Assembly: GCF_000246855.1 (NCBI RefSeq) | Contig: NC_016609.1 | Span: 1,054,001 to 1,118,000, forward strand | Length of the DNA: 64,000 bases | DNA from: Niastella koreensis GR20-10 | GTDB lineage: Bacteria > Bacteroidota > Bacteroidia > Chitinophagales > Chitinophagaceae | Reading direction: 5' to 3' | Shown: one piece after another, positions 1 through 64,000 of the stretch | Layout: each line of letters opens with the position of its first letter | Position numbering within the stretch: the first letter of the stretch is position 1 | Made by a program: the position numbers and the translations under genes | The notes under the pieces: generated by a model | What the model saw: only the letters and a program-made list of their open reading frames with translations | What the model was told of the DNA's origin: nothing | Database searches by the model: none

Positions 1-59
1 TTGAACATAATATAATGCTCATCAAAAGGAAGGATCGAGTTGAATTGCGAGTATTTCAT
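1..59 (-). CDS. Partial radical SAM/SPASM-type peptide maturase (N-terminus only)
   Basis: The reverse strand opens with ATG at 57-59 and stays open to the window edge, giving 19 complete codons that begin MKYSQFNSILPF and continue DEHYIMF. This pattern, M-K-x-S-x-[FY]-N followed by a short polar stretch and a hydrophobic aromatic segment, is how many Bacteroidota radical SAM/SPASM peptide maturases begin, as I remember the family. The CxxxCxxC cluster motif would lie outside the window, so the assignment is inference. It starts 34 bases downstream of the last of six precursor-like peptides on the same strand, which is the position expected of a maturase in a RiPP operon. Other possible identities are an unrelated downstream enzyme or transporter. 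Confidence 0.5.
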   Translation of the reverse strand, partial: MKYSQFNSILPFDEHYIMF

Positions 60-93
60 TGCATTAAATTTGAAACAATCAGGTAGGTTGTTA

Positions 94-297
94 TTACTGT
101 TTTACGCCGCAGCCGGCTACACAATTGCCACAGTTGGCCTTTGAACAATTGTTGGAGCAATCGCCGCCAATGCAATTATTTACGGGATCGGTTACACCGC
201 CAATTACCAGTGCATTGGTGCTTAAAACGGCAAAACCACCTGTTAGCTGACCTGAACTTATTTCACGGATCTTTTGTATTAATTTTCTCTTTTTCAT
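94..297 (-). CDS. Six-Cys double-glycine RiPP precursor-like peptide, copy 1
   Basis: A 67-residue peptide, the last of six tandem paralogues and nearest to the putative maturase. Residues 1-19 form a charged amphipathic leader, Gly20-Gly21 is a double-glycine site followed by Phe22, and a second hydrophobic-GG lies at 33-34. The C-terminal core carries six Cys at 42, 47, 51, 56, 59 and 63 in a context rich in Asn and Gly (NNC, NCGNC, GCG). The GG leader resembles precursors exported by C39-peptidase ABC transporters and the GG-Bacteroidales radical SAM targets (TIGR04149-type, from memory). The modification and activity are unknown. The chance that this is a non-coding artefact is very low, because five neighbours conserve the same residues. 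Confidence 0.85.
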   Translation of the reverse strand: MKKRKLIQKIREISSGQLTGGFAVLSTNALVIGGVTDPVNNCIGGDCSNNCSKANCGNCVAGCGVKQ

Positions 298-399
298 ATA
301 ACGTAGTTTAATTTGATATAAGATGCAAAACCCGTGTTGGCAGGCCCTGCATCATATTTTTTAACACCATAATAAAGTACAATGAACCGTACTAAGCTG

Positions 400-603
400 C
401 TATAGCTGGCCGCATCCCATAATACAGTTACCGCAATTGCCACCGTTGCAATTGTTGGTGGTGCAGTTTACCTTGCAATTATTAGTGGGGTCTTCAACGC
501 CTCCAATGATCAGGCCATTGGTAGATGCCAGAACCATAAACCCACCTTCCAGTTTTCCATTAAGGATTTCCTGGAGTTTTTTTATCGGCTTATCTTTTTT
601 CAT
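400..603 (-). CDS. Six-Cys double-glycine RiPP precursor-like peptide, copy 2
   Basis: A 67-residue paralogue of the flanking peptides. The leader ends at Gly20-Gly21 (KLEGGF), and a second GG lies at 34-35 after one extra residue in the linker. Cysteines are at 43, 47, 52, 57, 60 and 64. It is the most divergent of the cores: the GG before the second Cys is replaced by Val-Asn, so that loop is one residue shorter, and the tail is GCGQL rather than GCGxK. It lies 102 bases upstream of copy 1 and 48 bases downstream of copy 3, on the same strand. The conserved cysteine frame despite loop changes suggests selection on the crosslink-forming positions. That is inference; no chemistry can be read from sequence. 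Confidence 0.85.
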   Translation of the reverse strand: MKKDKPIKKLQEILNGKLEGGFMVLASTNGLIIGGVEDPTNNCKVNCTTNNCNGGNCGNCIMGCGQL

Positions 604-651
604 ACTGGTTATAGTTTTATAATTCTGCAGTTGTATTGCAGGAATACTTTA

Positions 652-855
652 TTATTGTTTCACCCCGCAGCCTTCAACACAATTACCACAATTGCCGCCG
701 TTGCAATTATTGGTGCATTTACCGCCATCGCAGTTGTTGGCAGGATCGGTAAGACCGCCAACAATAAGCGTATTTGCTTTCAGAATAACAAACCCTCCTT
801 CAAGTTGTCCTTCTTTAATTTCCTGGATTGCTTTCAACCATTTTTCTTTTTTCAT
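652..855 (-). CDS. Six-Cys double-glycine RiPP precursor-like peptide, copy 3
   Basis: A 67-residue paralogue close to the consensus of the array. The leader is lysine/glutamate-rich (MKKEKWLKAIQEIKEG) and ends in QLEGGF at residues 17-22. The second GG is at 33-34, and Cys residues are at 42, 47, 51, 56, 59 and 63. The segment DPANNC and the tail NCGNCVEGCGVKQ are near identical to copies 1 and 6. Its 5' flank (871-909) matches the 5' flank of copy 5, suggesting that coding region and leader were duplicated together or that the flank is a shared control element. The function as a secreted, post-translationally modified peptide is inferred from leader type and operon position. Confidence 0.85.
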   Translation of the reverse strand: MKKEKWLKAIQEIKEGQLEGGFVILKANTLIVGGLTDPANNCDGGKCTNNCNGGNCGNCVEGCGVKQ

Positions 856-925
856 AATTGAATATTTAACCCCTACTTTGTTTGATACAGGCTTTTCGGG
901 AATGGCCTTTTGTATGTGGAATCAA

Positions 926-1138
926 TTATTCTTTGCTACCGCAACCCGTAACACAATTACCGCAGTTTTGACCGCTTCCGCAATTATTCGAAGGCACACA
1001 ATAACCACCATTGCAATTGTTGGCGGGCTCGCTTACGCCGGCGACTATTTTAACGTCGGCCTGCAGCACTATAAAGCCTCCTTCCAGTTGCCCATTGATG
1101 AGTTGGCAAAGCTGTTTTAGAATTTTACGCTTTTGCAT
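926..1138 (-). CDS. Six-Cys double-glycine RiPP precursor-like peptide, copy 4 (variant)
   Basis: At 70 residues this is the longest and most unusual copy. The first double glycine (20-21, LEGGF) is intact, but the second hydrophobic-GG is changed to Ala33-Gly34, DP becomes EP, and an extra Cys sits in the leader at position 11. Core cysteines are at 42, 47, 53, 59, 62 and 66, with one inserted residue in each of the two loops around the third Cys. Because the first GG is invariant in all six copies and the second is not, copy 4 argues for leader removal at Gly21, or for two-step trimming in which the second site is optional. It is in the same orientation as the others, 32 bases downstream of copy 5. 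Confidence 0.85.
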   Translation of the reverse strand: MQKRKILKQLCQLINGQLEGGFIVLQADVKIVAGVSEPANNCNGGYCVPSNNCGSGQNCGNCVTGCGSKE

Positions 1139-1170
1139 ATTCGATAATTTATTTCTTTACCCGGTGTTAT

Positions 1171-1380
1171 TTAAGCTTTAGTGCCGCATGCAAATACGCA
1201 ATTGCCGCAATTGCCGCCGCTGCAGTTATTCGTTTGGCACTGACCTCCCTGGCAATTATTGACCGGGTCGGTAACCCCGCCGATCAATAAATGATTTGTA
1301 GTCATAAGTACCACGAATCCTCCTTCAAGCTGTCCGGTTTTTAAGTCCTTTAACCGGCTGATCAGTTTTTGCTTTTCCAT
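1171..1380 (-). CDS. Six-Cys double-glycine RiPP precursor-like peptide, copy 5
   Basis: A 69-residue member of the array. The leader MEKQKLISRLKDLKTG precedes QLEGGF at 17-22, the second GG is at 34-35, and Cys residues are at 43, 48, 53, 58, 61 and 65. It differs from the consensus near the C-terminus, where Ala replaces the Gly before the last Cys (VFACG instead of VxGCG). The 75-base gap to copy 6 contains the leader element at 1397-1434, which is shared with the gap upstream of copy 3. As for the whole set, the product is probably exported after cleavage at a double glycine. A metal-binding small protein is a possible alternative for a Cys-rich peptide of this size. Confidence 0.85.
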   Translation of the reverse strand: MEKQKLISRLKDLKTGQLEGGFVVLMTTNHLLIGGVTDPVNNCQGGQCQTNNCSGGNCGNCVFACGTKA

Positions 1381-1455
1381 CTTATAAAATTTATATCCCT
1401 ACTCTGTTTAAAACAGGCTTTTCGGGAAACGGCCTCTGTTCGATGTATAAACGGG

Positions 1456-1656
1456 TTATTGAACACCACAACCTTTTACACAATTGCCACAATTGCCTGT
1501 ATTGCAATTATTGGTGCATACCCCTTCTTTGCAATTATTAGCAGGGTCATCTACACCTCCCACAATCAGTGCATTGGTTTTTATAACAATGAATCCTCCA
1601 TCAAGCTGACCCTCTTTTAATTCAGCCAGCTTTTGAATTAATGTTTTCTTTAGCAT
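1456..1656 (-). CDS. Six-Cys double-glycine RiPP precursor-like peptide, copy 6 (promoter-proximal)
   Basis: A 66-residue peptide and the first of the array in transcription order. The leader MLKKTLIQKLAELKEG runs into QLDGGF at 17-22, the second GG is at 33-34, and Cys residues are at 42, 47, 51, 56, 59 and 63 with the tail GCGVQ. It begins 115 bases downstream of the stop of the outer-membrane protein gene. That gap holds a weak candidate promoter on the reverse strand, a TTG followed 20 bases later by TAAATTAT around 1707-1738, so the peptides may be transcribed from their own start rather than with the receptor. There is no recognisable Shine-Dalgarno, which is normal for Bacteroidota. 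Confidence 0.85.
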   Translation of the reverse strand: MLKKTLIQKLAELKEGQLDGGFIVIKTNALIVGGVDDPANNCKEGVCTNNCNTGNCGNCVKGCGVQ

Positions 1657-1771
1657 GAGACTATTTTTTTAAGGTTAAGAAAAAGCAATCCCTGCCGATC
1701 TTCATCGGAATAATTTACCCACGAGGTACATGACACCCAATACGGATTTAAGCGATTTTTTTCCCCTTACA

Positions 1772-4195
1772 TCAATTGCTGGCCCTGCGTCTTATTTCAT
1801 CATTTGCGGCCCCTTTATTCCTGTTTCCTTTTAACTGTTTGTTACCAAAAATGTACCTGACTTTAAGTGATACAGATCGGTTGTAATAGTTGGTACGGGT
1901 AAAATTTTCTGCCAGCAGGCTGTTGGCATACAGGTGATTCTTATAAATTGAACTACCATTATACAGATCATTCACCATCAGATATAGTGAGAATTTCCTG
2001 ACGACCTTTTTTATCATAAGATCCAGCGACGAGGTAGCGTTTATAGTTTCGCCGGAGATATCTTTTGATGAACTGTTGTATTTAAAAGTTAAAAAAGCGG
2101 TCCATTGCTTTTTTCTTGATAAAAAGACATAATTGTCCCAGAATAATGAATAATTGTAGTTGGTTATATCGGCGTTTACAAGGGGCGAAGTACTTTTATA
2201 GCTGGCATATGACAGCGTAGGAGAGAAGTAGATTTCCCAAAAGTGATTCCATAGCGGTTGATTAAGGTTTAACGTAAGATCAAGGCTGTTTATATTACCA
2301 TAATTCAGGTAGGTATTTTTAAACTTTAAGGTGTTATCCTCTTCCACTGGAATCACAAATCTTGAATAGCTGTTTTTGGTTTGATAATACGAAAGTAAAA
2401 AAATATACCTGCTGTTGAATGTATATGAAAACTCTGCATTGTTATAGATCATTGGCTGCAGAAACGGATTATTCTCTGTAAAGAAGTTCCTGTTTTGCCA
2501 TGTTCGGCCGGGAAATAAAAGTTCAATATTCGGCCGGCTGATCTTTCGGCTATAACTGATACTGAACTGGTTCTTTTTGTTGGGCGAATAGCTTACAGAA
2601 AAATTCGGGAATAAATTCAGGTAAGTAGAATCATTCTTTGATTTCAGGCTCCTTACCTCAGTAGAGTAGTTGGTATTTTCAACACGCAATCCCAGGCTGC
2701 TATTCCATTTTTCACCAAAGCTTTTTGTAGTGCTGATAAACCCACCCCAGTACTGTTCTGTATATCTGTAATTATTGCTCAGGCTGGTGTTTAATACGTA
2801 GTCTGATTGATTCCAGTCGTAATAGTGCAGGTCATTTTTTACATTCGTATTACTGAACTGAGCGCCTATATTGACCTTGCCGTTTTTTATGAAGGGATAG
2901 CTGTATTCAATTTTTTCAGACAGATTGAAGAAATTCTGTGGCAGGTCGTTTCTGTATTTTCCCGACTGAGTGGTTTCATTAAAAACACCATCATACTTTC
3001 TTGTTTGCGAAAACTGGTTGTAATCAACAATACAATCGAGGGTGACTGCTTTTTTTTCATTAATGATATGGCGGTAATTAATACTGCCATAATTATATAT
3101 ATACAGATCGTCGCCGTTTGACGGAGAAAAAAAACCTGAATCGGCCTGCGAACTACCTGCATTATAAAAAGTAGTGTTGGTGCCGGTTTGGGAAGTTCCA
3201 CTCACATGCGACAGCCAGCCGCTGTAACTGAGGTAATTATTCTTGTCGATATCATAATCGATATTCAAACCACCTCCTAAAACCAGGTACCGGCGGTAAT
3301 ACCTTGTATGCAGCAGGTTTTGAACGCCATCTGTATAGGTTAGCGTATTATCGCTGGTCCTGTAATTGAAACTGTTATTAATAAAAGGAATGATCTGAAG
3401 CGCTATTTTTCCTTTACGGTAGTTAACACCGCCATTCAACATGGTAGTATTATATACCGATTGTTGCGTTTGAAGAGCCAGGTTACCCATCCAGCCTTCG
3501 TATGGCTGGCGTTTGATATTTATATTAATGATGCCCCCGGTGATATTGGATGCATATTCACTGCCGGGATTGGTAATAATTTCTATGCTTTTAATATTTT
3601 CGGCCGGCATCGCCTGCAGCATCTGCATCAGCATGTCCCTTGGTATTTCAGTTTTTTTATTATTGATATAAACAACAGTACCAGTTCGGTTGATAATAGA
3701 AAAAGTTTCACTCCGTTCGCTGTACCTGACAAGTGGGGTATGCCGCATAATTTCCAAAGCGCTGCTTCCTTCTGCCAGGGCTTTGCCAGGCAAAAAAACA
3801 AACCGGTCTGCCTTACGGGTGAAGACAGGGTTTTCTGCCGTAACCAGTACATCCTGCAAAAACCTGGCATTATCTTCCAGTATAAGCGTAATGAAGGGAT
3901 TGTCCCGGTTTAACCTGACCTTTTGCGTAGACAGTTTTAAATAAAACCCGCGGATGCTATATGCAGAATCAGATCTCAATTGTTCATCGGTTATTGTAAA
4001 TTGAAAAAATCCGGCGCTGTCGCTCACTGCAATACCTGTTTCAAGGGTATCTTTTAAAAGCATGATGGTTGCATAGGATACACCTGTGCCACCCGGGGAA
4101 ATTACTTTCCCCTTTACCAGAGACTGGGCATACAGGTTATTGATTGTTAATGTACATATATATAGCAAAAAAAGGGTTACAGTTTTTCGCTTCAT
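1772..4195 (-). CDS. Outer-membrane beta-barrel protein with carboxypeptidase-regulatory-like and plug domains (OMP_b-brl_3 type)
   Basis: An 807-residue protein with a signal peptide (about 1-24, ending LYAQ). A carboxypeptidase-D regulatory-like domain follows at about 28-105, then a TonB-receptor plug-like segment at about 120-235 (IEIITNPGSEY and GGIININ are typical plug ends). A long aromatic, Asn/Tyr-rich beta-barrel takes up the rest. This is the architecture of the PF14905 outer-membrane family, shorter than SusC and without a recognisable SusD partner nearby. It lies directly upstream of the six peptide genes on the same strand, so export, import or sensing of the modified peptides is a reasonable but unproven role. 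Transcription starts in the 153-base gap shared with the divergent response regulator. Confidence 0.8.
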   Translation of the reverse strand: MKRKTVTLFLLYICTLTINNLYAQSLVKGKVISPGGTGVSYATIMLLKDTLETGIAVSDSAGFFQFTITDEQLRSDSAYSIRGFYLKLSTQKVRLNRDNPFITLILEDNARFLQDVLVTAENPVFTRKADRFVFLPGKALAEGSSALEIMRHTPLVRYSERSETFSIINRTGTVVYINNKKTEIPRDMLMQMLQAMPAENIKSIEIITNPGSEYASNITGGIININIKRQPYEGWMGNLALQTQQSVYNTTMLNGGVNYRKGKIALQIIPFINNSFNYRTSDNTLTYTDGVQNLLHTRYYRRYLVLGGGLNIDYDIDKNNYLSYSGWLSHVSGTSQTGTNTTFYNAGSSQADSGFFSPSNGDDLYIYNYGSINYRHIINEKKAVTLDCIVDYNQFSQTRKYDGVFNETTQSGKYRNDLPQNFFNLSEKIEYSYPFIKNGKVNIGAQFSNTNVKNDLHYYDWNQSDYVLNTSLSNNYRYTEQYWGGFISTTKSFGEKWNSSLGLRVENTNYSTEVRSLKSKNDSTYLNLFPNFSVSYSPNKKNQFSISYSRKISRPNIELLFPGRTWQNRNFFTENNPFLQPMIYNNAEFSYTFNSRYIFLLSYYQTKNSYSRFVIPVEEDNTLKFKNTYLNYGNINSLDLTLNLNQPLWNHFWEIYFSPTLSYASYKSTSPLVNADITNYNYSLFWDNYVFLSRKKQWTAFLTFKYNSSSKDISGETINATSSLDLMIKKVVRKFSLYLMVNDLYNGSSIYKNHLYANSLLAENFTRTNYYNRSVSLKVRYIFGNKQLKGNRNKGAANDEIRRRASN

Positions 4196-4348
4196 AATCG
4201 CAGCTTGTCAGTTGTTCATCTATTAGCAATTTACCTATCTTAAAGATTAAAATCTACGATAGCTTTAACAAAAAAAATCATTTATTTTTTCGTATTTGCG
4301 TAGTAGTTGCTATATAACCCTTATCATTAATTTAACCTTAAACCTAAT

Positions 4349-5002
4349 ATGAATGATCTAAACATCAGCCTTGCCATTGCTGATGACCACCGCGCTGTAC
4401 GGCAGGCCTTCAGGAATGCGTTTAGTCGATTCGGTTTTTTATCCGTTGCTTTTGAAGCAGAAAATGGTAAAGATCTGATTGCAGAACTTTCCCGGCAGCA
4501 ACCCGATGTAGTATTGTTGGATATAAAAATGCCTGAAGTGAATGGCATTGAAGCCTTAAAGATCATCCACGAAAAATTTCCCACCGTAAAGATACTGATA
4601 CTCACTGCCTATTTTGATGAAGTATATGTAGCCGAATGCCTTCAATACGGGATTAATGGATACCTGACTAAAAACATGGACATCCTTGACATTGTAAATG
4701 CGATAAAAATGGCCTTTAATAATGAGGTATATCTCACCAACCTATTAATGGATAGCCACCTAAAGTCTTATATTGTAAAGCATAAGAAAAATATGAATAC
4801 CGTGCTGCCGGAGTTTACCTGTGAAGAGCTTAAGATTCTGGAACTGATGAAACTTGAAAAAACAACCGACGAGATTTCGCATATCATGCATTTAAGCAAG
4901 CGCTCGATTGAATTGAAGCGCGACAAAATGAAGGAGAAGGCGAATGTTAAAACAATAGGGGGGTTATTATTGTACTGCCTGAAAAGAGGATTTATAGAAT
5001 AA
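4349..5002 (+). CDS. NarL/FixJ-type response regulator
   Basis: A 217-residue protein with an N-terminal receiver domain (acidic pocket Asp12-Asp13, phospho-acceptor Asp58 in VVLLDIKMPEVNG, Thr in LTAY, Lys in LTKNM). A C-terminal helix-turn-helix of the LuxR/NarL kind follows at about 150-210 (EELKILELMKLEKTTDEISHIM). It would act as a phosphorylation-dependent transcription factor. No NarL-type kinase is adjacent: the next gene is a LytS-like kinase with its own LytTR partner. This gene is divergent from the outer-membrane protein gene upstream of the peptide array and shares its 153-base intergenic region, so it is the best candidate in the window for a regulator of the peptide locus. That link is inference from position. 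Confidence 0.88.
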   Translation: MNDLNISLAIADDHRAVRQAFRNAFSRFGFLSVAFEAENGKDLIAELSRQQPDVVLLDIKMPEVNGIEALKIIHEKFPTVKILILTAYFDEVYVAECLQYGINGYLTKNMDILDIVNAIKMAFNNEVYLTNLLMDSHLKSYIVKHKKNMNTVLPEFTCEELKILELMKLEKTTDEISHIMHLSKRSIELKRDKMKEKANVKTIGGLLLYCLKRGFIE

Positions 5003-5101
5003 GATTAAAATTTGTTACAGGAATGAATGTGCCGGATTCACAAAACCTTTAACCGGATTCACATCCGGGATCATTCAAGTGGTTCTTATTGTTGAGTTTT
5101 G

Positions 5102-6769
5102 ATGAAAATTGATACTATGAAACAAAAAAAACTGCTCTGGCTTATCGCCCTTATTCCTGTACAGGTAACATTTGCCCAGATTGACCTGGATAATTATGCC
5201 ACTTCTTATTCGACAAATGATAAGGGAGCTCCTTTTATTGTAGCCGCTTTACCTTATAATGGTGTACATTTTTCCGGTATAGACCACAGCCCGAAAATAA
5301 AGCCCGAACAGGCGACCCCAAAAGGTGCCCGTCCCGCTTCATATCGCCAGCTTAATACATTTGATTCTTCGGATGTTTATTTTTTTGTTCCGGGTATATA
5401 TAAGAACAATGCCGGTGAATATGAATTCAGGATACTGCAAAATGGAATAACAGTAATGGTTCAGTGGAGTGATATCTCCAATTTTGCTGCCAATGATCTT
5501 CAGATAAATACCTACAAAAGAAATTTTGCCTTTCTGGGAGGGTATAAAACTACCTGGGGTAATTATCTCATTGCGGATATAAGAAAAAAGGGAACTGACT
5601 CTATACTTTCCTCATCGCTCGTTTACTGGCAACCGGTGCAACCCGCCATCTTAAATATTTATACACCCAATGATCTCAACGATTTTTTAAAAAGATTGAA
5701 GCGCCCCTATGATATGTCTCTAAGTAAGGAAGAATTGGAGAAATGGACCAAACGGTACCCGAAAAGTGAAATAGATACAGGCACCGGGCTTCCGCACCAT
5801 CCTGTATTTTCGGGCGACGAGAATAACCTGATCTTTTATCTTTCTACCGATATATACAAAAAGGAGGCCCTGGAGTACGAGATTGTGAAAGATGGCGTGG
5901 CAGATGGTCCCTGGAAACCCAATGAGTTTGATAATAATTTTATATGGCTTAAAAATCTCTCTCCCGGGCATTACATTTTGCATATGCGCTTTAGCGCACA
6001 GCGCCAGCATATTGCAACTTACGAATTTGATATACAGCCGAAATGGCATCAAACAGTCACTTTTAAAATTATTGCAGGCAGCTTACTGGCTGCCTTTTTT
6101 CTTCTTTTATTCAGGTTAAGCGCTCAAAGTAAAAAACTGGCTGCCCATAAACGAAAGAAAGAAACTATTGAAAATAAGCTGCGGTATATACGAGCGCAGC
6201 TTAATCCGCATTTTGTGTTTAATGCTTTGAGCTCAATACAGGGATTGATTAATAAGAAGGAAACGGAACAGGCAAATCAATACCTGAGTGAGTTCAGTTC
6301 ATTATTACGTCAAACCATTTCAAATGATGATAAAGAGACGATACCACTGGAAATGGAAATTAACAATATCGAATACTATATACGTCTTGAACAATTGCGC
6401 TTTCATTTTCAGTATTCTATTTTTGTTGATGACAAGCTGAATATCACAACAACTGAAATTCCTCCGTTTCTTATTCAGCCGCTGATGGAAAATTCTATCA
6501 AACATGGAATAGCCGCATTACAAGAAAATGGGCGCATACAGCTCAGGTTTTTACTTTCCGGAAAAGATATGGAGGTAGTGATAACTGATAATGGGAAAGG
6601 ATTTGATCCTTTGCAACCGGTCAGCGGTTTTGGTATCAGGTTAACAAAAGAAAGAATATATTTACTGAACCAGGCAGGCAGTTACCAGCACATTCTGTTA
6701 CAAATTGAAAGCGCGGCTGCTATGGGAACTACTGTTCATTTATATTTCAAAAACTGGCTTGTATTATGA
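5102..6769 (+). CDS. LytS/YehU-like sensor histidine kinase
   Basis: A sensor kinase of about 555 residues. An N-terminal signal-like segment (ending VTFAQ) precedes a roughly 300-residue extracytoplasmic region, one transmembrane helix (about 327-345, AGSLLAAFFLLLF), a short linker, and a His_kinase domain (PF06580 type) with phospho-acceptor His370 in LNPHFVFN. A HATPase module follows, with N box (PLMENSIKHG), G box (DNGKGFD) and GFGIRL. ATG at 5102 is chosen over an in-frame TTG at 5099; ATG at 5117 gives an equally good signal peptide. Its stop overlaps the next start by four bases, so kinase and LytTR regulator are translationally coupled. The sensed ligand is unknown. The extracytoplasmic region contains no Y_Y_Y or beta-propeller repeats that I can recognise. 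Confidence 0.88.
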   Translation: MKIDTMKQKKLLWLIALIPVQVTFAQIDLDNYATSYSTNDKGAPFIVAALPYNGVHFSGIDHSPKIKPEQATPKGARPASYRQLNTFDSSDVYFFVPGIYKNNAGEYEFRILQNGITVMVQWSDISNFAANDLQINTYKRNFAFLGGYKTTWGNYLIADIRKKGTDSILSSSLVYWQPVQPAILNIYTPNDLNDFLKRLKRPYDMSLSKEELEKWTKRYPKSEIDTGTGLPHHPVFSGDENNLIFYLSTDIYKKEALEYEIVKDGVADGPWKPNEFDNNFIWLKNLSPGHYILHMRFSAQRQHIATYEFDIQPKWHQTVTFKIIAGSLLAAFFLLLFRLSAQSKKLAAHKRKKETIENKLRYIRAQLNPHFVFNALSSIQGLINKKETEQANQYLSEFSSLLRQTISNDDKETIPLEMEINNIEYYIRLEQLRFHFQYSIFVDDKLNITTTEIPPFLIQPLMENSIKHGIAALQENGRIQLRFLLSGKDMEVVITDNGKGFDPLQPVSGFGIRLTKERIYLLNQAGSYQHILLQIESAAAMGTTVHLYFKNWLVL

Positions 6770-7506
6770 TCATCAATGCTGTTATTATCGATGATGAGGT
6801 AAATAATGTTGATAACCTCTCCATATTGTTGCAACAATATTGTAAGCAGGTTCATGTAGTGGCCAAAGGATTCAATGCACAGCAGGGAAAAGATATCATT
6901 CTGCAGTACAAGCCCGATCTTGTATTTTTAGATGTACAGATGCCTGGTGAAGACGGCTTTGAATTGTTGAAGTCGCTACCCGATCTTTATTTTGAAATTA
7001 TATTTGTTACTGCATATGATCAATATGGTATCCAGGCCATCAAATTTTCTGCTATTGATTATTTGCTGAAGCCTATAAAAATTCATGATCTGCAGGATGC
7101 TGTAAATAAAGTGGTCATTAAAAATTCTCAGAAAAAACAAAACCTTCAGCTGGAGAACCTGGTTAAATTATTACAACAAAATGAACCACCTCGCATTGCC
7201 ATATCTACCACCAAAGAAACCCGGTTTATAAAACCCGATAATATCATTTTTTGTGAATCATCCAATAACTATACAACGTTCCATTTGAACAATAGTGAAA
7301 CCATCATATCCTCACGGCCTATTTACGAATACGAATCTCTGCTTGGACCTTATGGCTTTATACGGTGTCATCAGTCATATATCATTAATAAAAATCATGT
7401 CAAAAGCTGGGTCAAAGAAGATGGCGGTTACCTGTTAATGGAAGATAACTCCCAGATACCGGTTTCAAGAAACAAAAAAGAAAATTTAAGGGACCTGCTC
7501 AGGTGA
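6766..7506 (+). CDS. LytTR-family response regulator
   Basis: A 246-residue protein with a receiver domain (Asp9-Asp10, phospho-acceptor Asp56 in LVFLDVQMPGEDG, Lys in YLLKP) and a C-terminal LytTR DNA-binding domain at about 145-246 (KPDNIIFCESSNNYTTFHL, then RCHQSYIINKNHV). It starts inside the last codons of the histidine kinase gene (ATGA overlap) and is its cognate partner. LytTR regulators in Bacteroidota often control adjacent transport or surface genes. Here the nearest candidates are the outer-membrane protein and peptide array upstream, or the reverse-strand nitroreductase downstream. No LytTR binding repeat pair could be identified with confidence by eye. Confidence 0.92.
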   Translation: MIINAVIIDDEVNNVDNLSILLQQYCKQVHVVAKGFNAQQGKDIILQYKPDLVFLDVQMPGEDGFELLKSLPDLYFEIIFVTAYDQYGIQAIKFSAIDYLLKPIKIHDLQDAVNKVVIKNSQKKQNLQLENLVKLLQQNEPPRIAISTTKETRFIKPDNIIFCESSNNYTTFHLNNSETIISSRPIYEYESLLGPYGFIRCHQSYIINKNHVKSWVKEDGGYLLMEDNSQIPVSRNKKENLRDLLR

Positions 7507-7556
7507 ACGCCGGTACGGGTTGAATTGAACCCTCGGGAACATATTTCTAATTTCAC

Positions 7557-8210
7557 CTAATAACTTTCATAGAAAATAGTTGTCTCTCTTGTTTTCCGCT
7601 TCTCCCATTGTAACAACTCCAGTTCCGGTTGCGTATAAAAACCGTCTGTATATCCTACGCAAAGGTAAGCCACGAGCTTGTTGTTTTCCGGTGCTTTTAA
7701 AATGCGTTTCACCTTTTCGGCATCGAGGATGCTCACCCATCCCATGCCCAGATTCAGCGCCCGGGCCATCAGCCACAAGTTTTGAACTGCACAAACCACA
7801 CTGTAAAGCCCTGCTTCATCCATCGATGTTTGCCCCAGCACCGGTTGGGGGGAAGGTTTGTAAAAAACAGCGATATTGAGCGGCGCTTCCATAATGCCTT
7901 CCAATTTGAGGCGGGTATAAGTCGCTTGCTTTTCCGTCTCAAAAACAGGGGCTGCTTTTTCATTTTCTACCATGAAACTTTCCTTTACCTGTTGTTTAAT
8001 GCCGGGGGCTTTTATCAATACAAACTCCCACGGTTGAGAAAAGCCAACGGAAGGTGCATGGAAAGCGGCATCCAGCAACTGTTGCACCACACTGTCCTCG
8101 ACCGGTCTATCCAGAAAACGATTCCCGCGCACGTCGCGCCGGTTACAAATAATGTCGTGTAATACAGTCGCTTCTTCGGCTGTAAACAGTTTGCCATTTA
8201 ATGAATGCAT
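7557..8210 (-). CDS. bluB: BluB-like 5,6-dimethylbenzimidazole synthase / nitroreductase-fold protein
   Basis: A 217-residue protein of the nitroreductase fold. The segments RRDVRGNRF, HAPSVGFSQPWEF and the late GMGWVSIL and YLCVGY match BluB, which fragments FMNH2 to make 5,6-dimethylbenzimidazole, the lower ligand of cobalamin. The ATG at 8210 (MHSLNGKLF) is preferred to a TTG start 45 bases upstream, because the added residues are not family-like. No other cobalamin gene is in the window, so a stand-alone nitroreductase role is possible. It is convergent with the LytTR regulator, separated by 50 bases. BluB versus a generic nitroreductase is about 3 to 1 in my judgement. Confidence 0.75.
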   Translation of the reverse strand: MHSLNGKLFTAEEATVLHDIICNRRDVRGNRFLDRPVEDSVVQQLLDAAFHAPSVGFSQPWEFVLIKAPGIKQQVKESFMVENEKAAPVFETEKQATYTRLKLEGIMEAPLNIAVFYKPSPQPVLGQTSMDEAGLYSVVCAVQNLWLMARALNLGMGWVSILDAEKVKRILKAPENNKLVAYLCVGYTDGFYTQPELELLQWEKRKTRETTIFYESY

Positions 8211-8340
8211 ATAAGTATGCAAAATACCAACAATCCTCCGCTTTAGAAAGAACAACCAACTTGTATTCTATGGTAATCAGATGTTAATATGCCCTATAAT
8301 GCAGAAAACCGGAAGACAAACTTAAAAAGAGATTCTAAAC

Positions 8341-9192
8341 TTACCTGGGAAGTAACGCAGCAGGCTGTTTTCTTTTCAGTGAAGAAGGACTGAACCCATA
8401 TTGTTTTTTAAACGCCCGCGAAAAATGGGAAATGTTCTCGAAGCCAAGATCGAGATAGAGATCAACCGGGGTAACCTGCTTTGTGGTCATCAGTCTATAG
8501 GCTGTTTCAAGTCTGCGTTTTAACAGCCAGGCCTGTGCATTCATACCAAAGGTCTTTCGCATATCGCGTTGAAAGGTAGACAAACTTCGTCCAGAGAGTT
8601 CGGCAAATTTTGTAACTGGCACATTGAACCGGAAATTGCGTTCCATAAAAACGGTCAGATCTGGCTTGTGTTCTTCGGGACCATTTAGAAGCCAACTACC
8701 GAAAGCGGCATTCTGTTCCAGAAGGGCGAATGCGGCTTCCGTGAGCTTGACGGGAACCATCCTGGGGGAGAGAAAAGTATTGCTTCGCAGGTACGGATGC
8801 AGTGATTCGATCACGCCCTGCAAAGGAGCAGTTGGTTGGATCGGTACCACAGCGCCATACCGATGATCAATCGTACTTGTATCTACCGAATGTTTCAGGG
8901 CAAAGGTTAGGGTAAAGGACCGTTCGAATACGAAATAAACGATGCTGAAAGCAGCCTCACCCCGCACGGGGCGCTTTTCGCATTTCACAAGCAAATCCCG
9001 CCGGAAAAGAACTGTTTCACCCGCCCGTACCACAACATCCTCTTCGGCAGTGGTGTAACGGAGTTCGCCCGCGTACACATGGCAAAGCACGTGTTCGCGG
9101 ACGAATTCTTCGGCTGCGAAAGTTGGGACCGTACCCGTAAAGAGGAAAACATTAGGGCGGTAGAATTCCGTTTTATCCCGCAGGATGGCCAT
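8341..9192 (-). CDS. AraC-family transcriptional regulator
   Basis: A 283-residue protein with an N-terminal cupin-like sensing region (residues about 1-150, with HVYAGELRY and VVRAGETVLFRRD). A C-terminal AraC/XylS DNA-binding domain lies at about 180-275, with both helix-turn-helix motifs visible (FAELSGRSLSTFQRDMRK and LYLDLGFENISHFSRAFKK). It lies 18 bases downstream of an SDR oxidoreductase on the same strand and is probably co-transcribed with it, suggesting that it regulates that gene in response to a small molecule. This AraC plus SDR pairing recurs at 25.2-27.0 kb, with the SDR again first. Confidence 0.88.
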   Translation of the reverse strand: MAILRDKTEFYRPNVFLFTGTVPTFAAEEFVREHVLCHVYAGELRYTTAEEDVVVRAGETVLFRRDLLVKCEKRPVRGEAAFSIVYFVFERSFTLTFALKHSVDTSTIDHRYGAVVPIQPTAPLQGVIESLHPYLRSNTFLSPRMVPVKLTEAAFALLEQNAAFGSWLLNGPEEHKPDLTVFMERNFRFNVPVTKFAELSGRSLSTFQRDMRKTFGMNAQAWLLKRRLETAYRLMTTKQVTPVDLYLDLGFENISHFSRAFKKQYGFSPSSLKRKQPAALLPR

Positions 9193-9210
9193 ATCACAAA
9201 TTTAGCAAAT

Positions 9211-9933
9211 TTAATGGGCCTGGGCACTGGGCCGAATGGTTATTTCTGTGACCGCAGTATCCGCAGGCTGACTGATAGCATACACGATTGCGTTAGCGAT
9301 GGCGTCCGGGTCAAGGCTGGGGAAATTGGACGCATCGCCAAACAATGCTTTTAGCTTTTCGCTGGTGATTTCACGGGTGAAGTCGGTTGCAACAACACCG
9401 GGGTTGATGACAGTTACCCGCAGCTTGCCTGCCAGCTCTTCGCGCAGGCTGTCCATGATAGCCCGAACTGCAAACTTGGTACCGGTGTATACTCCTGTTC
9501 CGGGATAAGTTTTTAGTGCCTGAACGGATGCAATGGCAAGGATATGGCCATTATTTTGAAGCACATGCGGCAGGGCTGCCTCGATGCCATAAAGAACGCC
9601 TTTAATATTTACATCCACCATGCGGTCCCATTCATGCACCTTTCCTTCATCGAAAAACGAATTGGGCATAACGCCTGCATTGTTCACCCACACATCGATC
9701 CGGCCGAAGTGGCTAATGGCGGTTTTTGCCAGATGCTGCACTTCTTCCCTTTTTGTTACGTCTGCCGGCACGGCCACAATGTTTCCGCCGCTTTCTGCCG
9801 CAAGGGCATCCAGTTCTGTTTTGCGGCGGGCGGCGGCAACAACCCGGGCACCGAGGGAAGCCAGTTTTTTGGCAGTAGCTTTTCCGATGCCACTGCTGGC
9901 TCCGGTTATCACAATTACTTTCTCTTGTAGCAT
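9211..9933 (-). CDS. Short-chain dehydrogenase/reductase (SDR)
   Basis: A 240-residue classical SDR. It has the NAD(P)-binding motif TGASSGIGKAT near residues 10-20, an Arg in AAARRK that suggests NADPH preference, NNAG at about 86-89, a catalytic Ser in IASVQ, and YTGTK supplying the Tyr and Lys. The late PGVVATDF is typical of the family. The substrate cannot be predicted; relatives act on small aldehydes, ketones and aromatic alcohols. It leads a two-gene unit with the AraC regulator, and divergent promoters probably lie in the 205 bases between it and the forward-strand AraC gene at 10139. Confidence 0.88.
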   Translation of the reverse strand: MLQEKVIVITGASSGIGKATAKKLASLGARVVAAARRKTELDALAAESGGNIVAVPADVTKREEVQHLAKTAISHFGRIDVWVNNAGVMPNSFFDEGKVHEWDRMVDVNIKGVLYGIEAALPHVLQNNGHILAIASVQALKTYPGTGVYTGTKFAVRAIMDSLREELAGKLRVTVINPGVVATDFTREITSEKLKALFGDASNFPSLDPDAIANAIVYAISQPADTAVTEITIRPSAQAH

Positions 9934-10138
9934 ATGTTTCTTTTTTACAAAGCTACACCAGGTGGAAGGCAGCCTGTTTGACCGGATGGGTCAAATATAC
10001 TTGCTCCAAATGGTCATTAAGAACGTGATATTCAATAGATCCGGCATCAAAAAGTTCCTGCTGTTGCCGATACGCTAATAAAACTTAATTTTAAGGCAGG
10101 TAACATCACCATCCATTTAAAAATCCGTTAATGACGTC

Positions 10139-10963
10139 ATGGAGAGAAGCGAACAAAGCTACAATAATTATAAAATTCCGGTTCCTATAGCGTTTGAGAA
10201 TGTTTTTTCGCATTTCTACATTGCCGAAAACAGGACCTGCCAATCGATCACTAAGACGTTGTTGCCATCTTATCAAACAATCATGGTTTTTAGCTTTGGT
10301 GCTACTCCTTCTTTAATTTCTCAACAAGGCACAAAAATAGAAATAGAAAAATGCCTCGTCTTAGGTCCAATAAAGCAGGCATTGCTTTATACCTTGCCGG
10401 TAAACGCTGAAATACTGGTCGCTAATTTTAAAGATGATGCTTTTTATCGTTTTTTTGGAAATGCTATTTTGTCTGACCATTTGCCAATTCATCCCGACGA
10501 ATTGCTGGAAGAAAATTGTTTTACCGATTTGTGGTTCGCTTTACAAAAAATGGATAATTCAAAAGAACGCGTGGAATTTATTCTTGAATTCTGTAAACCC
10601 TATTTACGCAACCCGAATACAACTTCTCAATTATTAAGTACTGGAACAAACGAGGTTTTGAGCCCAATAAAAGAAATCGCAGAAAAAACCGGTCAAAGCG
10701 AAAGAAACATACAACTTCATCAAAAGAAACATTTTGGATATAGCGCTAAAGAAAAAAACCGTTATATAAGATTCATTAAAGCAGTTGAAACGGTTCAACG
10801 CATAGCATCCTCTTCCTCCAAAGCAGATTGGTTTGAAGTGATCGAACAATGCGGGTATTACGATCAAAGTCAGCTTATTCACGACTTCCGGCATTTTTTA
10901 AACCTGTCACCAACAAAATTCCTTAAGTTCCAGCAAGAGATCTGTCAGGCAAAGCCTGAATAA
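10139..10963 (+). CDS. AraC-family regulator with divergent N-terminal domain
   Basis: A 274-residue protein whose N-terminal half (ligand-sensing, beta-rich) resembles the DUF6597-type domain of many Bacteroidota regulators. The C-terminal region (about 165-265) carries an AraC-type HTH (IKEIAEKTGQSERNIQLHQKK, then CGYYDQSQLIHDFRHFLNLSP). The GYYDQSQLIHDF segment is the hallmark second helix-turn-helix. It is 78 bases upstream of a flavodoxin-fold oxidoreductase gene and the likely local regulator of it. Lower GC and many AAA/AAT codons compared with the right half of the window fit an accessory origin, though this is only an impression. Confidence 0.82.
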   Translation: MERSEQSYNNYKIPVPIAFENVFSHFYIAENRTCQSITKTLLPSYQTIMVFSFGATPSLISQQGTKIEIEKCLVLGPIKQALLYTLPVNAEILVANFKDDAFYRFFGNAILSDHLPIHPDELLEENCFTDLWFALQKMDNSKERVEFILEFCKPYLRNPNTTSQLLSTGTNEVLSPIKEIAEKTGQSERNIQLHQKKHFGYSAKEKNRYIRFIKAVETVQRIASSSSKADWFEVIEQCGYYDQSQLIHDFRHFLNLSPTKFLKFQQEICQAKPE

Positions 10964-11041
10964 GGGTTTTCGTTTTCTTACAATTTTACCCTGAGCGGGC
11001 ATCCTACTTTTGAATGAACAAATCAATTAAAAGTAGGTACA

Positions 11042-11617
11042 ATGAAACATCTGATTATTTATGCCCACCCCAACGGAGACAGCCTCAACAACCATCTTTT
11101 AAAGACTGTAATAGAAACTTTACAAACCGGCGATCACGAGATCGAACTGAGGGATCTGTACCAGCTCAATTTCAATCCCGTATTGTCATTGGATGATATG
11201 AACGGGCAACGGATGGGGCATGTTGCTGAAGACGTAAAAAAGGAACAGGCGTATATTTCCTGGGCAGATCATATCACACTTATTTACCCGATCTGGTGGA
11301 CTGGAATGCCCGCTATTATGAAGGGGTATATTGACCGTGTTATGAGTTACGGTTTTGCTTATCGCTACGATCAGGGCGTGCAAAAAGGGCTGTTAACAGG
11401 TAAACAGGCAATTATTATCAATACTCACGGAAAATCAACAGCAGAGTACGAGGCAAACGGGATGGGTAAAGCTCTTTCGCTTACTTCCGACAAAGGCATT
11501 TATACTTATTGTGGATTAACGATTAATCAACATTTCTTTTTTGATAGAGCCGACAGACCTTCTGGGGAAAGCGTTGGCGAGTGGATAAAACAAATTAAAT
11601 CGACCTATAAAAACTAA
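11042..11617 (+). CDS. NAD(P)H oxidoreductase with flavodoxin-like fold (MdaB/KefF type)
   Basis: A 191-residue flavoprotein of the Flavodoxin_2 family. Seen are the opening HLIIYAHPNGDSLN phosphate-binding loop, LRDLYQLNFNP, and the FMN/FAD-binding IYPIWWTGMPAIMKGYIDRV. Family members reduce quinones with NAD(P)H or sit on potassium efflux systems as regulatory subunits; no Kef channel is present here. It follows an AraC regulator and precedes a broken SRPBCC gene by six bases, so the three probably formed one operon. The role is likely quinone or electrophile detoxification. Confidence 0.85.
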   Translation: MKHLIIYAHPNGDSLNNHLLKTVIETLQTGDHEIELRDLYQLNFNPVLSLDDMNGQRMGHVAEDVKKEQAYISWADHITLIYPIWWTGMPAIMKGYIDRVMSYGFAYRYDQGVQKGLLTGKQAIIINTHGKSTAEYEANGMGKALSLTSDKGIYTYCGLTINQHFFFDRADRPSGESVGEWIKQIKSTYKN

Positions 11618-11623
11618 ACTATT

Positions 11624-11947
11624 ATGAAGAATTTTAAAGTAAAAAAGCTTTTGATATGCTTCTTATCCTTAATAATAATATTGGTGATAAGTGTGATCAT
11701 GCTGGAAAGTTTTAGCACCTATAAAGTTTCAAAAACCATTCACCTGGATGCTCCGGTAATTACTAAGAAGAGCATCACGATCAATGCTCCGATTGAAAAG
11801 GTTTGGACAATTTTTACAGATGTCCATAGGAAAATTATTTCTAAAAAAAATAGAAGCCTTCAAATCGTTGGATTTGAAGGCCCGTTTCGTCAACTATTGA
11901 GCTATAAGACGCCTGGTGATCCGTTCATTGTTTTGCGACAGCCTTAG
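11624..11947 (+). pseudogene. Truncated SRPBCC-family membrane-anchored protein
   Basis: The first 68 or so codons look like a normal SRPBCC (polyketide cyclase/START-like) protein with an N-terminal membrane anchor (residues 8-26) and the family's opening strand ITINAPIEKVWTIFTDV. Family members then continue with a Trp-containing helix and about 100 further residues. Here the frame passes instead into an A-tract and a perfect 11-bp hairpin (11856-11881), then runs antisense over the end of the neighbouring lectin gene. The last 40 or so codons are therefore not family sequence. I call it a 3'-truncated remnant broken near 11830. It lies six bases after the flavodoxin-fold reductase stop, so it was the last gene of that operon. 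Confidence 0.7.
11842..11881 (-). terminator. Rho-independent terminator of the lectin/lyase-like gene
   Basis: A perfect 11-bp stem, GCCTTCAAATC (11856-11866) and GATTTGAAGGC (11871-11881), with a GTTG loop. Read on the reverse strand it is followed by a run of T (complement of the A-tract at 11842-11850). It lies 12 bases beyond the stop of the reverse-strand gene ending at 11894. Confidence 0.9.
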
Positions 11948-13516
11948 TATATATACCCCGGCTGTCAGCCTCTTACTGTTTAATGGAACCGAATAGCTGC
12001 CTTTTTGCAAATTGGCATTCAGCAGTACCCATACCGGTCTCCCTACCATGTCGTAAAGGGTAAGGTTAGCAGGCCCATCCTGTTCAAGGTAAATGTTTAT
12101 TACGCTTGCGGCCGGAAATGGATTGGGGAAATCGATTTTTTCTTTTTTCGTTTCTGGCAATAGGGTAGCCCCTGGTTGGGCTATACGTGCACTGCTGATA
12201 TTTTCGAGCAGGAATTGCTGGTTTTCGCCGCCGTTCCAGGTAGCCTGATCAACGGCTGCATTGTTGGATGTAGAACTCCCGGCCACTTCTACCACCTTGC
12301 CGCTGTTCCTGTTTACAATACGATAATACCCGCCACCGTTATCGGTTAGTTGCCATTCATCATTCGTTGCGCTACCACCGTAAGTATATTGAATAATGGC
12401 TGCCCCGTCACTGGTAGAGGCGCTTTGTACTACCATGTCTTTACCGCTGTTGTGATTGATGATCCTGTAATAGCCGCTGCCAATACTCAGCAGTTGCCAT
12501 TCATCATTGGTATCGCTGCCGCCATAGGTATATTGAATAACCGCTGCGCTATTGCTGGTAGATGCATTTTGTACCACCAGGGCCTTACCGCTATGGCGGG
12601 GAGTTAACCGGTAATATCCGGAAAATCCACCACCACCTGTACCTGCATCTGACGGGCATTGAGAGGCACTGCTTTCTGATATACAGAAATCGGCAAAGCG
12701 TACCTGTTCATCGCGCAGGCCCGTACTGTTTTTGGACCGGTACACGCCCCATTTGGGATGATTGCGGGAAGCGCCGGTACGCCAGAGATCGATGCCACTG
12801 GTTTTGCTATAGCTAAGCAGGGTAGCGCCATCGCTTATTCTTTTCAATGTGATCTCGAAAGATCCGTTATCACTACTAACATATTTTATATAACCTTCTA
12901 CCCAGGTCCCTTTAAAAGGCGCCAGATCTACCGATACCAGTCGTCCAAGATCAACCGAGCCTGCTTCATCGCCCCCGTCATGGATCACTTCCAGAATGTT
13001 GGCCCTGGGCGTAATGGTAATAAGCGGAGAACCGGTATCGTCACCGTCTACAGCCTTGATCTGGAAGATGTGACAGAAGGAAGATCCGCCGATAAAATTG
13101 GCGTCAAGCTTAAATTTCCATCTAAAATAACCGGTCTCTCCCTGGGCCTGCTCTTCTGCACTTCCCCCGCCTTTGATCTCCATGCGAACGCGATCAAGAT
13201 TGATACAACGATCGTTATCGTCGGTAATATGGCTATGAAAAACAAATACGTTCTTCCCCAGATCTGAATCAAAGGCCTGCGTAACGTGCGGCCCGAAAGA
13301 AGTATGTATACAATCGGGGTTCTCATTGCCAAAGCCGGCTGCTGAAATTACCGGGTAGGCGCTCCCGGAACTTGCCGTGGCCGTTAACGTAGATTGTGCA
13401 TGCAGGTGAAATGACAGGCCACTAAGCAAAAGCAGCAGGCAAGCTGCCTTTTTAAATAGCGGAAAGCATGTTTTCCGGATCTTGAAAAAATGGCAATTGC
13501 AATCAAAGTAATTCAT
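11894..13516 (-). CDS. Secreted polysaccharide-lyase-like protein with ricin-type lectin repeats and T9SS tag
   Basis: About 540 residues from the ATG at 13516; a longer frame to 13603 has no signal-like start. A signal peptide (ending LHAQ) is followed by a jelly-roll-like module of about 230 residues with features I associate with heparin-lyase/alginate-lyase-like secreted enzymes (DRVRMEIKGGG, GYFRWKFKLD, HPKWGVYRSK). Next come three beta-trefoil repeats (ricin B type, each ending in YTYGGSxTNDEWQL or a variant), and a T9SS type A sorting domain (GRPVWVLL, LTAGVYILRL, C-terminal RRLIAQ). The likely role is carbohydrate binding and cleavage outside the cell; the substrate is unknown. It has its own terminator and sits between a truncated gene and a chimeric-looking gene, hinting at a rearranged insertion. 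Confidence 0.72.
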   Translation of the reverse strand: MNYFDCNCHFFKIRKTCFPLFKKAACLLLLLSGLSFHLHAQSTLTATASSGSAYPVISAAGFGNENPDCIHTSFGPHVTQAFDSDLGKNVFVFHSHITDDNDRCINLDRVRMEIKGGGSAEEQAQGETGYFRWKFKLDANFIGGSSFCHIFQIKAVDGDDTGSPLITITPRANILEVIHDGGDEAGSVDLGRLVSVDLAPFKGTWVEGYIKYVSSDNGSFEITLKRISDGATLLSYSKTSGIDLWRTGASRNHPKWGVYRSKNSTGLRDEQVRFADFCISESSASQCPSDAGTGGGGFSGYYRLTPRHSGKALVVQNASTSNSAAVIQYTYGGSDTNDEWQLLSIGSGYYRIINHNSGKDMVVQSASTSDGAAIIQYTYGGSATNDEWQLTDNGGGYYRIVNRNSGKVVEVAGSSTSNNAAVDQATWNGGENQQFLLENISSARIAQPGATLLPETKKEKIDFPNPFPAASVINIYLEQDGPANLTLYDMVGRPVWVLLNANLQKGSYSVPLNSKRLTAGVYILRLSQNNERITRRLIAQ

Positions 13517-13635
13517 TTGATAATATTTAATGATTAGAAAATAAGGAATAATGGAGTAAACTGGTGTTGTACTTTGGGATGGGAAGACCATACAGATGAA
13601 CAAAGCCGTGCAATCGTTTATTACGATACTAACTA

Positions 13636-15207
13636 ATGAATAAATTTGTAGCGAATAGGGATGTTTGTTGGCTTTTTATTCAATCTTATTGGCTCATAAT
13701 TGGCGAAGTGAGAATTTCTTCAAAACCATCTCTTTTTGAACTGCCAGCATTTCCAATAGAAACGCAGTGTTTGATTAGAAAGAGAATAGGCGACCTGAGA
13801 GAAGACCAACTGGACACCTGGTATGAAATTATAGAAAGTACCGACGAACAACAATTATTAATTGATGCTGACAATACCGGTATAATGAAAAAGAATCTTT
13901 TGCTTTGCTATGTCATGCTAATTATCACCTTGTTGTTGGTAGCAGGTACTTTTATTTACCTTTCCTTGTTCTCAACTACTGAGGAAGCATTGCGTTCCGA
14001 CAAACAGCTCACAACACTTAACGGTCCATGGAAATTTATAGCTGGAGATAATATGCAATATGCTGCATCCAACTATGATGATTCGCAATGGGAAAATATG
14101 GATCTTACTGCGCCGGCCGGAGTACATGATGACGATGTGGGGCTTTCAGGTTATTTGCCGGGTTGGACAGCCAAAGGACATTCAAACTATTCAGGTTACG
14201 CCTGGTACCGGATGAAAGTTCCAGTAAATAGTTTAATTGGAAACGATTTGGCTTTAACGGGTCCGCCAGCTGTAGACGATGCTTATCAGTTATTTGTTAA
14301 CGGGTCACTTGCAGGCCAGGCAGGTGATTTTGCTGGTACCGTTCCAATAACTTATAGTATTCAACCACGCATATTTATGTTACCTGAGAATGTAAAAAAA
14401 GAAAAGGACCTTACCATAGCTTTCAGGGTGTGGATGAGTGCAGCCAGTCTGGGCGCCGGTGCAGGCGGCATCCATATTGCCCCAACCCTTGGAGAAACAG
14501 AACATATCGAAAAGAAATACAGGTTTCAATGGGAGCAAACTATTAAGGGCTATATCGTGGAAGTTGTTTGGCCGGTGCTGTTTATTTTGCTGGCAATAAC
14601 CATGTATTGGCTGAATAAAGATAGAATACCACCACAATCATGTAAGTGGTTTATGGCGGCTTTAATTTTGTTAGGATTGATGCGACTTAATCAGGCTGTT
14701 TATGCCTGGTTTCAAATTGAGAATAGCCATCTGGGAGATATCGTAGGGCCTGTTATCCTCAAACCATTGGTGCTTGGCAGTTGGTTAATGGCCTGGCGGG
14801 AATGGTTCAACCTTCATCAGCCGAAATGGCTGCCTGGAATGATTGCACTATTCGCTTTTCTACTCATGGCAGTTCAATTGTCAGGACTTCCCTGGGTTTC
14901 ACCTTCCATCCACACAAGGTTTCAGACAATTGCAGATTATCTCAGATTGGTGCTTTTGGCGTTAATGCTTTTCATCATTTATCAGGGAATGCGTAAACAG
15001 GGCATGAAAGATCTATTGGTTTTGGTGGCCGCATTAGTGATGTTAATCGCCCTGTTTCCAAAGGAGATATCTTACCTGCATCTTATTCCAGGTATTTGGT
15101 TCCCCTATGGAGTAGGCGTAACCCGTGGTCAATTCTTTTATGTGGCTTTTGTTTTTGTTATGTATGGAGTATTGATTCAGAAAAATAGCAATAGAGCGTT
15201 CAAATAA
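13636..15207 (+). CDS. 7TM sensor-like membrane protein with galactose-binding-like periplasmic domain
   Basis: From ATG 13885 the protein is 440 residues: a signal-anchor helix, a periplasmic jelly-roll resembling GH2 sugar-binding domains (LNGPWKFIAGDN, DSQWENMDL, AWYRMKVPV, YQLFVNGS), then seven or eight transmembrane helices (about 14540-15190) and no kinase, GGDEF or other output domain. This is the layout of 7TMR-DISM-like receptors. The frame is open upstream to ATG 13636, and those 83 codons have coding-like composition (charged, balanced codon use) but no resemblance to the receptor. They may be a true N-terminal extension or the remnant of another gene fused in frame. The partner for any signalling is unknown. 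Confidence 0.65.
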   Translation: MNKFVANRDVCWLFIQSYWLIIGEVRISSKPSLFELPAFPIETQCLIRKRIGDLREDQLDTWYEIIESTDEQQLLIDADNTGIMKKNLLLCYVMLIITLLLVAGTFIYLSLFSTTEEALRSDKQLTTLNGPWKFIAGDNMQYAASNYDDSQWENMDLTAPAGVHDDDVGLSGYLPGWTAKGHSNYSGYAWYRMKVPVNSLIGNDLALTGPPAVDDAYQLFVNGSLAGQAGDFAGTVPITYSIQPRIFMLPENVKKEKDLTIAFRVWMSAASLGAGAGGIHIAPTLGETEHIEKKYRFQWEQTIKGYIVEVVWPVLFILLAITMYWLNKDRIPPQSCKWFMAALILLGLMRLNQAVYAWFQIENSHLGDIVGPVILKPLVLGSWLMAWREWFNLHQPKWLPGMIALFAFLLMAVQLSGLPWVSPSIHTRFQTIADYLRLVLLALMLFIIYQGMRKQGMKDLLVLVAALVMLIALFPKEISYLHLIPGIWFPYGVGVTRGQFFYVAFVFVMYGVLIQKNSNRAFK

Positions 15208-15223
15208 ACAACCAGCAAGGTTT

Positions 15224-17587
15224 TCAATTGGCCGTAAAGGGTCGCTTATTGTATTGTTGAATAAAACTGGAGTATAGCTCACACTCGTTTACCAGCGATT
15301 GATAGTAGCCGGCATCTATTCCTTTTCTGCGGGCGGCTGCATACACCGCAGTATTGTCCAGGTGATATTCCTCGTTTCTGTTTTTTTCACACTGTTGCAC
15401 CATATAAAAACACAACGTCTTTAGTTTTTTATCGCTGGTGGCAGTCATTGCCTTTTTATAATACAGCATTGCCTGGTTGCAACCCAGGTAGTCCATAAAG
15501 AAAGGGTCGAATTGGTGTTTTTCATAATCATATTTATCACCTGATGACCACCATTGCCGTACCATCATCCAGTTCTTTCCATACCAGCTCATATTATACC
15601 AGGCATTGGCCAGTTGATAATAACAAATGCCGGCCTTTTGCGGGTTGTTATCAGCCAGTTGTTCTAACCTCTCCATTTCTTCGATCACCTGTTTTTTGTT
15701 CAGGTTCCGTTTGTCTTCTTTGGCGGCTGGGTGCGGGTGGTAAATATTAAGATAAAAGGCATCGCCACCAAGGGCTACATTATAAGGATATTGATTGTAG
15801 AAACTGTCGGGTACCTGCCGGAGGGTGGCATGTGCTGCTAACAACTGGTGATGACGCAGATACCAGCTTGCTTTCAGATCGCGCAATTTGTTAATGTCCC
15901 ATGTGTACTCGTATCTATAGATATCATCTGAATCTATCCCGGGTTCTTCAGTGACAAAGCGAAAACGATGCTGGGATACGAACTGCTCGAAAGGTGTTTT
16001 GTTTTTACTCTGCAGTACCTGGATCATCTGGTCATAGTCAGCCGCCTGCGCCACTTCGTCAATTTTTTGGTACAGGAACTTATACCCTACATTTTCCAGT
16101 TCGCCCAGCGCCCGGTTTGTACGGCTTAATAATAGTAAACCCCTTGCCCGGTCACCATTCTTTATCATTTTACGGGCGGTATACAACACCAGCTGGTTTT
16201 TCATTTTATCTGCGTTGTATATTCCTAATGATGCATCTGGTGTTTGCACAATACGCATAAATGCTGTTTCGGCAGTGTTGTTGAACCCATGCTGCTCCAG
16301 GTATAATAAATAGGCATTGATGTTGATCTGTGTACGCAGGTTGGTAGGTAGATGCTTAGCCGCCTTTACCTGCTCCAGGTGTTGCGCCGCAGTGGTATAA
16401 TCTTTATTCAACAGGCACATATGCGATGCATACAATTGTAATAGCGCAGGTTGTTTGCATTTTCCATCTTTTATTACCTGTAGCAAAAAAGTGTACAGCT
16501 CATTGGCATACTGCTTATCTTTTTTATAATTAGCAGCCGCATTATCGGGGTATTTATAGTCATCCCAGCCTTCATCACCATAGTAAGCAGGTTTACCAAA
16601 ATCAGTAAGTTTCATGGTCACCAGCCAGTCTTCCACCTTGTTTATTTCTCTCAGCAACAAAAAGGGCAATTCTTTAAAACCAGGCTCAGCCTGATAAATG
16701 TTTTTTATTGCAGGTAAACTTCTGCCCGCATGACTGAAGATCTTCATTGCCGATAGAACGGTCCGTTCGTATTTGTTTTTGGTCATTGACAACGTGCTGT
16801 CTATTAGGCCAGTTATAATAAACCGAAGGCAAAACTGTTGATGATAGTCGCCCCGGTCAAATACTTTTGATAGCAGGTAATTTTGGGTAAGTCCATCTGC
16901 GTGTATTGCTTTTTCATACAGGGCAGCCGATTTTACCCAGCTGTTGGTTTGCACCCGTTCTACCCGGTTATCGTACACCGCAGGTATTTTATCATATTCG
17001 CCGTTACGGGCGTACAGGCGCATTAACTGGTAGGCCAGTCTCAACTTAATAAATTGGCTATGGGTTTTTGTTTGAAAGGCCAGGGTTTCTTTTATTACCT
17101 CGTTGATGTTGTTGTTGGGAAAATTATCTTCTTCCCAGGGATCGGGATGGGCTGCAATTTGTTCTACTTTCTTACTCAATGTAACATACCGGTACAATTC
17201 GCTGTTGGGGGGTTGTAACAGAAAACGTACAAAGCTATTCCCCTTAGCCAATTGTTTTTGTTCATCGAAGAAGATTTGCGGATCGGTGGCGTTCAATAAC
17301 GTATCGATGTCTTTTGCAAGGGCCTTCCCTTTTATTTCCGTTAACCATTCCTGTACGTTTTGCTGAATATAATTTTCTTTTATAGGGATGGTCTCATCAA
17401 GATACAAATACCTGCTGCCAAAGAATAATGGCGTCAGGTCGGCCTCGTTGGTTAAATCGGGCTGCAGCAGCCAAAACCGGTAATCATTGGAAGGTACCCA
17501 AAATCCACAGGCCCGGGCTGTTCGTTTTGGTAATAAAATTGACAGTATACTAGCGAAAAGAAGAATATACCTGGTTAAGGGTTTCAT
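15224..17587 (-). CDS. Large secreted protein of unknown function (helical, TPR-like)
   Basis: A protein of about 787 residues from ATG 17587; an upstream in-frame ATG at 17623 lies deeper inside the preceding gene. An N-terminal signal segment ends near ARACGFW, where the Cys could be a lipidation or disulfide site. The body is rich in alpha-helical repeats with spaced Tyr/Ala/Leu (for example LAYQLMRLYARNGEYDKIPAVY and YQLANAWYNMSWYGKNWM), like TPR solenoids. I do not recognise the family. It overlaps the upstream lipoprotein gene by 38 bases, indicating translational coupling and probably a joint function at the cell envelope. Confidence 0.75.
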   Translation of the reverse strand: MKPLTRYILLFASILSILLPKRTARACGFWVPSNDYRFWLLQPDLTNEADLTPLFFGSRYLYLDETIPIKENYIQQNVQEWLTEIKGKALAKDIDTLLNATDPQIFFDEQKQLAKGNSFVRFLLQPPNSELYRYVTLSKKVEQIAAHPDPWEEDNFPNNNINEVIKETLAFQTKTHSQFIKLRLAYQLMRLYARNGEYDKIPAVYDNRVERVQTNSWVKSAALYEKAIHADGLTQNYLLSKVFDRGDYHQQFCLRFIITGLIDSTLSMTKNKYERTVLSAMKIFSHAGRSLPAIKNIYQAEPGFKELPFLLLREINKVEDWLVTMKLTDFGKPAYYGDEGWDDYKYPDNAAANYKKDKQYANELYTFLLQVIKDGKCKQPALLQLYASHMCLLNKDYTTAAQHLEQVKAAKHLPTNLRTQININAYLLYLEQHGFNNTAETAFMRIVQTPDASLGIYNADKMKNQLVLYTARKMIKNGDRARGLLLLSRTNRALGELENVGYKFLYQKIDEVAQAADYDQMIQVLQSKNKTPFEQFVSQHRFRFVTEEPGIDSDDIYRYEYTWDINKLRDLKASWYLRHHQLLAAHATLRQVPDSFYNQYPYNVALGGDAFYLNIYHPHPAAKEDKRNLNKKQVIEEMERLEQLADNNPQKAGICYYQLANAWYNMSWYGKNWMMVRQWWSSGDKYDYEKHQFDPFFMDYLGCNQAMLYYKKAMTATSDKKLKTLCFYMVQQCEKNRNEEYHLDNTAVYAAARRKGIDAGYYQSLVNECELYSSFIQQYNKRPFTAN

Positions 17588-18650
17588 GGCTATAGCGGTT
17601 AATTTCTTGTTCAGATAATTCAAACAGGGTTACAGTAAAGTCGGGCGTATTTACGGCCTTGCCCGCCAGCTGAGCAGCCTGTTGCAGCTGGGTGTCATCA
17701 ACGCCTTCGGCTTTTATTTCATCACCGGGCCGTAAAAACAGGTCGTGGTAAGTGGTGTCTTGTGTTACCTGGTAATAATGATTGCCTGTAGGTTTTAAAA
17801 ACGCCTGTTGTTGCAGATCGCTTTCTGTAATGCCATTTTCTATCTGGTAAAACTGATGGTCCCTGAACACCAGGCACCACGACCAGGCAGGCAGCGCTAT
17901 ATCTAATGGAAGCTGGTATTTTTTTGTCTGGGTAAAATAGGCGCTCGCTTTGTTTATATCGAAAATAGATTGTTCGGGCGTGTATTGTTTGGGATCGCTG
18001 ATATTATATACCATCAACATGCCCCTGTTAACGGGCGGCACGCCGGTTTTATCGGGATACTTATATTGGTGTAATCGAATAGTGGCCGATATAGTAATGC
18101 TATCGGGCGTCAGCTTTCGTACTTCCTTTAAAAATTGAAAGTAGGCCGGTGAGGTTTTTACTGTCCAGTCGCAATCGAACTGGATCTCTTTGGGCTTTAT
18201 GGGACCTCCATGAAAATCTATGTAATGGTTTTCTTCATACCGGATATCCACAGAATCGTAAGAGGGCAAGCAGCGCCGCACCAAACGTTTGGCCAGCTGG
18301 GGAATATCGCCGGGCGATATCCGCTCAAATGTTTTATTGGTAATGAAAACCACCGGTATCATTTGTACAGCAAAAGAATCATACTTAACCAGTTGGTAGT
18401 TCAGTGTTTCAATGCTGGTGCCGTTTAAAGGAATGGCGCCCTGTACATCACTCCAGTCAACGTCTAATTGCCGCACGTACAGCTTTCGAATACCCTGTAC
18501 TTTCAGGAAATTCCGTTCACTGTCACTGGCATCTCCGGTCTTCCAGTAATAATAAGCGCTATCAACCCGGCGGGGTGGGTGTGAGCAGTTAATCAGTAAA
18601 ATAAAAAGAAGGGGGAGAAAAAAAGGCTTTAGCCTATGGTAACTGTCCAT
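17550..18650 (-). CDS. Putative lipoprotein, TIM-barrel glycosidase-like (possibly DUF3142-type)
   Basis: A 366-residue protein with a lipoprotein signal (LLFILLINCSHP; Cys at about 22). Features include YYYWKTG, LYVRQLDVDW, IPVVFITNKTF, IQFDCDWTVKT, ISATIRLHQYKYP and ALPAWSWCLVF. Alternating short beta strands ending in acidic or His residues suggest a TIM barrel related to uncharacterised glycosidase-like families; DUF3142 is my best guess from memory. It is the first gene of a two-gene unit with the 787-residue secreted protein, with which it overlaps by 38 bases. The role could be processing or sensing of surface glycans; this is inference. Confidence 0.72.
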   Translation of the reverse strand: MDSYHRLKPFFLPLLFILLINCSHPPRRVDSAYYYWKTGDASDSERNFLKVQGIRKLYVRQLDVDWSDVQGAIPLNGTSIETLNYQLVKYDSFAVQMIPVVFITNKTFERISPGDIPQLAKRLVRRCLPSYDSVDIRYEENHYIDFHGGPIKPKEIQFDCDWTVKTSPAYFQFLKEVRKLTPDSITISATIRLHQYKYPDKTGVPPVNRGMLMVYNISDPKQYTPEQSIFDINKASAYFTQTKKYQLPLDIALPAWSWCLVFRDHQFYQIENGITESDLQQQAFLKPTGNHYYQVTQDTTYHDLFLRPGDEIKAEGVDDTQLQQAAQLAGKAVNTPDFTVTLFELSEQEINRYSHETLNQVYSSFR

Positions 18651-18798
18651 ACAGGACCTTCACAATTTTAAATGTGAAATGGTACAACTAATTTAGAATT
18701 GTTTTTCCGCCTTTAAAAATTAGGAATTGTTAAAAAGAATATAAGAAAAGCCGGGAAGCAGCAGCGCCCCGGCGTTTTGTTTTGAAGGTGTTTATGTT

Positions 18799-21700
18799 TT
18801 ACGGCGTTACTATAACAGTTCCCTTAAAGATCTGTGTAGTGCCATCCAGGTATTCCACGGCAGCAAAATATACATATGTGCCAAAATCAACCTTTTTCCC
18901 GTTCTGCCGGCCATCCCAGCCAAACTTACGGTCATTGGCCGGTGAATTGGCAGCCTCAAATATCTTCTGTCCATACCGGTTAAACACCGCGAGGTTTTTA
19001 ACCCGTTTAATGTCCAGTCCGCCCATTACATAGAAGTAATCATTGCGGCCATCGCCATTGGGTGAAAAGGCATTGGGCATAGCCACGCCGGTTTTCACAA
19101 AGGTTTGAATGTAGATGGAAGCGGTGTCCTTACAATAATGATTATTGGTGACGGTTACAAAATACTTCATAGACGAGGCGGCGGTTGCTACCGGCACGGC
19201 ACAGGTATCGCAGGAAAGCCCTTGCGCCGGTGTCCAGGTATACGAAGCTGCTGTGCCGCCGGTTACAGTGGTGCGCAATGGCACTGTGCCAGGCCTTGCC
19301 AGGGTAATTACCGGTGGGTTGGCTTCAATATCAAACACATCGTATTTCAGGTTGCTCTGGTTATTGGTATAATTGGTTTCTTTAAACACCGGGGCCTGCT
19401 GATTATTCACCATAGCAACCACCTGGCTGGTACCAGGCGCTGTTACCACCGTGGTAAATTCGCGGCAATCACCAAACACCACATCCGGGGTACTGAAAGT
19501 GGGTGTTAATAATTTGGTGGTTGCATCATCCGGCGCACCATTGTAAAACGATACAGGGGTCTTCTTGTAAACCGTATCATATCCATTACCCATACATACT
19601 TTAAACCTGACCTGGATATGAGCATCGTCGTAACATTCTGCCGACAGCAGCTCTACGGTCATATCGGGCGGGAAGATGTGCACATATGTTTGTCCCTTTA
19701 ATTCACAACCATATTGATTGGTCACTTGCAGGCGGATCGTACTGCTGTCGAGCATGGTAGCCACCGGGCTGGGGCAGGTGTTACAACTGAGTGTATAGGT
19801 ACTGCTGTCGTGCCACAACACAGATACAGGTGTAAAGCCTGGAACAGTGTAATACAAATTGAATGGCGCTTTCCGGAACACGGTTGTATCGATAGGCATT
19901 ACCGTCAACACCGGCGCGGTATAACCCAGGTTATTGGTATTGTTGTTATAGTTGGATTCGTTCAACCCGCTTGCCGGCGGATAGGCCAGCTGGTCTTTGT
20001 TTACCACTATATATACATTGCCTGTTGTGGTACCGGGGATGAGTTGCTCATAATTACTACAAACGCCGGTAGAGGTGGTTGGGGTTAGAAAGCTATTGCC
20101 GAGTTTAACAGCTGCTGGATCGGAAGGCAGGCGGTCATAGAAATCTACCTGCAGCGAGGCTGGAACATTTCCGGGTGCATACGCATTGCACAGCGAGAAA
20201 GCTACATGCAGACTGTCGGTACCGGCGCATTCCAGCGTATTCAGCGTGGGGGTGTAATCATCCACTACCGGAATATGCACCTTCACTACGGCCGTGTCAT
20301 AACAGCCATTATCTGTATAGATGCGTGTATGCAATATAGCAAGCGTGTCCTGCCGGTACGGAGCCGTAAATGTGGTATTGATGCAACTGGTGCAACTAAG
20401 ATACGGCGAGGCATCCCAGGTGGCAGAAGTGATAGCGCCCCCCTTCGTAACAACGGGTTGCAGCGACTGTTGCTGTTGTGGTTGCAAGGTATATTCAGCC
20501 GGCGTAACAGTGGCGCGGAAACTGATCCCCTTTTTGATATTGATGTTGTTATTAAAAGTCTGTTCGGGCAAACCGGTATTGGGCAATACCAGCGGAATAG
20601 TGGTACCGTTGTCATTCAGGATAGATACCAGCGTATCCAGGTAAGAACGTCCTACTGTTACCGTAGCTGTATACTCGTAGGAGGCGCATTTGCCTGGCAG
20701 GTCACTGGGCAGCGGCCAGGTCCCCAACAGCGTTCCTTTTCCGGTGCGCGGATCATTATCATAAAAAGCTACCGGCGTGCCTTTGGGAATGGTCACATAA
20801 CCCCAGTTCTCGAACCACAGCTGCACTTTTACTTTATCCTGGTTATAACAGGTAACGCTTTCTATATGGATTACGCCATCAGCTGTTGGATCGTCCACCA
20901 CAATGGTAACCGGGTTGGTCGTGTCTTCACAACTTCCGTTGGTGGCGTACAGGCGTACTTTGTAATTGCCCGGCGTTTTAAACAGGTAATCCAGTTCTTC
21001 ATCGGTGCTCACCACTGTTTCGGCCATGCCCTTGTCGTTGCTGATAAGCCATTTCCAGGCAGTAGCATTGCGGCTGTAATTGGTAAATACAACGTGATCG
21101 GTCTGAATGCCGTCTTTGCTGGCGATCTTCCGTTTATCGGGCGAAAACCTGGCTACCACGCCACAGCTCACTTCAATGGCATCAGTAGTGGTAGCATGAC
21201 AGCCACTGGCGCCATCGGTTACCCGTAATTCTATATTATAGGTTTTCTTTTGCGTAACCGTCAGGGCAAATGTTTGCCCGGTACCCGCTGCAGTACCATC
21301 CACAAGCCATTGAGCGGTTTGTCCTGCTGTGATGGCAGCGGTAAATGTTACTACATTGCCAAGCACCGGGTATTCGATATCACGGGTAAAAGAAGCGGTA
21401 ACGGTTGTGCCGCAGGGATCGGTACAAACCGTGCTGTTTATCATGCCCGTTAAGGAAGTGGCAATAAAGTTTTGCATTCTGTCGGCCTGCCCCTGCGTAA
21501 AGCCCATGACACAGCCGGCGCCGGAACCATAATCCATAAAATTATCCGGCAGGTCGTTTACATCTGTTGTAAAACCGGACAGCGTATCGGTACTGCAGGA
21601 ATTCTGCGGGTTGGAGCAGCCGCCACCGGAGATCGTATTCTCAGGCGGGGTATCACACACCATGTCGCCGTCGGTTGCACAGTCATTGTTTCGGCAATCC

Positions 21701-22407
21701 CTTTCGGCAAACGTGTGTAAGAGGCTAAGGTAATGCCCCATCTCATGCGCTACCAGGTCAACACCCAAACCAGACACCACTACATCGCCGCCGGCGCTGG
21801 CGTAACCACCCATGGTAAGACGCGTCCAACTGCCACAACTAAAATCCTGCATAAATTCGGATCTTATCTGCGATACCACCCAGATGTTGATGTAACGTTT
21901 GCGGTCCCACGCATTCAGGGCAATCAACTCGTCGCCCTCCATGTCGTAGTCAAAACCCGACAGGTAGGAGTGGGTACGTACAATACCGGTGGTGCGGCCG
22001 CCATCAGGAGCGGTTTTGGCCAAACAGAACTGGATCCTGGTATCGGTGCGTCCGCCGGCAAACGTGCCGGAAGCGCTGTAGGCATCATTCAGCGCCTGGA
22101 TGGCCTGGATAACTGCCGCATCTGTATAAGCATTGGGATCTTCGTTGATAATATGTACTACAACAGGTAGCGTAACAACTGCAGGCGGGGCTGCGGACAC
22201 ATGTAAATAATGCTTTTTTAAAATAGCCTGATTATAAGCCTTCTCCCTGGCCACAAAGGCAGGGTCCTTTCTTAATTGCATCAGTAGTCTGTCGGTACCA
22301 CAGGGACGAACAGATACCGGCATGCCTTCCTGGGCCATACTGATAAAGGGAAATACAAAAAAAAGTAAATACAAGAAGATCAGGCCTTTCTGCGTAGAAA
22401 TAGTCAT
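18799..22407 (-). CDS. Secreted M43 (pappalysin-like) metalloprotease with PKD-like repeats and gliding-type C-terminal domain
   Basis: About 1202 residues from ATG 22407; the frame extends to 22455 without a better start. A signal peptide (ending ISMAQ) and propeptide precede a zinc protease domain with HEMGH at 221-225 and LLHTF after it, fitting the M43 pattern HExGHxLxLxH, plus CDTPPE and MDYGSG further on. The rest is a series of PKD/Ig-like and CARDB-like repeats, ending in a CHU_C/gliding-motility C-terminal domain (FSPNGDGRNDYF, FNRYGQKIFE, GWDGRQNG, GTYVYFAAVEYLDG), the T9SS type B signal. It is an extracellular protease or adhesin-protease carried by the type 9 system. It is monocistronic by spacing (148 bases from the next gene). 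Confidence 0.9.
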   Translation of the reverse strand: MTISTQKGLIFLYLLFFVFPFISMAQEGMPVSVRPCGTDRLLMQLRKDPAFVAREKAYNQAILKKHYLHVSAAPPAVVTLPVVVHIINEDPNAYTDAAVIQAIQALNDAYSASGTFAGGRTDTRIQFCLAKTAPDGGRTTGIVRTHSYLSGFDYDMEGDELIALNAWDRKRYINIWVVSQIRSEFMQDFSCGSWTRLTMGGYASAGGDVVVSGLGVDLVAHEMGHYLSLLHTFAERDCRNNDCATDGDMVCDTPPENTISGGGCSNPQNSCSTDTLSGFTTDVNDLPDNFMDYGSGAGCVMGFTQGQADRMQNFIATSLTGMINSTVCTDPCGTTVTASFTRDIEYPVLGNVVTFTAAITAGQTAQWLVDGTAAGTGQTFALTVTQKKTYNIELRVTDGASGCHATTTDAIEVSCGVVARFSPDKRKIASKDGIQTDHVVFTNYSRNATAWKWLISNDKGMAETVVSTDEELDYLFKTPGNYKVRLYATNGSCEDTTNPVTIVVDDPTADGVIHIESVTCYNQDKVKVQLWFENWGYVTIPKGTPVAFYDNDPRTGKGTLLGTWPLPSDLPGKCASYEYTATVTVGRSYLDTLVSILNDNGTTIPLVLPNTGLPEQTFNNNINIKKGISFRATVTPAEYTLQPQQQQSLQPVVTKGGAITSATWDASPYLSCTSCINTTFTAPYRQDTLAILHTRIYTDNGCYDTAVVKVHIPVVDDYTPTLNTLECAGTDSLHVAFSLCNAYAPGNVPASLQVDFYDRLPSDPAAVKLGNSFLTPTTSTGVCSNYEQLIPGTTTGNVYIVVNKDQLAYPPASGLNESNYNNNTNNLGYTAPVLTVMPIDTTVFRKAPFNLYYTVPGFTPVSVLWHDSSTYTLSCNTCPSPVATMLDSSTIRLQVTNQYGCELKGQTYVHIFPPDMTVELLSAECYDDAHIQVRFKVCMGNGYDTVYKKTPVSFYNGAPDDATTKLLTPTFSTPDVVFGDCREFTTVVTAPGTSQVVAMVNNQQAPVFKETNYTNNQSNLKYDVFDIEANPPVITLARPGTVPLRTTVTGGTAASYTWTPAQGLSCDTCAVPVATAASSMKYFVTVTNNHYCKDTASIYIQTFVKTGVAMPNAFSPNGDGRNDYFYVMGGLDIKRVKNLAVFNRYGQKIFEAANSPANDRKFGWDGRQNGKKVDFGTYVYFAAVEYLDGTTQIFKGTVIVTP

Positions 22408-22595
22408 ATCAATGGGTATGATTAGGATATCATGTACCCCCTCAGCTAATACCATTCCAATTTTACCTATGTGGGTTTTCTGTACAGAAAATAATTGTAC
22501 CGGTGACGGATGTATTCAGAATTATAACTATCTGTTATCTAACAGGTCTGTATATGTTATTATTTTTGCTTACGTTCGTTGAATAGTTGTACACA

Positions 22596-22865
22596 ATGGA
22601 AGAATTGGAAAAGAAAGCTGCAGACATCCTGCAACCTGTATTGACAAAATATAGCATACCCGGGAGCGATGTTGAGTTTAAACACACCATGTTATCATTG
22701 GTAATGGAAGCGCTTGGTAACCCGGCAAAGGATGTGAACAGCATCTTTGAAGAAACACTGTGTAAGTACGAAGAAGTTGACCAGGAATTACCCGGCCTTT
22801 TTAAAGATCAATACCTGGTAACCTTGCAATTGCTTACTTATTTCAAGGAACAGAAAAAGGCTTAA
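22596..22865 (+). CDS. Small conserved hypothetical protein
   Basis: An 89-residue, acidic, all-helical protein starting at ATG 22596; a TTG nine bases earlier is less likely. It has no signal, cysteine cluster or recognised motif, apart from a single Cys within ETLCKYEEVD. It sits 12 bases upstream of the DoxX-like gene and may be the first cistron of that operon. The function is not recognised. Confidence 0.6.
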   Translation: MEELEKKAADILQPVLTKYSIPGSDVEFKHTMLSLVMEALGNPAKDVNSIFEETLCKYEEVDQELPGLFKDQYLVTLQLLTYFKEQKKA

Positions 22866-22877
22866 ACCCTCCATAAA

Positions 22878-23258
22878 ATGACCCCGAACAAAGTCCTCAA
22901 CTTCCTCATTGCCGCCGTATGGCTGGCCAATGGCCTGTTTTGTAAAGTATTGAATGTAGTGCCCCGTCATCAACAGATTGTTGCCAGCATCCTGGGAAGT
23001 GATCATGCCGTACTGTTCACAAAGATGATCGGTTCTGCAGAGATCGCCATGGCGGTTTGGATTATAAGCGGCTATAAGGCAAGAGTAAATGTAATTATAC
23101 AGGTAATAGTTATTGGCGCCATGAATATGATGGAATTTTTCCTGGTGCCTGACTTGCTTTTATGGGGGAGATTTAATTTATTGTTTGCGTTTCTGTTCAT
23201 CCTGTTGATCGTATACAACGAGTATTATCTAAAACCCAAACCAGCCCATCAGAACTGA
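22878..23258 (+). CDS. DoxX-like membrane protein
   Basis: A 126-residue protein with four predicted transmembrane helices (about 7-27, 48-68, 72-95 and 98-118), matching the DoxX-like family. The first helix carries AAVWLANGLFCKV and a loop carries RHQQIVASILG. DoxX-like proteins are associated with redox and thiol homeostasis in some bacteria, but most have no assigned role. The next gene starts one base after this stop, so the two are tightly coupled. The four genes from here to 25144 form one compact operon of membrane and small-molecule functions. Confidence 0.8.
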   Translation: MTPNKVLNFLIAAVWLANGLFCKVLNVVPRHQQIVASILGSDHAVLFTKMIGSAEIAMAVWIISGYKARVNVIIQVIVIGAMNMMEFFLVPDLLLWGRFNLLFAFLFILLIVYNEYYLKPKPAHQN

Positions 23259-23259
23259 T

Positions 23260-24000
23260 ATGCTATCCTTTTTAAAAGACCATCCCTTTGCTGTTGAAGC
23301 ATTTTTCGACAGTTCCCATGTGTTCACCTTTGCTGTTCCCAAAGAACAAATAACCCACCTGATACCGGAGTGTTTGCAGCTGGACACGCACCAGGACAAA
23401 TGGGCTTTTATTGCAGTGGCCATGGTGCAAACAAAAGCGTTGCGGCCAAAAGGGTTTCCAAAAATAATGGGTAACGATTTCTTCCTGATCGGGTACCGGG
23501 TTTTTGTACGGTATACCAACCAGGTGGGTAAGAACCTGCGAGGATTGTATATTCTTAAATCGGAAACCGATAAAATGAAGATGGAGTTCCTGGGAAATAT
23601 GTTCACCCATTACCAATACACCACCACCGATATCACACAAAGCAGGAGTAATGATCTGCTCACGATCTCATCCAAAAAATCGGGCTTCAGCGTTCGTATA
23701 GATGACAAAATAAACGAAACTATAGCGTTGCCCGCCGGTTCTCCATTTACCGATTGGAAAGAAGCCCGGCGCTTTGCAGGGCCTTTACCATTTACGTTTA
23801 CCTATAAGAAAGAAAAACGTGCCATGCTGATTATTGAAGGCGTACGGGAGCACTGGAAACCCGAGCCGGTAAAAGTGCTTGATTGTAATTTTTCATTCAT
23901 CGATAATTTGAAACTACCCGGAGCTGTGTTGGCCAATGCCTTTGTGATCCGGAATATTCCCTATTACTGGAAAAAAGGAAAGACTGAACTATGGAAATAA
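23260..24000 (+). CDS. DUF2071-family protein (acetoacetate decarboxylase-like fold)
   Basis: A 246-residue protein resembling DUF2071/YqjF proteins, which share the acetoacetate-decarboxylase-like fold. Supporting segments are FAVPKEQITHLIPECLQLD, WAFIAVAMVQTKALRPKGFP, FFLIGYRVFVRY, and the late LPFTFTYKKEKRAMLIIEG and NIPYYWKKGK. There is no signal peptide, so it is cytoplasmic. It starts one base after the DoxX-like stop and overlaps the methyltransferase start by ten bases. A DUF2071 protein coupled with a membrane-anchored methyltransferase suggests a lipid or ketone modification step, which is inference from context only. Confidence 0.75.
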   Translation: MLSFLKDHPFAVEAFFDSSHVFTFAVPKEQITHLIPECLQLDTHQDKWAFIAVAMVQTKALRPKGFPKIMGNDFFLIGYRVFVRYTNQVGKNLRGLYILKSETDKMKMEFLGNMFTHYQYTTTDITQSRSNDLLTISSKKSGFSVRIDDKINETIALPAGSPFTDWKEARRFAGPLPFTFTYKKEKRAMLIIEGVREHWKPEPVKVLDCNFSFIDNLKLPGAVLANAFVIRNIPYYWKKGKTELWK

Positions 24001-24743
24001 AGCGACGACAATTTCAGGGCGTGCTGAACATCCTTAGCTTTAACCGGCATTTTTATGTGTTCGGTGTGGGCACTTTATTGTTATTATTCGCAAGCCGGCT
24101 GGTGTTTGCATGGTCTAACCTGGTTTTTGTTATTATCATTATTGGTTTCCTGTATGGGTTGATAATGCCCCTGATCGTCTCCGCATGGGTGTATGATTTT
24201 TCCGGTTATTACGACTTTGAATGGTTGAAAAAACAGGTGCCTGAAAGGGAGAATATAAACCAGCTCGTAAATATCAATGCCGGCTTTGATGAAACCAGTT
24301 TTATTATAGAACGCCTGTTTCCCCATGCACATTTACAGGTATTTGATTTTTACAACGCACAACAACATACGGAGCCCGCTATTGTGCGGGCGCGTAAAGT
24401 AAGCCTGGTGTATCCAAATACTCAAACCATTGCCTCCAACGCCATCCCGGTGAAAGATGCATCGGTAGATCTTGTTTTCCTTTTATCGGCCGCGCATGAG
24501 ATCCGTTCACATGAAGAGAAAGTTCAGTTCTTAAAAGAATGTCATAGAATTTGTAAGCCCGGTGGAAAAGTGATTATGGTAGAACACCTGCGCAACTTCC
24601 CTAATTTCCTCGCGTTCTCGGTAGGCTTCACCCATTTCTTTTCGCGTTCAACCTGGAAGAACGCGTTTGAGCGCGCAGGCTTTACTACCTTTCAGCAAAC
24701 CCCGTTCACGCCATTTATGGCTGTTTTCACCTGTAACCCTTAA
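23991..24743 (+). CDS. Membrane-anchored class I SAM-dependent methyltransferase
   Basis: A 250-residue protein with two N-terminal transmembrane helices (about 22-41 and 43-66), then a Methyltransf_11-like domain. The glycine-rich SAM loop is atypical (NINAGFDETSFIIERLFP instead of a GxGxG motif), while later motifs are clear (IPVKDASVDLVFLLSAAHEI, HRICKPGGKVIMVEHL). The acceptor is unknown; membrane anchoring suggests a lipid or quinone substrate. It overlaps the preceding gene by ten bases and is followed after five bases by a small membrane protein. Confidence 0.8.
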   Translation: MEIKRRQFQGVLNILSFNRHFYVFGVGTLLLLFASRLVFAWSNLVFVIIIIGFLYGLIMPLIVSAWVYDFSGYYDFEWLKKQVPERENINQLVNINAGFDETSFIIERLFPHAHLQVFDFYNAQQHTEPAIVRARKVSLVYPNTQTIASNAIPVKDASVDLVFLLSAAHEIRSHEEKVQFLKECHRICKPGGKVIMVEHLRNFPNFLAFSVGFTHFFSRSTWKNAFERAGFTTFQQTPFTPFMAVFTCNP

Positions 24744-24748
24744 CCAGT

Positions 24749-25144
24749 ATGGAAATTCATTTCTACATCATTGGCAGCTTATTCATTGTGTTAGCTTTCA
24801 GCCATCTTATTTTTCCCCGGTATTTTAACTGGAAGCAGGAGCTGGCCAGCCTGAGTTTGGTGAACCGGCAGATTATGGTGGTGCATTCTTTCTTTATAGC
24901 CTTAATGGTGTTGTTGATAGGATTGCTCTGTGTTACCAGTGCCCATGAATTAATAACCACTCCTTTAGGAAAACGAATTTCATTGGGATTAGGCATCTTC
25001 TGGGGCGCCCGCCTGGTGATCCAGTTTGTGGGTTATTCTTCAAAGCTTTGGAAGGGCAGGTTGTTTGAAACAGGCGTGCACATGGTGTTTGCTGTTTTTT
25101 GGGCATATAGCAGTGTGGTGTTTATTAAAACCTGGCTTTCCTGA
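24749..25144 (+). CDS. Small four-helix membrane protein
   Basis: A 131-residue protein with four hydrophobic segments (about 4-24, 42-66, 72-92 and 105-125) and little else; I do not recognise a family. It is the last gene of the 22878-25144 operon, starting five bases after the methyltransferase. Its consistent coupling with DoxX-like, DUF2071 and methyltransferase genes suggests that they act together at the membrane. Confidence 0.65.
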   Translation: MEIHFYIIGSLFIVLAFSHLIFPRYFNWKQELASLSLVNRQIMVVHSFFIALMVLLIGLLCVTSAHELITTPLGKRISLGLGIFWGARLVIQFVGYSSKLWKGRLFETGVHMVFAVFWAYSSVVFIKTWLS

Positions 25145-25238
25145 GCGCCGGCATCATTTTGGATACAACAACCCTTAAATCGGACACATCCTTCGGCTGC
25201 GCTTGTTGGACTTTTGTGATTCAAAATTGAATTACAAT

Positions 25239-26036
25239 ATGAACACAATCTTTATTACAGGCGCATCAACCGGCCTGGGCAAAGCAACCGCCAAATTATT
25301 TGCAGCACGGGGCTGGCAGGTAATCGCCACCATGCGCAATCCTTCGGTTGAAAAAGAATTGAATACAATCAAGAACATTACTTTATTACCGTTGGATGTT
25401 ACCAATCCGGCCCAAATAAAAGAAACCACGCAAAAGGCCATTGCCATGGGCCCTATAGATGTAGTATTCAACAATGCGGGGTATGGGTTGATGGGCCCAT
25501 TGGAGGCTATGACCGATGAGCAGGTAACAAAACAAATAAACACCAACCTGTTAGGCGTTATCAGGGTTACCCAGGCATTCATTCCTTATTTCCGCGAAAA
25601 GCAAAGCGGTCTTTTTATCACCACCACTTCAATAGGCGGATTTATTACTTACCCCTTCAGTTCTATGTACCATGCCACCAAATGGGCGCTGGAAGGCTGG
25701 AGTGAAAGCCTTGCTTTTGAATTGAAAAAGATAGGCGTGGGTATAAAAACAGTAGCGCCCGGTTCTATCAAAACCGATTTCTTAAATCGCTCTGCTGAGT
25801 ACAGCGCGCATCCATCGTACAACAAATGGGTTGACCAGTTATTCTCAAAACTCGATCCCAGCCGGTCTACACCTGCCGAACAAATTGCTGAAGTGGTATA
25901 TGAAGCCGCAACAGATGGTAAGGATCAGTTACGATACGTGGCTGGTGAGGATGCAAAAGCCAAGTATGCCGAACGGTTTAAAATTGGCGATGAGGCGTTT
26001 AGGAAGAACCTGGAGCAACTCTTTTTTGCTGAATAA
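25239..26036 (+). CDS. Short-chain dehydrogenase/reductase (SDR)
   Basis: A 265-residue classical SDR from ATG 25239; an in-frame ATG at 25203 adds twelve non-family residues. It shows TGASTGLGKAT, NNAGYG, a catalytic Ser in TTSIGGF, YHATK for the Tyr/Lys pair, and PGSIKTDF. The sequence resembles retinol-dehydrogenase-like or oxidoreductase SDRs found beside AraC regulators in Bacteroidota. It is followed after 18 bases by an AraC-type regulator on the same strand, so regulator and enzyme probably form one unit. The substrate is unknown. Confidence 0.88.
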   Translation: MNTIFITGASTGLGKATAKLFAARGWQVIATMRNPSVEKELNTIKNITLLPLDVTNPAQIKETTQKAIAMGPIDVVFNNAGYGLMGPLEAMTDEQVTKQINTNLLGVIRVTQAFIPYFREKQSGLFITTTSIGGFITYPFSSMYHATKWALEGWSESLAFELKKIGVGIKTVAPGSIKTDFLNRSAEYSAHPSYNKWVDQLFSKLDPSRSTPAEQIAEVVYEAATDGKDQLRYVAGEDAKAKYAERFKIGDEAFRKNLEQLFFAE

Positions 26037-26054
26037 TCCCATTAACTTTGAGTA

Positions 26055-26969
26055 GTGAAAAAAGAAGAGAACAGTCCGCAGCAGTTTGATTCTATCTCTG
26101 GCCTGCACCGGGTGCTGGGGTTGCCAAAACCCTTGCACCCGCTGGTAAGCCTGATAGACAATACCAACATAAAAGTGGAGAAGGAAAAGCTGCCGCCCGC
26201 ATTCCTGTTTGATTTCTATAAGATCTCGTATAAAGAAAAGTTGCAGGGGCGATTGAAGTACGGACAAAGCTATTATGATTTTGAAGAAGGCAGCCTGGTG
26301 TTTACTGCCCCCGGTCAGGTGCTGGCCATTGCCGACGATACCGAATACAAAGGCAAGACCCTGCTCTTCCATCCCGATTTTATCCGGAATTATCCATTAG
26401 GGCAGCAGATCAAAAAATATGGTTTCTTTTCCTATGCTATTCATGAAGCGTTGCATTTGTCGGAGAAGGAGCAGGAAGTGATCCTCGGCATCTTCCGGAA
26501 TATGAATAGTGAGCTGCATGCCAACATAGACGATTTCAGCCAGGATATCATTGTCTCCCAAATTGAGTTGTTGTTAAACTACAGCAATCGTTTTTACAAG
26601 CGTCAGTTTTTAACGCGCAAAGCCGTGAACAACGATCTGCTGGCAAAGCTCGATGACCTGTTGAATGATTACTTCAATGACCAAACCGCTTTGATGAAAG
26701 GCTTGCCTTCGGTGCAGGACCTGGCTGCGCAATTACATGTATCGCCCGGTTATTTAAGCGATATGCTTCGCTCACTCACCGGGCAAAGTACCCAGCAGCA
26801 CATTCACAATAAAGTAATTGAAAAGGCCAAGGAGATCCTGAGCCAAAGTAATTTATCGGTGGCCGAGATTGCCTATCAATTGGGGTTTGAACGCCCGCAA
26901 TCGTTTAATAAACTCTTTAAACAAAAAACGAAGCTGTCGCCGTTGGAGTACAGGAAGTCATTCAACTAA
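26055..26969 (+). CDS. AraC-family transcriptional regulator (GTG start)
   Basis: A 304-residue regulator beginning with GTG at 26055. The N-terminal region (about 1-190) is a cupin-like effector domain (FEEGSLVFTAPGQVLAI, LLFHPDFIRNYPLG). The C-terminal region (205-300) is a clear AraC double HTH (VQDLAAQLHVSPGYLSDMLRS, then AEIAYQLGFERPQSFNKLFKQKT). It lies 18 bases after an SDR gene. The palindrome at 26977-27006 follows at eight bases and ends the transcript. Confidence 0.88.
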   Translation: MKKEENSPQQFDSISGLHRVLGLPKPLHPLVSLIDNTNIKVEKEKLPPAFLFDFYKISYKEKLQGRLKYGQSYYDFEEGSLVFTAPGQVLAIADDTEYKGKTLLFHPDFIRNYPLGQQIKKYGFFSYAIHEALHLSEKEQEVILGIFRNMNSELHANIDDFSQDIIVSQIELLLNYSNRFYKRQFLTRKAVNNDLLAKLDDLLNDYFNDQTALMKGLPSVQDLAAQLHVSPGYLSDMLRSLTGQSTQQHIHNKVIEKAKEILSQSNLSVAEIAYQLGFERPQSFNKLFKQKTKLSPLEYRKSFN

Positions 26970-26976
26970 AATACAA

Positions 26977-27006
26977 AAAGGTCTGCCGGCGCGCCGGCAG
27001 ACCTTT
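26977..27006. terminator. Bidirectional terminator, perfect 30-base palindrome
   Basis: Left arm AAAGGTCTGCCGGCG pairs with right arm CGCCGGCAGACCTTT without mismatch. It lies between the forward AraC gene and the reverse-strand gene ending at 27048, so it can serve both. Confidence 0.85.
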
Positions 27007-27047
27007 CTGCTGTAATGCTAATATCTACAACTAAATGCTGAAAAGCT

Positions 27048-27365
27048 CTATTGCTCCAGTTTAATTTCGCCGATATCAGTAGGCTGACCATCAGTTACAG
27101 TTACACCATCTTTTGCGGCATTTTTGTAAGGTGGCTTGGCTTCAATAATAATGCGGTAAGTGCCTGGTTTGGCGCCTGTGATCTCAAATGTACCCTTATT
27201 GATCTCTGATTTTAATGTGTCGGTAGACGACAGTGCCCATGCTCTTACAGCAGCGTCTGCCGGATTCACTGTTCCTTTTACAGAACCTACTCTAACAGCA
27301 TTGAAAGCAAATAATCCGGCGGCAGCGAAAGCGATAGCTGCCATACTCATCTTGGCATTTTTCAT
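27048..27365 (-). CDS. Small secreted carboxypeptidase-regulatory-like protein
   Basis: A 105-residue protein with a hydrophobic N-terminal segment (residues 8-24, probable signal or anchor). It contains a single Ig-like fold of the CarboxypepD_reg type (VKGTVNPADAAVRAWAL, GTFEITGAKPGTYRIIIEAKPPYKN, ending DIGEIKLEQ). Such single-domain proteins are common in Bacteroidota and mostly unassigned. It is monocistronic, ends next to the bidirectional palindrome, and has a 471-base upstream region. Confidence 0.75.
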   Translation of the reverse strand: MKNAKMSMAAIAFAAAGLFAFNAVRVGSVKGTVNPADAAVRAWALSSTDTLKSEINKGTFEITGAKPGTYRIIIEAKPPYKNAAKDGVTVTDGQPTDIGEIKLEQ

Positions 27366-27836
27366 AACTCAACTAAATTATAGGTTTAAACAAAATGGTT
27401 ACAATTTCTTCAGCTACAAGGCCTATAATCCAAGGTAGAAATTACTATTTAATCATCGTTGATGTACTAGGCATGACAAGTACTATGCCAGAACAAACCA
27501 ACCCGTATAAGAAATTATTTTAACATTTTTTGTGCTGGGGGTGGCATAATTATTTTTTCACAGCCTGTAGAATAATGTCAACACTGGCTATCTTCGTTTG
27601 CATACCCTGGTTAGTAAACCCTTTAGGCATCTGCCCAAAATCAACAATTGTAATTGGCTTGCACTATTTGTATTCCGGCTACCCGTTTCCAGGTTAAGTA
27701 TTTATTATCAAAATAAAAATTGATATCAGACTGGTTTATTGGATGGTTCACCGATAAAACCCGGCTATATATCTATTTTTGAACCGGAAAACCAACATTT
27801 TTTAAGGATATTACGTAAGTATTAGGAATAACCAAT
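27366..27836. other. Intergenic region without a recognised gene
   Basis: AT-rich spacer between the divergent small secreted protein and the M43 protease. There is no convincing ORF, RNA gene or repeat. It presumably contains the promoters of both neighbours. Confidence 0.5.
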
Positions 27837-29975
27837 ATGATGAGAAAAAATCTACAAGGACTGTTAGCCTGTTTTGTGTGTATGATTGGAAGCATGGCGG
27901 CCGTACTGGCCCAGGAAAGATGCGGTTCAATGCCCCTGATGGAAAGTACCTTTAAACGGAATCCAACCCTGCAATCGGCTTTTCAGCTCCAAACCCAAAC
28001 CATCCGGGAAGCTTTTCTGAAACGAAAAGCCCAGGCGCAGGTGTTGCGGGTAGAAGGCACTACTATTTATATACCGGTTGTATTTCATATTGTATTGCAG
28101 AACCCCAACCAGGTTACCGATGCGCAGGTGCAAGCCCAGCTGGACAGGTTAAATACTGACTATGCGGGGCTGAACGGCGATTCCACACTTATTCCGGCCT
28201 GGTTCAAACCTTTCTTTTCCAAACCCAATATCCAGTTCAAGCTGGCCCAGCGAAACGCCAACGATGAAACTTCCGATGGAATCGATCGCGTTACTACAAG
28301 CATATCGAGTTTTACTATAGATGATAACCGGCTTAAGTATACTTCCCAGGGCGGCGCCGATGCCTGGGACCATAACCGGTTCTTTAACGTGTGGATCACC
28401 CAACTGGGAAATCAATACCTGGGCTATTCCACTTTTCCTAATAGCAGCCCGGCCGCGGAAGATGGCGTGGCTATCCAGTATACCACCTTGCCGGGCAATC
28501 CCGGGGTATATGGTAAGGGCCGTACGCTCACCCACGAAACAGGCCATTTCTTTTACCTGTACCACATCTGGGGCGACGAAAATGGTTGTGCCGGTACTGA
28601 CTTCATAGACGATACACCCAACCAGGGAACCTGGACCTCAGGCTGCCTGCGCGACACCGTACATACTGATGCCTGCAGCCCGGTTGCGCCGGGGATTATG
28701 TACCAGAATTTTATGGATTATACAGATGATGCGTGTATGGTGATGTTCACCCTCGATCAGAAAACACGCATGGAAACAACTATAAATATGTACCGGCCTA
28801 CGCTACTTACCTCCAACGGTGCTGATCCTGTTGTAACCTATAACCTGGATGCGGCCGCTAAAAGTATTAACGTACCATTGCAACGTGTTTGCAGCCCTAC
28901 GTTTTCACCGGTTATTACCTTGCGGAACACAGGCTTTACCACATTAACCGCGCTTACCATTAAGGCAACACTCGATAACGGCACTGTTACAACCACCAAT
29001 TGGACGGGCTCGCTGGCTTCTTTAAAAGAAACCAATGTAACCCTTACAGCGGTAACCGTCCCGGGAGAAGGCACGCATACCCTGAATGTAAACATCTCAT
29101 CGCCCAATGGCAATACCGATGAAAACAGTGCGAACGACAATCTTACTTTGGCATTCCAGTATTACCAGGCGTTAACACCGCCTTATAAAGAAAGCTTTGA
29201 GAGTTCCACCTTCCCGCCGGTACGCTGGGATATGGTGAATCCCGATAAGAATATGACCTGGGAAAGAACAACGGCAGCCGCCAAAACCGGTAATGCCTCA
29301 GCAGTAATCCGCAACTACGATTATAAGGCCAATGGTCAGAAGGATTATCTCCGCCTGCCAATGATGAATATTACTTCGGGCGATTCTGCCTTCATGACCT
29401 TCCAGGTAGCGGCAGCAGCGTATTCCGACACCGGCAAAGCGAATAACCCGTTCGATACGCTGGAAGTACTGGTGAGCAAAGATTGTGGCGCTACCTTCAC
29501 CAGTTTGTACAGGAAAGGAGGCAAGGATCTGCTCACCGTATTAAAAGCAGATACATTGGCGTATGTGCCAAAGTCAACCGAATGGCGAAAAGATTCGGTG
29601 AACCTCACGCCGTACATCAACGCCGGACAAATATTACTGGCCTTCGTCAATACCAATGAGCATGAGAATAATGTGTATCTCGATGATGTTAATGTGTACA
29701 CGTATACGGCAAGTGATATCCTGAAAGCAAAAGGGTTTATGATAACGCCAAACCCTACCACCAGCAGGTTTACAATACAATTTTATCCTTACCCAACCTT
29801 TGTAAAGGGAATAAACGTATTTAATAGTCAGGGGCAGCAAGTGGCTTCGCAGCGGCTGAATGCAGCCGGCAGCAGCGGGTATACGTTCGATTTAACCGGC
29901 ATGGCCAGTGGCGTATACATGGTGCAGATAGTGCTCGGCGATGGCGTAATCACCCGCAAGGTGATCAAACAATAG
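27837..29975 (+). CDS. Secreted M43 (pappalysin-like) metalloprotease with T9SS type A tag
   Basis: A 712-residue protein with a signal peptide (ending VLAQ), then an M43 catalytic domain with HETGH at 233-237 followed by LYHIWGD and later MDYTDDACMVMF. A CARDB-like/Ig-like region (about 330-440), a MAM/jelly-roll-like region, and a C-terminal type A sorting domain (MITPNPTTSRFTI, NVFNSQGQQV, GVYMVQIV, ending RKVIKQ) complete it. It is an exported zinc protease cut from its sorting domain by the T9SS. It differs from the 18799-22407 protease in size, accessory repeats and tag type. ATG at 27840 is an equally possible start. Confidence 0.92.
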   Translation: MMRKNLQGLLACFVCMIGSMAAVLAQERCGSMPLMESTFKRNPTLQSAFQLQTQTIREAFLKRKAQAQVLRVEGTTIYIPVVFHIVLQNPNQVTDAQVQAQLDRLNTDYAGLNGDSTLIPAWFKPFFSKPNIQFKLAQRNANDETSDGIDRVTTSISSFTIDDNRLKYTSQGGADAWDHNRFFNVWITQLGNQYLGYSTFPNSSPAAEDGVAIQYTTLPGNPGVYGKGRTLTHETGHFFYLYHIWGDENGCAGTDFIDDTPNQGTWTSGCLRDTVHTDACSPVAPGIMYQNFMDYTDDACMVMFTLDQKTRMETTINMYRPTLLTSNGADPVVTYNLDAAAKSINVPLQRVCSPTFSPVITLRNTGFTTLTALTIKATLDNGTVTTTNWTGSLASLKETNVTLTAVTVPGEGTHTLNVNISSPNGNTDENSANDNLTLAFQYYQALTPPYKESFESSTFPPVRWDMVNPDKNMTWERTTAAAKTGNASAVIRNYDYKANGQKDYLRLPMMNITSGDSAFMTFQVAAAAYSDTGKANNPFDTLEVLVSKDCGATFTSLYRKGGKDLLTVLKADTLAYVPKSTEWRKDSVNLTPYINAGQILLAFVNTNEHENNVYLDDVNVYTYTASDILKAKGFMITPNPTTSRFTIQFYPYPTFVKGINVFNSQGQQVASQRLNAAGSSGYTFDLTGMASGVYMVQIVLGDGVITRKVIKQ

Positions 29976-29994
29976 GCAGTTAGCAATAAATATA

Positions 29995-30031
29995 AAAGTG
30001 CCGCGCTTCCGAAGGGATGTCGCGGCACTTT
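29995..30031. terminator. Hairpin terminator between convergent genes
   Basis: AAAGTGCCGCG (29995-30005) pairs with CGCGGCACTTT (30021-30031) around a 15-base loop. It lies 20 bases after the M43 stop and also at the end of the reverse-strand ABC gene transcript. Confidence 0.85.
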
Positions 30032-30033
30032 GC

Positions 30034-30087
30034 TTTCCGCGCAGCGGTGTATTTTGCTTTAGGCTTTCGGCTTAAGGCTTTCAGCTT
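30034..30087 (-). repeat. 3'-end composite repeat: AAAGC heptamers plus conserved core (copy 1)
   Basis: Read on the reverse strand, five consecutive 7-base units (AGCTGAA, AGCCTTA, AGCCGAA, AGCCTAA, AGCAAAA) run through the stop codon of the ABC gene. They are followed by the core AATACACCGCTGCGCGGAAA. The same layout recurs after parC and purM. Confidence 0.85.
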
Positions 30088-31531
30088 GCCTTTTTAAAGT
30101 CATATTTCCATTTTCTAGTAATACGGCATTGGTAATACAACTGGGCATGTCCTTAGTATAATGCGTCACATACAGCAGGGTAGTATGGAACGTTTCACAC
30201 AGCTGGTTCACCAGGGTTTTAAAATAACTGATCTGTTCATCGTCCAGGCCCTGGGTAGGTTCATCCAGGATCAGCAAGGGCGGGTTCTTTACCAATGCTC
30301 TCGCCAGCAGTACCATGCGTTGCTGACCCAAGGATAATTGAAAAAGCGGCCGGCGTTGCAGGGATTGCAATTGCAGCAGCTGGATCGAGTTTTGTACCTG
30401 CTCCTGTTGCGCCGTTGAGATCTGTCTGAACAACCCGATGGTGTCAAACAATCCCGAAGCAATTACATCAAAGCAGGAAGTGCCGCGATCGAAGTACAGG
30501 TGCAGCTCGGGCGACACAAATCCTATCCGCCGTTTAATGTCCCAGATGCTTTCCCCGCTGCCGCGCCGTTGATCGAACAGGTACAGCTCGTTGGCATAAG
30601 CCTGTGGGTTATCGGCCGTTACCAGGCTCAGCAGGGTGCTTTTGCCTGCGCCGTTCGGGCCCGAAATACTCCAGCATTCCCCCTTTTTAACTTCCCAGTT
30701 TATGTTTTGAAGAATGGTTCTTTCGCCATACTTGATGGTCACGTTTACCATTTTCACGACAGTGGTAAAATGATTGCTCTCGCCGGCAGCTTTCAGTTTT
30801 TGAATAATTGCAGCAGGCAGGGGAGGCGCCACTGCGGCTTGTTGCAGTTGAATGGCCGATTTTTTACCCGCCGAAACCAATTGGCCATTTTCCAGCACCG
30901 CCACATGCGTAATGCAACCGGGCAGTTCCTGCGGTGGCGTGATGAGAATAATGGAAATACCGCTGGCCACAATAGTATCCAGGATGCGATGCAGGCTTTG
31001 GCGGCCTTCCACATCCAGCCCAATAAAGGGGTTATCCATAATCAGCAGGGCCGGGTCAAGAAACAGGGCTTTGGCCAGTTGCAGCCGTTTGTTTTCCCCG
31101 TTCGAAAGCTGGATCAGCGGCTCGGGCAACACATGGGTAAGGTGCAGCTGCTCGATCCAGTTGGTGGCGGGCTGGCTGTCGGTAAAAGGCTGCAGCTCCT
31201 CCTGCACGGTCATGGCATCCTCCGAATCGGAGGAATTATAGCGTTGCTGGTAATAAAAATCGCTGGTATTGGACCGGTTTTTAAAGTGATGTTGCTGTTC
31301 AATAAGCAAAATACGGTTGGCGTGGGTGTGATTGGGCAGGTGAAACGATACTGTGCCACTATGAAATGCCCTTCCTGTAAGGGCCTGGGCCAGGGTGGTT
31401 TTACCGCTGCCCGATTTGCCAATAATCGCCCATTGTTCGCCGGGCAGAATGGTAAGATTGATATTTTTTAAGATATCAATATTGTTAATGGTCACCGAAA
31501 CATCGGTTAGTTGGGCCAGTGCTAAACTCAT
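30059..31531 (-). CDS. Twin-domain ABC ATPase, ModF/PhrA-like
   Basis: A 490-residue soluble protein made of two ABC domains. Domain 1 has Walker A GKSGSGKTTL, signature LSNGENKRLQ and Walker B LLIMDNPFIGLD, where Asn replaces the usual catalytic Glu. Domain 2 has Walker A GPNGAGKSTLL, signature LSLGQQRMVL and an intact LLILDEP. No transmembrane segment is present. ModF/PhrA proteins are linked to molybdenum genes in proteobacteria; here no molybdate genes are near and the role is open. The last ten codons (RQAESLKPKA and stop) are encoded by a heptamer repeat, so the C-terminal tail is probably not conserved. Confidence 0.85.
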   Translation of the reverse strand: MSLALAQLTDVSVTINNIDILKNINLTILPGEQWAIIGKSGSGKTTLAQALTGRAFHSGTVSFHLPNHTHANRILLIEQQHHFKNRSNTSDFYYQQRYNSSDSEDAMTVQEELQPFTDSQPATNWIEQLHLTHVLPEPLIQLSNGENKRLQLAKALFLDPALLIMDNPFIGLDVEGRQSLHRILDTIVASGISIILITPPQELPGCITHVAVLENGQLVSAGKKSAIQLQQAAVAPPLPAAIIQKLKAAGESNHFTTVVKMVNVTIKYGERTILQNINWEVKKGECWSISGPNGAGKSTLLSLVTADNPQAYANELYLFDQRRGSGESIWDIKRRIGFVSPELHLYFDRGTSCFDVIASGLFDTIGLFRQISTAQQEQVQNSIQLLQLQSLQRRPLFQLSLGQQRMVLLARALVKNPPLLILDEPTQGLDDEQISYFKTLVNQLCETFHTTLLYVTHYTKDMPSCITNAVLLENGNMTLKRQAESLKPKA

Positions 31532-31871
31532 ACAAGATCAAATTATACGGTGAATCGGCTGCAAACTAATGGGTTAAATCTTATGTGACAAAATAGGATA
31601 TCCCGGAGATATCCCTGATATGTCCCGGATTTATTCCGGAGATATCCCGTCCCTCATTAAGAGGGGAATATCTTCAGAATATAACGCTAATAAATGTGAA
31701 TCAATAGTTTGATATAGTGATTTTATGCATAATATGAAGTGCGTTTAATCCCTGGGCAAACACCCTGGCCCCCTGATTCCTGTTCCCCGGATCCCTGGCT
31801 TTTATGCCTTCTCTTTGAAATTTTCCACAATAGTTAATAACTCAATAAAAAATCGGTTGCCCTCATTTGGC

Positions 31872-31879
31872 TATATTTG
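31872..31879 (+). promoter_or_regulatory. Candidate -7 box upstream of parE
   Basis: TATATTTG matches the Bacteroidota -7 consensus TAnnTTTG exactly. No TTG lies at the ideal -33 distance; the nearest is 12 bases upstream. The implied 5' leader of about 240 bases is long. Confidence 0.4.
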
Positions 31880-32070
31880 CCCGTTCAGGCGTTTTTGGTG
31901 TACGATTTGTAGATTGTGGCCGGTTTTGCGGGACAGGAAGCGGGGATTACTGCAATTGTGCATCTTTACACCATTTATTTCCAGTGTTTTAAGTATTTTT
32001 CCCGGGAATACCCCGTTGCTAAAACATATGGGAATTTTACTATTTGAGGGGAAGCAGGGACAATCGGAAA

Positions 32071-32098
32071 CCACTCACCATTGACCACTCACCACTCA
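32071..32098 (+). repeat. CCACTCA heptamer tract just upstream of parE
   Basis: Four contiguous 7-base units: CCACTCA, CCATTGA, CCACTCA, CCACTCA. They end 29 bases before the parE start codon, so this is a 5' rather than a 3' placement. Confidence 0.8.
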
Positions 32099-32127
32099 CA
32101 AGCAGAAAAAGACATATCCGTATAAAC

Positions 32128-34050
32128 ATGGCAAAGACAGAAAAAAACGACTTGTTTGATTATACCGAAGACTCGATTAAATCGCTTGACTGGCGGGAGC
32201 ACATCCGCCTTCGTCCGGGTATGTATATCGGTAAGCTGGGCGATGGCTCCAGTCCCGATGACGGTATCTATGTGTTGATCAAAGAGGTGATCGATAACTG
32301 TATCGACGAATATACCATGGGTTATGGTAAGCAGGTTGATATTTCCATCAGCGAAAAATCGGTTACTATTCGTGACTACGGTCGTGGTATTCCGTTGGGT
32401 AAGGTGGTGGAAGTAGTGAGCAAGATCAATACCGGCGCCAAATACGACAGTAAAGTATTCCAGAAGAGTGTGGGTTTGAACGGGGTGGGTACCAAAGCGG
32501 TAAATGCCCTGAGCACCTATTTTAAAGTAACCGCCTTCCGCGAAGGAAAGGAAAAAACGGCCGAGTTTGAACGCGGCGTTCTTACCAAAGAACATAAGGA
32601 GAACAAAACTTCAGAAGGTAACGGCACCATGGTTACTTTCATTCCCGATGATACGGTATTCAAGAACTTCCATTACATCCATGAATACCTCGATAGCCAG
32701 TTGTGGAACTATTGTTACCTGAATGCCGGTTTGGTGATGAACTTCAACGGCAAAAAGTACGTTAGTAAGAACGGTCTGCTCGATCTGTTACAGCGTAAAA
32801 CAAACGAAGACGAGCTGCGCTATCCCATCATTCACCTCAAAGGCGAGGATATTGAAGTAGCCCTCACCCACGAGAACCAATACGGTGAAGAATACTATTC
32901 ATTTGTAAACGGACAGTATACAACCCAGGGTGGAACCCACCTGGCGGCTTTCCGCGAGGCAGTGGTTAAAACCATCCGTGATTTTTATAAAAAAGATTAT
33001 GATGCGGCCGATATCCGGGCCAGCATTTGCGCGGCTGTTTCAGTACGCGTGCAGGAGCCGGTGTTTGAATCGCAAACAAAAACCAAACTGGGCTCGCAGG
33101 TAGTGTATGAAGGCGGTCCTTCCATGAAGAACTTTGTGGGTGAGTTTATGAGCAAAGAGCTGGACAATTACCTGCACCGGAATCCAACGGTAGCCGATTC
33201 TTTGAAGAAGCGGATTGAACAAAGCGAACGCGAGCGTAAGGAACTGGCCGGTATTAAAAAGCTGGCGAACGAACGCGCCAAAAAAGCCAATCTGCATAAC
33301 CGCAAATTGCGTGATTGCCGCTACCACCACAACGATGAGCCAACAGGCCGCGATAAGGAAGCTATTCTGGAGAAGGGGAAAGAAAGCACTATTTTTATTA
33401 CCGAGGGTGATTCGGCCAGCGGCTCCATTACCAAATCGCGCAATGTAGAAACGCAGGCGGTGTTCAGCTTACGCGGAAAACCGTTGAACTGTTTTGCATT
33501 GACGAAGAAGGTGGTGTATGAAAATGAGGAGTTCAATCTGTTGCAACACGCCCTGAATATTGAAGAAGGTTATGAAGGCCTGCGCTATAACAACATAGTT
33601 ATTGCCACTGATGCCGATGTGGATGGCATGCACATCCGCCTGCTGATGATGACCTTCTTCCTGCAGTTCTTCCCCGACCTGGTAAAGAACGGTCACGTAT
33701 ATATTCTGGAAACGCCTTTGTTCCGCGTACGCGATAAAAAACAAACTTTCTATTGCTACGATGATGTGGAAAAGAAGGCTGCCATTAAAAAGCTGGGCGG
33801 CAAGCCGGAGATCACCCGTTTTAAAGGATTGGGTGAAATTTCTCCCGAAGAATTTGCCCGTTTTATTGGCCCTGAAATGCGCAAACAGCCGGTGATCATC
33901 GAGCAGGGCGAACACGTTCAGCAATTACTGGAATACTATATGGGTAAGAACACCCAGGAGCGGCAGGAGTTTATTATCGACAATCTGCGTGTAGAACTGG
34001 ATCTGGCGGAAGAAACAGCTGCAGCGGAGGAAAAAGCAGCCAAAAGCTAA
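32128..34050 (+). CDS. parE: DNA topoisomerase IV subunit B
   Basis: A 640-residue type IIA topoisomerase B subunit starting at ATG 32128; the open frame to 32044 runs through a heptamer tract and is not coding. It has a GHKL ATPase ([38 protein letters not shown]), a transducer, and a TOPRIM domain ([30 protein letters not shown]). It is shorter than GyrB and fits the ParE class of Bacteroidota. With ParC, encoded 1.4 kb downstream on the same strand, it forms the chromosome-decatenating enzyme. The last codons (AAKS, stop) lie in an AAAGC heptamer tract. Confidence 0.93.
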
Positions 34051-34110
34051 AAGCAGAAAGCCAAAAGCTGTATTTGCTGTAAGCTTTAAACTTTGGGCTA
34101 TTAGCCTTGC
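34039..34110 (+). repeat. AAAGC heptamer tracts across the parE stop codon
   Basis: GC dinucleotides recur exactly every 7 bases at 34039, 34046, 34053, 34060 and 34067 (units GCCAAAA, GCTAAAA, GCAGAAA, GCCAAAA). A second, inverted-type run GCTGTAA, GCTTTAA, ACTTTGG, GCTATTA, GCCTTGC follows from 34076. The parE stop TAA at 34048 lies inside the first run. No core element is present here. Confidence 0.85.
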
Positions 34111-34138
34111 ATTTTAGTATGATTAAAGTTTGTAACAA

Positions 34139-34984
34139 ATGATTCATATAGTTTTTAACGAGCCGGATGTTGACGTGCTGAAGAAAGCCATCGAGCTCGA
34201 TGAAACATTACAGGGCGATGTGCTCCTGATAAAAGACGATTATGCCGTAGGTCCAATTAAGAATATATATGAGGAAGAAGGCATAGAAGCGCGCAAACAA
34301 TGGTGGCGCGAGGTGCTGGCCGGTGGCGATTATGACGGGAAGGTTGACATGTTTGAGGTAGACGATATGCAGGTGGTGGTTGACCTGATCGTAAAACTGG
34401 CGCTTAATATCGATGAAAAAGTATACATATGGGCTGCACAGAATAAACATGATGTAAGCGGTTATTACTGGCTCATGAGCCAATTGAAGGATTTTCAGGG
34501 CAGGTTATTTATTCTGTACCTGAACAACCTGCCTTTCATCAATGAAAAGGGTTTGATCTTCTATCCCGAATGGCTGAGCCAGATTCCGCCCAAAGAATTT
34601 TTGAAGGCCAAGAAATTAGCACGCCCCATTACGCTGAGCGAATTTGAAGTAGACCCCGATGAATGGACGCGTTTGCAGAATGAAGAGAAAGGCGTTCGAC
34701 TGCTGGAAGGTGGTAAGAAATTAGGGCAGAAGGACTATGATTTTTATGATGATGAATTGAAGAAATACATCACCAACGACTGGCAAAAGGCCAGCAGGAT
34801 CATCAACAACATGCTGAACAAAAGCAAGCAAACAACAGGCGATGCGTATCTGTTGTGGCGCCTGAAACAGATGATAGCCGCCGGCAGTTATGATGTACAG
34901 GGCGAGCTGAAGGGGATGAAGGATTTTGAGGTAAAGGGTAAATCAGTTCAGGCAGCGCCGGTAACAGAAGAAGCACCTCAATAA
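34139..34984 (+). CDS. DUF1835 (plus DUF3658) domain protein
   Basis: A 281-residue cytoplasmic protein that opens with MIHIVFNEPDVDVLKKAI and contains DDYAVGPIKNIY and ARKQWWREVL. These match the DUF1835 family, usually paired with a C-terminal DUF3658 (ITNDWQKASRIINNML region). The biochemical role is unknown. It lies between parE and parC on the same strand, 88 bases after parE and five bases before the next small gene, so the cluster parE - DUF1835 - DUF4260 - parC is one transcription direction and possibly one operon. Confidence 0.8.
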   Translation: MIHIVFNEPDVDVLKKAIELDETLQGDVLLIKDDYAVGPIKNIYEEEGIEARKQWWREVLAGGDYDGKVDMFEVDDMQVVVDLIVKLALNIDEKVYIWAAQNKHDVSGYYWLMSQLKDFQGRLFILYLNNLPFINEKGLIFYPEWLSQIPPKEFLKAKKLARPITLSEFEVDPDEWTRLQNEEKGVRLLEGGKKLGQKDYDFYDDELKKYITNDWQKASRIINNMLNKSKQTTGDAYLLWRLKQMIAAGSYDVQGELKGMKDFEVKGKSVQAAPVTEEAPQ

Positions 34985-34989
34985 ATACT

Positions 34990-35349
34990 ATGAAAAGAAC
35001 AATAGCCCTGGAAGAAGCAGCAATGTTTGGCCTGAGTATTTTCCTTTTTGGGAAATTATCTTTTGCCTGGTGGTGGTACCTGGTGCTTATTCTTACACCT
35101 GATTTTAGTGCGTTGGGGTATTTGGTAAATACACGTATTGGCGCCATATCGTACAACTTCTTTCATCATAAGGCGGTTGCCATCATAGTGTATATTGCCG
35201 GATTTTATTTGAATAATGAAGTGGTACAATTGATAGGTTTGATCTTATTTGGTCATTCAAGTATGGACAGAATGTTGGGCTATGGACTTAAATATCCGGA
35301 TAGTTTTCAGAACACACATTTGGGTATGATTGGAAAGAAGAGTAAATAA
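34990..35349 (+). CDS. DUF4260 small membrane protein
   Basis: A 119-residue protein with three or four hydrophobic segments and the conserved polar signature of DUF4260: LEEAAMFGLSIFLF, WWWYLVLILTPDFSALGYL, YNFFHHKA, and FGHSSMDRMLGYGLKYP with a late His-rich tail. The function is unknown. It starts five bases after the DUF1835 gene and ends 95 bases before parC. Confidence 0.85.
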   Translation: MKRTIALEEAAMFGLSIFLFGKLSFAWWWYLVLILTPDFSALGYLVNTRIGAISYNFFHHKAVAIIVYIAGFYLNNEVVQLIGLILFGHSSMDRMLGYGLKYPDSFQNTHLGMIGKKSK

Positions 35350-35444
35350 GATGTGAATTTAGATAAATATGACGCAGTAGTAGCTAAATGCCGCTACTTT
35401 AAAAAGTTTGACGAAGATTTTGAATCAATAGTATTGAACTAACT

Positions 35445-37970
35445 ATGGCAAAAAGTAAAGACAATAGTTTTTTACAACAACAGGGCGATACAGGGGTAAC
35501 CGGTCAGTATAAAACCTGGTTCCTTGACTATGCCTCGTATGTGATCCTTGAAAGAGCCGTGCCGGCTGTGGAAGACGGGTTAAAGCCTGTACAGCGCCGT
35601 ATCCTGTATGCGATGAAAGAAATGGATGATGGCCGTTTTAATAAAGTGGCCAACATCATTGGGCAAAGTATGCAATACCACCCCCATGGCGACGCCAGTA
35701 TTGGTGATGCACTGGTGAACATGGGTCAAAAAGACCTGTTGATAGAAACCCAGGGTAACTGGGGCGATGTGCGTACGGGTGATGATGCTGCCGCTGCCCG
35801 TTATATTGAAGCAAGACTGAGCCGTTTTGCACTGGATGTTGCCTTTAATGCCAAAACCACCGAGTGGGCCGTAAGTTATGATGGTCGTAAAAATGAACCC
35901 GTAACGCTGCCCATGAAATTCCCGTTACTGCTGGCGCATGGCGCCGAAGGTATTGCGGTTGGTTTGGCCACTAAAATATTACCCCATAATTTTTGTGAGA
36001 TCTTAGAAGCGGCCATCAAATACCTGCGTGGCAAGAAATTTGAGCTGGTGCCCGATTTTCAAACTGCCGGGATGATTGACGTTACCAACTACAACGAAGG
36101 TAAACGCGGCGGTAAAGTACGGGTACGCGCCCATATTGAAGAAGTGGATAAGAAAACACTCGCTATCCGCGACGTTCCGTATGGTGTTACCACCACCCAG
36201 TTGATGGATTCTATTGTGAAAGCCAATGACCAGGGTAAGATCAAGATCAAAAAAGTAACGGATAATACCGCTGCTGAAGTAGAAGTGCTGATCGATCTGG
36301 CGCCGGGCATTTCACCCGATATCACCATCGATGCCCTGTATGCCTTCACCGATTGTGAAGTAAGCATTTCACCAAACGCCTGTGTGATCGTTGATAAAAA
36401 ACCAACTTTCATCAGCGTTCACGAACTGCTGCGCATATCGGCCGAGAACACCAAAGAATTACTGAAACGCGAGCTGGAAATAAAGCTGGCCGAGTTGCAG
36501 GAGAAATGGCATTACACCTCGCTCGAAAAGATCTTCTTTGAAGAAAAGATCTATAAAGAGCTGGAGAAGCGCTATGCTACCTGGGAAAAGGTGCTGGATG
36601 GCATTACCGAAGCCTTCAAACCTTTCCGCAAACAGCTTCGCCGCGATATTACCCGCGAAGACATTGTAAAGCTGACAGAGAAACCGGTTCGCCGTATCTA
36701 TAAACTGGATATTGAAGAACTGGATGCACAGATAAAGGGACTGGATAAAGAGATCAAACAGGTTAAGCACGATTTGAATAACCTGATTGACTTTGCCGTT
36801 GCGTATTACGAAAACCTGCTGCAGAAATATGGCAAGGGTCGTGAGCGCAAAACCGAGATCAAACTGTTTGAAGCCATTCAGGCAAAACAGGTGGCCATTG
36901 CTAACACCAAGTTGTACGTGAACCGTGCCGATGGTTTTATTGGCAGCGGTTTGAAGAAGGATGAATTTGTAGTGGATTGTTCTTCGCTCGATGATATCAT
37001 CGCTTTTACCCGTTCAGGTAAAATGAAAGTTGTAAAGGTGAGCGACAAAGCCTTTATTGGCAAGGACATTATACACGTGGCCGTTTTCCAGAAGAACGAC
37101 GAGCGTACCACTTACAACATGATGTATGTTGATGGTAAAACTGGCATCACCTACGCCAAGCGTTTTAATGTAACCGGTATTACACGCGATAAAGAATACG
37201 ATCTCGCTAATAAAGGGGCTGAGAAAACAAAAGTACATTACTTCAGCGCCAACCCAAATGGCGAAGCGGAAGTAGTAAAAGTTATACTGGACCCCAACAG
37301 TCCGGCGCGTAAAAAAGAGTTTGATTTCTATTTTGAAGAACTGGAGATCAAGGCCCGCCAGAGTTTGGGTAACCAGGTAACCAAGTTCAGAGTTAAAAAT
37401 GTTAAGTTCAAAGAAGCAGGTAAATCAACCCTGGGCGGTAAAAAGCTGTGGTTCGACGATCAGTTCGGCCGCTTAAGTACAGAAGCTAAAGGGCAATACC
37501 TCGGCAGCTTCCAGCCTGATGACAAGATCTTCGTTGTTTACAAAGACGGTAACTACGAGATCACCGATCAGGAGCTGACGCAGAAGTTCGATATTGAAAA
37601 AGTGATCCAGATAGAGAAATTCAACCCCGAGAAAACGGTAACGGCTATTTACCTGGATAACGACAAACAGCAGTTCAACGTAAAACGTTTCAATATTGAA
37701 ACCACTACTTTACGTAACAAGTTCATGCTGATTAAAGAAGGCGAGGGCAATTACCTGGAAGCGGTGACCACGCATCCTGAACCAATTGTGCAAATAAAAA
37801 CGGGCCGTGGCGCACAGGTGCGCACCCAGAAGATCAAGATTGCCGATATGGTAGAGGTAATGGGCTGGAAAGCGGTTGGTACCAAACTGGCCGACTTCAG
37901 CAAGAGCACTGAGTTTGAATGGACGATGAAGGAGCAAAAAGAAGATCCGGAACAACCGGAACTGTTCTAA
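35445..37970 (+). CDS. parC: DNA topoisomerase IV subunit A
   Basis: An 841-residue type IIA topoisomerase A subunit. The breakage-reunion domain covers residues about 20-470, with the catalytic Tyr in DAAAARYIEARLS and the QRRILYAM and YHPHGDASIGDALVNM motifs. A coiled-coil region is at 340-470, and C-terminal beta-pinwheel repeats run from about 490. It pairs with ParE upstream. The long acidic C-terminal tail (EDPEQPELF) is typical of Bacteroidota homologues. A composite heptamer element starts seven bases after the stop, then a hairpin terminator. Confidence 0.93.
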   Translation: MAKSKDNSFLQQQGDTGVTGQYKTWFLDYASYVILERAVPAVEDGLKPVQRRILYAMKEMDDGRFNKVANIIGQSMQYHPHGDASIGDALVNMGQKDLLIETQGNWGDVRTGDDAAAARYIEARLSRFALDVAFNAKTTEWAVSYDGRKNEPVTLPMKFPLLLAHGAEGIAVGLATKILPHNFCEILEAAIKYLRGKKFELVPDFQTAGMIDVTNYNEGKRGGKVRVRAHIEEVDKKTLAIRDVPYGVTTTQLMDSIVKANDQGKIKIKKVTDNTAAEVEVLIDLAPGISPDITIDALYAFTDCEVSISPNACVIVDKKPTFISVHELLRISAENTKELLKRELEIKLAELQEKWHYTSLEKIFFEEKIYKELEKRYATWEKVLDGITEAFKPFRKQLRRDITREDIVKLTEKPVRRIYKLDIEELDAQIKGLDKEIKQVKHDLNNLIDFAVAYYENLLQKYGKGRERKTEIKLFEAIQAKQVAIANTKLYVNRADGFIGSGLKKDEFVVDCSSLDDIIAFTRSGKMKVVKVSDKAFIGKDIIHVAVFQKNDERTTYNMMYVDGKTGITYAKRFNVTGITRDKEYDLANKGAEKTKVHYFSANPNGEAEVVKVILDPNSPARKKEFDFYFEELEIKARQSLGNQVTKFRVKNVKFKEAGKSTLGGKKLWFDDQFGRLSTEAKGQYLGSFQPDDKIFVVYKDGNYEITDQELTQKFDIEKVIQIEKFNPEKTVTAIYLDNDKQQFNVKRFNIETTTLRNKFMLIKEGEGNYLEAVTTHPEPIVQIKTGRGAQVRTQKIKIADMVEVMGWKAVGTKLADFSKSTEFEWTMKEQKEDPEQPELF

Positions 37971-37977
37971 AGGCAGG

Positions 37978-38048
37978 TGAAAGCTGTAAGGTTAAAGCCT
38001 AAAGCCAATACACCCCGACGCGGAAACGCGGAACCTGGAATTCGAAAC
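37978..38048 (+). repeat. 3'-end composite repeat: heptamers - core - GAAC heptamers (copy 2, after parC)
   Basis: Units TGAAAGC, TGTAAGG, TTAAAGC, CTAAAGC (37978-38005) are followed by the core AATACACCCCGACGCGGAAA (38007-38026). A second 7-base run CGGAAAC, GCGGAAC, CTGGAAT, TCGAAAC ends at 38048. It has the same order and orientation relative to the upstream gene as at 58000-58082. Confidence 0.88.
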
Positions 38049-38063
38049 TTCTAAATAAAAACT

Positions 38064-38090
38064 AAGGCCTCCCGATTACCGGGAGGCCTT
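38064..38090. terminator. Hairpin terminator downstream of parC
   Basis: Perfect 11-bp stem AAGGCCTCCCG / CGGGAGGCCTT around ATTAC, followed on the forward strand by TTTTGC. It can also serve the reverse-strand gene ending at 38143. Confidence 0.9.
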
Positions 38091-38108
38091 TTGCTATTAT
38101 TGTATTTG

Positions 38109-38142
38109 TATTTCCATTAGCACATTAGCTAATTAGTTTTCG
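38109..38142 (-). repeat. CTAATG octamer tract at a gene 3' end
   Basis: On the reverse strand, directly after the stop at 38143: CTAATTAG, CTAATGTG, then CTAATGG and AAATAC. TTAG recurs at 38117, 38125 and 38133, an exact 8-base period. The units match those after holA (55576-55615). Confidence 0.8.
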
Positions 38143-39141
38143 CTAGTGTCGCGATATTCGTTTCCTGATACGCACGGTGGCGTTTTGGGTGAAAGAGCTG
38201 GAGAGAAATACCTCAAACCGGGAAATGCCATCGGTAACTACCATTAAAGCCGTGTTGGGTGGTATGCGGCCCAGGTTTTCGGCAAATAAACTCACTTCGT
38301 TTACATCCTTGCTGTTATCGAGGGTAAGATAAATATTCACTGCGCGGGCGGTGAGCTCCTGGTGGGTAATTACGGGCTGGCCGTTCAGGAAAACGGTAAC
38401 GGTATCACCGTCGATCTCCCCATTATCATACAGGCTGATGCGAATGGAATCGCTGCCAATTTCAAGGTCTTTTGTATACGCGATCTTTCTTCGGGTGAAC
38501 TGGGCAACCAGGTTCCGTTCGCTGTAGGCATCGATGGCGCTGTCGGTGATCTTAACCGGGGCTATACTGGCAGTTCCAGTGGTTGAGATAGGAGCGCTGT
38601 TTACAACCGGCATGCTGGATTTTACCACCACATCTTCACGTTGCGGCATCCAGAACCGTTTGCCTACAATGCTGCTGCTCAGCATGCTATCCAGGTTTTT
38701 GGTAGCCACGTCCATGGTAAAGTTTACCCGCATTTCGGGGCAGGTATACTTGTATTTGTCAATGGTCACAAACGACCCGTTCATAGAGCTTTTTACTTTA
38801 CTTACCCGGAAAGTGCCTTCAAAATCCATCATACATTCGGCACCGTTCTGGGTGCCCCGGCTCTGGTAAAACAGCATGGGCAGGTTTTTAATGCTTACCT
38901 GCCTGGTAGTTTGGTCGTAGGTACCCCGAACAAAAAAGCTTTGATATGTATCTTTAAAATAATAGCCAAAAACGCCTTCTACCGAGCTTCCCTTTTGTTT
39001 TAATACCAGTTCTGTAAGATAGTTATTGTAAACGCCTTGCGTTACCACATCTGCCTTACCATACCAGGAGCCCGATATAGATTGGGAAAAAGCAAACCTT
39101 CCGGTTACTAATAATAAGAGAACCAAAATAATGCGTAGCAT
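38143..39141 (-). CDS. Secreted protein of unknown function
   Basis: A 332-residue protein with a signal peptide (about 1-20, ending FAFSQ). The N-terminal half (21-150) has alternating beta strands with GSWYGKADV, VEGVFGYYFKDTY, CMMDFEGTFRVS and TIDKYKYTCPEM, like small lipocalin/beta-clam domains. The C-terminal half (225-320) looks like an Ig-like domain (DSIRISLYDNGEIDGDTVTVFLNG, VNEVSLFAENLGRIPPNTALMVV). I do not recognise a named family, though the C-terminal segment recurs in Bacteroidota secreted proteins. It is monocistronic, and its stop is immediately followed by an octamer tract. Confidence 0.72.
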   Translation of the reverse strand: MLRIILVLLLLVTGRFAFSQSISGSWYGKADVVTQGVYNNYLTELVLKQKGSSVEGVFGYYFKDTYQSFFVRGTYDQTTRQVSIKNLPMLFYQSRGTQNGAECMMDFEGTFRVSKVKSSMNGSFVTIDKYKYTCPEMRVNFTMDVATKNLDSMLSSSIVGKRFWMPQREDVVVKSSMPVVNSAPISTTGTASIAPVKITDSAIDAYSERNLVAQFTRRKIAYTKDLEIGSDSIRISLYDNGEIDGDTVTVFLNGQPVITHQELTARAVNIYLTLDNSKDVNEVSLFAENLGRIPPNTALMVVTDGISRFEVFLSSSFTQNATVRIRKRISRH

Positions 39142-39647
39142 ATGTTAATTTAAGTAGAAAAATCAAGCCAAGCAATAAATTGCAAATTTCTTAATACGAA
39201 ATGCCTCCGTTAAGTAAATGCCAGTGTTGGGTACTTAACGATTTTCTAATCGGCCTATGGCTTGTTCCTGGGTGGGTGTTTTTCAACCGGATATTGTAAT
39301 CGGAAGGGTACAGATTAAAGGTGTGCCATTATCAGGCAGTATATGCCTGCCTACAAAAATATATCGGAGTTTTCAATTCTCAGAGTAATCGGGAAACTGT
39401 GTGGAAAATAAATTAGTTAATTAGTATATTTCAGTGGTGCGGTAGTAATTATACGTGTGATTTCTGTGGTTAATGAGGAAAGCTGCAAGCTTCAAGCAAA
39501 TACAAGCTGAAAGGCGAAAGCAAAAAGGTAAAAGAAAATCCCATTCCGGCTCTAATGCCCTTTATCAACTCTGTCAACTATTTCAACCTTTTTCTTAATT
39601 CCTCTATGCCTCACTTCAAGCCCTTGTTAACCTGTCAACAAGTCAAC
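39142..39647. other. Intergenic region with three repeat tracts
   Basis: 506 bases between two reverse-strand genes. The left half is featureless and presumably holds the promoter of the gene starting at 39141. The right half (39481-39647) is almost wholly made of periodic tracts described separately. No ORF or RNA gene is seen. Confidence 0.7.
39481..39525 (+). repeat. AAAGC heptamer tract
   Basis: Two in-phase 7-base runs: AGCTGCA, AGCTTCA, AGCAAAT (39481-39501) and AGCTGAA, AGGCGAA, AGCAAAA (39505-39525). It belongs to the same family as at 30053-30087 and 58000-58034, without the core. Confidence 0.8.
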
Positions 39648-39650
39648 TTA
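39565..39650 (+). repeat. TCAAC tract at the smpB 3' end (9-base then 8-base period)
   Basis: TCAAC at 39565, 39574 and 39583 (9-base period) is followed by CTTTTTC and a spacer. TTAAC/TCAAC then recurs at 39627, 39635 and 39643 (8-base period), running up to the smpB stop. The tract at 63781-63855 has the same order and spacing change. Confidence 0.82.
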
Positions 39651-40085
39651 CTTAATATACCGTTTAAGCTCCCGATCATTATCCCGCTGCTTGATAGTCT
39701 CCCGCTTATCGTAATTCTTTTTACCCTTAGCCAGGCCAATTTCCATTTTCACAAATCCCCGCTCGTTAAAGAAAATCCGTAATGGAATGATGGAGTAACC
39801 TCTTTCTTTCATCTTGGCCTCCAGTTTCCGCAACTCCTTTCTGTTTAACAGCAATTTGCGTTCCCGAACCGGGTCATGGATGTAGAGTGAGCTGTGAGAG
39901 TACTGGGCAATGTGAAAGCTTTTGACCCACAATTCGCCCCTGTGAAAAAAACAGTAGCTGTCGTTGAAGCTGGCGCGTCCGGCGCGCAGCGATTTCACTT
40001 CCGATCCCACCAATACCATACCCGCATCGTATTTATCTTCGATGAAATAATCGTGGTAAGCCGAGCGGTTCCTGATATCTGCCAT
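39648..40085 (-). CDS. smpB: SsrA-binding protein SmpB
   Basis: A 145-residue protein from ATG 40085 (MADIRNRSAYHDYFI); nine upstream bases are in frame but not family-like. It shows the SmpB hallmarks: AGMVLVGSEVKSLRAGRASFNDSYCFF, HIAQYSHSS, DPVRERKLLLNRKEL, LRIFFNERGFVKMEIGLAKGKKNYDKRETIK. It binds tmRNA and delivers it to stalled ribosomes for trans-translation. The ssrA gene itself is not visible in the window. The 81 bases upstream to the accD end contain a short CTTACTT-type heptamer tract. Confidence 0.97.
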   Translation of the reverse strand: MADIRNRSAYHDYFIEDKYDAGMVLVGSEVKSLRAGRASFNDSYCFFHRGELWVKSFHIAQYSHSSLYIHDPVRERKLLLNRKELRKLEAKMKERGYSIIPLRIFFNERGFVKMEIGLAKGKKNYDKRETIKQRDNDRELKRYIK

Positions 40086-40130
40086 AATAAACAAAAATAG
40101 GAAGTATGAAGCAAAAAGCGCCTTTCAGGC

Positions 40131-40155
40131 CTCTTACTTCATACTTCGCACTTAA
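40131..40155 (-). repeat. Short TACTTC heptamer tract between accD and smpB
   Basis: TACTTC, TACTTC and CACTTA recur every 7 bases from 40135 (40135, 40142, 40149), just beyond the accD stop at 40167. The matching inverted sequence GAAGTATGAAGC lies at 40111-40122. Confidence 0.65.
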
Positions 40156-40166
40156 ATATAACTGTA

Positions 40167-41078
40167 TTAATTCTTAAATAAGGATAATACCGTAGCTAAC
40201 TTTTCCTTCAATTCCTTCCGGGGAACAATGAAATCGAGGAACCCGTGTTCCAGTAAGAATTCGCTTCGCTGGAAGCCTTCGGGCAGGTCCTTTTTAATTG
40301 TTTCCTTAATAACGCGCGGACCGGCAAAACCGATCAGGGCGCCTGGTTCGGCAATATTCAGATCGCCGAGCATCCCGAACGAAGCCGAAATACCACCAAA
40401 CGATGGGTCGGTTTGTAAGGAGATATATGGAATTTTTGCATCTGTTAACTGCGATAATTTACCCGACACCTTCGCCAGCTGCATCAGCGAGAAGGCGCTT
40501 TCCATCATGCGGGCGCCGCCTGATTTACAAATGATCATCATGGGTATTTTTTCTTCCAGGCACACGTCGATAGCGCGGGCTATGCGTTCACCCATTACAC
40601 TACCCAGGGAGCCGCCGATGAATTCAAAATCCATACAGCCTACCATAAAAGGAATTCCTTTCAGGTTCCCTTTTCCAATCCGGATGGAGTCGGTAATATC
40701 GGTTTTGGCCCAGATCTCGTCAAGGCGCTTTCCGTACGACTTCAGATCGGTGAAGTGAAGGAAGTCTTTGGAACGGATGTTCTCAAAGAGCACCTCGTAT
40801 TTATTATCGTCAAATAAAATTTCAAAGTATTCGGCGCTGCCGATGCGGTGGTGGTGCGTACACTTAGGACAAACAAATAGGTTTTCCCGCAGTTCGGTCA
40901 TGGTGCAGATGTAGCCGCACTCGGGGCATTTGCTCCATAAACCTTCCGGTGTTTCCTTCTTTTCAGCGGTACTGGTTGTGATACCTTTCTTAATGCGTTT
41001 GAACCAGCTTCTTTTGGTCTCTTCACCGGCACCGTCTTCGCCTGCTAAGTTGGCTTCAAAATCCTCTTCCTGTTTCAT
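40167..41078 (-). CDS. accD: Acetyl-CoA carboxylase carboxyltransferase subunit beta
   Basis: A 303-residue protein with the N-terminal four-cysteine zinc ribbon (CPECGYIC and VCPKCTHHHR). The carboxyltransferase fold follows (YGKRLDEIWAKTDITDSI, VGCMDFEFIGGSLGSVMGERI, KSGGARMMESAFSLMQLAK, QTDPSFGGISASFGMLGD, GFAGPRVIKETI). It forms the beta half of the carboxyltransferase that makes malonyl-CoA for fatty-acid synthesis; accA is not in the window. It is probably transcribed alone or with smpB, 81 bases downstream on the same strand. Confidence 0.97.
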   Translation of the reverse strand: MKQEEDFEANLAGEDGAGEETKRSWFKRIKKGITTSTAEKKETPEGLWSKCPECGYICTMTELRENLFVCPKCTHHHRIGSAEYFEILFDDNKYEVLFENIRSKDFLHFTDLKSYGKRLDEIWAKTDITDSIRIGKGNLKGIPFMVGCMDFEFIGGSLGSVMGERIARAIDVCLEEKIPMMIICKSGGARMMESAFSLMQLAKVSGKLSQLTDAKIPYISLQTDPSFGGISASFGMLGDLNIAEPGALIGFAGPRVIKETIKKDLPEGFQRSEFLLEHGFLDFIVPRKELKEKLATVLSLFKN

Positions 41079-41547
41079 TAAGTAGATTTAAAAGGGGCTA
41101 AAGATAGGGATTTTAACAAAATGAGTCCGAATCTCAATCTTTTATACCTCCGTAACGCTAAAACGGCCTAAGTATTTTACTTTATGAAAATCATTCTTTA
41201 GGGTTGATTTAACGGGACAAATCAGGATGGTTTTCAGGAAAATTTTAACAGGGTGTTGATTTTTAAGCTTGCTGCGTTAAATTTGCGGCAAATTTAGTTG
41301 GCTGCCTTCAGCGATGGATTTTAAAAGTTCTTTGTTCTTTAACCTATCTCGATCTAATGCAGGTGTGCTTTATACCCCCTAAACAGCAAGTATAATAAAT
41401 ACCTGTGCCCTTAACCTTTTTTCAGATGAAACGTCCCTGGCAAATTTCATTATAGATAGAGGGCGATGATAATTTTGCCGGACGCGATCACTGGTTTGCT
41501 GGCAGGCATTCGGTGTGGACCTATACTATCAATTAATTCATTTTCGC
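41079..41547. other. Divergent intergenic region accD / succinate dehydrogenase
   Basis: 469 bases without a convincing ORF. Near its right end, TAATTTTG (41470-41477) matches the -7 consensus TAnnTTTG. Nothing else is recognised. Confidence 0.6.
41470..41477 (+). promoter_or_regulatory. Candidate -7 box of the succinate dehydrogenase operon
   Basis: TAATTTTG matches TAnnTTTG, 71 bases upstream of the sdhC start. No TTG at the -33 position is apparent. Confidence 0.45.
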
Positions 41548-42264
41548 ATGAAATGGTCTGAGTTCTTCACGTCTTCGGTAGGTAAAAAGTTTGTTATGGC
41601 CTTTACCGGGTTGTTCCTGATCTCGTTTTTGATCGTACACGCAGGGATCAATGCCTGTATCTGGGCTGATCTGGTTGATCCAAATGACAACGGTGAAATG
41701 TTTAACAAAGCGGCCCATTTTATGGGAGCGTCTTATGTGATCCGCATTATGGAAATCGGTCTCTTCATTGGCATCCTCGCTCACATTGTACAGGGTTATA
41801 TGCTCGAAGTACAGAACAGGGCCCGCCGCAAAAAAGGTTACCAGGTAGCTATGGGCAGCAAAGGCAGCGCCTGGTACAGAAAGTCAATGGGCTTACTGGG
41901 TACGCTCATTCTGCTTTTCCTCATCATCCATCTTAACAACTTCTGGGTTCCTTCCCGCATTACTTATGAAACAACACTGGGTGAAGTAACGTATAACAAC
42001 GGTGCTCCCATGCACGACTTATACACCCGCATGTTACTGGTGTTCTCAAATGGCTGGGAAGTGGTATTATATATCGCCGCCTGTTTTTCTCTGGCCTGGC
42101 ACTTGCTGCATGGTTTCCAGAGTTCGTTCAGAACTATTGGCGTGCACAACAAGAAATATGTGGCCATGGCTAAAGGCGCAGGCGTTGTTTTTTCAATCTT
42201 CATTTCTTTACTGTTTGCATTGATGCCCATCAGTATCTATTTTGGTTGGGTGAACAATAATTAA
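41548..42264 (+). CDS. sdhC: Succinate dehydrogenase cytochrome b subunit
   Basis: A 238-residue membrane subunit from ATG 41548 (MKWSEFFTSSVGKKFVMAF); the frame extends to 41515 but the first residues are not family-like. It has five transmembrane helices with conserved His residues expected to ligate haem b (ISFLIVHAGIN, NKAAHFMGASYV, ILAHIVQGYMLE, LAWHLLHGFQSSFRTIG). This single large b subunit is the type used by Bacteroidota and epsilonproteobacteria. It anchors the flavoprotein and iron-sulfur subunits, which follow in the same operon, and passes electrons to menaquinone. Confidence 0.95.
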   Translation: MKWSEFFTSSVGKKFVMAFTGLFLISFLIVHAGINACIWADLVDPNDNGEMFNKAAHFMGASYVIRIMEIGLFIGILAHIVQGYMLEVQNRARRKKGYQVAMGSKGSAWYRKSMGLLGTLILLFLIIHLNNFWVPSRITYETTLGEVTYNNGAPMHDLYTRMLLVFSNGWEVVLYIAACFSLAWHLLHGFQSSFRTIGVHNKKYVAMAKGAGVVFSIFISLLFALMPISIYFGWVNNN

Positions 42265-42338
42265 GAATAATAGTTAAGAAGTTCTTCCTTACAACCATTT
42301 GACTGTTTACGAAATTTAAAAACAAGAAATTTTAGGAT

Positions 42339-44345
42339 ATGCTTAATTCAAAAATTCCCGCCGGGCAGTTGGATCAGAAGTGGACAGATTATAAGGGACA
42401 TTGCAAACTGGTAAACCCCGCTAACAAACGCAAGCTGGAAGTGATCATCGTGGGAACCGGGCTGGCCGGTGCTTCTGCTGCCGCATCATTGGGCGAACTG
42501 GGATATAAAGTAAAAGCATTTTGTTTTCAGGATTCACCCCGCCGTGCGCACTCTATTGCCGCACAGGGTGGTATCAATGCTGCAAAGAACTATCAAAACG
42601 ACGGTGACTCTGTTTTCCGTTTGTTCTACGATACTATTAAAGGAGGTGACTACCGCGCGCGTGAAGCCAACGTACACCGCCTGGCTGAAGTGAGCGCTAA
42701 CATTATTGACCAGTGCGTGGCGCAGGGTGTTCCCTTAGCCCGCGAATATGGTGGCCTGCTTAGTAACCGTTCATTTGGTGGTACGCAGGTACAACGTACC
42801 TTCTACGCTGCAGGTCAAACCGGTCAGCAATTGCTGATTGGCGCTTACCAGGCCCTCGAACGCCAGGTAGCCCTGGGTAACGTTACCATGTATACCCGCC
42901 ACGAGATGCTGGATATTGTGATGATAAAGGACAAAGACAAAGAAGGTAAGGAAGTGGGTGAACCTAAATGCCGTGGTATTGTGGTGCGTAACCTCATTAC
43001 CGGTGAGCTGGAACGCCACTTTGGACATGCCGTATTGTTATGTTCCGGTGGTTATGGCAACGTGTTCTACTTAAGTACGAACGCTATGGGCAGCAACGTA
43101 ACCGCTGCCTGGAAAGCACATCGCAAAGGCGCTTATTTTGGTAATCCCTGCTATACGCAGATTCACCCAACCTGTATTCCTGTTACCGGCGATCACCAGT
43201 CGAAACTGACGCTGATGTCGGAATCACTGCGTAACGACGGCCGCATCTGGGTGCCGAAAAAACAGAACGATACCCGTAAAGCAAGCGACATTCCCGAAGA
43301 AGAAAGAGATTATTACCTCGAAAGAAGATATCCCGCCTTTGGTAACCTGGTACCACGCGACGTGGCCAGCCGCGCTGCCAAAGAGCGTTGCGATGCCGGT
43401 TATGGCGTAGGTTCCTCCAAACAGGCCGTTTACCTCGATTACGCCAACGCCATCGAACGTTATGGCCGTATAGAGTGTGGTAAGCTGGGAGAAACCAATC
43501 CTTCAAAAGAACTGATCCGCAAGCACGGTCTTGAAGTGGTAAAAGAGAAATACGGTAACCTGTTCGATATGTATGAAAAGATTACCGGTGAAAACCCATA
43601 CGAAGTGCCCATGCGCATTTACCCTGCGGTGCACTACACCATGGGTGGGTTGTGGGTTGACTATGAACTGATGACTACTATCCCCGGTTTATATTGCCTG
43701 GGTGAGGCCAACTTCAGCGACCACGGTGCTAACCGTTTAGGCGCGTCTGCTCTGATGCAGGGTTTGGCCGATGGTTACTTTGTAATTCCTTACACCATTG
43801 GTAACTACCTGGCCGATGAAATTGCTACCAAGCCTATTTCATTAGATCATCCGGCATTCGTACAAACAGAAAAGGATGTACGCGACCGTATAGAAAAACT
43901 GATGAGCATCAAAGGCTCACAATCCGTAGAAAGCTTACACAAACGCCTTGGTAAGATCATGTGGGATAAATGTGGTATGGCCCGTAACGCGCAAGGGTTG
44001 CAGGAAGCGATCAAAGAAATTCAACAGCTGAAAAAAGAATTCTGGAGCGATGTGCGCATCCCCGGTGGTGTCAATGAAATGAACCCCGAGCTGGATAAAG
44101 CCAACCGCGTAGCAGACTTTATAGAGCTGGGTGAGTTGATGTGCAAAGACGCGCTCAACCGTGCTGAAAGCTGTGGCGGACACTTCCGTGAAGAATCGCA
44201 AACAGACGAAGGCGAAGCTTTACGCGACGACAGCAAATACCAGTACGTATCTGCCTGGGAGTTCAAAGGCGAAAGCGACTGGCAATTACACAAAGATGAG
44301 CTGATCTTTGAAGTAGCAAAACCAACTCAGCGCAGTTACAAATAA
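42339..44345 (+). CDS. sdhA: Succinate dehydrogenase/fumarate reductase flavoprotein subunit
   Basis: A 668-residue flavoprotein. It has the FAD-binding [14 protein letters not shown], the covalent-FAD region [17 protein letters not shown], active-site segments [12 protein letters not shown] and [10 protein letters not shown], and [19 protein letters not shown]. It is longer than proteobacterial SdhA and fits the Bacteroidota class. It oxidises succinate to fumarate in the TCA cycle, or works in reverse. It lies 74 bases after the cytochrome gene and 32 bases before the iron-sulfur gene. Confidence 0.97.
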
Positions 44346-44377
44346 ATTTTTAATTCCCTAATTAACACGTTTATATA

Positions 44378-45142
44378 ATGGAGCACTATACAATGAACCT
44401 TACGCTGAAAGTGTGGAGACAAAAGAATAGCCAGGAGCAAGGTAGATTTGAGACTTACCAGGTAAGTGATATTTCCTCTGAAATGTCTTTTTTGGAAATG
44501 ATAGATGTGCTGAATGAGCGACTGATAAAAGAAGGAAAAGACCCAATTGCATTTGACCACGATTGCCGCGAAGGCATTTGCGGTGCATGCTCTATGTATA
44601 TCAACGGCCGCCCTCACGGGCCCTGGCATGCCAACACCACCTGCCAGTTGCACATGCGTGCCTATAAGGATGGCCAAACCATCGTAGTAGAGCCCTGGCG
44701 CGCCAACAGCTTCCCGGTTATAAAAGACCTGGTGGTTGACCGCAGCGCTTTCGACCGCATTGTTCAGGCTGGTGGCTATATTTCCGTAAATACCGGAAAT
44801 GCCGTTGACGCCAACGCCATGCTGATTGAGAAAGATAAAGCTGATGCTGCCTTCGCTGCTGCCGCCTGTATTGGTTGCGGCGCCTGCGTAGCGGCCTGTA
44901 AAAACAGCTCAGCCATGTTGTTCCTTTCGGCCAAGGTATCGCACCTGGCATTGCTGCCACAGGGTGAACCCGAGCGCAAATCACGCGTGCTGAACATGGT
45001 TCATCAAATGGATAAGGAAGGATTTGGTTCCTGCACCTTTACCGAGGCCTGTGAAGCAGTTTGTCCGAAAGAGATCTCTGTAACAAACATCTCCCGCCTG
45101 AATAAAGAATATATGATCGCCGGGCTGACCGAAGAGAAATAG
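44378..45142 (+). CDS. sdhB: Succinate dehydrogenase iron-sulfur subunit
   Basis: A 254-residue protein with the plant-ferredoxin-type motif [13 protein letters not shown] and a further Cys in NTTCQLHM for the [2Fe-2S] cluster. [16 protein letters not shown] and [15 protein letters not shown] serve the [4Fe-4S] and [3Fe-4S] clusters. The start at 44378 ([15 protein letters not shown]) could instead be the ATG 15 bases downstream. Electrons pass from the flavoprotein through this subunit to the haem b anchor. It is the last gene of the three-gene operon. Confidence 0.96.
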
Positions 45143-45385
45143 TTCTGAAAAAAGGATTCATCCAGGGCTGACAGGTTGAGGTGGGACTACTGCTTTGGCC
45201 GGTCAGCCCTGTTTTTTTTCCTGGTATTGAGATCATATTAGAAACGGATTAGGATTTACCCTGATAAGCAAAGTATTTACCCTTTTTTATGGGGGTTATG
45301 GCCGTTTTCAGGTTTTATTTTAGCAACCAATTTATAAAACCAAATAGGCCTGGTTAAATGGTGCATTTAACCTTGCTTGTCACAT

Positions 45386-46888
45386 ATGCAACGTAAAGAT
45401 TTGTACCTGGTAGGGATTCTCTGGCTTCTTTTACTGTTCATTTTCCTGCCCCTTTTTTACAGCAGTTTTATCTTCATGGATGAGGCCTTTCAATTATGGG
45501 GCTACCGGGCCGTTCCCGGTTTTTACATGTTCATCGATGAAGGGCGCTATCTAACAGAGATCCTGCAGCGCTGGCTGTTCAATATGATAGATACCATAGA
45601 CGGGGTTAAATACATGCGGCTGTTCTCCCTGTTTGGCTGGATGCTGTGTTTGCCGCTGTGGTATGCCATTATTAAAAAGGAAGTAGCCAATGTTCCCCAA
45701 TATAAATACCTGCCTTTTTTTACCTGTTTATACCTGATTACCAATCCCTCTTTTTTGGTAGCCGTTCAATGGGCCACCTGTTTGCAGTTCTTTATTTCAG
45801 ACACCGCCTCTTTGCTGGCAGGCGCTCTTGTTATAAACAGCCTTCGGAGTGACGAGTTTAAATTGGGAAAAGTGGTATGGGCAGCCGTGCTGGCCTTGCT
45901 GTTAGGCGTTCCTGCCATGTTTTTGTACCAGGGCTCATGGGCCTGTTTTCTGATTCCGTTTTTACTGCATTTTGTAAACCCCATGAACTTCAAAAAAGAC
46001 AGGGTGCTGATAGGGGGGATGGCGGTTCACTTTTTTGTATATGCCGCATACTTTGTTGCCTATAAAATAAGCTTTCACCTTTTAGTGAATATTCCGGAAG
46101 ATCCCCGCAATGGCCTGTATATAAACCCGATAGAGAAAATAGCGTTCTTTTTGGCCCGCCCACTGGAAAGAAGTTTTCGCTTTACGCTGTTAACCGAGGA
46201 AAGAAGTCAGATCTCGTTTGTGTACTATGCCCTGGCGCTGTTAACCCTGGCGGTCCTCACCTTTATACGGTTTGGGAAAGCGAAATGGTTGCAGGCTGTT
46301 AAATTCCTGGCGGTGATAGGCATCTTTTGGGTGGTATCGTATTTACCGGGTTTGCTGATAAGGGAAAGATTTGCCTCCAACAGAACCCTGATGGCCCTGA
46401 ACATGTGCGTGTTCATCGTTTGTTTTGAAATGGCGCTGTATTACATTAAGAATCAGCGGGTGTTGCAGATAGGCGCCGTGGCCATTTTCTTGTTTTTCGT
46501 TTCCTGTGCCCGCTTTAACCTTAACCAGGGCTTTGTAAAGCCATTGGTGGCAGAAACAGCCGCGCTTAAAAATTACTTCAAAGAGCACTACAACAGGAAT
46601 ATTCAAACCGTGCATTGGATCCGTCCGCCTGAGGACGAACTGGCCAATAAATTTCACGTAAACTACTCCATGGACGAATTTGGGATGCCCAACAGCTACT
46701 TTGTTTGGGTACCTGAAAACCTGAGCAAACAGTTGGTTTATGAACAAACCGGCGACCGGATAGCGGGCCATAACCTGGTAGTAAAGCAATGGGCCAGTAA
46801 AGAAGAATACCTGAAGTCGGGCGAAAAGGCCGATAGCACGGTGTTAGTGGTTGATAATAAGGAGATTATTGATGACATTAAGCCCTAA
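45386..46888 (+). CDS. Polytopic membrane protein, GT-C/GtrII-like
   Basis: A 500-residue protein from ATG 45386; a TTG nine bases upstream is less likely. It has ten or more transmembrane helices and a conserved acidic residue right after the first helix (FMDEAFQLWGY), as in GT-C glycosyltransferases that use lipid-linked sugars. A soluble, mostly polar C-terminal segment (about 395-500) follows. The overall look is GtrII/DUF6056-like, which is inference. It stands alone between the succinate dehydrogenase operon and the ABC-F gene. A GGCAGAN heptamer tract begins two bases after its stop. Confidence 0.6.
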   Translation: MQRKDLYLVGILWLLLLFIFLPLFYSSFIFMDEAFQLWGYRAVPGFYMFIDEGRYLTEILQRWLFNMIDTIDGVKYMRLFSLFGWMLCLPLWYAIIKKEVANVPQYKYLPFFTCLYLITNPSFLVAVQWATCLQFFISDTASLLAGALVINSLRSDEFKLGKVVWAAVLALLLGVPAMFLYQGSWACFLIPFLLHFVNPMNFKKDRVLIGGMAVHFFVYAAYFVAYKISFHLLVNIPEDPRNGLYINPIEKIAFFLARPLERSFRFTLLTEERSQISFVYYALALLTLAVLTFIRFGKAKWLQAVKFLAVIGIFWVVSYLPGLLIRERFASNRTLMALNMCVFIVCFEMALYYIKNQRVLQIGAVAIFLFFVSCARFNLNQGFVKPLVAETAALKNYFKEHYNRNIQTVHWIRPPEDELANKFHVNYSMDEFGMPNSYFVWVPENLSKQLVYEQTGDRIAGHNLVVKQWASKEEYLKSGEKADSTVLVVDNKEIIDDIKP

Positions 46889-46889
46889 A

Positions 46890-46941
46890 GGCAGGCAGAA
46901 GGCAGAGGGCAGAGATGAAAAGCACCTGGCAAACGGCAGAA
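46890..46941 (+). repeat. GGCAnAn heptamer tract
   Basis: GGCAGAA, GGCAGAG, GGCAGAG at an exact 7-base period from 46894, then GGCAAAC, GGCAGAA from 46928. The same unit family lies in frame inside ribF (55945-55993, reverse strand). Confidence 0.8.
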
Positions 46942-46984
46942 AGCTACTTCGCGGCAAAGGGAAACCTCGAAAATAAGAATATAG

Positions 46985-48757
<1,773 letters not shown>

Positions 48758-48782
48758 GCTATATAATAGTGATATTTTTCAG

Positions 48783-48816
48783 CCCCTTCCGGTTTACCGG
48801 AAGGGGTTTTATTTTT
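48783..48816 (+). terminator. Hairpin terminator downstream of the ABC-F gene
   Basis: CCCCTTCCGG (48783-48792) and CCGGAAGGGG (48797-48806) pair perfectly around TTTA, followed by TTTTATTTTT. Confidence 0.92.
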
Positions 48817-48890
48817 CCTCCCAGCCCTAAACCCTTATCTTTAGAACGTTCGCACCTAAAGAAATCAGACACCTTTACTAACGAATACAT

Positions 48891-49613
48891 ATGAGCACAA
48901 CTGGCTGGGGAAATTTCTGGAAAGACCAACGGCAGTCGTTTTATGCGGTCATGAAAATGGCTACGGGTTACTTTGTATCAAAGTTTGATAAATTATACCC
49001 GCTACAGCCAACCGACGAGCTGTTTGATTATGGATGCGGTCCGGGTTTTGTGGCCGATTCCCTGGCTGGAAAAAACGTTCAATTGACCGGAGCAGATATT
49101 AATGATTTCTTTATCTCGGCATGCCGTAAAAAACATCCTACTGCCCGGTTCCTGCTAATTACTACCGATGTTGCCGCCAATAAAAAGATCCTGGCCGAAG
49201 CCCTGAACAGGAAACAATTCGATTACATCCTGCTTTTAAGCATCATTCAATATTTTAAAAGTGCGAACGACCTCGATGAGGTAATTGACATGCTTCGCAG
49301 CTATTTAAAACCAACCGGTAAACTTATCATAGCCGATGTGCTGGATGATAACACTTCTTCCATGAAGGATGCGTATTCGCTGCTGATGCATTGTATTAAG
49401 AAGGGCAGGATAGGGGCCTTTGTGGGTTTTATTTCCTACCTGTTGTTTTCAGACTACCGGAAAATTTCCAAGGAGAATAAACTGCTGTTGGTTTCCGAAC
49501 CAACCATCCGCGCCATAGCCACCCGCCTTCAGTTACAGTGCGAAAAGGTGAATGGCCTCACCCTGCAAAAGTCACGCTCCAACTATATTTTGAGTCATGC
49601 GCCCGTAAAATGA
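48891..49613 (+). CDS. Class I SAM-dependent methyltransferase
   Basis: A 240-residue soluble methyltransferase with motif I FDYGCGPGFVADSLAG, motif II LTGADIN, and YILLLSIIQYFKSANDLDEVID, followed by LKPTGKLIIADVLD. The substrate is unknown; there is no membrane segment. It is preceded by its own promoter region after the ABC-F terminator, with TATCTTTA near 48836 as a near-consensus -7 box. The 147 bases to the next start contain no recognisable element. Confidence 0.85.
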   Translation: MSTTGWGNFWKDQRQSFYAVMKMATGYFVSKFDKLYPLQPTDELFDYGCGPGFVADSLAGKNVQLTGADINDFFISACRKKHPTARFLLITTDVAANKKILAEALNRKQFDYILLLSIIQYFKSANDLDEVIDMLRSYLKPTGKLIIADVLDDNTSSMKDAYSLLMHCIKKGRIGAFVGFISYLLFSDYRKISKENKLLLVSEPTIRAIATRLQLQCEKVNGLTLQKSRSNYILSHAPVK

Positions 49614-49760
49614 TCGGTTCAATTCCATTACAGATCGATAAAATAACAGTTCATGCAATAAATGCTAACTTTAAGCGCTATGGTTACCAAACCACCGTTT
49701 TTTCAATAGGAACTGTAAATACCCTCTTTTGAAAAGGCGACCATAAAAAATCTAACTAGG

Positions 49761-52700
49761 TTGTTGATCGGGAAGAACCTGATACTGTGTATTTGTTTTT
49801 CTGTTGGCTGGCTGCTGGCTGTTGCCCAGAATCCGCGTTCCGGTACCCCAGGGTCGAACCTTCGTAAAAAGGTGGTTTCTGCCAAACAGCACACCATCCT
49901 GCTCGACAGCATGAGCCTTGTTCCCGGCACCGTTTCTGTGGCCGGCATTCCCGATAGCCTGTACGACATTGATTTTGTAAATGCCCGGCTTACCTGGAAG
50001 CAGTTACCCCCCATGGATAGCGTACTTATCAGGTACCGCGTTTTCAGGACCCGCCTCAACGCCGCAGTGAGCCGGATGCAGTACGACAGCATCATGAATA
50101 ATTTTATGGGTCAGCCATTTACTCCCGACTATGTGGGCGTGGGGGGCCTGGGCGATAACTTTTTCAACTTCGGAAACATTAATTACAGCGGTAGCTTTGG
50201 CCGGGGCATTTCCTTTGGCAACAGCCAGGATGCCGTATTTACCAGCAACCTGAACCTGCAGCTGAGTGGCTACCTGGCCGATAGTATTGAAATTGTGGCC
50301 GCCATTACCGATAACAATATTCCCATACAGCCCGATGGCACCACGGCCCAGTTAAATGAATTTGACCGCATTTTTCTACAATTCAAAAAGAAGAACTGGT
50401 CGCTGAGCCTGGGCGATATCGACATCAGGCAACAGCAAAGCTATTTCCTCACTTTTTATAAACGCCTGCAGGGGGTGGCTTTTGAAACCACCACCGACAT
50501 TACCGATAAGATCAGGAACAAGACTATGGTGAGCGGATCAATAGCCAAGGGTAAATTCAACCGCAACATCCTGACCGTGCAGGAAGGCAACCAGGGGCCT
50601 TACCGCTTACAGGGCGCCAATAACGAGTTTTATTTTGTGGTGCTGGCCAATACCGAAAGGGTATACATCGATGGCGTATTGATGCAGCGTGGCGAAGACA
50701 GGGATTATGTGATCAACTACAATACGGCAGAGATCTCGTTCACCCCCAAACAAATGGTCACGAAAGACAAACGCATTGTGGTGGAGTTTGAATATGCCGA
50801 CCGCAATTACCTGAACTCGAATATTTACCTCACCAACGAAACCGATATTGATAAGAAACTAAAAGTGAGGCTGGGGTATTTCAGTAATTCCGATGCCAAA
50901 AGCTCGCCCATCAATCAAAACCTGGATGCCGATCAAAAAGCATTTTTAAGAACACTGGGTGACAGCATAACCCGGGCGTACTATCCTTATGCACCAAAAG
51001 ATACCTTTGCAGCAGGCACTATCCAGTATCAAAAGATAGATACCGTGTATAACGGCACGCATGATTCTATCTATGTATATTCAACCAACCCCAACAACGC
51101 TTTCTACACCCTGTCGTTTATTGAAGTAGGTGTAAATAACGGGAATTACATTCCCGACCTTAATGGGGCCAACGGAAAGGTGTACCGCTGGGTGCAGCCG
51201 CAGAACGGGATAAAGCAGGGGAATTTTGAACCGGCTGTGTTCCTGGTAACGCCTAAAAAACAACAGGTGGCCAACCTGGGCGTTGAGTATAACATTACAA
51301 AGAATATGGTGCTGAATACCGAAGTGGCTACCAGCCTGTATGATGTGAACACGTTTTCAAACATTGATAAAGCCAATGACCGGGGGTATGCCGCCAAAGT
51401 AGATTTCAAAAACACCATTCCTTTCAACAACTCCAGGCGGGGGATGAAACTGACTACCGACCTGGGGTATGAATATGTTGATTCCCGGTTCAAACCCCTG
51501 GAACGGTTGCGGAATATTGAGTTTACCCGCGATTGGGGCCTGCCGCTTTTAGCCAACAACCCGGTAAATGAAAACATCATAACCGCCGGGGTGGGAGCTG
51601 CAGATAAAAAAGGCAATTCGCTGAAGTACCAGTTCACTGAATACAACCGCGGCACTTCGTTTACCGGGTTGCGCCACAGCATTACCCAAACGCAGGTTAT
51701 CAAGGGCTGGGTATTCAACAACCAGTTCACGTTGTCCAACATAGATGCTACCGATAGCAAAGGTTATTTCTGGCGGCCAACCATAAATATCTCCCGGCAG
51801 TTTCCGAAACTGAGAAATTACATTATAGGCGGTGCGTATGCGGTAGAGCACAATAAGATCCGTGATAAGCTTACCGATACCCTGGCGCCCCAAAGTTTTT
51901 CATTTACCAATGCATCGGCTTACCTTAAATCGGACCCGGGCAAACCCAATCATTGGGGCGTAAACTGGTTTACCCGTACCAACTCTTATCCGCAGACTTA
52001 CTTTTTAACAAAAGCCGACCGCAGCCAGAACGTAACCCTGAATGCCGATCTAACGAAAGATCCGCGGCACCAGTTCCGGTTTACCAGCACTTACCGCAAA
52101 CTGCAGGTCCTGGATACTATCCTGAACAGACAGTTGCCGGAAGAAAGCCTGTTAGGGCGGGCCGAATACCAGATCAATGTAGTGAACGGATTGTTGACCG
52201 GTAACCTGTTGTATGAGGTGGGAGCGGGACAGGAGCAGAAAAGAGATTATTCGTACCTGGAAGTACCGGCCGGTCAGGGTCAGTACACCTGGATAGATTA
52301 TAACAACGATGGCGTTCAGCAGTTAAATGAGTTTGAAGTGGCCCTGTTCCAGGACCAGGCCAAGTTCATCCGCATTTTTACGCCCACCAACGTGTATGTG
52401 AAGGCCAGCTACAATACATTCAACTACAGCGTTAACCTGAACCCACGCGCTGCCATAAACCTGGCTACGGCAAACCTCCTGCGTAAGTTTATTTCAAAAA
52501 TAAACCTGCAATCATCTTTGCAGATCAATAAAAAAGAAGTGGCAGATCAGCTGGTGCAGTTCAATCCATTTAAGGCGCCGTTGAACGATACTTCGCTCAT
52601 TACCCTGAACAAGAGTTTTGTAAATACCTTCTCGTTTAACCGCTTTAACCCTAAATGGGGTTTCGATGTTACCAATTCGCGTACGGAATCCAAATCGTTA

Positions 52701-53270
52701 CTTACCTATGGTTATGAAAGCCATAAGCTGGATGAGTGGACGGGGCGCACCCGCTGGAACATAACCAGGCAGTTTGCCCTGGAAACCACCGGCCGTACAG
52801 GGATCAATCAGCTTATTACCAGCAGTCCCAAGTTTGATAACCGCAATTACCTGGTTAAACAATATTCAGTAGAACCAAAGCTCACCTTTCAAAAGGGAGG
52901 TAATTTCAGGGTGGGCATAAGTTATAAGTTCAGCGATAAAAACAATGAGCAGGGCAGCCTGGAGAAATCCAAATCAAACTCGCTGAATACCGATGTAAAG
53001 TACAATATCCTGCAAAGCACTTCTATAATGGCTAAATTCACTTATTCAGAAATATCTTTTACTTCGTTCGACGGCGTGCCTAATCCAAACTCTTCTTCCG
53101 GCTATATTATCCTGGAAGGCTTGCAGCCAGGTAAGAACTATTTATGGACGCTGGACCTCACCAAAAGACTGATGAATAACCTGGAGTTCAGTATGCAGTA
53201 TGAAGGGCGTAAACCAGGCGCTTCGCGGATAGTGCATATAGGAAGGGCATCGATAAGAGCATTGTTATAA
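49761..53270 (+). CDS. Large outer-membrane beta-barrel-like protein (SprA-like N-terminal features), unusual start codon
   Basis: About 1169 residues with a signal peptide (ending LLAVAQ) and a long beta-strand-rich body. The segment around 120-200 (GSFGRGISFGNSQDAVFTS, LNLQLSGYLADSIEI, NIPIQPDGTTAQLNEFDRIF, SLGDIDIR) resembles the conserved part of SprA-type T9SS outer-membrane proteins, though this one is about half their length. The first in-frame ATG is about 50 codons in, after the signal peptide. The start must therefore be TTG at 49761 or 49764, or ATA at 49743, which is preceded by AAAAGG and would give a typical MKNLTRLL signal. It is followed by a perfect hairpin terminator. The role is probably in surface transport; this is inference. 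Confidence 0.72.
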   Translation: MLIGKNLILCICFSVGWLLAVAQNPRSGTPGSNLRKKVVSAKQHTILLDSMSLVPGTVSVAGIPDSLYDIDFVNARLTWKQLPPMDSVLIRYRVFRTRLNAAVSRMQYDSIMNNFMGQPFTPDYVGVGGLGDNFFNFGNINYSGSFGRGISFGNSQDAVFTSNLNLQLSGYLADSIEIVAAITDNNIPIQPDGTTAQLNEFDRIFLQFKKKNWSLSLGDIDIRQQQSYFLTFYKRLQGVAFETTTDITDKIRNKTMVSGSIAKGKFNRNILTVQEGNQGPYRLQGANNEFYFVVLANTERVYIDGVLMQRGEDRDYVINYNTAEISFTPKQMVTKDKRIVVEFEYADRNYLNSNIYLTNETDIDKKLKVRLGYFSNSDAKSSPINQNLDADQKAFLRTLGDSITRAYYPYAPKDTFAAGTIQYQKIDTVYNGTHDSIYVYSTNPNNAFYTLSFIEVGVNNGNYIPDLNGANGKVYRWVQPQNGIKQGNFEPAVFLVTPKKQQVANLGVEYNITKNMVLNTEVATSLYDVNTFSNIDKANDRGYAAKVDFKNTIPFNNSRRGMKLTTDLGYEYVDSRFKPLERLRNIEFTRDWGLPLLANNPVNENIITAGVGAADKKGNSLKYQFTEYNRGTSFTGLRHSITQTQVIKGWVFNNQFTLSNIDATDSKGYFWRPTINISRQFPKLRNYIIGGAYAVEHNKIRDKLTDTLAPQSFSFTNASAYLKSDPGKPNHWGVNWFTRTNSYPQTYFLTKADRSQNVTLNADLTKDPRHQFRFTSTYRKLQVLDTILNRQLPEESLLGRAEYQINVVNGLLTGNLLYEVGAGQEQKRDYSYLEVPAGQGQYTWIDYNNDGVQQLNEFEVALFQDQAKFIRIFTPTNVYVKASYNTFNYSVNLNPRAAINLATANLLRKFISKINLQSSLQINKKEVADQLVQFNPFKAPLNDTSLITLNKSFVNTFSFNRFNPKWGFDVTNSRTESKSLLTYGYESHKLDEWTGRTRWNITRQFALETTGRTGINQLITSSPKFDNRNYLVKQYSVEPKLTFQKGGNFRVGISYKFSDKNNEQGSLEKSKSNSLNTDVKYNILQSTSIMAKFTYSEISFTSFDGVPNPNSSSGYIILEGLQPGKNYLWTLDLTKRLMNNLEFSMQYEGRKPGASRIVHIGRASIRALL

Positions 53271-53281
53271 CAGACATCATA

Positions 53282-53317
53282 AAAAAAGTCCTCCCGACGC
53301 GTCGGGAGGACTTTTTT
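53282..53317. terminator. Bidirectional terminator, perfect 36-base palindrome
   Basis: AAAAAAGTCCTCCCGACG pairs with CGTCGGGAGGACTTTTTT. It lies between the forward outer-membrane gene and the reverse coiled-coil gene ending at 53338. Confidence 0.92.
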
Positions 53318-53337
53318 CAAAAATTTATAGTGAAAGA

Positions 53338-54315
53338 TTATCCGAAGATTCCACCTTTCTTAAGTGAACGGGTAGCTTCGCCGATCTTGAAACCATTGTG
53401 GTATACTTCGATCTTGTAGTTACCTTGTTTGAAAGCGCTGTTTTGTTTCCAGGCGAATTCAACGTGTTTGCTTTTGCCAGCTTCGAAGTCAACAGGAACT
53501 TTAGCGGTGAACAGTTTTTCACCTTCTTCACGTGTAGTGAATTTGCCAGAACCTAAAGCTTCAACAGCTACTGGTTGACCATCGGGACCAGTGATGCAAA
53601 CGTAAACATCAGTAGAACCTGATTGAGCGATGCGGTTAGCAACGTCCATAGCAATTACCAGTTTGTCAACTTTCTTTGCCGAGGTTGTTTCTGATTCTTT
53701 ACCGTTTTTCTTTTCGTTAACCGGAGTAACAGTGATGTTAGAAGCATTCAGGGTAGAAGCGATGTCTACTTTAGTTGCTAATTCATCTTTCTGTTGAGTG
53801 GTAGTTTGCAGATCTGTAGTGAGTTTTTCTTTATCAGCAGTCAACTGGGTTTTATCTGTAGTCAACTGTTGATTTTCCGCAGTTAAACGGGCTACTTCCT
53901 GTTCCAGGTTAGCGATCTTGTCGTTCAGTTCGCCGATCAAAGCCTGTGCTTTTTTCTTTTCACCTTCAGACAGACGTTGTTTTTTCAGGATGCTACCGAT
54001 CTGACCTTTCAGCTTTGTGATTTCGCTGGTTTTATCATTTACTTTTCCTTCCAGTTCATTGTTATAACCGGTTAAAGAATCCAGACGAGTTAAAGCTGCA
54101 TCAAAGCTTTTTTGTAATTCATTCTTTGATGAATCTACTGCTACGTATTGAGTTTGCAGTTGAGTGATCTTTTGATCAGACTTGTTTTTGTCCCATAAAA
54201 AGTATCCCCATGTACCAAGAATACCAACGGCTAATAAACCGATGATCAGGTTCTTTGAATCACGTTTTGGGGGTGCACCTTGTGGACTAGCGGATGGATA
54301 ATTGGTTGTACTCAT
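53338..54315 (-). CDS. Membrane-anchored coiled-coil protein of unknown function
   Basis: A 325-residue protein. A short polar N-terminus is followed by one transmembrane helix (24-42, LIIGLLAVGILGTWGYFLW), then a long coiled coil (about 45-190, with KxELxxxIxxLxxEVARLTAENQQL and repeated TDKTQLTADKEKL units). A C-terminal beta-sandwich domain completes it (215-325, TDVYVCITGPDGQPV, KVPVDFEAGKSKHVEFAWK, GNYKIEVYHNGFKIGEATRSLKKGGIFG). The topology suggests a single-pass anchor that holds a periplasmic sandwich domain away from the membrane. No family is recognised. It is monocistronic, and the 259-base divergent gap to holA holds its promoter. Confidence 0.78.
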   Translation of the reverse strand: MSTTNYPSASPQGAPPKRDSKNLIIGLLAVGILGTWGYFLWDKNKSDQKITQLQTQYVAVDSSKNELQKSFDAALTRLDSLTGYNNELEGKVNDKTSEITKLKGQIGSILKKQRLSEGEKKKAQALIGELNDKIANLEQEVARLTAENQQLTTDKTQLTADKEKLTTDLQTTTQQKDELATKVDIASTLNASNITVTPVNEKKNGKESETTSAKKVDKLVIAMDVANRIAQSGSTDVYVCITGPDGQPVAVEALGSGKFTTREEGEKLFTAKVPVDFEAGKSKHVEFAWKQNSAFKQGNYKIEVYHNGFKIGEATRSLKKGGIFG

Positions 54316-54574
54316 AATAAGTGTATGTTTATTTTGAAAGGTTATGAAATCGGGTTCAGTATTGCGTTTTTATTATGGGTTAGTTCGTTGTTATTGGGTT
54401 TCGCATATGGGTTTGACCAAAACCATGCCAGAATTTTGCTTTTAACCTTTCCACAGGCCGGCATTGAACGCTGAAGTGTGGGAATGTATTGTGTTACAGT
54501 TGTGTATAATTCGCTATATGTCATGGCTTATTTTGTGGTAATATTGCAAAGTTTAAACCACGATTTATTAATAG

Positions 54575-55573
54575 ATGTCTGCTGAAAAAATTATATCTGA
54601 CTGGAAAAAGAAGCTCTTTAAACCGGTTTATTGGCTCGAAGGCGAAGAGGATTATTTTATCGACAAAATAGTGCATTATGCCGAGCATAGCATTTTAACG
54701 GACGCTGAGGCGGGTTTTAATTTGACCGTGTTTTATGGCCGTGATGCAGACTGGACCCAGGTGATCAATGCCTGTAAACGATACCCCATGTTTGCTGAAC
54801 GCCAGGTGGTGTTGCTGAAGGAAGCGCAACATATGCGTGATATCGACAAATTGGAGTCATACATCGGGCAACCACTGACATCCACCGTGTTTATTGTAGC
54901 ATACAAAGAAAAAAAGGTGGATGGACGTACGCAGCTGGCCAAACTGCTGAAGACAAAGGCTGAATTGTTTACTACCAAAAAAATGTACGATAACCAGCTG
55001 CCCGATTGGACCAATGAGCTGGTTAAAAGTAAAGGCTATACCATTTCACAAAAGGGGTTATTGCTGCTGGTAGATCATATAGGCAATGACCTTAGCCGTA
55101 TTGATAACGAGATTGAAAAAATGCTGGTGAACCTGGGCAGCAGGACCAGTATTACCGAAGATGATATTGAGAAGTATGTAGGTGTAAGCAAGGAATACAA
55201 TCCTTTTGAATTACAATCGGCCATGGCTGCAAAAGACCTGAGCAAAGCCATGCGCATCATCCAATACTTTGAAGCCAATCCCAAGGCAGCGCCCATACAA
55301 CTGGTATTGCCTACGCTATATAACCTTTTCAGTAAAACCTATATGATTTTTGGCCAGGCCAGTAAGGATGAAAAAACCATTGCCGCCAATATTGGCGTGA
55401 ATGCCTGGTTTGTGAAAGATTATTTACTGGTAGCACGTAACTACGGCTATAACGGCGTTGAAAAAGCGCTGCTGCTGCTGCATCATTATAACCTCCGGAG
55501 TGTGGGGATCAATGATACGGGTTCATCAGATGCTTCGTTGTTGAAGGAGATGGTGGCGAAGATGGTGAATTAG
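54575..55573 (+). CDS. holA: DNA polymerase III subunit delta
   Basis: A 332-residue clamp-loader delta subunit. It begins MSAEKIISDWKKKLFKPVYWLEGEEDYFIDKIV and continues with NLTVFYGRDADWTQVINACKRYPMF, RQVVLLKEAQ, and the three-helix domain III (NPFELQSAMAAKDLSKAMRIIQYFE, PIQLVLPTLYNLFSK). It opens the sliding clamp for loading onto primed DNA. It is divergent from the coiled-coil gene. An octamer tract begins two bases after its stop. Confidence 0.92.
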   Translation: MSAEKIISDWKKKLFKPVYWLEGEEDYFIDKIVHYAEHSILTDAEAGFNLTVFYGRDADWTQVINACKRYPMFAERQVVLLKEAQHMRDIDKLESYIGQPLTSTVFIVAYKEKKVDGRTQLAKLLKTKAELFTTKKMYDNQLPDWTNELVKSKGYTISQKGLLLLVDHIGNDLSRIDNEIEKMLVNLGSRTSITEDDIEKYVGVSKEYNPFELQSAMAAKDLSKAMRIIQYFEANPKAAPIQLVLPTLYNLFSKTYMIFGQASKDEKTIAANIGVNAWFVKDYLLVARNYGYNGVEKALLLLHHYNLRSVGINDTGSSDASLLKEMVAKMVN

Positions 55574-55575
55574 GC

Positions 55576-55615
55576 TAATGTGATAATTCGATAATTTGCT
55601 AATGTGATAATGGAA
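55576..55615 (+). repeat. TAATnnnn octamer tract after holA
   Basis: Five contiguous 8-base units TAATGTGA, TAATTCGA, TAATTTGC, TAATGTGA, TAATGGAA at 55576, 55584, 55592, 55600 and 55608. It is the same family and sense orientation as the tract at 38109-38142, ending in the same TAATGG plus AATAC. Confidence 0.88.
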
Positions 55616-55662
55616 TACAGACTGCGGTAAGGCTTTGCGTGAGCTTCGGATTTTTCATTTTT

Positions 55663-55709
55663 GTATTCACTTCAACATTCGATTTTCGACATTCAATATT
55701 TTGTATTCC
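55663..55709 (-). repeat. ATTC heptamer tract at the ribF 3' end
   Basis: ACATTCG, ATTTTCG, ACATTCA, ATATTTT, GTATTCC at an exact 7-base period (55675-55709), preceded by GTATTCA at 55663. It ends three bases from the ribF stop. Confidence 0.78.
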
Positions 55710-55712
55710 CCT

Positions 55713-56687
55713 TTATCCCTTTCCTAATACCCTTAAAGTATCTTCTTTATCTTTTGCGAGTTGTTCAACCAATGCTTCAAGTCCGTTGAACTTTACTTCG
55801 CTGCGCAAATATTTTTTGATGTATACGCGTAAGGTAGCGCCGTAGATATTTTCATTGAAATCAAAGATGTTTACCTCAATTACCCGGTCAGTGCCACCGA
55901 TGGTTGGCCTTATACCAATACTCATCATTCCGTTTAGCAATCCCTGCCCTTTGCCCTCTTCTGTTTGCCGTTTGCCGTCTGCCGTCTGCCGGATCTCCGC
56001 TTGCACCGCGTAAATCCCATTGCCCGGGATCAGCTTTTCTTCATTTTCAATACGCAGGTTGGCGGTGGGATAGCCCAGGGTTCGGCCCAGCTTGTTGCCG
56101 TCTACTACCGTGCCTTCAAAAAAGAAATCGTAACCCAGCAGGGTGTTGGCCACATCGGTATTGCCATGCAGGATGGCTTCGCGAATGCGGGTGGAGCTTA
56201 CCGTGTTGTCGTTGATGAGGTGGGCTGGTATTTCCATCAGGCTAAAGCCAAGGCGCTGGCTGTATTCTTCCAGCAATTTGTAATCGCCCTTGCGGTCCTT
56301 TCCAAACCGGTGGTCGTACCCGATGATAACGGTATGGGGATGAAATTTCTCAACCAGGAATTGTTCAATATAGTCTTCGGGCGTTTGTTGGGCAAACGCA
56401 TCGGTGAACGGCACCACCACCAGGTGATCGATGCCATTTTTATCGAGCAGTTCAATTTTTTCGTCGATCGTATTGATGAGCTGAATACCGGGCTGGCCGC
56501 TCACGATCACTTTCCGCGGGTGGGGGTGAAAGGTGATGATCACCGTTTCCCCGCCAATCCGGGCGGCTTCGCGCTTCAATTGCTCCAGAATGGTTTTGTG
56601 GCCGGTATGCACCCCATCGAACGTGCCTATCGTAACAACAGCCTTTTTAAAGGCCGGAATGGTTTCTGTTGAGAAGTAAACTTTCAT
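55713..56687 (-). CDS. ribF: Bifunctional riboflavin kinase / FAD synthetase with in-frame repeat insertion
   Basis: A 324-residue protein. N-terminal FAD synthetase: TIGTFDGVHTGHKTIL, VIIGYDHRFGKDRKGDY, STRIREAI. C-terminal riboflavin kinase: VDGNKLGRTLGYPTANL, NGIYAVQAEI, NGMMSIGIRPTIGG, EVNIFDFNENIYG. It converts riboflavin to FMN and FAD. Between the strand ending AVQAEI and NGMMSIG lie about 16 extra residues (RQTADGKRQTEEGKGQGL) encoded by a GGCAnAn heptamer tract; usual RibF proteins have a short loop there. The loop is surface-exposed in known structures, so activity is probably kept. It is divergent from purM. Confidence 0.93.
   Translation of the reverse strand: MKVYFSTETIPAFKKAVVTIGTFDGVHTGHKTILEQLKREAARIGGETVIITFHPHPRKVIVSGQPGIQLINTIDEKIELLDKNGIDHLVVVPFTDAFAQQTPEDYIEQFLVEKFHPHTVIIGYDHRFGKDRKGDYKLLEEYSQRLGFSLMEIPAHLINDNTVSSTRIREAILHGNTDVANTLLGYDFFFEGTVVDGNKLGRTLGYPTANLRIENEEKLIPGNGIYAVQAEIRQTADGKRQTEEGKGQGLLNGMMSIGIRPTIGGTDRVIEVNIFDFNENIYGATLRVYIKKYLRSEVKFNGLEALVEQLAKDKEDTLRVLGKG
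55945..55993 (-). repeat. GGCAnAn heptamer tract inside ribF
   Basis: TGCC recurs on the forward strand at 55945, 55952, 55966, 55973, 55980 and 55987, all multiples of 7 apart, with one degenerate unit at 55959. On the coding strand the units are GGCAGAC, GGCAGAC, GGCAAAC, GGCAAAC, AGAAGAG, GGCAAAG, GGCAGGG. Confidence 0.88.
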
Positions 56688-56710
56688 AAACGAGGTGCGA
56701 ATATATTTAG

Positions 56711-56791
56711 AGATTTTGGGATTTTGCGATTTTGAGATTTATTGGGAAGGTTAAACGGGAGCAAATCCCCAGATCCTGAAATCTCAAAATC
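56711..56791. repeat. GATTTTGA octamer tract with perfect 13-bp inverted repeat between ribF and purM
   Basis: AGATTTTG, GGATTTTG, CGATTTTG, AGATTTAT (56711-56742) is followed by the inverted counterpart with ATC every 8 bases at 56773, 56781 and 56789. GATTTTGAGATTT (56728-56740) and AAATCTCAAAATC (56779-56791) are perfect complements, 38 bases apart. Confidence 0.85.
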
Positions 56792-56804
56792 AGAAATTAG
56801 GTGT

Positions 56805-56812
56805 TACCTTTG
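56805..56812 (+). promoter_or_regulatory. Candidate -7 box of purM
   Basis: TACCTTTG matches TAnnTTTG, 25 bases before the purM start and just beyond the octamer inverted repeat. No TTG is seen at the -33 position. Confidence 0.5.
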
Positions 56813-56837
56813 CCGATTCAAAAGATAAATATCAGTA

Positions 56838-58001
56838 ATGAGTTTATATTCACAACGGGGTGTTTCTGCCCAGAAAGAAGAAGTTCACAAGGCTACAGAA
56901 AAGTTAGATAAAGGTTTGTATCCCCATGCTTTCTGCAAAATATACCCCGATTACCTTACCGGCCAGCAAGACTGGGTGAATGTAATGCATGCCGATGGCG
57001 CCGGTACCAAAAGCATTCTGGCTTATTTATACTGGAAAGAAACCGGCGACCTGTCGGTTTGGAAGGGCATTGCACAGGATGCCGTGGTAATGAACCTCGA
57101 TGACCTGCTGTGTGTGGGCATTACGGATAACCTGTTATTTTCATCAACCATCGATCGTAATAAAACCGTGGTATCGGGCGATGTACTGGAAACCGTGATC
57201 AACGGCACCCAGGAGTTGTTCGATTCGCTGAAACAGTTCAATGTAAACATCCATTACCTGGGTGGCGAAACTGCCGATGTAGGGGATGTGGTGCGCACCA
57301 TTGCGGTAAACGGCACCATGACTGCCCGCTGGCCCAAAAACCGGCTGGTGACCAACGATAAGATCCAGGCCGGCGATGTAATTGTAGGTTTCAGCAGCTT
57401 TGGACAAACCGTTTACGAAACGGAGTACAACAGCGGTATCGGCAGCAACGGACTCACCAGCGCCCGCCACGATGTATTAAGCAAATTCTACGCAGAAAAA
57501 TTCAAAGAATCATACGAGAACAGCCTGGCCGGTGAAGTGGTTTATATCGGGCCCTATCTGCTCACCGATACGGTTGGCCGGGAACAATACCAGGTAGGCA
57601 AATTGTTGTTATCGCCTACCCGTACTTACGCTCCCTTATTGCAGGCCCTGTTTGCCAATCATTTTGACGCCATCCACGGACTTGTCCATTGCAGTGGGGG
57701 TGGACAAACAAAATGTATGAAGTACCTGCCCGGTAACTTCCGCGTTATAAAGGATAATTTATTTGAACCGCCTATCATCTTCCAGTTGATCCAGGAAGCA
57801 TCCGGCAGCGACAACCGCGAAATGTACCAGGTGTTTAACATGGGCCATCGCCTGGAAGTGTTTACCGATGCCGCTTCTGCCCCTCAGTTCATTGAGGAAG
57901 CTAAAAAGCTGGGCATTGACGCGCAGATCGTAGGCCGTGTTGAAGCCAGTGATAAGAAAGAGCTGGTGCTGAAAGTAGGGGATGAGGAGATTGTTTATTA
58001 G
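56838..58001 (+). CDS. purM: Phosphoribosylformylglycinamidine cyclo-ligase (AIR synthetase)
   Basis: A 387-residue protein of the AIR synthase family. It shows the N-terminal glycine/Asp-rich MHADGAGTKSILAYLYWKETGD, MNLDDLLCVG, GGETADVGDVVRTIAVNG, GLTSARHDVLSK, and HCSGGGQTKCMKYLP. It closes FGAM to aminoimidazole ribotide with ATP, the fifth step of purine synthesis. The length and segment order match the long Bacteroidota form rather than the E. coli enzyme of about 345 residues. The stop codon overlaps the start of a composite heptamer element. Confidence 0.93.
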   Translation: MSLYSQRGVSAQKEEVHKATEKLDKGLYPHAFCKIYPDYLTGQQDWVNVMHADGAGTKSILAYLYWKETGDLSVWKGIAQDAVVMNLDDLLCVGITDNLLFSSTIDRNKTVVSGDVLETVINGTQELFDSLKQFNVNIHYLGGETADVGDVVRTIAVNGTMTARWPKNRLVTNDKIQAGDVIVGFSSFGQTVYETEYNSGIGSNGLTSARHDVLSKFYAEKFKESYENSLAGEVVYIGPYLLTDTVGREQYQVGKLLLSPTRTYAPLLQALFANHFDAIHGLVHCSGGGQTKCMKYLPGNFRVIKDNLFEPPIIFQLIQEASGSDNREMYQVFNMGHRLEVFTDAASAPQFIEEAKKLGIDAQIVGRVEASDKKELVLKVGDEEIVY

Positions 58002-58082
58002 CTGAAAGCGGAAAGGCTATAGCCCAAAGCAATACACGCCTGCGCGGTAACACCCTGAACTCTGAACTTGGAACCCGGAACT
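58000..58082 (+). repeat. 3'-end composite repeat: heptamers - core - GAAC heptamers (copy 3, after purM)
   Basis: AGCTGAA, AGCGGAA, AGGCTAT, AGCCCAA, AGCAATA (58000-58034) start inside the purM stop codon. The core AATACACGCCTGCGCGGTAA follows (58031-58050), then CTGAACT, CTGAACT, TGGAACC, CGGAACT (58055-58082). The last unit contains part of the stop codon of the convergent deoR-type gene. Confidence 0.9.
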
Positions 58083-58830
58083 AAATAACTTCTATTCCTG
58101 CATCCCTGTAAGGTTTCAACAGCGGGTCATCAGGTGATAATTCGGTGATGAGCATATGTATTTTACTGATGTCACAAATGTGGATCGGTTGAATACTGTT
58201 GATCTTTTCGGCAATGCTGAGGCAAACCACTTTTTGCGCTGATTCTACCATCGCTTTTTTCAATTGCACCACATCCCAGTCGCTATCGGTAATACCATCT
58301 TTGAGGCTAATGGCATTAACGCCTAAAAAACACAGATCGGCGCGGATGCGTTTGATTTGCGTAATGGCTTCGCCGCCGGTAGTGATCTTGCTGTTTTTGG
58401 AAACCTTATCGCCAATGGCGATCACATCAACCGATGGATGTTGCATGTATTCAAGAATAGCCGGTATGCTGCCTGAAACAAAAGTGGCTTTTAACCGGGG
58501 TGGCAAAGCCTTGGCCATTTCAATAATGGTGGTGCCGCCGGTGGTTAATACAAACATGCCGTCATGTATAAGCGACGCTGCCTTGCGGGCGATGGTTTTT
58601 TTGTGATCGTGCGAGTATATATGGGATGTTGTATAATGTACCTGGCTAAAAGAGTGCGACAAGGCCCCGCCATGCACTTTTATGATCTTGCCTTCATCGG
58701 CCAGCTCCTGTAAATCGCGCCGGATGGTGTCTTCCGATACGTTCATGTCCCTGCTGAGGTTACTTGACATCACCTTGTTGTGAAGGTTCACCTGGTGTAA
58801 AATATAAGCTTGTCGTTCTTTCTTTAACAT
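58081..58830 (-). CDS. DeoR/GlpR-family transcriptional regulator
   Basis: A 249-residue regulator from ATG 58830 (MLKKERQAYILHQV); the frame is open to 58938 but the extra residues are not family-like. The N-terminal DeoR HTH (VMSSNLSRDMNVSEDTIRRDLQELADEGKIIKVHGGA) is followed by a DeoRC sugar-phosphate sensor domain (VLTTGGTTIIEMAKALP, FVSGSIPAILEYM, VDVIAIGDKVSKNSKITTGGEA, FLGVNAISLKDGITD). It probably represses a sugar-phosphate or nucleoside pathway whose genes are not visible here. Its 3' end meets the GAAC heptamers that follow purM. Confidence 0.9.
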   Translation of the reverse strand: MLKKERQAYILHQVNLHNKVMSSNLSRDMNVSEDTIRRDLQELADEGKIIKVHGGALSHSFSQVHYTTSHIYSHDHKKTIARKAASLIHDGMFVLTTGGTTIIEMAKALPPRLKATFVSGSIPAILEYMQHPSVDVIAIGDKVSKNSKITTGGEAITQIKRIRADLCFLGVNAISLKDGITDSDWDVVQLKKAMVESAQKVVCLSIAEKINSIQPIHICDISKIHMLITELSPDDPLLKPYRDAGIEVI

Positions 58831-59009
58831 GTTGGACGAAAGGGATTGACCCGGTTTTAATTCCGGACGAAAGCTATATAAAATCCTGTATAAAAAATGT
58901 AAAAATTTGCCTGAACCATGCGGTAAAAAGCTACACAAACCTGGTATTAAAATAAAGAGTCATTTACCAACCGGCAAATGACTCTGTTCTTATATGCTAA
59001 ATTTCTTAT

Positions 59010-60974
59010 TTAAGAAATGGGCGCTGTTGGCTTTTCAAGACGAAAGCTGACCTTGAAAAAGTATTGTGCCGGTGGCAACTGGTCTGTGTTGGAAAACCTC
59101 GGCTTCGTATCATACACTCTTTTTACCATATCACTGAACAGCTGTTGTGTTTCTTCTCTGGTCAGCGATTTGGCAGGAGGCGTATCGTTCACATAGCTTA
59201 CAGTTACCAGGTCGTTGATAGTTTTGGCTTCTGCAGGCGCTTGCTCATAGAGCTTTACATTACCGATCTCTCCTTTTTCATTAACAGCTACGGAAAAATA
59301 TACAGTCCCTTCGGCATGGTTAGCCAATGCCTGTTGGGGATAGCGGCAATTGCGGTTAAATTGCTTGCTGATCTTATAAAGAATGGAGTCGTGCAATGGA
59401 CTTGGCATAGATGTGTAATCGGCAGATGGTGCCTGCGTGGCCATGCTCATTGGTTTGCCTGCATAACTCACAATACCTTCCAGGATCTTTTTGGCAACGG
59501 CCTCCTGATTGCTGCTGTTGCTGAAATAAGCGAGGTCTTTTGCGTTGTCTATATATCCGCATTCGATTAACACGGCAGGGCAGGGGGTGCGCTGCAATAC
59601 CCAAATGTTTTTTTCCAAACGCTGTTTCAACGTTTCGTCGGTTGTATACACCTTAGTCAATTGCTGAGTAAGGGCAGCACCCAGTAGTTTTGACTGGTTT
59701 ACGCGTTGGGTGGTGTCATTGGGGATATAGATCTCAATACCGGTACGGTTGGCAGGCCCTGACTCTCCGGTGGTTGATACATGTATGGAAAGGTACATAG
59801 CCGGCCTGATCTTTTCGGCGAGCGCAGTACGGGCCCTCAGGCCATCTTCTTTATCGGTAGTACCTCCGGGGAAATTATCATCGGTGCGGGTCATTACCAC
59901 GTTTACTTTGTAACCAGGCGCCAGCTGCTGGATCTTTTTGCTTATTTGCAGGGCCAGGTCTTTCTCTTTCACTTTGCCATCAGGACTGGCGGCGCCGGGG
60001 TCACTGCCGCCATGGCCGGCATCAATCATAACTGTGATTGGCTGGTGATCAGTCAGGTTGTTTTCGTTTTCAGTGAGGCCTGACTGTTGGGCGCGAAATG
60101 CTATGGTGCAAAAAACTAAGGCCAGTACCGGCAGGGCCATTAAACGGCTTCGGTACCCTATCCTGGCCGATTGGTTGGTTGTGATCATGGCTATACGTCG
60201 TTTTATATGGTTTTGGAAAAAATGGTTGGTGATGGACAGTTGGTTCGCCTTCATGGTTTGCAACACCAGTAATTCGGCATAGGCAAAGCGGTCGTTTCCC
60301 GAAATGGCGTATTGATCGGCCAGGAACTCATGAATGGCCTTCAATTCCTTTTTAAGAATGCGGAAAAAGGGGTTGAACCAGAAAAAGGCTGTGACCAGTT
60401 CGATGAGTATAATATCGCTGGAATGCTTTTGCTGAACATGGAACAGTTCATGCTGAAAGATCTGCTGGCCTTCCTGGCTGTTAAAGGCCAGCTCATCGTT
60501 CCAGAAGATCTTTTTGAAAAAAGAGAAGGGTGTGCCCGGTTCCCGGGTGTTGAAGAATTGCAACCCGCCAATCCGTTCAGCCGGGTAACGCCTTGAAATG
60601 CGCCAGATGTACATCAGCGATCTTACCAGCGCAAAAAGCAGTACCAGGGTACCTATTATGTAGATGAGGTAAAGTAAATTCTGCATGTTCCAAAGAAAAA
60701 GCGACATAGAGGGGGCCTCGTGCAGCATATCTTCTTCGCCATAATTAACGGTAAGTACCTGGATAGTTTGATATACCGCCTGGTTTACAGGACTTTGCGA
60801 ATGGTGAAGGACGGGTATTTTAATCAATGGCAGCAATACCGACACCAGCAGGGTAGCCAGCAGGTAAAACCGGTTATAATGGTGAAACCGTTTGTTGCGT
60901 AAAAAAAGCCAGTAATAGCCCAGCAGTATGCCAGAGCACAGCATTACTTTTCCCAGGTACAGTAAAAAGGTCAT
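59010..60974 (-). CDS. M56 (BlaR1-like) peptidase - N-acetylmuramoyl-L-alanine amidase - TonB C-terminal fusion
   Basis: A 654-residue protein with three modules. Module 1 (1-290) has several transmembrane helices and a BlaR1/M56 zinc protease site HELFH at 175-179, with a further acidic/His segment AIHEFLADQYA. Module 2 (about 312-500) is an Amidase_3 domain with the expected zinc and catalytic residues His321 (DAGHGG), Glu337, His398 (SIHVS) and Glu471 (LIECGY). Module 3 (about 540-650) is a TonB C-terminal-like domain (YPQQALANHAEGTVYFSVAVNEKG). M56-TonB fusions are common in Bacteroidota; an amidase between them is unusual to me. It is coupled to BlaI by a 4-base overlap. The likely role is to sense cell-wall damage and cleave peptidoglycan. 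Confidence 0.88.
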   Translation of the reverse strand: MTFLLYLGKVMLCSGILLGYYWLFLRNKRFHHYNRFYLLATLLVSVLLPLIKIPVLHHSQSPVNQAVYQTIQVLTVNYGEEDMLHEAPSMSLFLWNMQNLLYLIYIIGTLVLLFALVRSLMYIWRISRRYPAERIGGLQFFNTREPGTPFSFFKKIFWNDELAFNSQEGQQIFQHELFHVQQKHSSDIILIELVTAFFWFNPFFRILKKELKAIHEFLADQYAISGNDRFAYAELLVLQTMKANQLSITNHFFQNHIKRRIAMITTNQSARIGYRSRLMALPVLALVFCTIAFRAQQSGLTENENNLTDHQPITVMIDAGHGGSDPGAASPDGKVKEKDLALQISKKIQQLAPGYKVNVVMTRTDDNFPGGTTDKEDGLRARTALAEKIRPAMYLSIHVSTTGESGPANRTGIEIYIPNDTTQRVNQSKLLGAALTQQLTKVYTTDETLKQRLEKNIWVLQRTPCPAVLIECGYIDNAKDLAYFSNSSNQEAVAKKILEGIVSYAGKPMSMATQAPSADYTSMPSPLHDSILYKISKQFNRNCRYPQQALANHAEGTVYFSVAVNEKGEIGNVKLYEQAPAEAKTINDLVTVSYVNDTPPAKSLTREETQQLFSDMVKRVYDTKPRFSNTDQLPPAQYFFKVSFRLEKPTAPIS

Positions 60975-61342
60975 TGATCTTGGTTTTTGGCGTTTTTAAT
61001 TTGTTGCAGCAAAGCCTCCAGGTCTTCCTGGCTCAATTTATTGTCGTTCACAAAGTGCGAGAGTAATTTGGCGGCCGAGCCTTCAAAATAGCCTTTTACC
61101 AGTTGGTTAATGCTTTTCTGGCCATATTCGGCCTTGCTTACCGCCGGTTTGTACAGGTTGTTGCGCCCCTGTACTTCATAGTTCACAAAACCCTTCTCAA
61201 TCAATATCTTAAGTATGGTAGCTACGGTGTTGGAATGCGGTTTGGGCTCGGGCATTTTATACATGATATCTTTTAAAAAACCCTGTTTTAACTCCCAGAG
61301 CATTTGCATTACCTGTTCTTCGGCTTTTGTAAGGGACTTCAT
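60971..61342 (-). CDS. BlaI/MecI/CopY-family repressor
   Basis: A 123-residue winged-helix repressor: LTKAEEQVMQMLWELKQGFLKDIMYKM, HSNTVATILKILIEKGFVNYEVQGRNNLYKPAVSKAEY, and a C-terminal dimerisation segment (LVKGYFEGSAAKLLSHFVND). The stop overlaps the start of the M56 fusion gene by four bases. Two dyads resembling operators lie just upstream (61346-61361 and 61375-61390), consistent with autorepression. In BlaI/BlaR1 systems the M56 protein triggers cleavage of the repressor when it senses a beta-lactam or wall stress. Confidence 0.95.
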   Translation of the reverse strand: MKSLTKAEEQVMQMLWELKQGFLKDIMYKMPEPKPHSNTVATILKILIEKGFVNYEVQGRNNLYKPAVSKAEYGQKSINQLVKGYFEGSAAKLLSHFVNDNKLSQEDLEALLQQIKNAKNQDQ

Positions 61343-61345
61343 TAT

Positions 61346-61390
61346 AACTAATCATTTAGTTGAAACAAATGTATAACTAATTTATTAGTT
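61346..61390. promoter_or_regulatory. Two candidate BlaI operators
   Basis: AACTAATCATTTAGTT (61346-61361, one mismatch) and AACTAATTTATTAGTT (61375-61390, perfect arms) are dyads whose centres are 29 bases apart. They sit 4 and 33 bases upstream of the blaI start, the position expected for autoregulation. Confidence 0.7.
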
Positions 61391-61783
61391 GAATGGTGTT
61401 TTCGCTTATTTTTTACAAATTATTTTATTAACAGGTTACGTAGGCGGGGATTTTGATACTGATTAATAGGGGGAGAAGCAGTGTCGGCGGGCGTTTTAGG
61501 CGAGTTGCAATAAGAATAAATATGTATTCGTGACTAATTCTTAGTCAATTATTGTATAATATAGCTTCGATTTTATCCACAAAAGCTATGAGATTTGGAG
61601 ATTGAGTGTTACTTTTGCAGACAGTACCGGATGGATTAACACGTTATTAGCACCTGACTTGCAACCTCCCCCGAACATAGTCAGTCTTGCAAATGTTAGT
61701 ATAGTACCCTAAAACAAAATAAAACAGAAAGGCGATTTAATATCGGCGATTAAAGTCATTTTATATAAAGCAGACAAGTAGAT
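61391..61783. other. Divergent intergenic region blaI / rpoD
   Basis: AT-rich spacer without a convincing ORF. TACTTTTG at 61610-61617 matches the -7 consensus TAnnTTTG and would start transcription about 160 bases before the sigma factor gene. Two GAGATTTG-like octamers lie at about 61590-61605. Confidence 0.55.
61610..61617 (+). promoter_or_regulatory. Candidate -7 box of the primary sigma factor gene
   Basis: TACTTTTG matches TAnnTTTG exactly. The nearest upstream TTG (61595) is closer than the usual spacing. Confidence 0.45.
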
Positions 61784-62641
61784 ATGAGACAGCTCAAAAT
61801 TGCAACCCAGATTACGAATCGAGATTCGCAGGCAGTAGAAAAGTATCTTCAGGAAATTTCTAAAATTCCGATGATCACTCCCGAAGAGGAGACAGTACTG
61901 GCCCAGCGGATTAAGATGGGTGATCAGAAGGCATTGGATAAGTTAGTGCAGGCCAACTTGCGTTTTGTGGTATCTGTTGCTAAGCAGTATCAGCACCAGG
62001 GTCTTTCTCTTAGCGATCTGATCAACGAGGGTAACCTCGGTTTGATAAAAGCAGCCCAGCGTTTCGATGAAACCAAGGGTTTTAAATTCATCTCATACGC
62101 CGTATGGTGGATCCGCCAGTCCATTTTACAAGCGTTGGCAGAGCAGGGTAGATTAGTCCGCCTGCCTCAAAACAAAATTGGCACCTATAACAAGGCTAAT
62201 AAAGCGTACATGGCTTTTGAACAGGAACATGAGCGGGAGCCGAGTACAGAAGAATTAGCTGAGTTGCTGGAAATGAGTGAAACTGAGATCAACAACATTT
62301 TCCAAAGCAATACCCGTCACACCTCGCTGGATGCTCCGGTTCACGAAGCTGAAGACGTGGCTATGGGCGATCTGCTGGAAGGTGGCGATGACACGGATGA
62401 CGATGTAATGAAAGATTCATTACGTAACGAGATCCGCCGCGTGTTGAAATCACTCAGTCCCCGCGAAGCAGAGATTGTAAATGCTTACTTTGGCCTCGAT
62501 GGCGAAAATGGTGTTACCATTGAGCAGATCGGGCAGAAATACGACCTTACCAAAGAGCGTATCCGCCAGATCAAGGAAAGAGCTATCAAGCGTTTACAGA
62601 AAGCTCGCTATAGCAATGCATTGAAAGCATATTTAGGTTAG
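61784..62641 (+). CDS. rpoD: Primary sigma factor (RpoD/SigA), Bacteroidota short form
   Basis: A 285-residue sigma-70 protein without region 1.1. Region 1.2 is near residues 17-45 (VEKYLQEISKIPMITPEEE). Region 2 is at 52-120 (ANLRFVVSVAKQYQHQG, LIQEGNLG-type LINEGNLGLIKAAQRFD, FISYAVWWIRQSI). Region 3 follows (PQNKIGTYNKANKA), and region 4 is at 220-280 (LSPREAEIVNAYFGLDG, TLEEIG-type VTIEQIGQKYDLTKERIRQIKERAIKRLQ). It directs RNA polymerase to TAnnTTTG promoters, many of which appear in this window. A hairpin terminator follows. Confidence 0.95.
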   Translation: MRQLKIATQITNRDSQAVEKYLQEISKIPMITPEEETVLAQRIKMGDQKALDKLVQANLRFVVSVAKQYQHQGLSLSDLINEGNLGLIKAAQRFDETKGFKFISYAVWWIRQSILQALAEQGRLVRLPQNKIGTYNKANKAYMAFEQEHEREPSTEELAELLEMSETEINNIFQSNTRHTSLDAPVHEAEDVAMGDLLEGGDDTDDDVMKDSLRNEIRRVLKSLSPREAEIVNAYFGLDGENGVTIEQIGQKYDLTKERIRQIKERAIKRLQKARYSNALKAYLG

Positions 62642-62662
62642 TATAAGTACTATAAAGTAACG

Positions 62663-62697
62663 AACCCCGGTTGGCGTACTGCCTTCCGGGGTTTTTT
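62663..62697 (+). terminator. Hairpin terminator after rpoD
   Basis: AACCCCGG (62663-62670) and CCGGGGTT (62686-62693) pair around a 15-base loop, followed by TTTT. Confidence 0.88.
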
Positions 62698-62771
62698 GAT
62701 GCATCAAAAGCTTTATATTTATCCGAACATTCATATATCTGGATCGTTATTTGAATGCTATAGTAAGTACG

Positions 62772-63662
62772 ATGAGAATGCGCATGGGGTTAGTAGCCAT
62801 AGTACTGGGGACGATCATTTCTTCCTGCGAAAAAACGATCAACTTCAAGCCCAACGAAACGGAGCCTGAACTGGTTGTGGAAGCGTCTATTGAAAATGGT
62901 AAAGGGCCGGTTGTTGTTTTGTCGCAAAGCCTTAATTATTTCAACCAGATCAGTACCGAATTACTCGCCAATTCTTTCGTGCACAATGCCGAGATCACCA
63001 TTTCAAACGGCACTAAAACCCACCGGTTAAAAGAGATCAAAGTGCCGGTAACAGGCGGTTACACCCTGTATTATTATACCACCGATTCCTCCAATTTAAG
63101 CACCGCCATTACCGGTGAGTTTGGAAAACAATACTCACTCAGTGTAAAAACCGATGCAAGAGAATATACGGCCACTACTACCATTCCCCTACTGGCTAAA
63201 AAAATTGACTCCCTTTGGTGGGTACAGGCGCCCAATAATCCCAATACCAAAAAAGTAATTGTGATGGGCCGGTTTGTTGACCCGCCGGGGCTTGGCAATT
63301 ATACCCGCTATTACACCTCGGTAGACGGCTGGCCGTTTTTGCCCGGGTTAAACTCGGTATATGACGATCAGCTGACCGATGGCACTACGTATGATATGCA
63401 GGTGGAGCAGGGGGTAGACCGGAACAAACAATACAACCTGGAGAATTATGCCTTTTTCGAGCACGGCGATTCCGTGGCGGTAAAGTATTGCAATATAGAT
63501 AAAGCCACTTTCGACTTCTGGCGAACCATGGAATACAGTTATACCAATATCGGCAACCCGTTTGCCTCGCCCAGCAAAGTTATCAGCAACATCCAGGGCG
63601 GCGGTTTGGGCTATTTCGGCGGATATGCGGTGCAATACAAGTCTATTGTTATTCCTCAATAG
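62772..63662 (+). CDS. DUF4249 lipoprotein
   Basis: A 296-residue protein from ATG 62772; a TTG at 62751 is an alternative. It has a lipobox (GTIISSCEK, Cys at about 19) and the DUF4249 pattern: PELVVEASIENGKGPVVVLSQSL, FVHNAEITISNG, GKQYSLSVKTDAREYTATTTIP, and the C-terminal YSYTNIGNPFASPSKVISNIQGG. DUF4249 proteins usually sit beside a TonB-dependent receptor that would be upstream or downstream; none is visible here. Its role may be as a surface partner of such a receptor. It is followed by hairpin and TCAAC repeat elements. Confidence 0.9.
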   Translation: MRMRMGLVAIVLGTIISSCEKTINFKPNETEPELVVEASIENGKGPVVVLSQSLNYFNQISTELLANSFVHNAEITISNGTKTHRLKEIKVPVTGGYTLYYYTTDSSNLSTAITGEFGKQYSLSVKTDAREYTATTTIPLLAKKIDSLWWVQAPNNPNTKKVIVMGRFVDPPGLGNYTRYYTSVDGWPFLPGLNSVYDDQLTDGTTYDMQVEQGVDRNKQYNLENYAFFEHGDSVAVKYCNIDKATFDFWRTMEYSYTNIGNPFASPSKVISNIQGGGLGYFGGYAVQYKSIVIPQ

Positions 63663-63670
63663 GGACCTCC

Positions 63671-63710
63671 GGCCCCCTCCCGGCCTTCCGCCAGCTGGCG
63701 GAGAGGAGTC
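63671..63710 (+). repeat. GC-rich hairpin repeat (copy 2 of 2)
   Basis: GGCCCCCTCCCGGCCTTCCG followed by CCAGCTGGCGGAG forms a hairpin. It is homologous to the reverse complement of 47006-47042, and the similarity extends into the right flank (AACCTCACGA). Confidence 0.75.
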
Positions 63711-63744
63711 TGGTAACCTCACGACAAAACTTAACCTCTCCATT

Positions 63745-63855
63745 TTCTTACTTCCTATTTCTTACTTAGTTCTTCCTCTATCAACCCTATCAACATTATC
63801 AACCTTTTTCGTCCCTGTCAACTCGTCAACAAGTTAGCAGGTCAACCTGTTACTT
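63745..63855 (+). repeat. TTCTTAC heptamers followed by TCAAC 9-base and 8-base tracts
   Basis: TTCTTAC, TTCCTAT, TTCTTAC, TTAGTTC, TTCCTCT have a 7-base period (63745-63779). TCAAC then occurs at 63781, 63790 and 63799 (9-base period), followed by CTTTTTC. TCAAC recurs at 63818, 63826 and 63842 with TTAGC at 63834 (8-base period). It has the same order as at 39565-39650. Confidence 0.85.
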
Positions 63856-63938
63856 GTAAAATAAGTGCCTTTGGTTAAGCTTATTAACCCGTTATCCAGA
63901 CCCCTGCGTCTTTATAACTTTCGTAACTCATTTTCAGT

Positions 63939-63946
63939 TAAATTTG
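63939..63946 (+). promoter_or_regulatory. Candidate -7 box near the window end
   Basis: TAAATTTG matches TAnnTTTG, 37 bases before the ATG at 63984. Confidence 0.4.
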
Positions 63947-63983
63947 TCAACTTTTCTTTAGAATAAGAGAGAATTATAGCATT

Positions 63984-64000
63984 ATGGAAAGTGAAAAAAT
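63984..64000 (+). CDS. Partial gene start at the window edge
   Basis: ATG at 63984 reads MESEK up to the edge, with a -7-like box 37 bases upstream. Too little is present to name a product. Confidence 0.35.

Follow-up and report, generated by a model that had tools for sequence, protein, structure and literature searches.

The window, a 64,000-nucleotide stretch of the Niastella koreensis GR20-10 chromosome, very probably holds a multi-product RiPP cluster, as the first-pass annotation had proposed from six tandem Cys-rich peptides and as the maturase and exporter genes found beside that array now support. The reading we consider probable is that of a Bacteroidota operon in which a leader-bound maturase forms Cys thioethers in the peptide cores, a C39-type exporter secretes them and a barrel acts at the outer membrane. 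The transcription order would be a TonB-transporter-like barrel, six precursors, a radical SAM/SPASM maturase and a C39-peptidase ABC exporter, presumably on one transcript, and this gene order suggests that a single maturase acts on all six cores. An RRE-like domain at the N-terminus of the enzyme would bind the N-terminal leader, which bears a G-x-L-x-G-G-Phe motif, and SAM radical chemistry would form thioether cross-links from Cys within the Asn-rich core. The exporter would cut the leader after a double glycine and then pump out the core, and the barrel would handle the product at the outer membrane. An antibacterial purpose appears to be the likeliest function.

The precursor array

In transcription order, the six precursor peptides lie on the minus strand at positions 1456-1656 (66 aa, GGF leader, six core Cys), 1171-1380 (69 aa), 926-1138 (70 aa), 652-855 (67 aa), 400-603 (67 aa) and 94-297 (67 aa, adjoining the maturase gene). 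Alignment showed the Gly20-Gly21-Phe22 described by the first-pass annotation to be invariant in all six of these tandem 66-70 residue ORFs, and reproduced the six-Cys frame that it had given for the Asn-rich C-terminus (C-x3/4-C-x3/4/5-C-x4/5-C-x2-C-x3-C-G), with five of the six core Cys in invariant columns and the second displaced by one in the 400-603 peptide. A second hydrophobic-GG site, also previously described, is present in five peptides; the 926-1138 peptide reads IVAG there, with AG in place of GG, and carries a seventh Cys in its leader. Identity between the first peptide and the others is 52-64%. Pooled pN/pS among the six copies was 0.37 over the whole peptide and 0.29 over the Cys region, a ratio that is rough because synonymous sites are saturated; the copies are constrained, which speaks against a chance array.

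None of the six peptides matched an NCBIfam or Pfam family at E<=1, metal-binding families included, in keeping with the earlier view that the core belongs to no nameable class and removing the concern that a known metal-binding family might be its only match. The same result bears on the idea that the peptides stay unmodified, as Cys-rich metal binders or defensin-like molecules, and that the maturase gene is a bystander. Six Cys within about 27 residues would suit such peptides, but we disfavour this explanation as very improbable, given the lack of any family match, the recurrence of maturase-peptide adjacency across loci and the grouping of like cores on the maturase tree (both below).

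The GGF triplet is probably a leader element. Among 129 GGF peptides, a number that includes the window's six, 66 have no further GG ahead of the first Cys. Fifteen peptides from relatives, in six loci, combine GG-Phe with a canonical LSxxQLxKIKGG-type leader (14 counted as GGF, and one in which the search expression caught an earlier NGI), which argues for a role of GG-Phe apart from cleavage. The leader may thus be cut at either the first or the second GG, with evidence pointing both ways.

Searches for regulatory signals gave no support for individual sites. Bacteroidota promoters follow the consensus TTTG-N18-21-TANNTTTG, for which the window has a single match, away from the array; in positions 1-4400, sigma-70-like sites (17 versus 12.9 expected) and terminator-like sites (4 versus 3.8 expected) carried no signal.

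Maturase and exporter

The gene that leaves the window beside the array, earlier taken for a probable radical SAM maturase, starts at window position 59 on the minus strand (first codons at 1-59) and encodes a 434-aa radical SAM/SPASM protein (whole gene G000:C1:1052755-1054059, equal to L001:16755-18059). Directly after it, with a 14-base overlap in mechanical gene calls, comes a C39-peptidase ABC exporter (G000:C1:1050555-1052768) whose single chain carries the C39 peptidase, a membrane domain and an ATPase (PF03412, PF00664 and PF00005; Peptidase_C39 E=5.3e-30). The modification and export genes expected to the left are thus the next two genes, and because they lie there directly, the objection that the array might lack partners falls.

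The maturase carries the motifs CNFKCWYC and GGEPL and matches Radical SAM PF04055 (E=1.6e-14). The SPASM domain for which the first-pass annotation advised a check is present as a seven-Cys pattern, while the Pfam SPASM model scores 16, below its gathering cut-off of 21.5. A complete CX3CX2C motif and the SPASM Cys are invariant or nearly so both in 12 relatives and in an alignment of 73 of 80 relatives from which short, fused or oddly called enzymes were omitted. Scores were far under the cut-offs of the 25 best-listed NCBIfam models, and among the models listed the best-scoring curated ones are mostly maturases of Cys-rich peptides and ranthipeptides (TIGR04463, Clo7bot, CefB, PapB).

For structure we turned to the maturase of Pedobacter rhodius (locus L037), which is 66% identical to the window enzyme and was predicted with a mean pLDDT of 92.3. 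Its best PDB matches are the CteB entries 5why and 5wgg (TM 0.65-0.69), a fold match across 449-460 columns at 16-18% identity. Residues 7-84 of the model form three strands plus helices; the Pfam matches of the window enzyme include no RRE family. Fold and nearest families together point to thioether chemistry for the maturase. SuiB, anSME, SkfB and TigE, enzymes of varied other chemistry, are also among the fold matches and lend some weight to a maturase that performs a non-thioether reaction (e.g., epimerisation, carbon-carbon cross-linking or oxidation) and leaves the Cys free or disulfide-bonded. We regard this as a possible but clearly less likely account, since most of the top-scoring curated models describe maturases of ranthipeptides or Cys-rich peptides, CteB is the best fold match, and the cores keep their Cys while other residues vary.

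Core composition

Residue preferences around the Cys also favour the non-thioether account, as Asn and Gly are enriched there and not the Asp/Glu that PapB uses as acceptors. Asn immediately before Cys is an independent and the strongest signal (z 10.8, and 5.4 without cases having a Cys four before). By comparison, C-x3-D was seen by inspection in one of the six window peptides and occurs in at least one core in 12 of 71 loci, and Asp at +4 is unenriched (z -0.7). A CX3N rule for thioether acceptors was considered, as Asn at +4 gave z 5.4; once occurrences followed directly by a Cys are omitted, the enrichment is lost (z -0.1), and we do not claim the rule.

A core resembling NNC-x-G-G-NC-x-x-G-C-G follows one side of the maturase tree (74 rows, 8 of them unlabelled, with the majority label per locus): 26 of the 28 rows labelled NCx3NC, query included, fall inside the 41-row side that holds the query. 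Core-type labels change 11 times on this tree versus a mean of 27.7 for shuffled labels, although the shuffles take no account of near-copies. The shortest core of the type NNC-x-G-G-NC-x-x-x-C-G, in locus L038, has three Cys, the rest being residues such as Asn, Gly, Ala or His, with Asp and Glu absent; for such cores, therefore, the maturase must use acceptors unlike those of PapB or perform other chemistry.

Recurrence in related Bacteroidota loci

A scan of named genomes gave 176 maturase relatives, the best 80 of which define the related loci. An exporter was found in 74 of these, a barrel in 70 (upstream in 60) and a candidate GGF/Cys peptide in 70, using profiles for the barrel and other genes that were built from these same loci, some on one or two seeds; in an earlier sample, an exporter and an upstream barrel were each found in 10 of 11. 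All three parts occur together in 57 of the 80 loci, and yet the window peptides fall outside NCBIfam and Pfam and the maturase lies far under the family cut-offs. At least one part is missing in the other 23, some of which lie at contig ends and some not. Similar gene sets in so many Bacteroidota suggest that such modified peptides form a bacterial family.

Between barrel and maturase, candidate peptides were collected by a regular expression that asks for a [GSNA]G[FI] triplet and two or more Cys. A strict criterion (LxGGF plus at least two Cys) gave 111 ORFs in 53 of the 80 loci on the coding strand and none when the same 99,871 bases were read on the reverse strand; a loose one gave 148 ORFs in 72 loci versus 8 in 6. 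The 143 candidates include a few visible chance ORFs (e.g., in L045, L074, L078 and L087). Of ten relatives' peptides compared with NCBIfam and Pfam, most had no match apart from weak ones below cut-off. Among the literature matches listed, we recognised no paper describing this peptide/maturase family, and core strings returned nothing relevant.

Outer-membrane barrel and neighbouring genes

The barrel gene (1772-4195, minus strand) precedes the first peptide gene by 115 bases and encodes an 807-aa outer-membrane beta-barrel protein, TonB-dependent-transporter-like, with PF14905 and PF00593 over cut-off. The 50 PDB matches listed for its model are TonB-dependent transporters by title or by our own assignment, with a best TM of 0.56; the fold match reaches the N-terminal part, where confidence is lower. 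A Plug domain had no match at E<=0.01 in the window barrel, and L099, one of three relatives tried, scored 23.5 against a cut-off of 23.9. In several near clusters the barrels are 20-29% identical to that of the window and the maturases 49-56%. Over 51 loci, maturase distances correlated with those of the barrel (r 0.72) and the exporter (0.81), and since the maturase-barrel value given the exporter is just 0.29, we claim no special co-evolution of the barrel. This conserved component went unmentioned in the first-pass annotation.

By analogy with methanobactin, the products could be RiPP-derived metal chelators or nutrient scavengers that are modified, exported, loaded and retaken through the adjacent TonB-type barrel. 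A barrel of this fold linked in 70 of the 80 loci agrees with that idea, as do the many candidate cores with an odd number of Cys (three in 31 and five in 27 of the 143), to which full disulfide pairing is therefore ill-suited. We nevertheless think it unlikely: an unsystematic look at the loci noticed no recurring metal-related gene, six variant copies would be unusual, and the barrel may equally serve as an export port or as an immunity or adhesion protein. Similarly doubtful is a more specific four-part scheme, spread through Bacteroidota, in which a new radical SAM branch would cross-link Asn-Cys sites, the C39 exporter would release the products and the cluster's own TonB-type receptor would recapture them, for scavenging or as a private communication loop, in six variants here.

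Two-component genes occupy window positions 4349-7506, where a divergent LuxR-type response regulator adjoins the barrel and is followed by a histidine kinase and a LytTR regulator. Locus L032 has a relative of the LuxR-type regulator in the equivalent place, and the peptides might accordingly be exported signals sensed through these genes. Response-regulator matches in just 3 of the 80 related loci led us to reject the regulator as a general partner, and one receptor for six divergent cores would be odd, making signalling an improbable role. Counting against the main reading, Pfam detected no HlyD-type protein in the nine ORFs of 100 aa or more called from L001:6088 to the exporter; the label of our two-seed HlyD1 profile is a tentative one by our reading, its seed having no Pfam match at E<=0.001.

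Comparison with known systems

The first-pass annotation had likened the locus to the GG-Bacteroidales and SCIFF systems; both parallels stand as analogies, and membership does not. The GG-Bacteroidales systems (TIGR04148-04150), which we take to be the Bacteroidales clusters with PCAT and pseudo-radical-SAM genes, are alike in their Bacteroidota hosts, double-Gly leaders, radical SAM enzyme and C39-type export. One report describes such PCAT and pseudo-radical-SAM clusters in Bacteroidales (PMC10352776). By eye, we noticed no pseudo-radical-SAM gene here. The maturase model TIGR04148 had no match in the genome at E<=1e-5, and the precursor model TIGR04149 had none at E<=1, the six window peptides included; among ten relatives' peptides, TIGR04149 matched that of L106 alone, weakly (18.2 of 25 bits). 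SCIFF peptides are clostridial, with six Cys in forty-five residues (hence the name) modified by a radical SAM/SPASM enzyme. The window maturase scores 60.9 bits against the SCIFF cut-off of 425 (TIGR03974), and the window peptides do not match. By these profile scores, the window system is neither GG-Bacteroidales (TIGR04148/04149) nor SCIFF.

In methanobactin operons, too, a TonB-dependent outer-membrane transporter is linked to a RiPP, although their maturation enzymes and core differ from those described here. In the clusters described here, the linked transporter gives a way into the question of how modified peptides cross the outer membrane of Gram-negative cells or are brought back through it.

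A close likeness is to the CteB-PapB-Clo7bot-CefB-TIGR04463 group of ranthipeptide and sactipeptide maturases, which share radical SAM and SPASM domains, a Cys-rich substrate adjoining the enzyme and perhaps, going by the predicted model, an RRE-like N-terminus. PapB-type ranthipeptides have their thioether at a non-alpha carbon and sactipeptides at an alpha carbon. CteB has the fold nearest to the predicted L037 maturase, while the window maturase reaches 174.1 of 525 bits for TIGR04463, 159 of 600 for Clo7bot, 155.3 of 600 for CefB and, again under the cut-off, 106.5 of 340 for PapB (NF047865). In contrast to this group, the window system has no CX3D repeats; it has Asn-Cys cores, and its cluster includes a C39 exporter and an outer-membrane barrel.

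The peptide array and its neighbouring genes

ORF calling placed six tandem peptide genes of 66–70 aa, separated by spacers of 32–102 bases, at window 94–1656 on the minus strand. Aligned, the six peptides share M1, K3, G16-x-L18-x-G20-G21-F22 and Pro38-x-Asn-Asn-Cys, with five of the six cysteines in invariant columns. The frame of six cysteines per peptide described in the first-pass annotation was thus borne out, while its second double glycine holds for five of the six peptides and reads AG in the remaining one. Pooled pN/pS was 0.37 for the six genes and 0.29 for the cysteine region, with synonymous sites saturated, so the ORFs look like conserved proteins rather than chance frames.

The window lies on a single contig of 9,033,684 bases, and ORFs were called in the 38 kb to its left at minimum lengths of 100 and 120 aa. 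The gene leaving the window, predicted in the first pass to be a radical SAM maturase, does encode a 434-aa radical SAM/SPASM protein, and the C39-peptidase ABC transporter proposed as a check on that side was also found, directly after the maturase, as a 737-aa exporter whose gene overlaps that of the maturase by 14 bases in the mechanical calling. A DUF3575 protein comes after the exporter, with no counterpart in the 11 related loci compared. Among called ORFs of at least 100 aa from L001:6088 (L001 being the locus around the array, in its own coordinates) to the exporter, none had an HlyD-type Pfam match; a membrane-fusion protein at L001:1745–2842 is part of an efflux set.

Recurrence in related genomes

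In a family sample of 294 genomes, including the window's own, the maturase was detected at E<=1e-30 in 12, that is, in 11 of 293 others. A barrel gene lay upstream on the same strand in 10 of these 11 relatives and an exporter-family gene downstream of the maturase in 10; at three of the 11 loci the maturase, dropped from the gene listing by an overlap rule, was placed via the maturase search. The six-peptide profile gave weak matches in five other genomes of the sample, two of which, inside long frames, are probably chance.

A scan of named genomes found 176 maturase relatives, the closest in Pedobacter rhodius (66% identical). The best 80 of the 176, which were kept, come from Chitinophaga, Pedobacter, Mucilaginibacter, Flavobacterium, Chryseobacterium, Tenacibaculum, Sphingobacterium and other genera, plus one Ignavibacteriales MAG and one MAG titled only bacterium. 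Among these 80 loci, the exporter occurred within 4.5 kb downstream in 74 (within 500 bases in 60), the barrel within 3.5 kb upstream in 60 (on either side in 70), and a candidate GG-Phe-type cysteine peptide in 70; all three occurred together in 57, and some of the missing parts fall at the ends of contigs. ORFs in the gap with LxGGF followed by at least two cysteines numbered 111 on the coding strand (53 of 80 loci) versus none on the reverse strand, which served as the control. The same criterion applied to both strands of 445,145 downstream bases returned seven ORFs, all of which look like further family members.

Several loci vary in content. About ten same-family peptide genes occur in a Saprospiraceae MAG (L085, 2914–5834) and about eight in a Flavobacteriaceae MAG (L062, 3587–5905). 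The barrel, exporter or maturase is in pieces or short in L060, L069, L070, L079 and L088, pointing to cluster decay or to errors in the sequence. One branch (L030, L031, L067, L075, L076, L081, L083, L086, L093, L094 and L105) consists of hybrid clusters combining the radical SAM gene with lantibiotic-dehydratase genes, recognized by Pfam Lant_dehydr N and C in L030 and by an L030 plus L031 profile in the others; some also carry nitroreductase-family and flavoprotein-family genes.

Leader and core peptides

The candidate set comprised 143 peptides from 70 loci, 123 of them with the GGF triplet. Since the triplet was itself used in selection, Leu two residues before it (122 of 143) and Gly four before it (68 of 143) are less circular leader signals. 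Core cysteines ranged from one to seven per candidate, with four the commonest number (53 of 143) and odd numbers frequent. Asn immediately before Cys was strongly enriched in the cores; an apparent enrichment of Asn at +4 of Cys was gone once cases with a following Cys were removed. Alternating cysteine cores (such as CACAC or CxCxC) with few Asn-Cys pairs lie beside related maturases at L024 1245–1427, L077 4684–4878 and L110 5700–5900.

Core type is tied to the enzyme: 26 of the 28 rows labelled NCx3NC (query included) fall within the 41-row query side of the maturase tree. The three core labels required 11 changes on this tree versus 27.7 in shuffles, none of 200 shuffles being as low. Labels came from a permissive regular expression, each locus taking its majority label and 8 of the 74 rows receiving none, and near-copies favour clustering of this sort.

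The outer-membrane barrel

The 807-aa outer-membrane barrel protein (window 1772–4195, minus strand) is encoded 115 bases upstream of the peptides on the same strand. The genome holds 11 barrels of this type at E<=1e-20, the window's included, so a chance placement of one next to any particular gene is unlikely. Some related clusters have barrels that share 44–48% identity with the window's, against 26–29% for the genome's other barrels, but in further related clusters the figure is just 20–29%; identity was measured in two different ways across these comparisons. Its predicted structure (mean pLDDT 81.1) matches solved TonB-dependent transporters, best PhuR (TM 0.56), and the protein may serve in import, export or as a receptor. 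Three and four barrel-family genes surround the maturase and exporter in L026 and L027, respectively, both of one genus. On the opposite strand, adjoining the window's barrel (window 4349–7506), is a LuxR-type response regulator gene, followed by genes for a histidine kinase and a second response regulator, of LytTR type; L032 has a relative of the LuxR-type regulator in the same place.

The maturase and its relation to known systems

Invariant in 73 maturase relatives are C100, C104 and C107 and the SPASM residues C323, C382, C385, C391 and C395, with C342 and C410 at 90% or more. The L109 maturase ORF (6001–8229; 742 aa) is about 300 residues longer than its relatives, and the extra part has no Pfam match at E<=0.001. 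The Pedobacter rhodius maturase was modelled with a mean pLDDT of 92.3, its best PDB matches being CteB (TM 0.65–0.69), TigE and SuiB. PapB forms bonds between Cys and the Asp beta carbon within CX3D motifs and requires a conserved Arg372 (PMC9413430). An Arg at 372 in P. rhodius numbering is invariant (73 of 73 relatives), and the shared number may be an accident.

We infer the thioether chemistry and the function of the array. The maturase would bind the leader and make thioethers from core cysteines, the exporter would cleave behind a double glycine and then export the product, and the barrel would act for the outer membrane. Antibacterial activity is our first guess at function, ahead of metal scavenging and signalling.

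Searches with TIGR04148 and TIGR04149 found neither in the window's genome, and we recognized no description of this system among the open-literature matches listed. Six curated models (TIGR04463, CefB, Clo7bot, geopeptide, FlmE/OhkG, PapB) each matched all 73 relatives with E<=1e-10. Drawn from the best 25 of 54 families, the window maturase's bit scores against the respective cut-offs were 174.1/525, 155.3/600, 159/600, 132.3/400, 130.7/500 and 106.5/340, and those of the P. rhodius enzyme, the only relative compared by bit score rather than best E-value, were equally low. The window system would work like a radical SAM RiPP from the broad CteB/PapB group, but it falls below every curated-family cut-off tested.
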